From Promethearchaeota archaeon (GTDB lineage Archaea; Asgardarchaeota; Lokiarchaeia; Sigyniarchaeales; SOKP01), in contig JAEOTH010000021.1 of NCBI GenBank assembly GCA_016839915.1, positions 1 to 40,198 of the forward strand: 40,198 nt of DNA. The letters run 5' to 3'. The position numbers and the translations under genes are program-made. Below, piece after piece: positions 1 to 40,198 of the stretch (the first letter of the stretch is position 1; every line of letters starts with the position of its first letter). The notes below the pieces were generated by a model, which worked only from the letters and a program-made list of their open reading frames with translations, searched no databases and was not told the origin of the DNA.

Positions 1-87
1 TATCTCAATATAATATTTTGTATATAAAAAGTATCAGCTTAATTGTGATCAACAATAAGATTCTTAAATGACCTAACTATCATTTAG

Positions 88-702
88 CTATTCAATTTCT
101 TTAGCTAAGAGTTCTCTCATTTTTGAAGTAATTATATCATATTCTTTTATGGATCTCAAATTTGTAATAATAATTTCTTCAATAAATTCAGTCTTCTTAA
201 AGTAGTTATATTCTAATGTTAAATTAGGATTATTTTCTTTTATTTTTATGAGCCCTCCTTTTAAAAAGAGAAGGATAAAATTTTCAGAAGTTTCCTTTAT
301 TGATCTCTTCTCAGGGTTTATAATTTTAAGTTCAACCGTATTAAAATCATAAAAATTCAAAATACATAATAATTCTTCATCTTTAGTTTTACTTTTAGAA
401 AAAATTTTTCTTTTTATGTTTGTACCTTTAACTTTTTCTTTTGAAATTTCTTCTATGAAATATTCCTCTTCAACTGGTATAACTGCTTTTTTAATCAATG
501 TTTTTGAGTAAACCTCATCGGCACTATGAAATGACTTACCTGATATGAGAGAATTTAAGAAGTTAATAATCTCTCTTAATTCATTTATTTCTAATTTTAA
601 CTCTTCGAGTTGTTCTTTTTTCTTGTAATAAATATTTTGAAGCTTACCTAATATGTGTGATAGCGTCTCAATTTCATTTTCAGAGTCTTCCATTAGTTTC
701 AT
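88..702 (-). CDS. hypothetical coiled-coil protein
   Basis: I do not recognise this 204-residue protein. Residues about 5-55 are rich in Glu, Lys and Leu with heptad-like spacing and look like a coiled coil. The remainder mixes Lys-rich stretches with beta-type segments (for example FILLFLKGGLIKI) and could be a small globular domain. There is no signal peptide, membrane segment or metal-binding Cys/His cluster. The start is the ATG at 702; a second in-frame ATG lies three codons further in. It is divergent from the RimK-like gene, with about 80 bases between their starts. Codon use and A+T content match the neighbours. Coding status is fairly sure, function unknown. Confidence 0.7.
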   Translation of the reverse strand: MKLMEDSENEIETLSHILGKLQNIYYKKKEQLEELKLEINELREIINFLNSLISGKSFHSADEVYSKTLIKKAVIPVEEEYFIEEISKEKVKGTNIKRKIFSKSKTKDEELLCILNFYDFNTVELKIINPEKRSIKETSENFILLFLKGGLIKIKENNPNLTLEYNYFKKTEFIEEIIITNLRSIKEYDIITSKMRELLAKEIE

Positions 703-783
703 ATATGTTTTTTAAGAACTTAAATTTATTTAAAAATTAGTGCTATAGATTAATTAAGTAATTTATTTCAAAGTGAAATTAAA

Positions 784-1656
784 ATGGAATCGATGATAAT
801 AACTCCAAATTCAAAAGACCCAGAAGTTCAACTTCTTACTAAGGAATTGGAATCACGTGGTTATAAAGTTCAGTACTTTATTCCCTCTACAATTAAAGTT
901 GGTATTGGTTTCCAACGTAGCTTCTACCAACAATTTGAATCCCTTAAACCAAAAGCCGCCCTTGTAAGAGGATTTGGGGCAGCAGATACTCAAAAAATAT
1001 TTTTTAGGCTTGATATTTTAAGAGCAATAGAAGAATACAATGTAAAACTAATCAATTCTAGAGAATCGTTAGAGATAGCAAGTGATAAATTTTTAACGTC
1101 AGTTTTTTTAGAAAATTATAATATTCCTACACCAAAAACGATAATTTGCGAAGACCCACATAAAGCTTTAGAAGCTTTTGATGAATTGGGATGCGACTGT
1201 GTCTTAAAGCCTTTATATGGATCAAAAGGAATCGGAATTACTAGATTAAATGATAAGGCCTTTGCAGAAAACGTAATATATACTCTTAATCAATTAAACC
1301 AAGTATTTTATTTACAACAATTTGTTGAACATTACAATCGGGATATTAGAATTTTGGTTTTAGGAGATAGGGTAATCGCTGGAATGTATAGAATTAGTGA
1401 TAGTTGGAAAACCAACATTTATGCTGGAGCAAAAGCAGAGCCCATAGAAATATCAGATGACATGGAAAAACTCGCGGTTAACGCAGCAAAAATAACTAAA
1501 ACTGAAATTGCAGGAGTTGATATAATAGAAAGCGAACAAGGTCTAACTGTATTGGAAGTAAATTCAATTCCCGGATTTACAGCATTACAAAGAGTCAATG
1601 ATATAAATATTGCGAGTGAAATTATTAATTACTTTATAGAAAATGCAGATTCTTAG
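784..1656 (+). CDS. RimK-type ATP-grasp ligase (alpha-L-glutamate ligase family)
   Basis: This 290-residue protein is an ATP-grasp carboxylate-amine ligase of the RimK/LysX/MptN family. Such enzymes activate a carboxylate as acyl phosphate and join it to an amino group. An N-terminal Rossmann-like preATP-grasp domain spans about 1-90. The ATP-grasp fold follows: VLKPLYGSKGIGI near 140-152 supplies the ATP-binding Lys and glycine-rich loop, DIRILVLGDRVIAGMYR near 187-203 is the conserved Arg-rich strand, and VLEVNSIPGFTALQ near 257-270 holds the metal-binding Glu and Asn. Length is normal for the family. Because H4MPT is common in archaea, MptN (coenzyme tail glutamylation) is one possibility, but lysine-biosynthesis or protein-modifying roles cannot be excluded from sequence alone. 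Confidence 0.85.
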   Translation: MESMIITPNSKDPEVQLLTKELESRGYKVQYFIPSTIKVGIGFQRSFYQQFESLKPKAALVRGFGAADTQKIFFRLDILRAIEEYNVKLINSRESLEIASDKFLTSVFLENYNIPTPKTIICEDPHKALEAFDELGCDCVLKPLYGSKGIGITRLNDKAFAENVIYTLNQLNQVFYLQQFVEHYNRDIRILVLGDRVIAGMYRISDSWKTNIYAGAKAEPIEISDDMEKLAVNAAKITKTEIAGVDIIESEQGLTVLEVNSIPGFTALQRVNDINIASEIINYFIENADS

Positions 1657-1718
1657 ATTATTTAACAAGGAAAAGATAAAAAAAAAATTTAAAATTAACT
1701 CGAATAAATATCTGTTCA

Positions 1719-2054
1719 CTATAAATCTTCTATTAACCCAATTAACCCGGCGATAATCACTAAAACACATGCCCAAATTCCTGCACCGAATAGGACTAAT
1801 AATATTGCTAATATGATTAGAACAAGCCAATGGAATGGAATTGGATTATTTGGTCTTAATGCAACCAGAAATGTTAATACAACTATTACTAAACCTATTA
1901 TGAAATTCACAACTTCATGTAATGCGAATATTGGATCAACATATCCGTAGTTCTCAAGGTGAGCAAGCCCTAAGATTAATGTAACTAAGCCCACAATAGC
2001 ACCAATGATCACTAAAAATTTCATTAATTGTTCATTTTTATAATGTTTTGTCAT
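1719..2054 (-). CDS. small integral membrane protein, unknown function
   Basis: This 111-residue protein is almost entirely hydrophobic. I see a segment near 12-30 (FLVIIGAIVGLVTLILGLAH), another near 45-65, and two close to the C-terminus at about 74-90 and 93-107, so three or four transmembrane helices. A conserved-looking HEVVNFIIG stretch lies between the first two. The ATG start follows a short cytoplasmic stretch with Lys and Asn. It converges with the RimK-like gene (63 bases apart) and is divergent from the DUF1028 gene. No family is recognised; it could be a structural or stress-related membrane protein. Confidence 0.65.
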   Translation of the reverse strand: MTKHYKNEQLMKFLVIIGAIVGLVTLILGLAHLENYGYVDPIFALHEVVNFIIGLVIVVLTFLVALRPNNPIPFHWLVLIILAILLVLFGAGIWACVLVIIAGLIGLIEDL

Positions 2055-2152
2055 TATTTTTCATCCGATTTAAAATACTAATTTTTATTAATTTTTCAAA
2101 TTATAAAAGAATTTAAGATTTTTTTTTTCTGAAATGTCAAACATTATAAAAA

Positions 2153-3142
2153 GTGAATAATAAAACTTTATTTAATATTTTAACCGATTTATTAAATATG
2201 ATTCAAAAATATAATCATTTTAGTAATAATGCTCTTGCACATACTTATTCTATCGTTGCTAGAAACCCTAAAACTGGAGAAATGGGTATTGGAGTGCAAA
2301 GTCACTGGTTTTCAGTAGGGAGTGTTGTTTCATGGGGAGAAGCTGGAGTGGGCGTTGTAGCGACACAATCTTTAGTTAATAAATCGTTTGGGTTACGAGG
2401 ACTTGATTTATTAAAACAAGGGAAGACACCTAAAGAATCTATAGAGATCCTTCTCTCTGATGATGAGGGGGGGGATGTAAGACAGGTTTCTATTTTAGAT
2501 GCTGAAGGTAGGGTGGCTACACATACAGGCTCAAAATGTATAAAACATGCGGGTCATAGAGTAGGTGAGAACTTTTCTGTTCAAGCAAACATGATGCTTT
2601 CAGATCAAGTGTGGCCTAGTATGGTAGAGGCTTTCGTAGAATACAATAAACTTCCATTACCTGAGCAAATTGTCAAATGTTTAGAGGCTGCAGAATCAGC
2701 TGGTGGGGATTTAAGAGGGAGACAATCCGCTGCCCTATTAATAGTTTCAGGTCAAGCACCAGAAAATAAATGGGAGGATCCTATTATAGATCTCAGGGTA
2801 GAAGATCATCCAGAACCATTAGAAGAGATAAACAGATTATTAAAAGTGTGGCGGGCATACGAGCATATGAATAATGGTGATCTTGCGATTGAAAAAGGAA
2901 ATATGGGTAAAGCACTTGAAGAGTATAATGCTGCTATGAAAAAATTTCCAGATAATCTTGAAATGAAGTACTGGACAGCTGTTTCCTTAGCTAATGAAAA
3001 TAAATTAGAAGAGGCATTAGTCTTGTTTAAAAATGTATTTAAGAAAGACAAAAATTGGCGTTTACTTACAGAAAGACTTCCTCATTCAGAATTATTAAAT
3101 ATTAATGAAGAAGATTTGAAAAAGATCTTGTCATTGAAATAA
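2153..3142 (+). CDS. DUF1028 family protein with C-terminal TPR repeats
   Basis: Residues about 30-215 match the DUF1028 family, an Ntn-hydrolase-like fold of unknown substrate: HTYSIVARNPKTGEMGIGVQS, then SWGEAGVGVVATQSLVN, then GLDLLKQGKTP, and RQVSILDAEGRVATHTG. Residues about 225-305 form two TPR-like helical pairs (GNMGKALEEYNAAMKKFPDN and ENKLEEALVLFKNV), a tail seen in several members of this family. The GTG at 2153 gives 329 residues. The in-frame ATG at 2198 would give a start closer to the family's usual one (MTxSIVAR), and neither has a clear Shine-Dalgarno, so the true start is unsettled. It stands alone between a leftward gene and a small ORF. Confidence 0.85.
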   Translation: MNNKTLFNILTDLLNMIQKYNHFSNNALAHTYSIVARNPKTGEMGIGVQSHWFSVGSVVSWGEAGVGVVATQSLVNKSFGLRGLDLLKQGKTPKESIEILLSDDEGGDVRQVSILDAEGRVATHTGSKCIKHAGHRVGENFSVQANMMLSDQVWPSMVEAFVEYNKLPLPEQIVKCLEAAESAGGDLRGRQSAALLIVSGQAPENKWEDPIIDLRVEDHPEPLEEINRLLKVWRAYEHMNNGDLAIEKGNMGKALEEYNAAMKKFPDNLEMKYWTAVSLANENKLEEALVLFKNVFKKDKNWRLLTERLPHSELLNINEEDLKKILSLK

Positions 3143-3208
3143 TATCATCAATCAAATAATACCGTGATATTTTTGTGTTTTATATAAGATTATGAATGAA
3201 AAAAAAAT

Positions 3209-3379
3209 GTGATTGAGGAAAAAATAACACGTTATAAAAATGGAATTGCTATTGCAAAAAAGCTATCTAAAAATCGGTATGCCGATCATAATTATTATAA
3301 TAATGTAATTTCCAAATTTCAAAATATTTTAAAATTCTATGAAGATCTAAAAGTTTGGAAAGATTTCTCAAAAAAATAA
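3209..3379 (+). CDS. possible small protein (56 aa)
   Basis: A 56-codon frame starts with GTG at 3209 and ends with TAA at 3377-3379. The predicted product begins MIEEKITRYKNGIAIAKKL and ends FYEDLKVWKDFSKK. It is Lys/Tyr/Asn-rich and predicted helical, with no metal site or membrane segment. It lies 66 bases after the DUF1028-TPR gene on the same strand and could be co-transcribed. An in-frame stop just upstream rules out a longer form. There is no convincing Shine-Dalgarno, so this is a possible gene only. Confidence 0.35.
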   Translation: MIEEKITRYKNGIAIAKKLSKNRYADHNYYNNVISKFQNILKFYEDLKVWKDFSKK

Positions 3380-3384
3380 CATTA

Positions 3385-3990
3385 TTAAATATCAGCTTGA
3401 AGTAAATTTAAGTTAAATTCCTTTCTTAATATTTCAAACATTTTATGCATAGGTAAGCCAATTACATTAGTTGATGATCCATTAATATTTTTTATAAACA
3501 AGCTTGCTTTGTCTCTTATTGAATAAGCTCCAGCTCTTCCTTTCCATTCGCCATTTTTAATATACAGTTTAAGCTCTTTATCAGAAAGATTTATAAATTG
3601 AACATTTGTCTTAACAGTATCAACGATTATTTTTGGATTATTAGTTTCAGTAATCGCTATTCCTGTTATTAATTCGTGAGTCCTTCCGTTTAATTTTTTA
3701 AGTATTTTGAATGCTTCTTCTTCATCCTGAGCTTTCCCGATAATTTCTCCGTCCAATAATACTACAGTATCGGCACCAATAATTATTGCATCTAACTCAT
3801 CTTCAATTTTATTTTTTGCGAACATTGCTTTTGTTTTTGCAAGTTCTTTTACTAGATGATACGCGTCTGAAACCATTTCTTTAAATTTATCCTCGTCAAG
3901 TTTGGTATCAAAGGTTTTGAATGAAATTTTTGCTCTTTTAAGAATTTCCCCGCGATCAATGGATTTTGAAGCTAATATAATTTCTTTCAT
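3385..3990 (-). CDS. maf: Maf-like nucleoside triphosphate pyrophosphatase
   Basis: Maf/YhdE/YceF-type house-cleaning pyrophosphatases hydrolyse non-canonical or excess NTPs to NMP and pyrophosphate. The 201-residue length is typical. The N-terminal ILASKSIDRGEILKRA (4-19) corresponds to the family's LASxSPRRxELL motif with a divergent SIDRGE core. IIIGADTVVLLDGEIIGKA (69-87) carries the catalytic Asp in ADTVV, KKLNGRTHELITGIAI follows, and GRAGAYSIRDKASLFIKNINGSSTNVIGLP closes the active site. Substrate preference (dTTP/UTP/CTP or m7GTP) cannot be read from the sequence. It is convergent with the small ORF upstream of it and has its own promoter region to the right. Confidence 0.9.
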   Translation of the reverse strand: MKEIILASKSIDRGEILKRAKISFKTFDTKLDEDKFKEMVSDAYHLVKELAKTKAMFAKNKIEDELDAIIIGADTVVLLDGEIIGKAQDEEEAFKILKKLNGRTHELITGIAITETNNPKIIVDTVKTNVQFINLSDKELKLYIKNGEWKGRAGAYSIRDKASLFIKNINGSSTNVIGLPMHKMFEILRKEFNLNLLQADI

Positions 3991-4164
3991 ATTCCCTTTT
4001 TCTTAGAATTGAAAACTAACAATAAATTATAAGTTCATTTTTTTTGTGTATTTTATTATTTTAGTTATTTTAAACTTTATAATATCTTTTCTGTTGAAGA
4101 AACATATATTTAATTAATTTAGATAACCAACTATATAATAATTACATTTAAGGTTATCAAAATT

Positions 4165-5268
4165 ATGGAATATTTTCCTCTTTGGTATTTTTTAGTTTTA
4201 TTATCCTTTTTCTTTATTCTTTTCATTTATATGCATTTTTCGTATAAACCAGATATCCTAAATAATATATTTGGACTCGGTTCGTTATTTTTTGTATTTA
4301 TTCACATATTAATATTTGTTTTATTGATGAATCAAGATAAAGGGCTCCAACCTTTTTTCGTTCCTTTATGGCTTATGGTTTTAGGGATCCCATTAATCAT
4401 TGTAGGTGTTTTAATTCTAATCTCTACAGTCGTAGTTTTTTTTTTTAGAAAAATTGTTAAGAAAGATGTAGTAAAACTATTTAATAAGGTGGAGGAAAAG
4501 CGTAAAATTTGGAGTAAGGCTAAGAAAGATACGTTTAGAAAACTCAATCATATTTTAATATTTTTAGGACTTCTAATAATTTGGTTTATTGGATTATTTC
4601 TTGTCAAGTCTTTTACTGGGACTTCAGCTGGAATGATTCCTGAAGAAAATAACATGCTTCTAATATACATAAGAATAATGAGCGAACCAAATTTGATTCC
4701 GGATGTTCTTTTTTCATTTGGTTGGTTTTATTACCTCTTATTTTTCTTTTTTTACATCCTATGTTTATTTATGTTTGCTAATGAAATTACTAGAAAATCT
4801 AGTTTTCTTAATTTTCCTTTTAATATTTTTCCTAAACTATACCTTTCTAATGAAGAAAATCAAAGCTATGGGACTTATCTATATTTTGCGATTGGTCAAA
4901 TGTTTGCAGCGTTTACTTGTCCTCCGATGATATTTTTTGCTATATTAGGGATTAGTTCGATTAGTGATTTAATGACAAGTCAAGTTGGTATAAGATATGG
5001 AAAAAGTCATATATTATGGAACAAAAATAAGACGTGGGAGGGGACCATTGCTGGAATTATTACGACTTTTTTAATTTGCTTTTTTTTTGTTGGAGTGTTT
5101 TGGAGTTTAATTTTTACTTATTTATTTTTAGCATTTGACATTATCACTGACAAACCAATTAAACTTTCAGATAATCTTCTAATCCCGATTGGTTGTAGTG
5201 TGGCGTATTTTTTAATCAGATTTATTTTTAATCTTAATTATTATTCCATTATAATAAATTGGATATAA
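4165..5268 (+). CDS. membrane CTP-transferase/dolichol-kinase-like protein
   Basis: A 367-residue polytopic membrane protein with about eight to nine hydrophobic segments. After a cytosolic charged loop (95-128), FRKLNHI (124-130) resembles the RKxxH motif that opens the COG0170 (SEC59/VTE5) fold. The CDP/CTP-binding signature follows: S263-S266-D268 in a membrane helix, then GIRYGK (275-280), NKTWEGTIAG (288-297) and DNLLIP (336-341). This order is shared by dolichol and phytol kinases and CTP:phosphatidate cytidylyltransferases. The likely role is CTP-dependent activation of a polyprenol or ether lipid at the membrane. It lies 67 bases upstream of a second member of the same superfamily. 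Superfamily assignment is fairly sure, substrate unknown. Confidence 0.7.
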   Translation: MEYFPLWYFLVLLSFFFILFIYMHFSYKPDILNNIFGLGSLFFVFIHILIFVLLMNQDKGLQPFFVPLWLMVLGIPLIIVGVLILISTVVVFFFRKIVKKDVVKLFNKVEEKRKIWSKAKKDTFRKLNHILIFLGLLIIWFIGLFLVKSFTGTSAGMIPEENNMLLIYIRIMSEPNLIPDVLFSFGWFYYLLFFFFYILCLFMFANEITRKSSFLNFPFNIFPKLYLSNEENQSYGTYLYFAIGQMFAAFTCPPMIFFAILGISSISDLMTSQVGIRYGKSHILWNKNKTWEGTIAGIITTFLICFFFVGVFWSLIFTYLFLAFDIITDKPIKLSDNLLIPIGCSVAYFLIRFIFNLNYYSIIINWI

Positions 5269-5335
5269 ATTTGAATTAGAAGTTCTAATAAAAGCAGAAA
5301 AAATTTTAAATCATTCACTCTTAAAGGTTTGCAAT

Positions 5336-6367
5336 ATGTATTTTATAGCTACAAGCTTAATCTTAATTGGATATTTTGTTTTAACATTAGCATATACAAT
5401 AAAAAGAAGAAAGCGAAAAATTGAAAATAAATTATTTGCAAATGAAATTTTGATCGCTTTATTATTTTTAATGGCTGGAGTTCTGTTTCCCTTTATCTAT
5501 CAATATCATTCACCTAATCTGAGTCAATATTCATTGGATTTTTTATGGTTATTTACGTCTGTCTTTTTTTTAATTGAAATGGGTATATGGGCACTAACTT
5601 TAATATATAATACTGCAATTTCAAAAAGAAATCCTGAGATTATGGCAGAAAGAGATTACAATAAATTTTGTAATGAATTTAATAAAAATTGGACTGAAGA
5701 CTTGAAAAGTGAGCTTGGGCGTAAATTTCTTCACCTTTTTACCTGTTTTGTTATATTTTTCTTTTGGACATTAGGGACAATCCTTAATGATTTAGGTATT
5801 TTAATTCAATGGGGATTAAATAATTATAGCTTTTCATACTGGTTAACAATCACTGTAGGATTCGGATTTGTTATAATGTTTCAAGTTGCTGATTTAGCAC
5901 GACTGAATGTATTTTACAGTCTTCCCAATTGGGCTAAACATTGGTATCAAGATATGAAACAGAGTGAATTAAACACATTTATAGCATCTACACCCCTAGT
6001 TCTATCTTTCGTTCCTTTCCTGTTCGCACCTTTTCCAATTTTTGCATCTGTTGCCCTAATAACTACAGGAGCTGATGCTGTAGCGTGTTTAATAGGAAAA
6101 AAATATGGAAAGCACAATCTCAAAACAAACTCTAAAAAAACAGTTGAAGGCTTTATCGCAGGAGGCTTTACAACATTCATAATTGTCTTTGTAATTTCGT
6201 TATTATATCATTCATGGATGCCTATAGCTATCGAAAAAATAATTACTATGAGTTTTTTAGCTGTTTTTTTATTTATGTTAATAGATGCTTATGCCAAGAA
6301 TATTTCTGATAATATATTAAATCCCTTATTGACTGGTTTTGGTATGTGGATAATATATCTAATCTAA
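5336..6367 (+). CDS. membrane CTP-transferase/dolichol-kinase-like protein, second copy
   Basis: 343 residues with about eight membrane segments. LGRKFLHLF (127-135) matches the RKxxH start of the SEC59/VTE5-type fold. TTGADAVACLIGKKYGKHNL (243-262) supplies the conserved Asp and GxxxGK, SKKTVEGFIAG (266-276) the KTxEG motif, and SDNILNP (324-330) the closing DNxxxP motif. A hydrophilic insert with an unusual Asn/Glu/Lys-rich loop spans about 95-128. It is the downstream neighbour of the 4165-5268 gene and the two share motif order but little else, so they are divergent paralogs rather than a recent duplication. Candidate roles are polyprenol or geranylgeraniol kinase, or CDP-lipid synthesis. 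Confidence 0.75.
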   Translation: MYFIATSLILIGYFVLTLAYTIKRRKRKIENKLFANEILIALLFLMAGVLFPFIYQYHSPNLSQYSLDFLWLFTSVFFLIEMGIWALTLIYNTAISKRNPEIMAERDYNKFCNEFNKNWTEDLKSELGRKFLHLFTCFVIFFFWTLGTILNDLGILIQWGLNNYSFSYWLTITVGFGFVIMFQVADLARLNVFYSLPNWAKHWYQDMKQSELNTFIASTPLVLSFVPFLFAPFPIFASVALITTGADAVACLIGKKYGKHNLKTNSKKTVEGFIAGGFTTFIIVFVISLLYHSWMPIAIEKIITMSFLAVFLFMLIDAYAKNISDNILNPLLTGFGMWIIYLI

Positions 6368-6387
6368 AGTAATTATAATTTTTGTGG

Positions 6388-6678
6388 TTATCCCCCAAAA
6401 TAAACATATATAAAAACAATCTGGTCTCCATCTTTCAAATTAGTTTCCAAAAATTTATCATGTTGATAACTCCTCCCATTAATAATGATAGATAGGAGTT
6501 TGTTAAATTTTCCCATCTCTCCATTTTCCCACACTAAATCTGTAAATTTTCTTCCAAATTTCTGTTCAAAGTATTCTATTAATTCAAGTAAAGTCAAATC
6601 TTTATCGAATTCAAATATTTCAAAAAGCATTTTAGTTACCTCATTAAATGGTGGAGAAAATTCAAGATTTAATTTCAT
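6388..6678 (-). CDS. MoaD/ThiS-like ubiquitin-fold protein ending in Gly-Gly
   Basis: This 96-residue protein has the order expected of the beta-grasp sulfur-carrier fold: MKLNLEFSPPFNEV at the N-terminus, the helix-forming TLLELIEYFEQKFG (34-47), SIIINGR near 63-69, then LKDGDQIVFIYVYFGG at the C-terminus. The NGR..LxxGDxIxxxxxxxGG pattern is diagnostic of MoaD, ThiS and the archaeal SAMP modifiers. The terminal Gly-Gly would be adenylated by an E1-like enzyme and either carry sulfur (molybdopterin, tRNA thiolation) or be conjugated to proteins. No E1, MoaE or ThiF gene is nearby, so the role is open. It converges with the dolichol-kinase-like gene, 20 bases away. Confidence 0.8.
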   Translation of the reverse strand: MKLNLEFSPPFNEVTKMLFEIFEFDKDLTLLELIEYFEQKFGRKFTDLVWENGEMGKFNKLLSIIINGRSYQHDKFLETNLKDGDQIVFIYVYFGG

Positions 6679-6795
6679 GTTTCAAAAAAACCCTTCAATT
6701 CACTTAGCTTAGGAATTTAAAGTAATCAAATTATTAAAAATTTGATCCTAATAATTAATAAAAATAAAGAAGAAATTTAAAATAGTAAATTACAT

Positions 6796-6969
6796 TTAAT
6801 CATCGTCAGACGCTTCTTTAATTGCTTTTTTGACCCCTTTCTTAACACTACCTTTTTTAACTGTTTTTTTTACGCCTTTTCCCGCTGCTTCAGAACCTGT
6901 AACTTCCTCAACAATTCCTCCGGCGACTTTTGCGAAACCTTTCTTTAATTTTTTACCGAAACCACCCAT
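6796..6969 (-). CDS. small Lys/Gly/Ala-rich basic protein (57 aa)
   Basis: A 57-codon frame runs from ATG at 6969 to TAA at 6796-6798. The product starts MGGFGKKLKKGFAKVAGGIV and ends KKAIKEASDDD. It has 15 Lys, clustered in KKxxKK pairs and interrupted by Val, Ala and Gly, so two amphipathic cationic helices are plausible, followed by an acidic tail. This composition is unlike random A+T-rich sequence: Gly and Ala codons with G/C bases recur at regular positions. It could bind nucleic acid or membranes. A T-rich, gene-free upstream region (6970-7223) separates it from thymidylate synthase, and it is divergent from that gene. No family is recognised. Confidence 0.6.
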   Translation of the reverse strand: MGGFGKKLKKGFAKVAGGIVEEVTGSEAAGKGVKKTVKKGSVKKGVKKAIKEASDDD

Positions 6970-7223
6970 ATTGTTTCACTTTCTCATTAATTATGTTTTT
7001 AGTTAATATAAATATATTCTTATATTAAAATAATGTAAATTTAGGTTTTTTAAATATTCGGATGATTGTTAAATAATTTTTCTCAATTTAGATAACCCCT
7101 GTAATAAAAATTTTTGATACTCTTTAGAATTTTATTAAAAAATTAACAAATAAATACTAATATAGTAAATAGTAAAGATCAGTATTATTCTAATTTGAAA
7201 AAACTCATAGATAATTTTCAAAT

Positions 7224-8228
7224 ATGGCTAAAGTGTTTTTCATTTCTAAAAAGAATATTGGAGATGCATGGCTTTCTGCTATTGGTAAAGTTTTATTTAA
7301 TGGTGATAATATCAAAACTGAATATGATAAGCCAGAAGATCCACCTTCGAAAGATGCTACAGTTTTAATAGAAATTACAGATCCATTTAGTAGTCCCATT
7401 AGGCGCAAAGATAAAATCATGAAAATAACTTCAAAATTCGGAAATTCTTATGAAGTATATGGTAGTTTAGCAGATACCTATCTAATCGGTTCCATTCAAA
7501 GTGGGTATATTGAGGAAATCTTGGATGGAGTAAACGATAATTTATTAAGTGAGTCTGGCGTAAGCTTTCCGTACTCTTATCATGACAGGATTTACAATTA
7601 TGCTCCATTCTCTCTGGAAGACACAATACATAAAAATTATGATCTCAAAATTATCGATAATAATTTCGTTAAAAAACATCAAAAGCTGTTAAAAGCTGAA
7701 AAAATCATTAAAACTCCCGCGTCTAATATCTGGAAATTGAAAAATGGTGTTGAATTTGATTTGGATAAAAAGATATCAGAACAAATTGGAATTGAAGAAA
7801 TTCCTATAGCATTATTTGATTTCCCTCGAATAAATCAAATTCAATACATTATAAAGAAATTAAAAGAAAGACCATATAGTCGGAGGGCGCAAGCTATTAC
7901 ATGGAGACCACTAGTTGATCCCTTTCACATAGATCCTCCTTGTCTTCAAAGGATTTACATGCGGATAAAGGAAAATAAATTAATGATGCAAACGACATGG
8001 AGAAGCAGGGATCTTTTTAGAGCATGGGAAGCGAATGTAAATGGTATGATTAGAATTCAAAAATATGTTGCTGATCAGCTAGGAGTAGAGATAGGCCATT
8101 ATATAGATTTTAGTAATTCGCTTCATATTTATGGAAATACGATTACTGAAGTAGAGGACATGTTAAATCGGATGAAAAATAGAGGAGAGCTTCCAGAAGA
8201 AGTTATGAAATTAATGTCCACCAAATAA
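7224..8228 (+). CDS. thyA: thymidylate synthase, archaeal type
   Basis: The C-terminal half carries the thymidylate synthase fold, which methylates dUMP to dTMP using a reduced folate or pterin. RPYSRRAQAITW (216-227) binds phosphate, DPPCLQ (238-242) contains the catalytic Cys240, TTWRSRDLFRAWEANVNG (257-274) supplies the Arg phosphate ligands and the substrate Asn, and SNSLHIYG (297-304) ends the active site. The N-terminal 190 residues are divergent, as in the archaeal branch where the folate site is poorly conserved and a methanopterin-type donor is suspected. 334 residues is long compared with bacterial ThyA (about 264). It converges with the TatD gene (8 bases apart). Confidence 0.9.
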   Translation: MAKVFFISKKNIGDAWLSAIGKVLFNGDNIKTEYDKPEDPPSKDATVLIEITDPFSSPIRRKDKIMKITSKFGNSYEVYGSLADTYLIGSIQSGYIEEILDGVNDNLLSESGVSFPYSYHDRIYNYAPFSLEDTIHKNYDLKIIDNNFVKKHQKLLKAEKIIKTPASNIWKLKNGVEFDLDKKISEQIGIEEIPIALFDFPRINQIQYIIKKLKERPYSRRAQAITWRPLVDPFHIDPPCLQRIYMRIKENKLMMQTTWRSRDLFRAWEANVNGMIRIQKYVADQLGVEIGHYIDFSNSLHIYGNTITEVEDMLNRMKNRGELPEEVMKLMSTK

Positions 8229-8235
8229 AGCCAAT

Positions 8236-8991
8236 TTAAAATATTTTCGGGAAAATTACTTTTGTATTTTCTTCGATCTGTAATTCTAATTCTTTTGAAT
8301 CAATCTTCTTTAGTTTAGATATAGCATTTAGCACGTCCTTAATCATTGCGGGATTACCACTGTTACCCGAATATTTTACAGGCCCATCACTTTCCAAAAG
8401 TAAATGTTCACTATCCACAAGAGAAGCTGTCTTCTTCACAGCTGAAGAGTAATTAATAGCAGGAGTAATAGAAAAGTAATAACCTCTATCAATTCCTACA
8501 TTTAAAAAGTTATTAGGTCCAGAATACCAATGAATATTAATATTCGAAATATTGAATGAGGGAAGTATATCAAAAACTATTTTCTCTGCTCCCTTGGTAT
8601 GTAAATTAATGGGTAAGTTCAAATCTTGTGCCATTGAAAGCATTATTTTAAAGATATCCTTTTGGAGAGGATATAACTCCTTTTCTTTGACGAAATGGTG
8701 ATCCAAACCAATCTCTCCTATAGCGCAAATTTTATCTTTATTTTTTTTAATAATATCTACTACCAAATCTAATTGATTTCCAATGTCTTTATTCATTTTT
8801 ACTTCTTCTGGATGGATTCCCAAAGCAGGATAAATCATATCGTATTTATTTGAAATCTCTAATATCCTTTCTAAACTAGTGAAACTCATCCCTACTGAAA
8901 TAATCTTTTCAATCCCTGCATTTTTCGCTTCTTTCATGATTTCATCGATGGCAAGATAGAGATTCATATGGCAGTGTATATCGATTAGCAT
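8236..8991 (-). CDS. tatD: TatD family metal-dependent hydrolase
   Basis: TatD-family proteins are TIM-barrel, divalent-metal nucleases acting on DNA ends. Starting from ATG at 8991, DIHCHM gives the first metal-binding HxH, ALGIHPEEV follows, then CAIGEIGLDHHF with the metal-bridging Glu, INLHTKGAE and INIHWYSG with the later metal His residues, and LLESDGP with the catalytic Asp. All five ligand positions are intact. A TTG two codons upstream is in frame, but the AAGGAT Shine-Dalgarno on the minus strand is better spaced for the ATG. It follows the 112-residue helical gene after 16 bases and is probably co-transcribed. Length (251) is standard. Confidence 0.9.
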   Translation of the reverse strand: MLIDIHCHMNLYLAIDEIMKEAKNAGIEKIISVGMSFTSLERILEISNKYDMIYPALGIHPEEVKMNKDIGNQLDLVVDIIKKNKDKICAIGEIGLDHHFVKEKELYPLQKDIFKIMLSMAQDLNLPINLHTKGAEKIVFDILPSFNISNINIHWYSGPNNFLNVGIDRGYYFSITPAINYSSAVKKTASLVDSEHLLLESDGPVKYSGNSGNPAMIKDVLNAISKLKKIDSKELELQIEENTKVIFPKIF

Positions 8992-9007
8992 TTTCAAAAT
9001 CCTTAAT

Positions 9008-9346
9008 TTATATGTTATTTACTTGCTCTCGTATTAGAGCAATCTTCTTTACTAATTCAAATTTTTTTCTCCAGTTATAATCAGAAGAATCCAAATCATT
9101 TTGTAAAGATTCTAACTCCTTTAATAATAAGTTTTTGAGATCTTCCTTAGTAAATTGCCCAATATGTTTTGGAAGAGGCTCAATCTTCGCAGCTCTTTTT
9201 ATTCTTAAATCTGAAATTGCTTTTGCTAATTGAGCCTGAAATCCTTTTGATTGAGTTGGATCAATATCTTCTAAAGTATCAAAAGAATGTTTTAAACCGT
9301 CAATAAATGCCTCTAGATCTTCAATCTCTATTTTATCTTTTGCCAT
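9008..9346 (-). CDS. hypothetical helical protein (112 aa)
   Basis: A small, charged, predicted all-helical protein. Residues 6-30 (EIEDLEAFIDGLKHSFDTLE) and 70-110 (EDLKNLLLKELESLQNDLD then WRKKFELVKKIALIREQV) look like amphipathic helices. There are no Cys and no membrane segment. It lies 16 bases upstream of the TatD gene on the same strand, so the two form a likely operon, perhaps with a regulatory or adaptor role. I do not recognise a family. Confidence 0.65.
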   Translation of the reverse strand: MAKDKIEIEDLEAFIDGLKHSFDTLEDIDPTQSKGFQAQLAKAISDLRIKRAAKIEPLPKHIGQFTKEDLKNLLLKELESLQNDLDSSDYNWRKKFELVKKIALIREQVNNI

Positions 9347-9513
9347 GTATAATCGCAGAAAATCATTTTCATAGAAATATAAATTCTAGAAGGAAATCAA
9401 ATATTTATTATTGTTTATTTAGCTTGAAAAGATAATCTAATCTTCTTTGTGGTATAAAAGTTTAAAAAATAAAATTAAATTTTATATATTTAAACTTCTT
9501 TTGGAGGCTCGCT

Positions 9514-9551
9514 TTGTCGAATTGTCTGTTACAATTTCGAATGTTTTTTTT
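9514..9551 (+). other. terminator-like hairpin followed by T8 in the leader of the CoA-transferase gene
   Basis: TCGAATTG at 9517-9524 can pair with CAATTTCGA at 9532-9540 (one bulged T, 7-base loop), and eight T residues follow at 9543-9550. About 90 bases downstream the CoA-transferase gene begins. A GGAGG at 9503-9507 precedes a 16-codon TTG frame that overlaps the hairpin. It may be a transcription terminator or attenuator, or chance in A+T-rich DNA. Confidence 0.3.
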
Positions 9552-9631
9552 AAAAAAAGTATAATTTCAGCATATCTTAAAATTATATTTATAATTTTAT
9601 AAGAATTAATTAAATCATCATAATGATAATT

Positions 9632-9639
9632 AAGGTGAT
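9632..9639 (+). promoter_or_regulatory. Shine-Dalgarno preceding ATA
   Basis: AAGGTGAT is a strong anti-Shine-Dalgarno match and ends three bases before ATA at 9643. The alternative ATG at 9623 and GTG at 9635 both run into TAA at 9650-9652, so neither can serve the CoA-transferase frame. Confidence 0.5.
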
Positions 9640-9642
9640 TTT

Positions 9643-11550
9643 ATACCACTAACCTCAAATCAAGATATTTCTGATTTATTAAAACCCTTTAGCAGGAAAC
9701 AAGTATCATATGAAGAGGCAATAAAAAAATATGTAAAACCAGGAAATAGAATCTTTATTGATTCTGGTTGTTCAGAACCTATTGATCTTACAAAAAAATT
9801 AATTGAAATGGGAGCTTACCTTCCTGATATTGAAATATTGCATTTTCTTAGCCTCAGCGATTTAGATTATTATGAAACTGCTGGGGGGATAGAAGATTTA
9901 TTCAGGCATAATGCATTTTTTATTGGAAAATCATTACGTAAATATATCGAGGCTGGTCAAGCAGATTACACTCCAATGCTTCTGTCAGAAATTCCAAAAT
10001 TATTTAAATCTGGTAAAATGCATCTAAATACAGCATTAATTCAAGTTAGTCCTCCAGATCGTAATGGATTCTGTAGTTATGGACTTAACATAGACATTGT
10101 CAAACCTATTGCTGAGTCTGCTGATCAAGTAGTAGCAGAGATAAATCCAAAAATGCCACGTACTCTAGGTGATTCTTTTATTCATATGGATGATATTGAT
10201 GCATTTGTGATAAGTGACCATGATATTATTGAATTTACTTATGGAGAGCTTGATGATATTTCTACAAGAATAGCTAAATTTGTAGCTTCTTTAATTGAGC
10301 ATGAATCCACAATTCAAATGGGAATTGGTCAGATTCCAAATGCAGTAACGCAAGAATTAATGGAGAAAAAAGATTTGGGTGTTCATAGTGAAGTTTTTTC
10401 AGACGGAATAGTAGATCTTGTGGAAAACGGAGTTGTGACCTGCAAAAAAAAGACATTACATAAAGATAAGATTATTTGTTCATTTGTAATGGGTTCAAAA
10501 AGATTGTATGATTTTGTTGATGATAATCCTATGGTAGAGTTCCATCCTTGCGATTATACAAATGATCCATATATTATAAGTCAAAATAAAAAGCAAGTAG
10601 CCATAAATGCGGCCTTAAGTGTTGATTTAACAGGACAGGTTAATTCAGATTCCTTAGGTCATCGATTTTATAGCGGGATTGGTGGTCAAGTTGATTTTGT
10701 AAGAGGTGCCGGAAGAGCAAGGGAGGGAAAACCTATCATGGCCCTACCATCTACTGCAACATTAAATGACGGAACTTTAGTCTCTAGAATAGTTCCTTTC
10801 CTTCAACCTGGCTCTGGTGTTGTTATAACAAGAGGAGACATTCATTATGTAGTTACTGAATGGGGCATTGCATATCTCTATGGAAAAAGCATTAGAGAGA
10901 GAGTACTTGAAATGGTAAATATTGCACATCCAGATTTTCGCGAAGAGTTATTGGAACACGCAAAGAAATGGAAGTATGTATATTCAGATCAAAAATTACC
11001 TCTATCTATTGATGGAAGAATAAGTATTTATCCTGAAAAATATGAAACTTTTCTCAAACTTAGAAATGGTAAAACTATTAAAATTCGCCCCGTTAAGCCT
11101 ACAGATGAAAGAATGATTCAAGAACTTCATTATTCTTTAGATGATAAGGATAGGTATTTAAGATTCTTTATCCCTGTTAAAGATTTTCGACATAAGAAGA
11201 TGCAACCACTTGTGACGATTGATTATAAGACTGATATGATTTTAGTAGTAGAAAATGGTGAAAGTGGAGAAGACCAAGTTATCGCTTTGGGGGCATTCTT
11301 CAAAACAATTCAACCCTCTATTGGGGAGATAGCATTTATAGTTCATGAAAGGTGGAGGGGATTGGGAATAACGAAATTTTTATTAAATTATCTGGTTCAG
11401 ATTGGGAAAGAGTTAAATTTTAAGACATTTACTGGATCGATTCTTCTTGAGAATAAACCAATGCTTCATATTATTAACAGTTCAGGATATCAACTTAAAC
11501 TCAAGAGAATCGAAGGAGGAGTTACGATATTTGCTTTTGATCTTTCTTGA
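9643..11550 (+). CDS. acetyl-CoA hydrolase/CoA-transferase family protein fused to a GNAT domain
   Basis: The N-terminal part is a 4-hydroxybutyrate/acetyl-CoA transferase-type protein: GRNIF-like entry as KPGNRIFIDSGCSEP, then GIGQIPNAV, HSEVFSDG with the catalytic Glu, and GIGGQVDFVRGA. The C-terminal 150 residues form a GNAT acyltransferase with IRPVKPTDE, IGEIAFIVHERWRGLGI (the acetyl-CoA loop RWRGLG) and LLENKPMLHIINSSGYQ. Such fusions join CoA transfer to acylation. The first ATG in this frame is 9808, which would delete about 55 residues including the conserved KPGNRIFxDSGCSEP. The frame is open from 9634 with no ATG, GTG or TTG. The best upstream start is ATA at 9643, behind AAGGTGAT at 9632-9639. 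Either AUA is used or there is a base error. Domain call is sure, start is not. Confidence 0.85.
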   Translation: MPLTSNQDISDLLKPFSRKQVSYEEAIKKYVKPGNRIFIDSGCSEPIDLTKKLIEMGAYLPDIEILHFLSLSDLDYYETAGGIEDLFRHNAFFIGKSLRKYIEAGQADYTPMLLSEIPKLFKSGKMHLNTALIQVSPPDRNGFCSYGLNIDIVKPIAESADQVVAEINPKMPRTLGDSFIHMDDIDAFVISDHDIIEFTYGELDDISTRIAKFVASLIEHESTIQMGIGQIPNAVTQELMEKKDLGVHSEVFSDGIVDLVENGVVTCKKKTLHKDKIICSFVMGSKRLYDFVDDNPMVEFHPCDYTNDPYIISQNKKQVAINAALSVDLTGQVNSDSLGHRFYSGIGGQVDFVRGAGRAREGKPIMALPSTATLNDGTLVSRIVPFLQPGSGVVITRGDIHYVVTEWGIAYLYGKSIRERVLEMVNIAHPDFREELLEHAKKWKYVYSDQKLPLSIDGRISIYPEKYETFLKLRNGKTIKIRPVKPTDERMIQELHYSLDDKDRYLRFFIPVKDFRHKKMQPLVTIDYKTDMILVVENGESGEDQVIALGAFFKTIQPSIGEIAFIVHERWRGLGITKFLLNYLVQIGKELNFKTFTGSILLENKPMLHIINSSGYQLKLKRIEGGVTIFAFDLS

Positions 11551-11632
11551 TTAAAAAATATTAATTATATTTTAAAATCCATAAATTCATTTTTTCTGCT
11601 CTGTTTCTCTAAATTAATTATTTATTTTTTAT

Positions 11633-12514
11633 GTGTTTAAAATTAGTGAATATCTATTTATTACTGATTTTTATAGGCTTTTTAAAGAAGATGGTTTAAC
11701 ATCTGAAGTAATCAATTTATTTCAAAAAATAATCTATGATTATTATAAAAATAATAAAAGAAAATTTCCTTTCAGAGAAAAAATAAGTCCTTATAATGTT
11801 TTAGTATCAGAAATTATGCTCCAACAAACCCAAACTGGAAGAGTTTCAGAAAAATTTTTAAAATTTATAAATAAATTTCCTGATTTTTTATCTTTATCTA
11901 ATGTATCACTTGAAGAAGTTCTAAAGCAATGGAAAGGTTTAGGATATAATAGAAGAGCTATAGCCTTAAAAAAGATTGCGGAAATTGTTATTAGTGAATA
12001 TGACGGCAAATTACCAGATTCAGTAAAGATATTGAAATCTTTTCCACAAATAGGACATAATACAGCATCATCTATTATTACATTTGCTTTTAATAAACCT
12101 ACAGTTTTTATTGAGACTAATATTAGAAGAGTCTATATTTACTTTTTCTTTCACAATAAAAGTAAGATTAATGATAAAGAGATTTTGTCAGTCGTTGAAA
12201 AGACAATTGATAAAACTAAGCCTCGGGAATGGTATTATGCTCTAATGGATTATGGAGTAATGCTCAAAAAGGCTCATCCAGATTTGAGTAAAAAAAGTGC
12301 ACATTATCGCAAGCAAACACCCTTTAAAGGCTCAACAAGGCAAATTAGAGGTAAAATACTTGAAATATTAATTAAACAAGGAAAGATTGAGATAGCAAAT
12401 CTTCAAGGAGTTATTGAAATTATTGAAAAAGAGAAAGTAGATCATATCCTCAATCAATTAGAGAAAGAAGGCTTTATTGAGATAAAGGAAGATATTATTT
12501 ATATTAGAAAATAA
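11633..12514 (+). CDS. MutY/EndoIII-like HhH-GPD DNA glycosylase lacking the Fe-S cluster
   Basis: The protein (293 aa) has the HhH-GPD fold of MutY-type adenine glycosylases. LVSEIMLQQTQTGRV (57-71) matches the MutY active-site helix and contains Glu60, equivalent to the catalytic Glu. WKGLGYNRRA (100-109) is conserved, and SFPQIGHNTASSI (136-148) is the helix-hairpin-helix. The usual catalytic Asp motif (LDGNVxRV) reads FIETNIRRV (159-167), so Asp is replaced by Glu161. After MDYGVM (205-210) the four Fe-S cysteines are absent; the sequence reads KKAHPDLSKKSAHYRKQ instead. A winged-helix-like tail follows (240-290) rather than the MutT-like domain. GTG at 11633 is the only start in frame. 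It is probably a cluster-less MutY subfamily; substrate unknown. Confidence 0.8.
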   Translation: MFKISEYLFITDFYRLFKEDGLTSEVINLFQKIIYDYYKNNKRKFPFREKISPYNVLVSEIMLQQTQTGRVSEKFLKFINKFPDFLSLSNVSLEEVLKQWKGLGYNRRAIALKKIAEIVISEYDGKLPDSVKILKSFPQIGHNTASSIITFAFNKPTVFIETNIRRVYIYFFFHNKSKINDKEILSVVEKTIDKTKPREWYYALMDYGVMLKKAHPDLSKKSAHYRKQTPFKGSTRQIRGKILEILIKQGKIEIANLQGVIEIIEKEKVDHILNQLEKEGFIEIKEDIIYIRK

Positions 12515-12518
12515 GATT

Positions 12519-13817
12519 TCATGTTAATTTCATCGTCTTCATATATTTTGCAATTTTAATTGCTAATCTTTCTTGTTTTTTCCAATTACCAAATGCAAAT
12601 CCTCTTGATATTAAAGTTTTAATTTCTTTTTTATATATATCTTTTATCAGACTAACAGGTACTTTGGCAAAAGGGGTTTGAGGTAAAGGAATAAATGAGT
12701 GAGCATGGACTCTGGCACCCTTTTTTACTAAATCTTTCATCATTTGAATAGTGAGTTTAACATCCTCAGGTGTTTCACCAGGTAGTCCAAAAATAAAATC
12801 TACATTAATTTTTAAATTACTTCTTAAAGTTAAATCTACTGCATTGTAAATATCTTGAATTGAATGTTCTCTATGACATAAATCCAAGATGCTTTGACTG
12901 CCAGATTGAGCTCCAATAGTGATGTTATCATTATTAGCATATTTTGATACTAAGGCTAGGGTCTCATCAGTTACATGTTCAGGTCGAACTTCTGATGGAA
13001 ATGTTCCTAAAAAAATACGACTCTTTTTTCCTATTATCTCTCTAATTTTTCTAAGCAACTCTTCAAGTTTATTTAAATTCAACACTTTTCCGTCCATAGA
13101 TCCATATGAAAATGCATTTGGAGTGATAAATCTTATATCAGTATTATCACCATAATAATTCTTTAAAATTTTCACATATCTACAAATCGATTTTATACTT
13201 CTATGTCTTGGTTTTGTACCTGAAATGTAAGGTGTTTGACAAAAATAACAAACATAAGGGCATCCTCTTGTTATTTCTATCGCTCCAAACCTTTGATTTT
13301 TTAAAGGAAATGGATGGTAATCATTTAAATTAATAGGTATTCTTTTTCCTGTGAAAATATATTCATTAGAATCATTAATAAAAGCAAGACCTTTTACAGT
13401 TTCAAAAGCAGAATCTATCTCTACTTTCTTCAATAATTCTCTTAGAGTTTCCTCTCCTTCACCTACAACGACAAAATCAAATCCAAGTTTAAGTACACCA
13501 AGAGGGTCACCAGTAGGATGGGAGCCTCCTGCTATATAAATTGCCTGATCATTGTATTTATTCCTTAAAGTTGAAATTAAGTCATAAATTTCCCATAATT
13601 GAGTAGTGAAAAAGGAAACCCCAACAATTACTATTCTATGCTTTTTTATTATGTCTTTTAAACCATTAATTAATTTATCCTTTTTAGTAATAAAATAGAT
13701 ATTAATATCATCAAAGTAATTATCTGTTTCTAATGCTCCGATTAGAGCATTGATACTATAGATATTATTTTTATAATAATATACAACTAAAGCAGAATCT
13801 TTAATCAAATTATTCAT
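12519..13817 (-). CDS. B12-binding domain/radical SAM protein (MJ1487-like)
   Basis: 432 residues. Residues 10-130 have a cobalamin-binding Rossmann-like domain (VIVGVSFFTTQL, then IYIAGGSHPTGDP with the phosphate loop and VVVGEGEETLREL). The radical SAM core starts at 180 with EITRGCPYVCYFCQTP, giving the CxxxCxxC cluster at Cys186, Cys190 and Cys193. Later GAQSGSQSILDLCHREH, NVDFIFGLPGETPEDV and HSFIPLPQTPFA are typical of the TIM barrel. These features fit the archaeal MJ_1487 family (TIGR04013) of unknown chemistry, which may be a methyltransferase on an RNA or cofactor. It converges with the glycosylase gene (4 bases apart). Family assignment is confident; reaction unknown. Confidence 0.85.
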   Translation of the reverse strand: MNNLIKDSALVVYYYKNNIYSINALIGALETDNYFDDINIYFITKKDKLINGLKDIIKKHRIVIVGVSFFTTQLWEIYDLISTLRNKYNDQAIYIAGGSHPTGDPLGVLKLGFDFVVVGEGEETLRELLKKVEIDSAFETVKGLAFINDSNEYIFTGKRIPINLNDYHPFPLKNQRFGAIEITRGCPYVCYFCQTPYISGTKPRHRSIKSICRYVKILKNYYGDNTDIRFITPNAFSYGSMDGKVLNLNKLEELLRKIREIIGKKSRIFLGTFPSEVRPEHVTDETLALVSKYANNDNITIGAQSGSQSILDLCHREHSIQDIYNAVDLTLRSNLKINVDFIFGLPGETPEDVKLTIQMMKDLVKKGARVHAHSFIPLPQTPFAKVPVSLIKDIYKKEIKTLISRGFAFGNWKKQERLAIKIAKYMKTMKLT

Positions 13818-13957
13818 CCGTACTACTATATCAAGTAAATTCTAATTATTTACCACTCTTATAATTTTTCCAATTTCAATTTCTGTTCAGTATAATACTT
13901 AAACTTAAATTAGTTTTACGTGATGTAATACTTAAAATCGAATAAGATGTTGAGAAT

Positions 13958-14422
13958 ATGTTATTCAATGAATGGTTTGCGACAACAACTGACGAAGTAG
14001 GAATTGCTCTTTTTGATTTTTATTCTATCGGTCATCTCTGTTTTGGGATTGGTTTATTTTTATTTTGGTCATTATTTTATACTATACCAAAAAAAAAAGG
14101 TAGAATTCCAATCTTCTCTTTATTGTTTGTTTTTATTCTTACGATTGTGTGTGCGATAATTTGGGAAGTAATTGAACATACACTATTTCTTAATTTAGGA
14201 TGGAAATTCGAAAATCGACCAGACAGCTGGCAGAATATGACCACTGACATTCTTTTATGCGGAGTTGGAGGACTTGGTACGTGGTTATTTGCATATCTTA
14301 CGTTTGAAAAAGAAAAAAGTGCTTTTGCATATTATACTTTTGGTATAATAGGATTTGGTGTTTGGATCAGCGTTTTCATTATACTTCGATATTTGACTTT
14401 TCATAATTCTCCAATTATTTAA
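13958..14422 (+). CDS. membrane protein, four predicted TM helices
   Basis: 154 residues with hydrophobic segments near 25-42, 52-72, 92-110 and 125-145. The central sequence WEVIEHTLFLNLGW then DSWQNMTTDILLCGVGGLG (residues about 70-105) resembles the WExxE...D..xNxxxDxxxxxxG pattern of small membrane families such as VanZ/DUF2238-like proteins, but I cannot make a firm match. It starts at ATG 13958, and the N-formylglutamate-hydrolase-like gene follows 28 bases later on the same strand. The role is unknown. Confidence 0.65.
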   Translation: MLFNEWFATTTDEVGIALFDFYSIGHLCFGIGLFLFWSLFYTIPKKKGRIPIFSLLFVFILTIVCAIIWEVIEHTLFLNLGWKFENRPDSWQNMTTDILLCGVGGLGTWLFAYLTFEKEKSAFAYYTFGIIGFGVWISVFIILRYLTFHNSPII

Positions 14423-14450
14423 TTTTTTTTTATTTATTAATCTCAGAGAA

Positions 14451-15221
14451 ATGCCTGAATTGAGAGATTTCATAGATTTTAAAGATGGTAATTTACCTTT
14501 AATTGTATCTGTTCCTCATGGTGGACAATCTGAGTGTAATGCTATACCTCAAAGATTAAAAGGAATTTTAGGAATTGATAAAGGAACAGTGGAATTAGCT
14601 ATAAACTTAATTGAGCAAATTAGTATCAATTTTAATGAAGAAAAATTAGGATTCAAAAATCCCTCTTACATTAGTTCAAAGGTTCGACGAAGTAAAATTG
14701 ATTTAAATCGTAAAGAGCAAGAAGCATTCAACCAAAATTCATTAATAGCCAGAGAGATATATAAATTCTACCACAATAAAATAAAAGAATGGGTTTACAA
14801 TAATCTGACGAAATTTGGTAATTCACTATTAATTGACATACATGGTTTTGAAAAGGACAATCGTCCTCCTGGATTTAGAGATGTGGACGTAATTTTAGGC
14901 ACAAATAATCTAGGTACATTTTGTCCTGAACCAGTTCCAAAAAGAAATTGGGGAAAAAACATTCGTGGAACAATTATCCAAAAATTACTTCAATTAGATA
15001 TAGCAATTGCTCCGGGGCATCCTAGAAGAAAAGAGTATGTATTGACAGGTGGTTATATAACAACAAAATACGGAGCTTCTCGTATACCAAATAGCCGAGC
15101 AATTCAAATTGAGTTTTCAGATAGAATAAGAATAACTGATAAGAATTTGAGAGAAAATGTCATAAAAGCACTTGCTAATGTTTTTTTTAATGATTTAATT
15201 AAAGTTCAATCAATTAATTAA
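14451..15221 (+). CDS. N-formylglutamate amidohydrolase-like protein
   Basis: The 256-residue product has the FGase family features: IVSVPHGG (18-25) with the metal-binding His, SSKVRRSKIDLNR (70-83) with the conserved Arg and Asp, SLLIDIHGFEK (about 125-135) with the second metal His, and a C-terminal ASRIPNSRAIQIEFSDRIR carrying the conserved Glu. The family hydrolyses N-formyl amides, with N-formylglutamate (histidine degradation) as the type substrate, but related proteins act on other N-acyl or peptidoglycan-type amides. No other hut genes are near, so the substrate is open. It is downstream of the membrane protein and converges with 15223-15840. Confidence 0.8.
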   Translation: MPELRDFIDFKDGNLPLIVSVPHGGQSECNAIPQRLKGILGIDKGTVELAINLIEQISINFNEEKLGFKNPSYISSKVRRSKIDLNRKEQEAFNQNSLIAREIYKFYHNKIKEWVYNNLTKFGNSLLIDIHGFEKDNRPPGFRDVDVILGTNNLGTFCPEPVPKRNWGKNIRGTIIQKLLQLDIAIAPGHPRRKEYVLTGGYITTKYGASRIPNSRAIQIEFSDRIRITDKNLRENVIKALANVFFNDLIKVQSIN

Positions 15222-15222
15222 T

Positions 15223-15840
15223 CTATGTGTTTGAAGAAATCACAAGTTCAACGATTCGGTTCATGAATTTACTCTTTTGAATTTTACAGATGTGAGCTAC
15301 TTTCTTATAATTAAAAGATTCTGCTAAAGTGTCAAGGTAAGAGAGATTATACAAGATTGATATGTTTTCATCATTTTTCATAAATAATTCATCTAGTTCT
15401 TCCTGAATTTTATTCTGAAGTATAGTTAACCTTTTTTGTATACGCTTTTTAATCTCTTTAATTGCTTCTCCAAAGTTGAGATCTCTGATACTTGATATGA
15501 GGGAATTCAAGACAAGGGAGTATAATACGATTATATTTATATTTTCTGTATCTCTTAGATTTTCAAACTTAAGCTGAAGATCTTGGTAAATTTCCTTAAT
15601 ATAATTATCATCCAAACCTTTAATTTTCTTAAATCGATTTAAAAACTTATAGTAGTCTCCTTCTAAGAATAAATTTAAATTTGTATTGAATAAATCTTTA
15701 AACTTTCTTATCACTTGCCCAGATTTACTTATTTTAATTGAAATTTCAGGTGTTCTACCAATAATTAAATCATGACCATCCAAGTAAAACTGTTGGTTAA
15801 TCAAATTATTAGTGGCTTCATTTAATTGGTGATTAATCAT
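15223..15840 (-). CDS. hypothetical protein (205 aa)
   Basis: I do not recognise this protein. It begins with a short beta-type region (FYLDGHDLIIGRTPEISIKIS, residues about 18-38). Residues 40-200 are predicted helical and include a charged coiled-coil-like stretch (IKEIKKRIQKRLTILQNKIQ, about 120-140). There is no membrane segment or metal site. It abuts the amidohydrolase-like gene tail to tail, one base apart. About 300 bases without a gene lie upstream. Confidence 0.65.
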   Translation of the reverse strand: MINHQLNEATNNLINQQFYLDGHDLIIGRTPEISIKISKSGQVIRKFKDLFNTNLNLFLEGDYYKFLNRFKKIKGLDDNYIKEIYQDLQLKFENLRDTENINIIVLYSLVLNSLISSIRDLNFGEAIKEIKKRIQKRLTILQNKIQEELDELFMKNDENISILYNLSYLDTLAESFNYKKVAHICKIQKSKFMNRIVELVISSNT

Positions 15841-16142
15841 TTTTTTGGTAAAACCCCTAATTTTGTCCGTAAATACCTTTAAAAAAGTAATAAAAATATA
15901 GAGATTTAATTTTTTTCATTAACTAATTAAATTTTTTAAAATGTAATTTTAAGGCAAAATAATACAGGAATAATACACGACTCATGCTAATTTTCAACAA
16001 TTTAATATAGTGGATTTTCTCCATTTTAATAAAAAAAGGAACTGAAACTAGAAAAAAAAATTGAAATAATAATTAAAAATTATTAAAAAAAAAAGAAAAG
16101 AATCTTTGAAACTCTTTTAGGTTGTCTCTTTTTATTACTCTC
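15841..16142. other. intergenic, no gene seen
   Basis: About 300 bases of A+T-rich DNA between the start of the 205-residue gene and the stop of the SCP2-like gene. Long A and T runs (for example near 16040-16100) would fit termination signals and the promoter of the leftward gene. I find no ORF, tRNA or strong hairpin. Confidence 0.5.
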
Positions 16143-16577
16143 TTACAAATCTTCTACGAGATCTTCGTATGCTTCTAATGCTAATTCGATAATTTCCTGA
16201 AAGGCCATCGCATCTTGAAGATTCCCCTCAACAGTAATATCTCCTGCCATATATGCACTGGTAGCGTCAACTTCCCCCATGAGAATACCTGCACCAACTT
16301 CAAGCGTCGAGGACATCGTGAATGAAGGATTATCAACATCCCCTTCACCAAAATCTAAATTTCCTTCCTTTACTGTAAGCCAATATTTTTTATCAGCATC
16401 ACTGATAACCATCGATATGGCTATGTCCATATCTTCAAGTTCTTCTTTGAGATCTTCATTTTCTTTCGAGATTTGCTTTACAAATTCATACATCTGCAAT
16501 AAATCCTCAGCAGAAGCAGAGGCGGCCCCAGCATCTTGGGCTGCTTTTATCTTTTTCAATAATGATTCGTCAACCAT
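16143..16577 (-). CDS. SCP2-like sterol-carrier-fold protein
   Basis: The 144-residue product has a short coiled-coil-like N-terminus (EFVKQISKENEDLKEELED) followed by an SCP2-type domain: KKYWLTVKEGNLDFGEG, SFTMSSTLEVGAGILMGEVDATSAYMAGDITVEGN and DAMAFQEIIELALE. The AYMAGDITVEGN stretch corresponds to the lipid-cavity strand and helix of SCP2 domains (usual pattern GxxkieGD). It probably binds a hydrophobic ligand, fatty acyl or isoprenoid, in the cytosol. The start is ATG at 16577 with AGAAGG about 10 bases upstream on the minus strand; a TTG four codons earlier abuts that site and is not usable. A paralog lies at 17173-17601. Confidence 0.8.
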   Translation of the reverse strand: MVDESLLKKIKAAQDAGAASASAEDLLQMYEFVKQISKENEDLKEELEDMDIAISMVISDADKKYWLTVKEGNLDFGEGDVDNPSFTMSSTLEVGAGILMGEVDATSAYMAGDITVEGNLQDAMAFQEIIELALEAYEDLVEDL

Positions 16578-16839
16578 TTTAATTTTCAACCTTCTTGTAA
16601 TGTTATTAAATATTTTTAAGAATTTTTTATATATATATTACATAAATAACAATATTAAAAGGTTATAATGATATAAAAAGGTTTTATTTGTGTCGCTTAT
16701 TAAATTGGGTTAAAGATAATTAATTCAAAAGGAGAACTCTGATTATTCAAATTATTGTCTATTAATTCTAATTATTAATACTATGGCTACATTAGCAATT
16801 AAGAGTAAACAATAAATCAATTATTAGTCAATTTTATAA

Positions 16840-16946
16840 TGGCGCCCACAGCGGGATTTGAACCCGCGTCGCAGGAGCTCTGTACTCTGTCTAAATAACA
16901 TGAGATTGACAGTCCCGAATGCTAGACCGTACTACACTATGTGGGC
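16840..16946 (-). tRNA. tRNA-Asp(GUC) with 29-nt intron at 37/38
   Basis: Acceptor GCCCACA pairs with TGTGGGC, discriminator G, and CCA is encoded (16840-16842). The T-arm is GCGGG-TTCAAAT-CCCGC. The anticodon stem CGGGA/TCCTG holds GTC. An intron of 29 nt occupies 16878-16906, just after A37, the canonical archaeal site. CTGT of the 5' exon pairs with ACAG near the intron's end, giving a 4-bp central helix with 3-nt bulges CA|A and AG|C for the splicing endonuclease. The mature tRNA is 75 nt plus CCA. Confidence 0.9.
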
Positions 16947-17140
16947 TTTATTTGTGAGCTTTAAATAAAAGATAAAATATAAAATTATGATTTTTCTATA
17001 AAAAATGAAATAAAGATAAGTATAAAAATTTTATTCTGAGACAATTTAGATAACGAAAACATGTATATACACTTTATAGAAACATTTATATGGCAAAAAG
17101 ACGATGTAGATTATAAGGAATATTTAGGTATAACAATATG

Positions 17141-17167
17141 ATATATTTGAATTAGAATCAAATATAT
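17141..17167. repeat. perfect 10-bp inverted repeat just upstream of an SCP2-like gene
   Basis: ATATATTTGA (17141-17150) and TCAAATATAT (17158-17167) are exact complements separated by seven bases. The repeat ends five bases before the ATG at 17173, where it would mask the start as a hairpin or serve as an operator. Palindromes of this size occur by chance in A+T-rich DNA, so the call is tentative. Confidence 0.4.
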
Positions 17168-17172
17168 GTACT

Positions 17173-17601
17173 ATGCTTGATTCGAAGAGTTTCAATTCGG
17201 TTTTAGATGATTTAGAGAACCATAATGGTGAATTTATTGATGTTTTAGACAAGTTCATTAAGTTAGCAGTAAATAAATTCAGAACTACTGAAGAATTGCG
17301 AGAAGAAATAGAGGATTATGAGGATATATACCAGATTCTAATTACTGATATTAATTTTAAATTTTGGTTAAAAGTATCTAATGGTTCAATTATTTATAAA
17401 AAAGGATTAAATAGGTATGCATCCTTTAGAGTTAAATACACTAAAAACATACTAATTAAAATTTTAAAGCGTGAAATGCATGGCATTGACGCTTTTATGA
17501 AAGGAATCATAAATGTTGATGGAGATCTCTCTCAAGGTTTAAGATTTATAAAATTATTTCGAATGCTTGTAGAATATTTAAATAATGGTTTTAAGAAATA
17601 G
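17173..17601 (+). CDS. SCP2-like domain protein, paralog
   Basis: 142 residues aligned by eye with the 16143-16577 protein: LITDINFKFWLKVSNGSIIYKKG corresponds to DADKKYWLTVKEGNLDFGEG, and MHGIDAFMKGIINVDGDLSQGLRFIKL to VDATSAYMAGDITVEGNLQDAMAFQEI. It is more basic and lacks the long N-terminal helix. SCP2 proteins bind lipids, and this may be a subtype. The start ATG lies five bases after a perfect 10-bp inverted repeat (17141-17150 and 17158-17167), which may influence its expression. A neighbouring tRNA-Asp lies on the opposite strand. Confidence 0.65.
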   Translation: MLDSKSFNSVLDDLENHNGEFIDVLDKFIKLAVNKFRTTEELREEIEDYEDIYQILITDINFKFWLKVSNGSIIYKKGLNRYASFRVKYTKNILIKILKREMHGIDAFMKGIINVDGDLSQGLRFIKLFRMLVEYLNNGFKK

Positions 17602-17705
17602 AATTAAGAAGAATTTTGCTTTTTCTGCTTTATTAGTTTAATAAGATTTTTTAGATATAATGAATGAAAATATTATAACTAATCAATTTTTAGACTTGAA
17701 TTTTA

Positions 17706-17809
17706 GGGCCTGTAATCTAGTCTGGATAGGGTGCCCGGCTTCGGACTGGGATATTAAGTGGATAAGTCCATTTAACCCAAAGTCGCAGGTTCGAATCCTG
17801 CCAGGCCCA
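17706..17809 (+). tRNA. tRNA-Arg(UCG) with 29-nt intron in the variable loop
   Basis: Acceptor GGGCCTG pairs with CAGGCCC, discriminator A, CCA not encoded. The D-stem is ATCT/GGGT, the anticodon stem CCCGG/CTGGG with a contiguous loop CTTCGGA (anticodon TCG), and the T-arm GCAGG-TTCGAAT-CCTGC. Between the anticodon stem and T-stem there are 34 nt instead of about 5. TGGG (17747-17750) pairs with CCCA (17776-17779) as the central helix, with bulges AT|A and AA|G. TTAA/TTAA with TGGA/TCCA forms the intron hairpin. Excising 17753-17781 leaves the 5-nt variable loop ATGTC and a 75-nt tRNA. Introns at 45/46 are non-canonical. Confidence 0.85.
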
Positions 17810-17987
17810 ATTTTTATTCTTATAAAATATAACGGCAAATTGAGCTCCCATTTTTCTTCAGATTCAACATTTTGCATACTCGTTAAATTAAACATATAAA
17901 ATCTTGAAGTTATAATTAATTGGAAATTATTTCCTTCAAATTATTTTATTTGTGCTTATAAAGTAAAAAATGGTCAAAAAAATAATA

Positions 17988-17995
17988 TTTATATA
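17988..17995 (+). promoter_or_regulatory. TATA box for the chemoreceptor-like operon
   Basis: TTTATATA lies about 107 bases upstream of the 18102 start. It would place transcription initiation near 18015-18022 and a leader that includes the 18028-18060 inverted repeat. Confidence 0.35.
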
Positions 17996-18027
17996 CAAAA
18001 ACAATTATTAGTTATAAAAAAACTTTG

Positions 18028-18060
18028 TAAAGTAAATTCATTAGAAGGGATTTTACTTTA
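18028..18060. repeat. 9-bp inverted repeat in the leader of the chemoreceptor-like operon
   Basis: TAAAGTAAA (18028-18036) and TTTACTTTA (18052-18060) are exact complements with a 15-base loop. The repeat sits about 25 bases before the Shine-Dalgarno AGGAAGTGA (18086-18094) of the 18102 gene. Confidence 0.35.
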
Positions 18061-18101
18061 TAGAATGGTTTTATAAAAAACATTTAGGAAGTGATTAATG
18101 A

Positions 18102-18416
18102 ATGCCGAGTTTGGAAATTAATGAATTAACAGTCTTGATAATCTTAGCTATTCCAGTAGCTTTTTCTCCATACCTTTTCAAGAAGAGACGGGATATCATG
18201 AAATGGTTTCCAGGTTATTACTGTGTTTTTATAACGTTTCTATCTACAAACCTAGAAGCTGCAATTTTGCCTGACACCTTTAATTTCATGGAGCACTTTT
18301 TTGCAATGATGGCAGGAATTTTATTCTGTCTCGCAGCAATTTCTGAGTACTACAGTAAAGTTTTAAAAGGAAAACAAATCAAATTAAACATCAAAAAAGG
18401 AGCAGTGAAGAAATAA
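18102..18416 (+). CDS. small membrane protein, partner of the chemoreceptor-like protein
   Basis: 104 residues with hydrophobic segments near 8-25, 38-55 and 64-82 and a Lys-rich cytosolic tail (KVLKGKQIKLNIKKGAVKK). The start ATG is preceded by AGGAAGTGA at 18086-18094. The stop is directly followed by the ATG of the chemoreceptor-like gene, so the two are co-transcribed and probably translationally coupled. It may be a membrane subunit or sensor for that signal protein. No family is recognised. Confidence 0.65.
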   Translation: MPSLEINELTVLIILAIPVAFSPYLFKKRRDIMKWFPGYYCVFITFLSTNLEAAILPDTFNFMEHFFAMMAGILFCLAAISEYYSKVLKGKQIKLNIKKGAVKK

Positions 18417-19259
18417 ATGCTATTTCAAATAGATCCAGCAGATCTCCTTGACGGAGGTTTAAATTTTGTGGGTATGTTTTTCTTTTTTATTGCAGTGATA
18501 GTATCTGTGTTTATTTATTATAAAAAAAGAACACCAACTAATGCTATTTATGTATTTTCTGTAATTGGGGGTGCCCTATATACTCTAGGGAATCTTCTTG
18601 ACAAGTGGCAATTATGGAATAGTGATTATGCCGATGCTTTTGGCGAAAGTTTTGCTTTGTTTATTGGAGTAGTTGCGTTATTTTTTGCCGTTATTCCATT
18701 TTTAGAACAAAAACTTGAAAGATCAGGTGATCGTATGAAAGGTGTAATTGAAGCGGCATCGAATGCTAGCATAAATGTTGCGAATATTGCTAATGAATTA
18801 GCTGCAAGTGCAAGTGAAGTCAATGCAGCATCAGAAGAAATTGCGTCATCAACTCAAGAAATGACATCAAATACTCAAGACGTTATGACATCAACTAATG
18901 AAATTAACAGTGTTATGAGTATTATAACAAATATTTCAGATCAAACAAATCTATTAGCATTAAATGCGAGTATTGAAGCAGGTAGAGCAGGAGAACAAGG
19001 GAGAGGTTTCGCTGTGGTTGCAGATGAAGTTAGGAAATTGGCAGAAGAATCAAAAGATGCAGTCCGCGACACAAACAATAAGATTAAAGAAGTTATTAAC
19101 AAAATTAATTATTCATTTAGTGCAATGGAAGGGATAAGTACTTCTGCAGAGCAACAAACAGCCTCAATGGAAGAGGTAACTTCTACTGCCCACAAATTAG
19201 GGACATTAGCAGAAGAATTAAAGAATTCCTTAACATTAGATGAAGAGACATTGAGATGA
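18417..19259 (+). CDS. methyl-accepting chemotaxis-like signalling protein
   Basis: 280 residues. Three hydrophobic segments (about 12-35, 42-60, 78-100) are followed directly by a cytosolic methyl-accepting chemotaxis domain (about 110-275) without a HAMP or extracellular ligand domain. The helical hairpin tip is intact: [39 protein letters not shown] matches the family's most conserved stretch, which normally contacts CheA and CheW. A long run of Ser/Ala/Glu-rich helices flanks the tip, with Gln/Glu pairs that could be methylated. The short membrane module suggests sensing within the bilayer or through the preceding small membrane protein. No che genes are in the window. Confidence 0.85.
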
Positions 19260-19270
19260 ACTAGTTTATC

Positions 19271-19283
19271 CTTTTTTTTTTTA
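19271..19283 (+). terminator. T-tract terminator after the chemoreceptor-like operon
   Basis: A run of about 11 T residues begins 12 bases after the stop at 19259 and fits the U-tract termination signal of archaeal RNA polymerase. A second T-run lies near 19338-19347. Confidence 0.5.
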
Positions 19284-19473
19284 TTTTTATTTTCTTTATA
19301 TTAAGATAAATCCAAGGCTTTATCATTTTCATTTATTCTTTTTTTTTGTTGTCAAAAAGTGTAATCCGATAATTACTTGTAATCAAAAAAGATTTAAATA
19401 TTTTAAACGTGATTATTTTATTAACACAAAATGAAAAATAAGCACAAAAATATTATATTATTTTATTAATATA

Positions 19474-20292
19474 ATGATTACTGTAAATAAAAATTACCAA
19501 AGTTTAGAGGATAACTCACAGGTTTTCCAGTTACGGGGTTTTAGTATCTCAAAAATAAATTTAAAAGGGGATCATGAAATTTATTTCCAGAAAGGAATTG
19601 GAATTACACTTACAAGGAAAATCATTGATTTGTATAAAAATGTTTTAATTACTAAAAGACAGGGATACATAAAAGATGCTATTGGGAATTTAATTGTTTA
19701 TGTTAATTTCTTTGAAAGAGAGCACGGTGAAAAGCTAATCATTATGTATATTGATAAAACAGAGAATCTGATGAACTATACTCATCTTTATTATTTATCA
19801 AAAAGGATTTTTGCTAGCATAAGTTCTAATACGTCAGAAACAGAGATAAAAAAAATTTGTAATAATATAGTTAACATTCCTAAGGCAAAGGGATTAATAG
19901 GAATCTTTATCATAGATAAGGCTGGGTTTTTATATTTCTCAAAAGTGAATAAAAATAGACCTAACATGGCAAATAACAATTTCCAAATTGCTGGTTTTAT
20001 TTCAGCTATATTAATTTATGCTCAAGATTTTATCGCTGGAGAAGAATATGGATTAAAACTTGAAGATGTAAATCTTGGAGGTTGTCATTTATTCTTAAAA
20101 ACTAAGAGTAATGTTATATTTGCTTATATTATTGATAAAAATAAACGTACTGAAAACATTAAAAGATACATGCAATTAATTGTAGAAGAGTTTTTAGATA
20201 CATATTATTTTTCTCACGTAAAAGGGTTTAAAGGAGATTTAAGTCCGTTTCATGACTTTGAAAATATTATTGATCAATATTTTGAGATATAA
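19474..20292 (+). CDS. longin/roadblock-like domain protein
   Basis: 272 residues. The segment EKLIIMYIDKTENLMNYTHLYYLSKRIFASISSN (about 89-122) resembles the core strand and helix of longin domains in Asgard and eukaryotic Mon1/HPS-type proteins. A second such unit may follow near 147-235 (GIFIIDKAGFLYFSKVNKN then FISAILIYAQDFIAG), similar to a roadblock/longin module acting on small GTPases. There is no GTPase domain here. The next gene is a roadblock protein, and in Asgards such sets accompany small GTPases. Domain assignment is by pattern only and is moderate. Confidence 0.5.
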   Translation: MITVNKNYQSLEDNSQVFQLRGFSISKINLKGDHEIYFQKGIGITLTRKIIDLYKNVLITKRQGYIKDAIGNLIVYVNFFEREHGEKLIIMYIDKTENLMNYTHLYYLSKRIFASISSNTSETEIKKICNNIVNIPKAKGLIGIFIIDKAGFLYFSKVNKNRPNMANNNFQIAGFISAILIYAQDFIAGEEYGLKLEDVNLGGCHLFLKTKSNVIFAYIIDKNKRTENIKRYMQLIVEEFLDTYYFSHVKGFKGDLSPFHDFENIIDQYFEI

Positions 20293-20416
20293 ATAGTATT
20301 CTAACATGGTTTTTTAAACATCTATTTATAAGTAATGTAAATACCATAAGATATTGAATAGAAATATTAAATTTTACCTAAAATTATATATAAGCAAACC
20401 ATTAAATTATATCACA

Positions 20417-20773
20417 ATGACAGCAAGTCTTGAAGTCGACGATGTTTTAGACTCTTTAATCAAAGAATTTGGAGGATCCGGATTATATTTTGTTTTAATT
20501 ACTTCTGAAAATGGTGCTGTAATTAAGTCATACATTAGCCAAGAATTTAATAAAACATCAATAGGGTTAAATATGTCGCAATTATATGAATTAGCTGAAG
20601 AAATTGCGTCAGAAATTGGAGTTCATACGCCTGATTTTAATTTAATTCATGCAAGTAACTATTATATTTTTTCAATTAAGTTTATGGGTAAAATAATTAT
20701 AACACTATTAGATGACCAATTAGATTTTTCCCAAATATTTGACATTATTAATAAATGTGTCAAGACAAATTAA
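20417..20773 (+). CDS. roadblock/LC7 domain protein
   Basis: From the ATG at 20417 this is a 118-residue single-domain protein with the roadblock pattern: an N-terminal helix (VDDVLDSLIKEFGG), strand GLYFVLITSENGAVIKSYI, the long helix MSQLYELAEEIASEIG, and strands NYYIFSIKFMGKIIITLLDDQLDF. Roadblock proteins are dimeric adaptors that control small GTPases; in Asgards and bacteria they sit near GTPase genes. The frame extends to a TTG at 20354, but that N-terminus is not roadblock-like and the ATG is a better start. It follows the longin-like gene on the same strand after about 60 bases. Confidence 0.75.
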   Translation: MTASLEVDDVLDSLIKEFGGSGLYFVLITSENGAVIKSYISQEFNKTSIGLNMSQLYELAEEIASEIGVHTPDFNLIHASNYYIFSIKFMGKIIITLLDDQLDFSQIFDIINKCVKTN

Positions 20774-20887
20774 ATTAAAATCTCTCTTTGGTTAGTTTGA
20801 TTATATAATCTAAATATTTATAAAATTTCAAAACTAATAACCAATATTCTATTCAAATTATGGAAAAAATGATATTAGTGATTTAAT

Positions 20888-21367
20888 GTGAAATATGAAA
20901 GAAATCAATATTCAGAAGGTTTCTCAATATGTACTTTAATAATCGCGGGAGCTTTTTTTTATTGGGGAATTACCACATTAATGGACAATTGGGGATCGTG
21001 GTGGGGTTTTATTTTAATTGGCATAGGAGCAGCTATTTTAGTAAGCCAGATTTATGCAATAACTAATAGAAGTAAATTAAGAAATTTAGTTTTAGCAGAA
21101 TTTCAAGATAATCCAGAAGCGAAAGTAGAGGATGTTTCTAGAGTTACAGGAATATCAAGAAAAGATATTCATTCAATTATTTTAGATTTGAAAGCCAATG
21201 GTCAACTTCGAGGAAAATTCAATACTACAACAGGTCAGATAAAGCACTTATCAATTCCAGAAAAAGAAGCAGTTTCTGAAGAACGAGCTAAATACTGTGC
21301 TAATTGTGGGACACCCAGAACAAAAGATGCAGCACAATATTGTTCATATTGCGGAGCAGAAATTTAA
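20888..21367 (+). CDS. membrane-anchored winged-helix/zinc-ribbon protein
   Basis: 159 residues read from a GTG at 20888 (the overlapping ATG at 20886 is followed at once by TGA). Two membrane helices (about 13-31 and 37-56) precede a helix-turn-helix-like segment (NPEAKVEDVSRVTGISRKDIHSIILDLKANGQLRG, about 80-115) and a C-terminal double CxxC zinc ribbon (YCANCGTP...YCSYCGAEI). Similar proteins with a short membrane anchor and a ribbon occur in archaea with no proven role; a membrane-linked regulator is possible. It stands alone on the strand, about 115 bases after the roadblock gene. Confidence 0.7.
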   Translation: MKYERNQYSEGFSICTLIIAGAFFYWGITTLMDNWGSWWGFILIGIGAAILVSQIYAITNRSKLRNLVLAEFQDNPEAKVEDVSRVTGISRKDIHSIILDLKANGQLRGKFNTTTGQIKHLSIPEKEAVSEERAKYCANCGTPRTKDAAQYCSYCGAEI

Positions 21368-21410
21368 TTAATATATACTTTTTTCTTTTAATATTTTTAT
21401 TTTGGTAAAA

Positions 21411-21980
21411 TTATTTAATCTCTATTTCTTGTTTTTCGCTAATTTTGGAGGTTTTTTTAGGGATTTTCAATCGTAGAATACCATTTTTAAAGCTTGCTTC
21501 AATTTCGTCTGGAGATATGTCCTCAGGTAGATGAAAACATCTAAAGAAGTTGGAGGATCGAATTTCTCTCATAATATAATCACCCTTTATTTCCTTATAC
21601 TTCTCTTTTTTCTTATCTTTTTCTTTTTTTTCTTTGTCTTTTTTCTCCTCCTTTTTTTCTTTGTCTATTATTGCAATTTCTCCCCGTACTTCTAATACTT
21701 CTTGCTGTAAGGAAATTTTTACATGTTTTTTGTCTAATCCGGGTAATTCTACCAGAATGTAATATAAATCTTTATTTTCTATTATATTAACCAATGGATC
21801 TCTATAAAATGGGTCATTTTCATTAATTTCCAAAGTTTCTGGATGACTAGTTCTAAATTGACAAGCTTCACTTTTTTTAATACTAATTTCTTCTTGCTTT
21901 TTCTCGTTCTCAATAATTTGATCACTAGTTTCAACGTCTTCATCTAATTCAATATCCTTTTCATTTTCTTGATCATTCAT
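21411..21980 (-). CDS. Hsp20/alpha-crystallin small heat shock protein
   Basis: The alpha-crystallin domain spans about 58-185: DPLVNIIENKDLYYILVELPGLDKKHVKISLQQEVLEVRGE opens it, NFFRCFHLPEDISPDEIEASFKNGILRLKIPK closes it with the GILxLxIPK motif. Such ATP-independent chaperones hold unfolded proteins in oligomers. Two peculiarities: a highly acidic N-terminus (about 1-35, rich in Glu, Asp and Lys) and a Lys/Glu-rich insert (about 104-128) in the loop where the dimerisation strand usually lies. It is one gene away from and convergent with 20888-21367. Confidence 0.9.
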   Translation of the reverse strand: MNDQENEKDIELDEDVETSDQIIENEKKQEEISIKKSEACQFRTSHPETLEINENDPFYRDPLVNIIENKDLYYILVELPGLDKKHVKISLQQEVLEVRGEIAIIDKEKKEEKKDKEKKEKDKKKEKYKEIKGDYIMREIRSSNFFRCFHLPEDISPDEIEASFKNGILRLKIPKKTSKISEKQEIEIK

Positions 21981-22054
21981 AGCAATAAACCTCTTTTTTA
22001 CTTATTAGTTTTAAATTAAAAAAAAAGAATAAAAAAGTTTTGATATTGATTTAT

Positions 22055-23257
22055 CTATTCACTTGTTTTCTCTTTTAAGAAGAATGTAAGAATTACAGCA
22101 ACTACAAGAAAAATGGATTGGATTAAAAGAGCAGGCCAATAATCATTATTTAATGTCACACCTTCTAAACTTAGAATTAATAGGATACCACCGACTTGTC
22201 CAACCATCATCAACATTCCATTAGAGCTTGATTCTGGTACAGGTTTGGTTAAATCAACAGCATATTCTAAACCCACAGGTCCTGCTGAAAGTAGACCGAA
22301 ACCTAAAAGAAACCCGAAAGTTTGTAATAAAATATCATTAGATGTAAACGTAATTATGAACAAAGAAATCGTTGCGATTATGAGAGAGATTAGTATTAAA
22401 AGTTTGCGTTTTTTGTATTTATCTGAAAGAGTAGACATTATGATACAACCTACAATTCCTCCTAATAACATTAAACCACCTAATATTCCCGCAAAATTTT
22501 TATCATATCCTCTTGGTATTACAATTCCTTCGATATAAGTAGTTATTGTGTTAAAAATTCCAAGACCTAAGAAAAAGAGAAGAAATAGAATAATAAAGTG
22601 TTTATTATTAAATAATTTCTTTAAACCATCAGACATTAACACTTTTTCTTCCAGAGGCTCTCTTGTGGGAGGAGTTGGGGGCTTATCTTTAATGAATATT
22701 ATAAATAAAGCTCCAGAGATCACAGATAATATTCCGTAGGTAAGTAACATAGGCAAAAGATCATTTGTTGTTACTAGAAGTGGAGTAATAAACATAGCTA
22801 AAGCAATCCCTATAAATTGAGAAATTAACGCTATACCTGTCGCAGTTGTTCTCTCTTCATCAGGAAACCAATTTGCGGACAATTTTGTTACTGCATTAAG
22901 AATGAAAGGTTGTCCTATACCAATTCCTATCTGAAATATCAGTACAAGCAAATAATCATTAAATGCGAAAAATCTTAAAAATCCAAATACTCCAGCGATT
23001 AAGGCACCAATTCCTGCTCCAATTCTAAATCCGTATTTATCAATAATCCAAGCTGATAGGAACGTAAAAGGAATATATACTATCATGAAACTCAATGCTA
23101 ACAGATCAATTGAAAGTGTATCAACTCCATAAAAAGTTTCAGCAAGGCTCCTTACAGGGGCAAAACTAATCCATAATACTTGTAGTGTTATGTTTACAAA
23201 CATAAATAGTAGAAGTACAATCCAGCGAAATTTATAAACTTGAATAGTTCCACTCAT
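22055..23257 (-). CDS. MFS transporter, FLVCR-like
   Basis: 400 residues with the 12-helix MFS pattern: a first half to about 195, a cytosolic loop (KDKPPTPPTREPLEEK) and a second half. The N-terminus (KFRWIVLLLFMFVNITLQVLWISFAPVR... FYGVDTLSIDLLALSFMIVYIPFTFLSAWIIDKYGFR) resembles the eukaryotic FLVCR branch, whose members move heme or choline. DKYGFR matches the family's intracellular loop motif after helix 2. The substrate is not known; homologs in archaea are typically listed as MFS. The gene is divergent from the inositol-dehydrogenase-like gene, which may hint at sugar or polyol import, but this is weak. Confidence 0.8.
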   Translation of the reverse strand: MSGTIQVYKFRWIVLLLFMFVNITLQVLWISFAPVRSLAETFYGVDTLSIDLLALSFMIVYIPFTFLSAWIIDKYGFRIGAGIGALIAGVFGFLRFFAFNDYLLVLIFQIGIGIGQPFILNAVTKLSANWFPDEERTTATGIALISQFIGIALAMFITPLLVTTNDLLPMLLTYGILSVISGALFIIFIKDKPPTPPTREPLEEKVLMSDGLKKLFNNKHFIILFLLFFLGLGIFNTITTYIEGIVIPRGYDKNFAGILGGLMLLGGIVGCIIMSTLSDKYKKRKLLILISLIIATISLFIITFTSNDILLQTFGFLLGFGLLSAGPVGLEYAVDLTKPVPESSSNGMLMMVGQVGGILLILSLEGVTLNNDYWPALLIQSIFLVVAVILTFFLKEKTSE

Positions 23258-23379
23258 TAAGCTAACACTTTTATTGTTTGATAATAAAAATTTAATTAAT
23301 TAAATCAATTTAGACTTAAGTAAATATAAATCTATAGTTCTTAATTGCTCTCAATGTTTAAAATTATAGGCGAGATATC

Positions 23380-24405
23380 TTGGTAAAAAATTTTACTGTC
23401 GGTGTTATAGGCGCGGGTAGAATTGGAAAAATACATATTGAAAATCTTTTACGGAAAATACCTAAAGCCAATTTAAAAATTGTGGCTGATATTAAAATAG
23501 ACGATATTTTAAAACAGTGGGCAACGCAAATAGGAGTACCAAAACTCACATCCAATACAGATGATATCTTTAATGATCCTAAAATTGAAGTAATCATAAT
23601 ATGCTCGTCAACAGATACTCACGCGAAATTTATTCAGGAAGCTGCTAAGTCAAATAAACATGTTTTTTGTGAGAAACCTATTGATACTGACATAAAAAGG
23701 ATTAGAGAAACACTCTCTGTTGTTAATAAAACCGGAATAAGACTCATGGTTGGATTTAATAGACGTTTCGATCGTAATTTTATGAGATGTCATGAATCAG
23801 TTGCTACTGGTCAAATTGGTGAACCCCAAATTATTAAAATTACTTCTCGAGATCCTGCGCCACCTTCAATAGATTACATAAAAGTTTCAGGGGGCATTTT
23901 TCTTGATATGACTATTCATGATTGGGATATGGCAAGATTCCAAGCGGAAAGTGAGGTCGAAGAAGTTTATGCTACAGGAGGGGTACTTATCGATCCTGAA
24001 ATTGGAAAAGCTGGTGATATAGACACTGCTGTAGCAGTTTTGAAATTTAAAAGCGGTGCGATAGGAATAATTGATAATTCTCGTCAATCAGTTTACGGTT
24101 ATGATCAACGTGTTGAAGTATTTGGTTCTAAAGGATGTGTGGTGGCGGATAATGAGGCTACTAATACAGTTCGCGTTTATACTGCTGAATGTACTAATAT
24201 TGACAAGATTCCATATTTTTTCATGGAAAGATATATGGAATCTTATTCGGCCGAATTGATAAATTTCTTTGAATGTTTACATAAAAATATAGAACCTAAG
24301 CCAAACGGAGAAGACGGATTGCAAAATGTTCTAATAGCGATAGCTGCTCAGAAGTCATATGAAAAAAATCGTCCTGTAAAGATTTCTGAAGTAGAAAAAT
24401 ATTAA
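23380..24405 (+). CDS. Gfo/Idh/MocA oxidoreductase, inositol 2-dehydrogenase-like
   Basis: 341 residues. The N-terminal Rossmann fold has VGVIGAGRIGKIHIENL (8-24) for NAD(P). VIIICSSTDTHAKF and FCEKPIDT (the Lys of EKP is catalytic) follow. The C-terminal domain has GFNRRFDRNF, GGIFLDMTIHDWDMARF with the catalytic Asp/His, and GYDQRVEVFGSKG. This pattern is close to IolG-type myo-inositol 2-dehydrogenases that oxidise polyols or sugars. Archaeal lipids contain inositol phosphate, so inositol turnover is plausible, but other polyols are also possible. TTG at 23380 is the start, as no ATG fits. It is divergent from the MFS gene. Confidence 0.85.
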   Translation: MVKNFTVGVIGAGRIGKIHIENLLRKIPKANLKIVADIKIDDILKQWATQIGVPKLTSNTDDIFNDPKIEVIIICSSTDTHAKFIQEAAKSNKHVFCEKPIDTDIKRIRETLSVVNKTGIRLMVGFNRRFDRNFMRCHESVATGQIGEPQIIKITSRDPAPPSIDYIKVSGGIFLDMTIHDWDMARFQAESEVEEVYATGGVLIDPEIGKAGDIDTAVAVLKFKSGAIGIIDNSRQSVYGYDQRVEVFGSKGCVVADNEATNTVRVYTAECTNIDKIPYFFMERYMESYSAELINFFECLHKNIEPKPNGEDGLQNVLIAIAAQKSYEKNRPVKISEVEKY

Positions 24406-24580
24406 TATTTTAAAGATTTAGATTTATAAATAATTCATAGAAAAATTCGTGGGTTGACAGTTTATTTCATATGATTTATCTGCGTTTAAAGTACTTTTAA
24501 AGAAGATTTTCCCCCCAAAAGAAAGTGTTTTTACAGTAGACACTAATGGAGATGGAAAAACAGATTCACTTCAATTAAAA

Positions 24581-25006
24581 GTGTTAAATTTAATTATACC
24601 ATTTGTTATTCCTGAAGAAATTGAAATTGGGGATTTTAGTTCAAAAGATTTTGATCCAGATACACTTGATCTATCACAATATGGTAGATTCCTCTTGGAT
24701 GATAATCCATTAAATTTTTCAAAGGAAAGTTTTAACTTGGATAATATAACCAATCGTTTATTAATTTATCATAAAGGAGAATCATTTAATATAACTGAGA
24801 TTCTAGAAGGTAAACTTAGTGGGAGAACTATTGCTTTAGGCGATAGTGTTAGCTTAGTAATCAAATTAGACGAGAATTCTTTAGAGATGTTTACAGAAGG
24901 TGAACACACATTTAAAATAGAGAGTGATCTTGTATCAAATTTAGATATTAATTTTGAATTAAACAAAAGTAATATGAATATAAAATTTGATCCTGATAAT
25001 GCGTAA
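24581..25006 (+). CDS. hypothetical protein with a truncated EF-hand-like N-terminus
   Basis: From GTG at 24581 the product is 141 residues, acidic and mostly beta-type, with no recognised family. The same frame stays open upstream to 24458, after TGA at 24455-24457, and that part encodes a Ca2+-binding-loop-like DTNGDGKTDSLQLK. No ATG, GTG or TTG occurs in the extra 41 codons. So either the gene starts at 24581 without that motif, uses a non-standard start, or has lost its 5' part by a mutation (a C6 run at 24511-24516 is a candidate slippage point). It lies about 175 bases after the inositol-dehydrogenase-like gene. Function unknown. Confidence 0.45.
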   Translation: MLNLIIPFVIPEEIEIGDFSSKDFDPDTLDLSQYGRFLLDDNPLNFSKESFNLDNITNRLLIYHKGESFNITEILEGKLSGRTIALGDSVSLVIKLDENSLEMFTEGEHTFKIESDLVSNLDINFELNKSNMNIKFDPDNA

Positions 25007-25126
25007 TTTAGCTTATTAATAAATTACTTAATACATTATCTCTCTTTTCTTAAATCTTATTCTTATTTTTAGCTAATAAATGGGGTTTTTATTATTATTT
25101 TTAGATAATTATAAGAAGGTGTTATA

Positions 25127-25654
25127 ATGGCAGTCACAGAAGTAAAGAATAACATAAAAATTGACACATCGAAGGTTGAATTTATTTGTCCAGTGTGTAA
25201 AGCCAAGAAATTTCTAGATATTCCTAAATCGGTTATTGCTGAAGCCAAACAGTTAACAACTATGTCAATAGCTCATGGTCTAGTATGTGAACACCAATTT
25301 CAAGCATTTGTAGATAAAAATTTTCAGGTTAGAGGTTATCAGAGAGTAGATTTTGAAATTGAAAATGATGTAAATCCAGTTAACAGTTCGAATTTTAACG
25401 ATTCTAAATTCGATGATGACACATTATTTGAGAATTTGGTGTTAGAAGGTAACTATCTTGAATATAAACCTAGAGAAACTAAAAAAAAAACTGAGGTTAC
25501 CCTTCAAAATCAAAAGAATAATTCTCAGAAAAAAAATATGTCTCTTGAAGATATATATAATGAATTTTGGGAATTTATTGATGAAAATAATGAAAACTTT
25601 AGGGTTTTCATCAATAATGACTTGAGAAGAAGTCAAAACCCGCTACTTTATTGA
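25127..25654 (+). CDS. zinc-finger-like conserved archaeal protein
   Basis: 175 residues. VEFICPVCKAKKFLDIPKSVI (about 17-37) carries a CxxC. GLVCEHQFQAFVDKNFQVRGYQRVDFEIE (about 51-80) adds Cys and His, so the N-terminal 80 residues may be a zinc-binding domain. The middle is Asp/Asn-rich and the C-terminus is helical (SLEDIYNEFWEFIDENNENFRVF). Proteins with this N-terminal module are common in Asgard archaea, often near roadblock genes, but their role is not proven. A strong AAGGTG lies six bases before the ATG. It converges with the PatB/MalY gene (11 bases). Confidence 0.6.
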   Translation: MAVTEVKNNIKIDTSKVEFICPVCKAKKFLDIPKSVIAEAKQLTTMSIAHGLVCEHQFQAFVDKNFQVRGYQRVDFEIENDVNPVNSSNFNDSKFDDDTLFENLVLEGNYLEYKPRETKKKTEVTLQNQKNNSQKKNMSLEDIYNEFWEFIDENNENFRVFINNDLRRSQNPLLY

Positions 25655-25665
25655 TCTAAAAGGAT

Positions 25666-26853
25666 TTATGTTCCACATAACACATTAAATATCCGGTTCA
25701 TGCATTCTTTTAAGATCGATTGTGGACATCCTACGTTTATTCTCTCAAATCCTTCTCCACCTGGACCGAATATTTTACCATCATCCAATGCTACTTTTGC
25801 TTTTGTAAGCATAAAATCGCTAAGTTTTTCATCATCCATCCCTAATCTATTACAATCTAACCAAGCAAGATAGGTTCCTTCAGGATCAATGAAATCAATA
25901 TTAGGGAGATTTTCTTTAATAAAATTCTTTAAAAATTCAAAATTAGCTTCAATATACTTTAAAACTTGATCTAACCATTCCTCCCCTTCATTGTAAGCTG
26001 CTATTAATGCTACTATACCAAACGCATTAGGACTCATAACACTATTCCTCTTGGAAATTGTATTTGAAAATGATTCCCTCTTTTTCTCATCTGGAATAAT
26101 TATATTAGAAGTTTTTAGACCAGCAATATTGAATGTTTTACTTGGTGCGGTACACATTATCGTATTATTCTCAAATTCTTTTGAGATTGTTGAAAATAGA
26201 GTATGCTTATAACCTGAAAGGATCAGATCATGGTGAATCTCATCTGAAATTATTAAGATATCATTCTCTAAACATATGTCTCCAAGTTTTTTAAGTTCTT
26301 TTTCAGTCCATACGCGTCCAACAGGGTTATGAGGACTACAGAGAATAAACATCTTTGTTAGCGGGTCCTTAGCTTTCACTTCAAAATCATCAAAATCAAA
26401 AGTATATCTCTGATTCTCATAATGTAATTGATTTGCTAATAGTACACGTCCATTATTTTCTATAGCACTAAAAAAGGGATAATACACAGGTGGTTGGACA
26501 ATTACCTTCTCTCCTACATTAGTAAACGTTTGAACTAACATATAAATAGCTGGAACAATCCCAGGACTGAATATTATCCACTCATTATCAATTTCCCATC
26601 CATGTCTTCGTTTCATCCAATTTGAAACCGCATTTAAATATGTAGGTGTTTTATACCAGCTATATCCATAAATTTCTTGCGAAGCTCTCTTTTTTAAAGC
26701 ATCAATTACAGGTTGAGGACATTGGAAATCCATATCAGCAACCCAAAGAGGTAAAACATCATCGGTTTTAAAATGCTCTTTAAGAAAATCTTTATCCCAT
26801 TTAACTGAGTTAGTGCCAGAACGGTCGATTATTCTATCAAAATCATATTTCAT
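25666..26853 (-). CDS. PatB/MalY-type PLP-dependent C-S lyase
   Basis: A fold-type I PLP enzyme of the MalY/PatB family, which cleaves cystathionine or cysteine-S-conjugates by beta-elimination. Family markers are KYDFDRIIDRSGTNSVKWD at the N-terminus, LPLWVADMDFQCPQPVIDAL, CSPHNPVGRVWTEKEL (substrate-loop), ISDEIHHDLIL (PLP Asp), and APSKTFNIAGLK with the Schiff-base Lys. The C-terminus GGEGFERINVGCP carries the conserved Arg. The ATG at 26853 (MKYDFD) matches the family; an ATG five codons upstream is less likely. Length (about 395) is usual. A role in sulfur amino acid metabolism is likely. Confidence 0.9.
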   Translation of the reverse strand: MKYDFDRIIDRSGTNSVKWDKDFLKEHFKTDDVLPLWVADMDFQCPQPVIDALKKRASQEIYGYSWYKTPTYLNAVSNWMKRRHGWEIDNEWIIFSPGIVPAIYMLVQTFTNVGEKVIVQPPVYYPFFSAIENNGRVLLANQLHYENQRYTFDFDDFEVKAKDPLTKMFILCSPHNPVGRVWTEKELKKLGDICLENDILIISDEIHHDLILSGYKHTLFSTISKEFENNTIMCTAPSKTFNIAGLKTSNIIIPDEKKRESFSNTISKRNSVMSPNAFGIVALIAAYNEGEEWLDQVLKYIEANFEFLKNFIKENLPNIDFIDPEGTYLAWLDCNRLGMDDEKLSDFMLTKAKVALDDGKIFGPGGEGFERINVGCPQSILKECMNRIFNVLCGT

Positions 26854-27027
26854 AATGAATCTAAACATGTAAATTAAGAGTCTTTTTTAAATCTTTATCA
26901 GAAGGCAGTGAACAATGCAATCATTAAAGAACATAATATAAAAATTTGATTTATAAAAGAAAAGTAATAATATATAGCCCTCTATTTATATCTTTTGTAA
27001 ATCTGAAAGAAATGAATGGTTATATAA

Positions 27028-27161
27028 TGCCAAGGGAGAGAGATTCCAAAAAACTCGAAAAGGGCTTTTTCTTTGAACTCTCGATACCTAGATCTTCAGT
27101 CTAGTGCGTTCCCGGGTTTCGCGGATCTTCAGAAAAAGAAAACCCACTACGCCACCTTGGC
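27028..27161 (-). tRNA. tRNA-Phe(GAA) with two non-canonical introns
   Basis: Acceptor GCCAAGG (27161-27155) pairs with CCTTGGC, discriminator A at 27028, CCA not encoded. The anticodon stem CTAGA/TCTAG holds a continuous loop CTGAAGA (GAA). The D-stem GCGT/ACGC encloses about 39 nt and the T-stem GAGAG/CTCTC about 37 nt, both far too long. Removing 30 nt from the D-loop (27111-27140) leaves AGTGGGTTA, and removing 30 nt from the T-loop (27042-27071) leaves TTCAAAT, giving a 74-nt tRNA with every conserved base. Bulge-helix-bulge forms can be drawn at both sites: TGGG/CCCG in the D-loop and TTCA/GGAA in the T-loop, each with a weak pair. Exact borders may shift by a base. Confidence 0.85.
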
Positions 27162-27308
27162 GATATTAAGAATTTTTATTTCATAAAACATTCAAGTTTT
27201 TAAAATATCAAAATTCGTAATTTAAAAAGGGAAAAATATCATATAAATTTTTTTCTATAGAATTTTATTTTCTCAAGATTTCTCAGCTTATTTATTAAGA
27301 CTGATATA

Positions 27309-27737
27309 TTATTTATTTTCCATTCTATGTTTAATTTTTATGATCAAGATTGCTAAAGATGCTGCTATGCAAACCGCAAAATATACCAGCATGTAGGGAC
27401 CTCCCCCTAACTGGGCAGTTGGGGTTGTAACCCTAGAAATTAATGCTGCCCCTAAAAAATAAATAGCTGGTATTACAGGAAGTATTATTGGGACTAATTG
27501 TCGAGCTTTAAGTCCAATCAATATGAACATAATTCCCGTGAGATAATTTGAAATTCCAAAGATCCCTAATAAAAGCATCTGATTATCCACGCCGCCAGAT
27601 AAATCAATTACAAAAATGTTGTTAGCTGCAAATTCAAGTATGACAGTATGCATAAATCCTCTAAACAAATCAAAGCAACCAAGGCAAATCATTATTATCC
27701 AAGCAAATTTCGGACATTTTATATTATTAATATCCAT
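27309..27737 (-). CDS. small membrane protein, four predicted TM helices
   Basis: 142 residues with hydrophobic segments near 12-32 (WIIMICLGCFDLFRGFMHT), 45-70, 75-95 and 112-135. A short hydrophilic loop near 98-110 (RVTTPTAQLGG) is probably extracellular. The combination CFDLFRGFMHT then GISNYLTGIMFILIGLKARQLVP recalls small archaeal membrane families of the DUF4267/DoxX-like kind, but I cannot assign it. It lies downstream of and on the same strand as the AlkD-like gene, at about 85 bases. Confidence 0.6.
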   Translation of the reverse strand: MDINNIKCPKFAWIIMICLGCFDLFRGFMHTVILEFAANNIFVIDLSGGVDNQMLLLGIFGISNYLTGIMFILIGLKARQLVPIILPVIPAIYFLGAALISRVTTPTAQLGGGPYMLVYFAVCIAASLAILIIKIKHRMENK

Positions 27738-27821
27738 TTGAGTATAACTTCCATATTCTAATTATAGTTACTATAATGAAAAATGAGACAAAAGATTAAT
27801 ATAACGTTTGATTTGAATCTT

Positions 27822-28562
27822 TTATTTTTTTAATATCCACATCCTTTTTTCTTTAGGTAATTTTTCGCTAGCATATCTAAGAATTAGTTGGGGAAGACTT
27901 TCTTTATTCATCATTAAGTAGTTGAAAATTGAGTCAGGTTTATATTTTGAGCAAGTTTTTAGGAGCCAACCAATTCCTTTTTGAGTATAGTCTTCGGTAT
28001 ATTTAAGCATTTTTTCTACAAATTCAAATACATAATCCTCGCCAAATCCTTTTTTAATCATTATAATTTTAAGTAGAATTACTATTGATGCTCTTCTAAC
28101 CCAAAGATTTTCAGATTTAGACCATTTTTCAATGGTGTTTTCAGCTAATTTTTTATTATTTTTCTTTCCCAAATATGGTCCAATAACTCTGATACAACTG
28201 CTATCGCAAATTGCCCATGTATCACAATAGTTAGAAATCATATCTTCAAACAAATCTATAGTAGCGTGATTGAAATTCTTGTTAAAATGATTAAGAAAAA
28301 AAATCCCTGCAAATTTCTCTTCATGAACATTTGAACTAACTAAATTTTTAAATATAGAAACAGCATCTTCATAGTTGCATTCAATTTTCTTATAAATGGC
28401 CTTTGTAATTTTTTCTATATCAGAGATCTTATGTCCATAACCTAAAAAATTAGGATTATATGAATTCAGTATTTTATTCCTTCGAGTAATTTGTTCGGGA
28501 GTTAATTTGGGAGATGTATTTTTCAATTCTTCAATTATTTCTTGGGTTATTTTCTCTATCAT
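27822..28562 (-). CDS. AlkD-like DNA glycosylase (HEAT-repeat DNA alkylation repair)
   Basis: 246 residues made of HEAT-like helical pairs. The family signature is CDTWAICDSSCIRVIG (113-128), with conserved Trp116 and Asp120, followed by WSKSENLWVRRASIVILLK (147-165) carrying the Arg pair that contacts DNA. AlkD excises N3- and N7-alkyl purines without flipping the base. Its ATG overlaps the stop of the preceding radical SAM gene by four bases (ATGA), so translation is coupled and the two may share a DNA-damage role. Length is usual (about 230). Confidence 0.85.
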   Translation of the reverse strand: MIEKITQEIIEELKNTSPKLTPEQITRRNKILNSYNPNFLGYGHKISDIEKITKAIYKKIECNYEDAVSIFKNLVSSNVHEEKFAGIFFLNHFNKNFNHATIDLFEDMISNYCDTWAICDSSCIRVIGPYLGKKNNKKLAENTIEKWSKSENLWVRRASIVILLKIIMIKKGFGEDYVFEFVEKMLKYTEDYTQKGIGWLLKTCSKYKPDSIFNYLMMNKESLPQLILRYASEKLPKEKRMWILKK

Positions 28563-29695
28563 AGAAATTTTTCTAATCCTTTTTTCTGTTTTATTTCTTT
28601 ACTTTTTTCTAAGTATGGTTTAACAAAATTTATTATTTTCGAATTGAAACTTTTTAATATATGTAATTCTCCTCTTCTATAAACATCTAGAATTGATTCT
28701 TCAAGGTTATTAAGGTTCAAACCTGCCCACATCATAGATTTATTCGACTTACCTGTTTGCAGTGAATCTATGTATTCTTTATTTAAGAGTAATTCTGAAA
28801 CCTTATAATTCCATTTACGGTAATCTGAAGGAATCCAACGTTTTACCCGAATCTTAACTCCATATTTTTGAGATAATTTCAATAATTTAGAATTAATTTT
28901 TTTACAATAATCGGATGGTGGGTGCATTTCCCCCTTATAAAGGTTCTTAAGAAGCTTCTCGACATGCATATATTTACTATTTCTTAATTTATTAAAAAAG
29001 TATCCTGCTTGAGAATCGCGCAGCGTTAATCCCGGCGAGAATAATACGAAATCGGCACCAGCTTCTTTAGATTTTCTTATTACGTCTTCTAAGTTTTCAT
29101 CATTATCTTCTAGGAATGGGATTATAGGAATGAAATATGTCCCAACTTGAATATTAGGAGCTTCTTTCTTTATTTTTTTTAATGCTTCAAGTCGCTCCGA
29201 AGGTAGAGAAGAATAAGGTTCTAGGAAATTCGCTAATTCTTCATTTATAATTGATATAGAGAATCCTATAGTACACCATGTGTCGTCTGCAATTTTTTTA
29301 AGAATATCAACATCTCGTGTAACTAGTTTTGACTTAGTAGCGATATTAATTGGAAATTTATATTTTGCTATAACTTTCAAGACTTTTCTCGTATGTTCAA
29401 TCTTTTTTTCTATTTGTTGATAAGCATCATTTACGCCACCTGGAGCAATTACATCAGGTAATAATGTACGAGCTTTTTTAAGTCTCTGATCCAGTTTTTT
29501 GTCAAAATTAGTCTTTATAATCACTTCATTTTCGAAATCGTCTATGTAATATCGTTCACTTCGTGCATCGCAGTATATACAGGCATGAGCACATCCTGAA
29601 TATGTATTTAAAGTATAACGCGACCAAAACCATGAATCTGGATATTTTAACTTATTTATAACAGACTTAAATTCTTTATAAATGTATTTGACCAT
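28559..29695 (-). CDS. SPL-like radical SAM protein (COG1533)
   Basis: The protein (from ATG at 29695; a TTG at 29725 is in frame) has the cluster TYSGCAHACIYCDARSERYY with Cys35, Cys39 and Cys42 as CxxxCxxC. Then TKSKLVTRDVDILKKI, VGTYFIPIIPFLEDN and LFSPGLTLR build the TIM barrel as in SplB-type proteins. Related bacterial proteins repair spore photoproduct, but most archaeal members lack a proven substrate. It overlaps the AlkD-like start by four bases (ATGA). It therefore may act on a nucleic-acid lesion. C-terminal 80 residues are Lys-rich. Confidence 0.85.
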   Translation of the reverse strand: MVKYIYKEFKSVINKLKYPDSWFWSRYTLNTYSGCAHACIYCDARSERYYIDDFENEVIIKTNFDKKLDQRLKKARTLLPDVIAPGGVNDAYQQIEKKIEHTRKVLKVIAKYKFPINIATKSKLVTRDVDILKKIADDTWCTIGFSISIINEELANFLEPYSSLPSERLEALKKIKKEAPNIQVGTYFIPIIPFLEDNDENLEDVIRKSKEAGADFVLFSPGLTLRDSQAGYFFNKLRNSKYMHVEKLLKNLYKGEMHPPSDYCKKINSKLLKLSQKYGVKIRVKRWIPSDYRKWNYKVSELLLNKEYIDSLQTGKSNKSMMWAGLNLNNLEESILDVYRRGELHILKSFNSKIINFVKPYLEKSKEIKQKKGLEKFL

Positions 29696-29775
29696 TATGA
29701 TAATGAATGTTTTAGTATTGGTCAATAATAAAATAAAGAATTTAAGATTAATTGAAAGAGGAAAACATAAAAAGC

Positions 29776-29958
29776 GAAAAAACGCCTTTTAAACACTATT
29801 TTTGAAGTGATCTAATATGGAAATGGAATGTATTTAGCGGGCGTTTTTTCAACTGTAACATACAATTATGTATATATAATTGTATGGTTTTTGAAATATT
29901 TTAAAAAAAATCATTTCTTTTCTATAATTCAAAACTTCGTGAAACCATCCTTTCACGA
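29776..29958. other. cluster of inverted repeats downstream of tRNA-Gly
   Basis: Three perfect repeats lie in the 276-base gap between the SPL-like gene and tRNA-Gly: GAAAAAACGCC (29776-29786) with GGCGTTTTTTC (29840-29850); CATACAATTA (29859-29868) with TAATTGTATG (29877-29886); and TCGTGAAA (29937-29944) with TTTCACGA (29951-29958). They could be parts of a small RNA, terminators or an operator. I find no ORF here. The first pair is the most G+C-rich and brackets 53 bases. Confidence 0.35.
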
Positions 29959-30001
29959 TCTTCTTTATAAATACTAAGGGTTAGCATATGGATACTAAAT
30001 A

Positions 30002-30073
30002 TGCGCCCGCCGGGAATTGAACCCGGGTCCCAGAATTGGAAGTCCTGGATGATAGCCACTACACAACGAGCGC
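30002..30073 (-). tRNA. tRNA-Gly(UCC)
   Basis: A 72-nt cloverleaf without intron. Acceptor GCGCTCG pairs with CGGGCGC (one T.G pair), discriminator A at 30002, CCA not encoded. The anticodon stem CAGGA/TTCTG holds loop CTTCCAA (anticodon TCC). The T-arm is CCGGG-TTCAATT-CCCGG. It lies 75 bases downstream of the Nep1 gene on the same strand and may be co-transcribed. Confidence 0.92.
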
Positions 30074-30147
30074 ATGTTATCCGTTTGAATAAAATTAGTA
30101 TTAAATAAAGTGTTTAATTTCTTTTAACTTTTCTGCTTTTAGTAATT

Positions 30148-30819
30148 TTAGATTATTTTATGATAGAATTCATAGTAATTAATAATTTTACTAATAACCA
30201 CCCAAGCATCGAGGGAATAATTTGATATTGAAATTACATTATTTGATAAATTTAAAATTTCTTGTGAGAATTTGCTTTTCTGAAACCCACCAATAATTGC
30301 TACGACTGGTTTGGAGGTATCACCAATAAATTTGTAATAGTCATAAATTAGTTTACCTTTACTTGAAAATAGAAAAATTTCTGGATTTTTAAATTTGTCA
30401 ATTAGATTTTGTAAAGTTCCTTCACGTTGAGAAATTAGTTGAATTCCATTTGCATTTATACTACCCTCAATTAGAAGCTTTGCCATTAATCCTTTAAATC
30501 GATTATAATTTCTTGCTATTCTAATATCTGAATCAAATTTAAAAATCTTGTTATTTATGGTATGAATAAATAAGCTTAAATTACCAATCTTATTTAAGGG
30601 GGATCCTAAAGCATTAAGTAAACATAAATGAGCAATATCTGGACGTCCTCTTTTTCCTGGATTGTCCAGATTCTTCATTGCTGTGTGATGTAGGGCATTA
30701 TCTAATAGTTGCGATGCGTAGATTTGTGAAGAAAAATTTTTTCTCACAGCAGAATGGTGTCTTATTTCTCTGGGTATTAATTCTATTCCACAATCTACTA
30801 AGATAATAATTAATGGCAT
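30148..30819 (-). CDS. nep1: Nep1/Emg1 rRNA pseudouridine N1-methyltransferase
   Basis: SPOUT-fold Nep1 methylates the hypermodified pseudouridine of helix 35 in 16S rRNA. LIIILVDCGIELIPREIRHHSAVRKN forms the N-terminal strand-helix, DNPGKRGRPDIAHLCLLNALGSPLNK (about 52-78) carries the diagnostic RGRPDIxH motif, VAIIGGFQKSKFS is the SAM-binding knot region. Family length is 210-250. It is the third gene of a leftward set (YhbY, Rpp21, Nep1), two bases after the Rpp21 stop, and is followed by tRNA-Gly. The eukaryotic ortholog is an essential small-subunit assembly factor. Confidence 0.92.
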   Translation of the reverse strand: MPLIIILVDCGIELIPREIRHHSAVRKNFSSQIYASQLLDNALHHTAMKNLDNPGKRGRPDIAHLCLLNALGSPLNKIGNLSLFIHTINNKIFKFDSDIRIARNYNRFKGLMAKLLIEGSINANGIQLISQREGTLQNLIDKFKNPEIFLFSSKGKLIYDYYKFIGDTSKPVVAIIGGFQKSKFSQEILNLSNNVISISNYSLDAWVVISKIINYYEFYHKII

Positions 30820-30821
30820 TT

Positions 30822-31172
30822 TTATGCTTTATTCTTATTAAATTTAGATTTAATATAATACCGGGTTATATTAGTGCAATTTAAACACGTTATAGAGACA
30901 TGAGAACCCCGTTTTTTCTGTGAATGCATTCTAACCCTGTAATTTATCCCTGGGTATAAAAATTTTTTACACTTATGGCATATCCGTTTTTTCCACTCAA
31001 AAGGAATCGATATTTTAGCTCTTTGGGCGTACCGTCTTGCTAAAAAAACATATCGATCTGCTAAAGTTTTATTTTCCGGAAAAATCTCATGAGCTTTTTG
31101 AAATAAATAAAGCATTCGGGATTTTGCTATTTTTTTTATTATGTGTTTTGTATTTTTTTTACGTTTAGGCAT
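30822..31172 (-). CDS. rnp4: RNase P protein subunit Rpp21/Rpr2
   Basis: 116 residues. The archaeal Rpp21 (Rnp4) family is basic and zinc-binding; RICHKCKKFLYPG (63-75) and SITCLNCTNITRYY (93-106) provide the two CxxC pairs. The helical N-terminus (ADRYVFLARRYAQRAK) matches the family's conserved helix that contacts Rpp29. It supports processing of the 5' end of tRNA. It is between the YhbY and Nep1 genes, two bases from Nep1, in an order that also occurs in other archaea near the eS19 gene. Confidence 0.9.
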   Translation of the reverse strand: MPKRKKNTKHIIKKIAKSRMLYLFQKAHEIFPENKTLADRYVFLARRYAQRAKISIPFEWKKRICHKCKKFLYPGINYRVRMHSQKKRGSHVSITCLNCTNITRYYIKSKFNKNKA

Positions 31173-31193
31173 TTAGATTATCTTAGGGGATTT

Positions 31194-31466
31194 TTATTTA
31201 AATTTTGTAATGTTTTCAAGAGAAAGTATGAAAATTTTACCTCTAATATCTATTATATAAGAATTCGTTAACTTCGAAATTTTTTGAGCTAATTCTTTTA
31301 TATTTGATTTTTTAGCAATAGATCTTAATGCTTTTACTTTTATGACTTTAAATCTCTTTAGTAACTTTACAACATGGCTGATAAACTCATCTGATACTCC
31401 TTGTTTACCTAAAATGCAATGTGGATGTGAAAGGAGAGTTTTTTTAAATTCTCTTTGATAACTCAT
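31194..31466 (-). CDS. YhbY/CRM-domain RNA-binding protein
   Basis: A 90-residue single CRM domain: SHPHCILGKQGVSDEFISHVVKLLKRFKVIKVKAL (13-47) gives the GxxG loop and strand-helix of the YhbY fold, followed by the Ile/Leu-rich second helix and YIIDIRGKIFILSL. Such proteins bind pre-ribosomal RNA and help large-subunit assembly. It is the first gene of the leftward set YhbY-Rpp21-Nep1, divergent from eS19 by 95 bases, a shared promoter region. Confidence 0.88.
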   Translation of the reverse strand: MSYQREFKKTLLSHPHCILGKQGVSDEFISHVVKLLKRFKVIKVKALRSIAKKSNIKELAQKISKLTNSYIIDIRGKIFILSLENITKFK

Positions 31467-31561
31467 GGTCCCAGAACACAGAAAATACGAAAAATTTTTA
31501 ATTTATTCTGACTTTTAAAACGTATCATATTTAATAAAGAAGGATAGAATTAAAGATTAAC

Positions 31562-31987
31562 ATGTCGATTTTTCTACTAAACGCTGAAATGCTCATTGAA
31601 GCAATTGCGGAGAAACTCAAGGAATATCCTGAAGTTTCGCCACCTGAAGGTTCAGAATTTTGGAAGACCGCATTTTTTAAAGAATTAGCACCACATGATT
31701 CAGAAAATTTTTGGTATATCAGATGTGCTTCAATTCTTAGAAAAGTAAAGAAATATGGGCCAATAGGAGTAAATAAACTAAGAAAATTTTATGGAGGACG
31801 GAATAGAAAAGGACCAGGACTTAATCATTCTGCTAAAGGAAGTGGTAAAATTATACGCCTGGCCTTACAACAACTAGAAAATGCAAATTTACTCGATAAC
31901 ATAGAAAAAGAAGGAAGAGTTGTTTCAGCTGAAGGCATAAGTATGTTAGAAAGAACGGCATATGCAATTTCAAGACAAAAAACATAA
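31562..31987 (+). CDS. rps19e: ribosomal protein eS19
   Basis: 141 residues with the eS19 features: FWKTAFFKELAPHDSENFWYIRCASILRKVKKYGPIGVNKLRKFYGGRNRKG (about 29-80) and GSGKIIRLALQQLENANLLDN. It is a small-subunit head protein of archaea and eukaryotes, involved in rRNA maturation. It is the first gene of a long rightward series (PDCD5, eL39, eL31, aIF6, LX, prefoldin alpha, FtsY, SecE) that is conserved in archaea. Confidence 0.95.
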   Translation: MSIFLLNAEMLIEAIAEKLKEYPEVSPPEGSEFWKTAFFKELAPHDSENFWYIRCASILRKVKKYGPIGVNKLRKFYGGRNRKGPGLNHSAKGSGKIIRLALQQLENANLLDNIEKEGRVVSAEGISMLERTAYAISRQKT

Positions 31988-32012
31988 AACTTTTAATAGT
32001 TAGGGATTTAGA

Positions 32013-32354
32013 GTGAGTAATGACGAAGAATTAGACGATATTAGAAGGAGAAAATTAGCAGAATTACAACAACAAGCAGCCCAGCAACAAATAGCTGAAG
32101 CTCAACAAAAAGAGTTTGAAGGAAAGAAATACCAGCTTATGCGTAAAATTTTATCACCAGAAGGTAGACAGAGATTAGAAAATATTCGAATGGTTAAACC
32201 CCAATTTGCAGAACAAATAGAGTTGCAATTGATTCAATTATTTCAAGCGGGAAAACTAAGAGGTGCTACTCCATTGCCAGATAATGCATTTAAAAAACTA
32301 TTAGAACAAATTTCTTCTTTTGATAAAAAAAAGGAATATAAAATTAAAAAATAA
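32013..32354 (+). CDS. PDCD5-family DNA-binding protein
   Basis: 113 residues from a GTG at 32013: the N-terminal helix is Gln/Arg-rich (IRRRKLAELQQQAAQQQIAEAQQKE), then the core LMRKILSPEGRQRLENIRMVKPQFAEQIELQLIQL and the basic C-terminus. It belongs to the PDCD5/TFAR19 family (archaeal homologs bind DNA). In archaea it typically follows eS19 as here (25 bases). The role in the translation series is uncertain. Confidence 0.9.
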   Translation: MSNDEELDDIRRRKLAELQQQAAQQQIAEAQQKEFEGKKYQLMRKILSPEGRQRLENIRMVKPQFAEQIELQLIQLFQAGKLRGATPLPDNAFKKLLEQISSFDKKKEYKIKK

Positions 32355-32374
32355 TTATAAAAGGAGTATGTAAA

Positions 32375-32536
32375 ATGGCTCGTAATAAAAATTTAGGATC
32401 AAAATTACGAAGAGCAAAAACCATGAAACAAAGTCAATCGATTCCAAGTTGGGTTATGATAAAGACAAATCGCAAGGTGAGAAGTAGCCCATACTCGAGA
32501 AGAACATGGAGAAATACAAGGATAAAAAGAGATTAA
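32375..32536 (+). CDS. rpl39e: ribosomal protein eL39
   Basis: A 53-residue protein too short for most ORF lists: MARNKNLGSKLRRAKTMKQ at the N-terminus, IPSWVMIKTNRKVR in the middle and SRRTWRNTRIKRD at the C-terminus, all hallmarks of eL39. The ATG at 32375 is preceded by AAGGAG (32361-32366) with good spacing; the ATG at 32368 is followed by TAA. It lines the exit tunnel of the large subunit, between PDCD5 and eL31 as usual in archaea. Confidence 0.95.
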   Translation: MARNKNLGSKLRRAKTMKQSQSIPSWVMIKTNRKVRSSPYSRRTWRNTRIKRD

Positions 32537-32564
32537 TTACTAGAATATTATAAACTGAGATAAA

Positions 32565-33014
32565 ATGGCAAAAAAAGAAAAGGAAATTAATTTAGAGGAT
32601 TTAGAGGAGGAATTAGTAGATTCTTCTGAAGAACCAGAAGAATCTATTGAAGAAATTGAAGAGTTTAGTTTAGATGAGATTACTGAAGAAGAAGAAATTA
32701 GTGAAATTTTTGAAGAGGAGATTGGAGAAAGAGAAGAAATTGAAGAAGAAGCTCCAAAAGAAGAGATTATTGATGAGAGGATCTATATCGTCCCCCTTGC
32801 TAAAGCTCGTAAAGGTCCACGAAATAAACGAGCTAAAAAAGCTATCAGATATCTAAGAGAATACATGGCGCGTCATTTTAAACCAGAATCTTTAGTTATT
32901 ACTCAAGAAGTTAATGAGCGCATTTGGCAACATGGAATACAGAAACCACCACGAAAGTTAAAGATAAGAGCTACTAAAAATATAGATGGATTAGTTGTGG
33001 TCTATTTGGGTTAA
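32565..33014 (+). CDS. rpl31e: ribosomal protein eL31 with a long acidic N-terminal extension
   Basis: The C-terminal 80 residues are eL31: ERIYIVPLAKARKGPRNKRAKKAIRYLREYMARHFKPESLVITQEVNERIWQHGIQKPPRKLKIRA. The N-terminal about 70 residues are an Asp/Glu-rich tail (EINLEDLEEELVDSSEEPEE and so on, with almost no basic residues after position 6). Standard eL31 is about 80-100 residues. The start at 32565 follows a weakly conserved leader. aIF6 begins two bases after the stop. The extension is unusual for a ribosomal protein and is discussed as a finding. Confidence 0.93.
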   Translation: MAKKEKEINLEDLEEELVDSSEEPEESIEEIEEFSLDEITEEEEISEIFEEEIGEREEIEEEAPKEEIIDERIYIVPLAKARKGPRNKRAKKAIRYLREYMARHFKPESLVITQEVNERIWQHGIQKPPRKLKIRATKNIDGLVVVYLG

Positions 33015-33016
33015 AA

Positions 33017-33688
33017 ATGGCAATTCTTAAGACTCAAATTTTTGGGAGGAGTTTAGTTGGAGTTTATTTAATCGCCAATAATTCCTACATTCTTTATCCT
33101 CCAGCACTACTAAAACCAACCCTTAAAAAATTCAAATCAATTTTTGAGGAGCCTTTTTATCCGCTAACAGTTAACAATTCCAATTTATTAGGGGTATATA
33201 CTGCTTCAAATAAAAATGGAATTATAGTACCACATATTATAAGAGAAGATGAGCTTAATATTTTAAAATCATACTTGAATGAATCCTATAAAATTGGAGT
33301 TCTGAAATCAATCGATAACGCATTTGGAAATTTAATTTTATGTAATGATAGTGGTGCAATAATTAGTTCTCTCTTGAAAAATTATAGAACTACGATTGAA
33401 GATATTTTAGACGTTGAAACGGTTACTTATGAATTTGCAGATTATTATCTTCCTGGTTCAATATCAATAACTAATAATTATGGTTGTCTGGTTCATCCTC
33501 TTGCGTCTAACGATGAAATTGAATATATTTCTTCTGTTCTGAAGGTTGATGAAGTTGATGTCTCTACAGTTAATCGTGGAGTACCATATTTAAGCTCAGG
33601 AGCAATTGTTAATGATAAGAGTGGAATATTTGGGATGGACTCTACGGGTCCAGAATTAATGAGACTCACTTCTGTACTTAGACTTTAA
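33017..33688 (+). CDS. eif6: translation factor aIF6
   Basis: 223 residues with the five-fold pseudo-symmetric pentein repeats of eIF6: each repeat ends in similar strands (NLLGVYTASNKNGIIVPHIIREDEL, GNLILCNDSGAIISSLL, NNYGCLVHPLASNDEIE, NRGVPYLSSGAIVNDKSGIFG). aIF6 binds the large subunit and prevents premature joining with the small subunit. It follows eL31 by two bases. Length is as expected (about 220). Confidence 0.95.
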   Translation: MAILKTQIFGRSLVGVYLIANNSYILYPPALLKPTLKKFKSIFEEPFYPLTVNNSNLLGVYTASNKNGIIVPHIIREDELNILKSYLNESYKIGVLKSIDNAFGNLILCNDSGAIISSLLKNYRTTIEDILDVETVTYEFADYYLPGSISITNNYGCLVHPLASNDEIEYISSVLKVDEVDVSTVNRGVPYLSSGAIVNDKSGIFGMDSTGPELMRLTSVLRL

Positions 33689-33783
33689 AAATTTTTCTCT
33701 CTTTAAGCAGAAAAAAGATAAATTTAATATTTTTTAAAATATAATGCTATTTATTGGCATTGAAATAGTAGTCAAAATTAATT

Positions 33784-34011
33784 ATGTCTGAGATTAAAAT
33801 TTTCAGAATTGTAGGTAACTATAAAAAAAATCATAAAAAATATCTTTTTAGAAAAGAAGTACGCGCTATGAAAGAGGAAGACGCTCTTGAAAAGGTATTA
33901 AGTCAAATTACTTCAATTGGGATATACAGACGTCAAATTAACATTCAAGAAGTGAAAGAAATATCACTGGAAGAATCTCAAGATCATTTAATTCATGAAT
34001 TATCTGAATAA
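33784..34011 (+). CDS. rplX: ribosomal protein LX (eL20 family)
   Basis: 75 residues with the LX pattern: IKIFRIVGNYKKN, FRKEVRAMKEEDALEKVLSQI and YRRQINIQEVKEI. Archaeal LX corresponds to half of eukaryotic eL20 (L18a). It binds the large subunit. It sits between aIF6 and prefoldin alpha as in other archaea. Confidence 0.9.
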   Translation: MSEIKIFRIVGNYKKNHKKYLFRKEVRAMKEEDALEKVLSQITSIGIYRRQINIQEVKEISLEESQDHLIHELSE

Positions 34012-34034
34012 AAATTATTAAAAGAAAGAGAATT

Positions 34035-34445
34035 ATGGAATCTCCTCAAGAGTATCAAGATTTACTAAATAACTTCAAATATTTTAAGGATCAGCATGAT
34101 ATGATTCAAGGACAATTAGAAATTCTAAATGTGTCGCTGGGAACTATTATGAATTCTAAAAAGACGGTTGAAAATATAAAAGAGGGTGTAAACCAAGATG
34201 ATGAAATCTTGGTTCCAATTGGAGGAAGGATATATGTAAAAGCATCTATTAAAGATGTGGAGAAAGTCTTGTTAGTTATTCCGCAGGATGTGATAATTGA
34301 GAAGAATCTAGATGGAGCTATTGAATTTCTTGATAATTTGATTGAACAACATAACCAACAGATTCAATTTATAAGAACACAACTACAAAATATTGATGTA
34401 AACCTACAAGAAATTTCCCAGAAAATTCAAAAAGGTTATACATAA
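34035..34445 (+). CDS. pfdA: prefoldin alpha subunit
   Basis: 136 residues. Two long coiled-coil helices (about 3-45 and 90-135) flank beta hairpins with EILVPIGGRIYVKASIKD, the conserved prefoldin alpha hairpin (residues about 60-78). Prefoldin passes unfolded proteins to the thermosome. It lies 24 bases after LX and precedes FtsY, as in most archaea. Confidence 0.93.
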   Translation: MESPQEYQDLLNNFKYFKDQHDMIQGQLEILNVSLGTIMNSKKTVENIKEGVNQDDEILVPIGGRIYVKASIKDVEKVLLVIPQDVIIEKNLDGAIEFLDNLIEQHNQQIQFIRTQLQNIDVNLQEISQKIQKGYT

Positions 34446-34507
34446 AAATAGATTTTTGTATCAAACTCGTTATACTTTTAATTATTTTAAAAGATCTATG
34501 GAGAACT

Positions 34508-35398
34508 ATGTTAGAAAAATTAAAGAACGTTTTTTCATCATTTGTCAAAAAGACCCTAACAGAAAAAAAGTTAGATATAGCAATTAATGAGCTACACTTA
34601 CTTCTTTTGAGTAATGATGTAGCTATTGACACGGCAGATGAGATTTGTAATAAAATTATTAAATCATTTGAGGGAGAACAAATAAGTCGATTAGCATCTA
34701 CTCAAAAGTTGTTGTTTGAAACATTAAGGAAAATAATTACTGAGATTTTGACACCTGAAGAAGAAATTGATTTATTAGCTGAAATCAAAAAAAAAGGTGC
34801 TGCTTATGTAATTGTGTTTCTCGGGGTCAATGGCACAGGAAAAACTACAACTATGGCTAAAATCGCTTTTTTTTTAAAAAAAAATGGATTCACAATTGTA
34901 GCTGCTGCCGCAGATACATTTCGAGCAGCCGCAATTGAACAATTATCTTATCATATGGATAAAGTGGGGATAAGAACTATAAAACACGCTTATAAATCTG
35001 ATCCTGCATCAGTTGCTTATGACGCCATCGAGCATGCTAAAGCAAAAAATATAGATGTTGTTCTAATAGATAGTGCGGGTCGTCAAGTTTCAGACAAGAA
35101 TCTAATGATAGAAATTCAGAAGATCTGCAGAATATCTCAGCCTGATTTAATAATTTTCGTTGGAGATTCTCTCGCGGGTAATGATGTATTATATCAAGCA
35201 AGAGAATTTGATAGACATGTTGGAATTGATGCCAATATCTTAACTAAGCTTGATGCTGATGCAAAAGGTGGTGCTGCTTTATCAATTTCGTTTGAAACCA
35301 AAAAACCTATTATTTTTATTGGAATGGGGCAAGGCTACGAGGACTTGAAACCTTTTGATAGAGAGTTGTTCGTATCAAATATACTTGAAGCTCTTTAA
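34508..35398 (+). CDS. ftsY: FtsY, signal recognition particle receptor
   Basis: 296 residues with N and G domains. The N-domain (1-95) is a helical bundle; the acidic A domain is absent. G1 is GVNGTGKTTT (106-115), G2 DTFRAAAIEQL (136-146), G3 DSAGRQ (188-193) with Ser where DTAGR is usual, and TKLDADAKGG is G4. It docks the SRP-ribosome complex at the membrane. It lies 63 bases after prefoldin alpha and 62 bases before SecE. Confidence 0.95.
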   Translation: MLEKLKNVFSSFVKKTLTEKKLDIAINELHLLLLSNDVAIDTADEICNKIIKSFEGEQISRLASTQKLLFETLRKIITEILTPEEEIDLLAEIKKKGAAYVIVFLGVNGTGKTTTMAKIAFFLKKNGFTIVAAAADTFRAAAIEQLSYHMDKVGIRTIKHAYKSDPASVAYDAIEHAKAKNIDVVLIDSAGRQVSDKNLMIEIQKICRISQPDLIIFVGDSLAGNDVLYQAREFDRHVGIDANILTKLDADAKGGAALSISFETKKPIIFIGMGQGYEDLKPFDRELFVSNILEAL

Positions 35399-35459
35399 TT
35401 GAGATCTTTACAATGCTTTTAAGAGATAACTTTTTATCTTACAGTACTTTTCTTCTATT

Positions 35460-35702
35460 GTGTCTAATTACCCAAAATATGAAAAATACTCAACAAGCAA
35501 TAAACAGAAAAAACCGAGTTTATATGAACGGATAATTATATTTTTCCAAAATTCAAAAAGAATCATTAAAGTTGCAAGTAAACCAAAAAGAAAGGATTAT
35601 TTCTTAGTTTTTAAAATATGCGGTATTGGAATTCTTATTTTAGGTGCTCTTTCTTATATAATACAATTAATCTTTGCACTTATACCCAAAATGGGGAATT
35701 AA
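35460..35702 (+). CDS. secE: SecE (Sec61 gamma) translocon subunit
   Basis: 80 residues from GTG at 35460: a basic, amphipathic helix (SLYERIIIFFQNSKRIIKVASKPKRKDYFLVFKI, about 20-53) followed by one membrane helix (GIGILILGALSYIIQLIFALIP). This is the single-span SecE/Sec61 gamma of archaea. It follows FtsY and ends the rightward series, converging with dnaG (20 bases). Confidence 0.88.
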   Translation: MSNYPKYEKYSTSNKQKKPSLYERIIIFFQNSKRIIKVASKPKRKDYFLVFKICGIGILILGALSYIIQLIFALIPKMGN

Positions 35703-35722
35703 ACACCCAATTTTCTATTATT

Positions 35723-36940
35723 TTACTTAAAATAATATACAGAAATATGAGATGGAATAACTAATTCTTCTTCTTTATTCTTACTTGCAATGAATTTTAC
35801 CTTCATATTTATTGAAAGTGAAAGAAGTCTTTTTGTCAAAATTCCATCAATGATTAAATATTGGGTATCTTTAAAGCTCCTAATCTTTTCAAAAATTTCT
35901 CCAACTGGAATCCCAAATAACTTTTCGAGATTTTTATTAAATCCTAATGCAAATCCTGCTTCAATATTTTTAATAGCATCAGGAATAACATTTTCATTTT
36001 TAATTTTAAATTTTTTTAGGATTCTTTGAAGGTTTCCGTTGATATCTATATGTCCAGTATCTTTAATTTCCTTATAATTTTTTGTAGATTTTGCGTTTTG
36101 TAGGGACTTTATCATTTGTTTTCTCGTTAATTCTTCAACTTCTAAACCATCAGGAGCTCTAGCTATTTGATCAATTTTTGCAACTTGTAAAAGTTCATTA
36201 AGAATAATTGTTCCCCCTCGATCTCCATCGACAAAAGCTGTTACTGTTTTTTTTTGCTTAGCTAATTTTATTACTGATTTAGGGACTTGTGTACCCTGTA
36301 CTGCAATTGTATTTTTAACATCTATCCTTAATAAATTTAGAACGTCAGCTCGACCTTCTACAATAATTAAATCTGGATTATCTTCCACTTCTGGACCAGC
36401 AGGGAGACTTTCTGAACCCCATGAAATTATTTCACCAAGTTTGATATCTTTATCAATTTTTTCTTCAATTTCACTTTGTTCCAAAGACTTTTGATCCCAT
36501 TCCTTCAGAAGTTCTGTTGCTCTTTCTATAATTTTCTTTCTTTTTTTTTCACGAACATCTCGGATTTCGATAAGAGAAAATTCTGCTTCACATGGACCAA
36601 CTCTAGAGACTGTTTCAACTGTCGCAGCCAATAAAGCGGTTTCTTTTCTCGTTAATGAGGATGGAATTTTAATAATTCCACTAGAAACTCCCTCTTTTGC
36701 CTCGGTTTCTACTTCAATACGGCCGATTCTTCCAGATTTTTGAAGATCTCTTAAATCAAGATCTAAAAGTAAGCCCTCAGTTTGCCCAAAAATAGCTCCA
36801 ACTATATCTGATTTCTCAACAACACCTTTAATGGTACATTCTACTTCGATGATATATTTAGTTGTAAACTCATTTTGACTTGTAATTTTAATCACTTCCT
36901 TTTTTTTATTTTTGTCCAATAAATCAAAAGGAAGACTCAT
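35723..36940 (-). CDS. dnaG: archaeal DnaG-type Toprim protein
   Basis: 405 residues: an N-terminal helical and alpha/beta part with SDIVGAIFGQTEGLL (44-58), SGRIGRIEVE and KIPSSLTRKETALLAATVETVSRVGPCEAEF, then the Toprim domain PDLIIVEGRADVLNLL (189-204, Glu195) and TAFVDGDRGG (234-243, Asp238 and Asp240). In archaea this protein associates with the exosome and can prime DNA. The C-terminus is variable. It is convergent with SecE and is read from the start region at 36940, next to a 430-base gap. Confidence 0.95.
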   Translation of the reverse strand: MSLPFDLLDKNKKKEVIKITSQNEFTTKYIIEVECTIKGVVEKSDIVGAIFGQTEGLLLDLDLRDLQKSGRIGRIEVETEAKEGVSSGIIKIPSSLTRKETALLAATVETVSRVGPCEAEFSLIEIRDVREKKRKKIIERATELLKEWDQKSLEQSEIEEKIDKDIKLGEIISWGSESLPAGPEVEDNPDLIIVEGRADVLNLLRIDVKNTIAVQGTQVPKSVIKLAKQKKTVTAFVDGDRGGTIILNELLQVAKIDQIARAPDGLEVEELTRKQMIKSLQNAKSTKNYKEIKDTGHIDINGNLQRILKKFKIKNENVIPDAIKNIEAGFALGFNKNLEKLFGIPVGEIFEKIRSFKDTQYLIIDGILTKRLLSLSINMKVKFIASKNKEEELVIPSHISVYYFK

Positions 36941-37372
36941 AGAATAGAAGCAGAATCTTTTTTAGCCATTTAAATAAGAATATATTTATTGAAATTCTTA
37001 AATATTGCCTATTGATATAAATCTATAAATTCTATTAAGCTTGAATTATGAACCTACTTCTTAAATATAATTATAAGTCTGAATTATTTTGAAATATTGA
37101 ACTATTTATAATTTTGATTATTTTTTTTTAATAATTGGTGAAAAGTTTTGAATATTTTATATGTTAATTTATTATTTTAAATGTTCTAATATGATGGGTA
37201 AATTTACTTGAAATTTTAATTTATATTGATGGTACTAATTAGTATTATATTTTTATAAAATAAATCAATCAATATATTTTTTGCTAATTTAAAATGAACC
37301 TATTCAGTTAGTTTTTTATATAATTTTTATTTTTGATATAGTAAATCAGAGGTTTTAAACAAAACATTCATC
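36941..37372. other. intergenic region between dnaG and get3-like gene
   Basis: About 430 bases with no gene, over 80% A+T. It must hold promoters for both divergent genes. The TATA-like stretch near 37313-37325 is about 50 bases from the get3-like start. No ORF over 30 codons, tRNA or convincing hairpin is seen. Confidence 0.5.
37313..37325 (+). promoter_or_regulatory. TATA-like box for the Get3-like gene
   Basis: TTTTTATATAATT is the clearest TATA element in the gap; it would place transcription near 37345, giving a leader of about 25-30 bases. Confidence 0.35.
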
Positions 37373-38401
37373 ATGGAAAAAATTATTGTATTAGGGGGAA
37401 AGGGAGGAGTAGGAAAGAGCTCTATCAGTGCTGCTACTGCAGTATTACTTTCAGACTTACTTCCTAAAAAAAAAATATTACTTATTTCTTTTGATATGGC
37501 TCATAATCTAAGCGATTTATTTAAAATAGAGATTGGAAATAAGGTTACGGCATTAACAAACAACCTTTGGGGGATTGAACCAGATGCAGATAGTTATGCA
37601 AGAAAATACACAAAGGATTTAATAGAAAAAATGAAAACTCTAATGAAGCAAATGCCTCTTGTAGGAAAGATACCTCAAATTGAAAAATTTATAGATACCA
37701 CATTTACAGCTGATTCAATTCCATTAGCATTAAAAAATGCGATGTTTTTTCAAAAAATATTAGATGCTGAAGATGTTAATACCCAAGAGATTCAATTCAA
37801 TATAATAATTGCAGATTTCCCTCCAACAGCAAATATGATTACTCTTTTTGAAATACCTGAAGACCAAGTAAAAGTGGTTCTCAAATATTCTTTAAATTTT
37901 TATAATTCCATAAAGGGGGCAATTCGTAATGTTTCTAAAGTGTGGAGAAATATAATTAAACCATTTGATAATTATGAAGAAAGACGAGAATTAGGAAAAG
38001 AGATTTTTAATATGATAGTTGAATTAGAAAAGCGTGGAGAACGTATTTCAGATCTAATTCACGATATTGGTTCACTAAGATTAGTTACTATAGCTGAAAA
38101 ACCAAGTTTTGAAGAAATCAAAAGGGCTAGAGATTTAACAGCGAAATATATTACATTAGAAGGTGTACATATTAATATGATAATCCCTGAACCAAAGAAA
38201 TGTGATTTTTGTAAAAGTTTGAGAAATTTTCAGCTTAAATATATAGCAGATATCGAAAAGGAATTTAAAAAGTTAAAAATTTGGCAATCTGAAAAATTAA
38301 AAGAAGAGCCAATTGGAATAGAAGGCTTAATTAATCTTGCATATGAAGTTTATGGAGATAATATATCCGCTGGTGAAATTTTAAGCCCAAAAGTGCATTA
38401 A
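37373..38401 (+). CDS. ArsA/Get3-family ATPase
   Basis: 342 residues. VLGGKGGVGKSSISA (6-20) is the deviant P-loop of the ArsA/Get3 group. DMAHNLSD (41-48) is the switch I equivalent of DPAHSLSD, with Met for Pro. Switch II, normally DTAPTGHT, reads DFPPTANM (148-155). CDFCKSLRNFQLKYI (277-291) matches the Get3 zinc CxxC that joins the homodimer. Get3 inserts tail-anchored proteins and related archaeal proteins may do so too. The sequence changes at switch II make ATPase behaviour uncertain. It has its own promoter region; the next gene starts about 120 bases later. Confidence 0.85.
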   Translation: MEKIIVLGGKGGVGKSSISAATAVLLSDLLPKKKILLISFDMAHNLSDLFKIEIGNKVTALTNNLWGIEPDADSYARKYTKDLIEKMKTLMKQMPLVGKIPQIEKFIDTTFTADSIPLALKNAMFFQKILDAEDVNTQEIQFNIIIADFPPTANMITLFEIPEDQVKVVLKYSLNFYNSIKGAIRNVSKVWRNIIKPFDNYEERRELGKEIFNMIVELEKRGERISDLIHDIGSLRLVTIAEKPSFEEIKRARDLTAKYITLEGVHINMIIPEPKKCDFCKSLRNFQLKYIADIEKEFKKLKIWQSEKLKEEPIGIEGLINLAYEVYGDNISAGEILSPKVH

Positions 38402-38522
38402 GTTTTTTTAAAAATGCCTAAATTATTTCCTCTGATAGAAATAATATTTAAATAAAAAAAAAAATAAAATATTATAATCCAAAAGAATAAAATTAGTAAT
38501 TAATAAGAGGTGTTACTTCAAT

Positions 38523-39152
38523 ATGCAAGAAGGTTTCATTCCTATTGAGTATTCAAATCTTAGAGATGTAATTCCACCAGGAGAAGAAATACTTTATAGC
38601 ACTTTATGTGCTGCTGAGACACAGAATATTGGCATAGATACTCCACTTGTCAAAGATTTCAAAAAGTATACATGGAAAACCCATGTATTATTAACAGAAA
38701 ATGGTATTGCTTTAACTTATCCTAAAAAGATTAATTATAAAAAAAAAGAATTAAAAAGCAATCCAAATCTTCAGGATAATCATTATATTCCTTGGGAAAA
38801 TACAATAGGTATAGCGAAAGTGAAAAAAAGAGGTAGAATTAGTCTTTGTAACATAAAAGGGAAAATTAACTATAGTCCATGGCTTTACTTAGTATCGTTT
38901 ACTGATAAAGAATCAAAAAAACAATATATTGAACGAATGGAGAATTTAATTCAGAAATTTGCCCCGATTATAAGATCAAAAAGAGAAAAATTAGAAGAAG
39001 AGTTATTCAATATTTTAGTAGATAATCCAGAATTCCTAAAAACAAAAGTGTTTTATGAGATTGAAGAACACAATCGGTTTGATTATACAATGTTTAATAT
39101 GATGATATGGCTTAGAAAAAAAGAAATAAAGAAGGCATCTAAAACTGGTTAA
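38523..39152 (+). CDS. hypothetical PH/GRAM-like protein
   Basis: 209 residues. IPPGEEILYSTLCAAET...KYTWKTHVLLTENGIALTYP...HYIPWENTIGIAKVKKRGRISL (about 18-125) has the strand pattern of a PH/GRAM-like domain as in Asgard and bacterial PH-like proteins that carry a threshold tryptophan (WKTHVLLTENG). The C-terminal 60 residues are helical. GAGGTG (38509-38514) is a clear Shine-Dalgarno eight bases before the ATG. Function unknown; a membrane-lipid-related role is conceivable. Confidence 0.6.
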   Translation: MQEGFIPIEYSNLRDVIPPGEEILYSTLCAAETQNIGIDTPLVKDFKKYTWKTHVLLTENGIALTYPKKINYKKKELKSNPNLQDNHYIPWENTIGIAKVKKRGRISLCNIKGKINYSPWLYLVSFTDKESKKQYIERMENLIQKFAPIIRSKREKLEEELFNILVDNPEFLKTKVFYEIEEHNRFDYTMFNMMIWLRKKEIKKASKTG

Positions 39153-39236
39153 CCGAAGTTTTAAAAAGCTTAGTTTATCATCAATAATTGCAAAAATAAT
39201 TAGAAATTGTTAAGGATAATCTTAACGAATAAAAGG

Positions 39237-39752
39237 TTATAATGAATTTTTAACGGAAATTTCAATCTCACAGCAAGGATCTCCCAAAGGGATTTTCTTC
39301 TTGTGTTTTAAAATAAACTCTTTTTCTGGAAATGCTCCTTTCAACAAACCCCTAATACTTGCTAGTGTAACTTTGTGGCAAGGAATTGCATCCTGAGTCC
39401 ATACTTTCTTAACCATTCTCCAAACTTCACATTCTAAGACTCTGTGAATCATGGTATTTTCGTTAATTACCTCTATTTCTGTATTCATATTCATAAGCGT
39501 ATGTTGAATCTTCATTAGTTTTGGTACTGTCTTAGAGAAATCACCTTTCATTTTTGTTATTGAAGCAATTTTCTTTCCCAACCTTTCAGAAAACATTTCC
39601 CATGCTTTTACATCCAGTTCTGTCGCAGTCTCCAGACCGAGTTTTTCTACCGAAGCCATGAACCACGCACCATCTAACCTGAGAAAAGAATATCTCATCA
39701 GTTCTAATAATTCTTCCAAACCTAATTCTATGTTTTCTTTCAAATTTAGCAC
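39237..39752 (-). CDS. DUF6125-like/L-2-amino-thiazoline-4-carboxylate-hydrolase-like protein
   Basis: 171 residues from a GTG at 39752. MRYSFLRLDGAWFMASVEKLGLETATELDVKAWEMFSERLGKKI (about 19-62) fits the helical DUF6125 type opening, and the end (PCHKVTLASIRGLLKGAF then IPLGDPCCEIEI) has the Cys-containing GDPxCxxxI motif seen in that group and in the ATC-hydrolase-like family. The biological role is not known. It lies tail to tail with the PH-like gene, about 85 bases apart. Confidence 0.6.
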   Translation of the reverse strand: MLNLKENIELGLEELLELMRYSFLRLDGAWFMASVEKLGLETATELDVKAWEMFSERLGKKIASITKMKGDFSKTVPKLMKIQHTLMNMNTEIEVINENTMIHRVLECEVWRMVKKVWTQDAIPCHKVTLASIRGLLKGAFPEKEFILKHKKKIPLGDPCCEIEISVKNSL

Positions 39753-39884
39753 TTAATTGTGATAATTGAACAAAACTTAAATAAAATTTTTTTATTTTTA
39801 AAATAAAATTCATATATCACTCAAAAAATATACTAAAAAAAAAATTGAGGAATTTATTAAGAAATCTAATTTTATCTTTTAAAT

Positions 39885-40198
39885 ATGATCAGTTATGAAG
39901 AATCGAATCCGAGTGATGTTGATATAAATCATGTAGTTAAAGAATTTTCAAAATTCATTCCGAACATATCAAAAAATGAAATTAAATTTCTGTATCATGG
40001 AACTCATAATGTATTCGAAGTTAAAACGAAATACATATTTAGAATTCCGGATCGATTCTTCAGAAATGAGGAAGGTGTTAAATTAATCCAAAAGGAAACA
40101 AGTGTATTGAAGTTTCTCAAAAATCATATCTCAATACCCATTCCTCAACCTTCCTTCATTTCTCTAACTGAAGATTTTCCACTCATGGGATATGAAAA
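39885..40198 (+). CDS. aminoglycoside-phosphotransferase-like kinase, 5' part
   Basis: Runs off the window end after 104 codons. The product begins MISYEESNPSDVDINHVV and continues with the N-lobe: KFLYHGTHNVFEVKTKYIFRIPDRFF then KETSVLKFLKNHISIPIPQPSF. The strand-Gly-loop-strand then Glu/Lys helix pattern is that of the APH/choline-kinase family N-lobe. Phosphate transfer to a small alcohol or amino sugar is expected; the catalytic loop is outside the window. ATG at 39885 is the start; no clear Shine-Dalgarno. Confidence 0.7.
   Translation, partial: MISYEESNPSDVDINHVVKEFSKFIPNISKNEIKFLYHGTHNVFEVKTKYIFRIPDRFFRNEEGVKLIQKETSVLKFLKNHISIPIPQPSFISLTEDFPLMGYE

What the first reader, a model, noticed from the sequence alone, without database searches (positions are those of the whole stretch)
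27028..27161. tRNA-Phe gene with two introns in unusual places: D-loop and T-loop, none in the anticodon loop
The anticodon arm is intact and standard, but D-loop and T-loop each contain about 30 extra nt. Removal restores a D-loop AGTGGGTTA and a T-loop TTCAAAT, both fully canonical, and a 74-nt tRNA. Each border can be folded as a relaxed bulge-helix-bulge. In established knowledge, multiple non-canonical introns are mainly known from Thermoproteales; two introns flanking an intact anticodon arm in an Asgard-like genome would broaden that.
Basis: partly seen in the sequence, partly recalled or inferred. Interest (0 to 1): 0.8.

Follow-up and report, generated by a model that had tools for sequence, protein, structure and literature searches.

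The report
Lokiarchaeal tRNA-Phe with two odd introns
The only phenylalanine tRNA gene found in this draft Lokiarchaeal genome is interrupted twice, in the D-loop and the T-loop, by 30-base introns of the well-known archaeal kind, and close relatives carry anything from none to four introns in the same gene.

Summary
Real. Minus strand 27161-27028 holds a tRNA-Phe(GAA) gene with two 30-nt insertions. Comparison with 31 orthologues of the same family, two of them intron-free, puts the introns at 15/16 (27146-27117) and 59/60 (27071-27042). Both introns fit the strict bulge-helix-bulge (BHB) cut rule with 3 of 4 central pairs and inner helices of 8 and 7 pairs; the 15/16 motif lacks an outer helix. 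Across the family, 75 of 75 scored introns at ten sites have at least 3 of 4 central pairs (mean 3.71; shuffles 1.42). No second tRNA-Phe was found in the draft genome, which encodes two splicing-endonuclease proteins (catalytic alpha, presumed beta) and RtcB. Alpha carries the 'Crenarchaea-specific loop' K-P-R motif; the lysine is kept in all 50 Asgard-phylum copies aligned. The kind is known: multiple non-canonical tRNA introns were published for Asgard Atabeyarchaeia and Freyarchaeia in 2024, and 59/60 is a listed site. Worth following: the intron mosaic (0-4 per gene, differing between sister genomes), the 15/16 site, the loop's wide presence. Splicing itself is inferred, not shown.

The parts
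27028..27161 (-). tRNA-Phe(GAA) gene, 134 nt including A73; mature 74 nt
   Evidence: excision of both introns gives an ARAGORN tRNA-Phe(gaa) and an exact cloverleaf as minimum-energy fold
27147..27161 (-). exon 1, positions 1-15 (GCCAAGGTGGCGTAG)
   Evidence: found with at most 1 mismatch in 32 of 37 genomes of the family, all 32 of them tRNA-Phe genes
27117..27146 (-). intron 1, 30 nt, D-loop, position 15/16; BHB: central GCGT/GCGA 3 of 4, bulges AG|T and AA|C, inner helix GGGUUUUC/GAAGAUCC 8 pairs, outer 1 pair
   Evidence: border unambiguous against the template; 8 of 20000 shuffles match or exceed
27072..27116 (-). exon 2, positions 16-59, with the anticodon arm
27095..27097 (-). anticodon GAA
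27042..27071 (-). intron 2, 30 nt, T-loop, position 59/60; BHB: central TTCA/GGAA 3 of 4, bulges AA|G and TC|T, inner helix 7 pairs, outer helix = T-stem 5 pairs
   Evidence: border unambiguous against the template; 49 of 20000 shuffles match or exceed
27028..27041 (-). exon 3, positions 60-73
30148..30819 (-). EMG1/NEP1 methyltransferase gene, synteny marker upstream of the tRNA; also upstream of the intron-free tRNA-Phe in L087

Best explanation
This is the cell's functional tRNA-Phe(GAA) gene, interrupted by two BHB introns at 15/16 (D-loop) and 59/60 (T-loop). The pre-tRNA folds so that each exon-intron border forms a BHB. The splicing endonuclease, probably an (alpha-beta)2 enzyme whose alpha subunit carries a CSL-type loop with the K-P-R motif, cuts after the second base of each 3-nt bulge, and RtcB joins the exons to a 74-nt tRNA. 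Shown by sequence: borders, BHB geometry, orthologues with and without introns, genes for two endonuclease proteins and the ligase. Inferred: transcription, cleavage, ligation, subunit assembly, and that the loop is what permits the relaxed 15/16 motif, which lacks an outer helix.
For: 32 of 37 family genomes hold the tRNA-Phe 5' half, and all 32 give nearly the same 74-nt mature body once insertions are removed. Intron-free orthologues define the borders: L068, L083, L087. 75 of 75 scored introns have >=3 of 4 central pairs, mean 3.71; the same pairing slid by -6 to +4 gives 0.85-1.79, 2000 shuffles mean 1.42, maximum 1.81 (6 mis-split pieces of L074, L077, L080 left out; where a border was ambiguous the best-pairing shift was taken, which the window's two introns did not need). 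Window introns. The T-stem differs between orthologues with compensation (GAGAG/CTCTC here, GGGAG/CTCCC in L083), which points to selection on the product. Endonuclease alpha with Y/H/K, and a second PF01974 protein. RtcB. No other tRNA-like GACTGAAGATC or 5' half in the genome.
Against: No RNA data. Neither central helix is fully paired (3 of 4), and the 15/16 motif has only one outer pair. Other excisions of the gene also reach 3 central and 5 inner pairs (18 of 3593, among them 4 central + 5 inner at other borders), so the geometry alone does not fix the borders; the orthologues do. The genome is a draft (93.9% complete, 6.9% contamination), so a second tRNA-Phe could be missing from the assembly. 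The unspliced RNA's minimum-energy fold is not much better than shuffles (z -1.70; 12 of 200 as good) and does not show the full BHBs.
Confidence: 0.93

Rival explanations
1. Functional twice-interrupted tRNA-Phe, but with the first reader's D-loop border (5' cut after AGTGGGTT, 3' cut before A-ACGC), giving a D-loop AGTGGGTTA.
For: Central helix TGGG/CCCG pairs 4 of 4 and ARAGORN accepts the product.
Against: Inner helix 1 and outer 0 pairs; the spliced minimum-energy fold is not a cloverleaf. The other 31 orthologues, intron-free ones included, have D-loop AGCCCGGGA (29) or AGCCTGGGA (2: L067, L079) when aligned to the template (the template itself holds AGCCCGGGA, so for interrupted genes this leans towards it). 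Nine other orthologues carry an intron at 15/16; in eight the 3' exon begins CCCGGGAACGC as here, in L061 CCCGG is followed by a second D-loop intron.
Confidence: 0.04
2. Pseudogene: a decayed tRNA-Phe with insertions, the working copy being elsewhere or not assembled.
For: Draft genome; ARAGORN and Rfam at gathering score miss the locus.
Against: All stems fully paired after excision, mature body conserved across the family, insertions obey the BHB rule, no second copy found.
Confidence: 0.02
3. The insertions stay in, or are removed by another route (for example self-splicing or a mobile-element remnant).
For: No splicing data here.
Against: 30-nt introns are far too short for group I or II ribozymes (established knowledge, recalled); BHB geometry at both sites and the presence of endonuclease and ligase genes point to the protein pathway.
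Confidence: 0.01

Closest known systems
Multiple non-canonical tRNA introns of Asgard Atabeyarchaeia and Freyarchaeia (PMC11291895; passages seen)
   Same: Asgard archaea; tRNA genes with several introns at non-canonical positions
   Different: Other Asgard lineages; the positions are in supplementary data that I did not see, so whether 15/16 + 59/60 in tRNA-Phe occurs there is not known to me
Non-canonical tRNA introns of Thermoproteales and other archaea (PMC4090602, PMC8450103; passages seen)
   Same: BHB introns at D, anticodon, variable and T regions, sometimes 2-3 per gene; 59/60, 30/31, 22/23, 53/54 are listed sites
   Different: 15/16 is not in the list of PMC4090602, which ends in 'etc.'; PMC8450103 says up to three introns per archaeal tRNA gene, here 8 of 32 orthologues have four by sequence
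tRNA genes with D-, anticodon- and T-arm introns of Cyanidioschyzon merolae and of nucleomorphs (PMC9602550, start of abstract in a search listing; PMC4090602 passages)
   Same: Introns in D and T arms of one gene; tRNA-Phe(GAA) of the Guillardia theta nucleomorph has two introns
   Different: Eukaryotic
Aeropyrum pernix (alpha-beta)2 splicing endonuclease with the Crenarchaea-specific loop (PDB 3p1z/3ajv; PMC12397907 and PMC6379350, passages)
   Same: Alpha subunit homologous over residues 21-201 of 201 (E 6.6e-37), catalytic Y/H/K and loop K-P-R aligned; a second, separate PF01974 protein
   Different: Asgard, not Crenarchaea; 'Asgard' and 'Lokiarchae' occur nowhere in the main text of either paper

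Membership tests
Archaeal BHB tRNA introns | Excision restores a canonical tRNA | tested here: met
   74-nt tRNA-Phe, exact cloverleaf, ARAGORN tRNA-Phe(gaa)
Archaeal BHB tRNA introns | BHB at the borders: ~4-bp central helix between two 3-nt bulges cut after the second base | tested here: met
   both introns, 3 of 4 central pairs, inner helices 8 and 7; outer helix 5 at 59/60 but only 1 at 15/16 (relaxed form)
Archaeal BHB tRNA introns | Position variable between orthologues, exon body conserved, intron-free relatives exist | tested here: met
   0-4 introns in 32 orthologues, ten sites
Archaeal BHB tRNA introns | Splicing endonuclease and ligase encoded | tested here: met
   two PF01974 genes and one RtcB
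Archaeal BHB tRNA introns | Spliced product and excised introns in the cell | not testable with these tools
   no RNA data
(alpha-beta)2 splicing endonuclease with CSL | Separate catalytic alpha and structural beta subunits | tested here: inconclusive
   two separate ~200-aa proteins; alpha has Y/H/K; that the second protein has Ser where M. jannaschii has the His was read by eye from the alignment; assembly not tested
(alpha-beta)2 splicing endonuclease with CSL | Loop with conserved Lys followed by Pro/Val and a basic residue | tested here: met
   K-P-R in the window genome's alpha, aligned with K44-P45-R46 of A. pernix
(alpha-beta)2 splicing endonuclease with CSL | Broad substrate specificity | not testable with these tools
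   needs an enzyme assay

The most novel reading that the evidence does not exclude
BHB introns are gained, lost and moved between sites within a single Lokiarchaeal genus or family fast enough that sister genomes differ in the same gene (none against two; with or without the 15/16 intron; 15/16 in one and 19/20 in its sister). This is permitted by an alpha-beta endonuclease whose 'Crenarchaea-specific' loop is in truth old and shared by Asgard archaea and Crenarchaea, so that the analogous loop of the eukaryotic TSEN2 may be inherited from an Asgard ancestor rather than convergent, as PMC12397907 proposes.
Probability: 0.25. Interest if true: 0.7.

Novelty: new member of a known kind. Interest (0 to 1): 0.42.

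Why it matters
The single case is one more archaeal tRNA gene with BHB introns. The set around it is more useful: 32 orthologues of one tRNA in one family, with 0-4 introns at ten sites and intron-free members, make intron gain, loss and site switching directly measurable, and the CSL-type loop lysine in all 50 Asgard alpha subunits aligned bears on how the eukaryotic tRNA-splicing enzyme got its broad reach. It also shows that ARAGORN and Rfam can miss such genes, so tRNA counts made with them on Lokiarchaeal genomes may be too low (tRNAscan-SE was not on hand).

Tried and rejected
Rfam and ARAGORN on the raw locus: miss or partial. Plain folding of the pre-tRNA: the minimum-energy fold shows a D-intron hairpin but not the full BHBs, z -1.70; dropped in favour of the cut-rule test. 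A first thought that the window's D intron sits at 19/20 like that of several relatives was rejected: the 3' exon CCCGGGAACGC and the BHB place it at 15/16. The template alignment mis-split the paired T-region introns of L074, L077 and L080 (14+46 instead of about 30+30); those 6 pieces were left out of the 75, but the genes' intron numbers (4, 4, 3) include them. tRNA-Phe was not found in 5 of 37 family genomes (G005, G008, G021, G042, G045) by the 5' half. A second pattern, run on these five and 11 other genomes, hit only G005 and G045 among the five, and neither hit reads as a tRNA; they may hold an intron inside the search word or miss the gene. The 5'-half word also hit six genomes outside the family; the hits I read (L055, L056, L101-L104) are not tRNA-Phe, the two in G033 were not read. 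The RtcB tree has 11 of 23 inner branches starred and holds 25 of the 32 orthologues' genomes: G011, G023, G043, G049, G050 had no RtcB match, G019 and G040 had it in pieces and I left them out. Change counts on it (5-9 per site) are rough, and gain cannot be told from loss. For the genome's other interrupted tRNAs I give borders only for L007, L010, L014 and L015; the best-ranked excisions of L006, L009, L012, L013, L016, L017 and L018 are ambiguous, doubtful or plainly wrong.

Full report
WHAT IS THERE. On the minus strand, 27161 to 27028, lies a tRNA-Phe(GAA) gene of 134 nt. Its anticodon arm is intact. ARAGORN and Rfam at gathering score do not report it; cmscan at a relaxed threshold gives a partial hit with E 0.14.

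WHERE THE INTRONS ARE. A search for the first 15 nt (GCCAAGGTGGCGTAG, at most one mismatch) rang in 32 of 37 searched genomes of the window's family, 17 of 19 of its genus. All 32 are tRNA-Phe genes. Two are intron-free, L068 and L083. L087, a named record (Candidatus Lokiarchaeota archaeon isolate Hel_238_bin13, JABXKB010000260.1), shows the same tRNA region as L068 and has EMG1 upstream in the same orientation at a similar distance as in the window (about 3.3 kb there, 3.0 kb here). An alignment of each gene to the 74-nt mature body with insertions allowed places the window's introns at 15/16 (27146-27117) and 59/60 (27071-27042), each 30 nt, with no shift possible at either border. The mature D-loop is then AGCCCGGGA.

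IS IT MORE THAN CHANCE. Under the strict cut rule (3-nt bulges cut after the second base, 4-nt central helix, inner helix stacked on it) the 15/16 intron has 3 of 4 central, 8 inner and 1 outer pairs; the 59/60 intron 3, 7 and 5. Of 3593 possible excisions of 20-60 nt in the gene, 18 have at least 3 central and 5 inner pairs; by the sum, the 15/16 excision ranks first and the 59/60 excision ties for second with a one-base-in neighbour of the first. With the register fixed, 8 and 49 of 20000 dinucleotide shuffles of the intron do as well. The spliced 74-mer folds to an exact cloverleaf (-24.9 kcal/mol) and is called tRNA-Phe(gaa); the unspliced gene and the gene with only the D intron removed are not called.

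THE FAMILY PICTURE. Introns per gene: none in 2, one in 4, two in 9, three in 9, four in 8, of 32. After leaving out 6 mis-split pieces, 75 introns lie at ten sites: 30/31 (17), 19/20 (15), 59/60 (13), 15/16 (10), 51/52 (8), 37/38 and 58/59 (3 each), 52/53, 22/23, 53/54 (2 each). All 75 have at least 3 of 4 central pairs (53 have 4), mean 3.71; sliding the partner by -6 to +4 gives 0.85-1.79, and 2000 shuffles give mean 1.42, maximum 1.81. Related genomes share introns, so these are not 75 independent cases; 34 distinct site/helix combinations all pass. Where a border was ambiguous the best-pairing shift was taken, which favours the rule a little. Inner helices in the strict register are long in some introns and only 0-2 pairs in many others, and most sites lack an outer helix, so relaxed motifs are common.

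TURNOVER. On an RtcB protein tree of 25 of the 32 orthologues' genomes and one outgroup (11 of 23 inner branches starred) the fewest changes are 7 (15/16), 9 (19/20), 6 (30/31), 9 (51-54 pooled) and 5 (58-60 pooled). Starred sister pairs differ: G001 has none and G013 two; G016 has the 15/16 intron and G010 lacks it; G020 has 19/20 and G048 15/16. The window genome's neighbour on the tree, G004 (support 90/93, not starred), has 19/20 and 30/31 where the window has 15/16; both have 59/60. Gain cannot be told from loss on this tree.

MACHINERY. The genome has two PF01974 genes on other contigs. Alpha (201 aa, L085) matches A. pernix endonuclease 3p1z at 6.6e-37 and carries the catalytic Y/H/K and a loop K-P-R that aligns with K44-P45-R46. 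PMC12397907 (passages) says that changing P45 or R46 drastically reduced A. pernix cleavage and links such loops to diverse intron positions. The second protein (205 aa, L086) matches the family and, read by eye, has Ser where M. jannaschii has the His; I take it as beta. One RtcB gene is present. A search with alpha rang in 118 of 119 genomes sampled from the phylum, in some only by the weaker beta-type match. I aligned 50 of these alpha copies: the 30 delivered as loci (the window's own among them) and 20 that I picked, 19 from other families of the phylum and one (G030) of the same order. All 50 keep the loop lysine and Y/H/K; the next residue is P in 47 of 50 and the third is R or K in 46 of 50.

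REST OF THE GENOME. Of 23 Rfam tRNA hits, 11 are 100-112 nt long and so very probably carry an insertion (L006, L007, L009, L010, L012-L018). The better-resolved ones (L007 Ala, L010 Ala, L014 Arg, L015 Gly) have 4 of 4 central pairs, with introns in the anticodon loop, the D-arm, the variable region and just 3' of the anticodon. tRNA-Phe is thus not an exception in this genome.

KNOWN OR NEW. Asgard Atabeyarchaeia and Freyarchaeia were reported in 2024 with 228 tRNA introns in three genomes, 92-95% of tRNA genes interrupted and over half with several, often non-canonical (PMC11291895, passages). PMC4090602 (passages) lists 59/60, 30/31, 22/23 and 53/54 among known sites; 15/16 is not in that list, which ends in 'etc.'. 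PMC8450103 (passages) says up to three introns per archaeal tRNA gene; a search for 'four introns' with 'pre-tRNA' and 'archaeal' found no paper in the held library, which lacks most subscription papers. Searches for splicing endonuclease with Lokiarchae (3 papers) or Asgard (9 papers) listed no title about the Asgard enzyme (listings only). So the object is a new member of a known kind; the mosaic and the wide presence of the loop are the parts worth following.

Noticed in passing
window 16843-16946 (-) and 17706-17809 (+): Two further tRNA genes of 104 nt with insertions: Asp(GTC)-like, border unresolved, and Arg(TCG), best excision in the variable region with 4 of 4 central and 9 inner pairs.
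   Followed up: partly
window 27117-27146 (-): The D-loop intron contains CTGAAGATC, the same nine letters as the anticodon region; GAAGATC of it pairs within the intron hairpin, so probably coincidence.
   Followed up: no
L061 (G043): tRNA-Phe with two introns in the same D-loop (15/16 and 19/20) plus one at 59/60.
   Followed up: no
L064, L066, L069, L072, L073 and others: The 28-nt intron at 30/31 is nearly the same in sequence across genera (for example L066 and L072), by eye more alike than the introns at other sites; constraint, transfer or recent spread not tested.
   Followed up: no
L105-L134, L136-L155: The 'Crenarchaea-specific loop' lysine of the splicing endonuclease is present in all 50 Asgard-phylum alpha subunits aligned.
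   Followed up: partly
L091, L092, L093 (same order, other family); L090 (same class): tRNA-Phe genes there also look interrupted by eye, in the D-arm or anticodon-stem region, while L030 looks intron-free.
   Followed up: no
L022 (G000:C82:44033-44120): tRNA-Sec gene in the window's genome, Rfam RF01852 60.1 bits.
   Followed up: no
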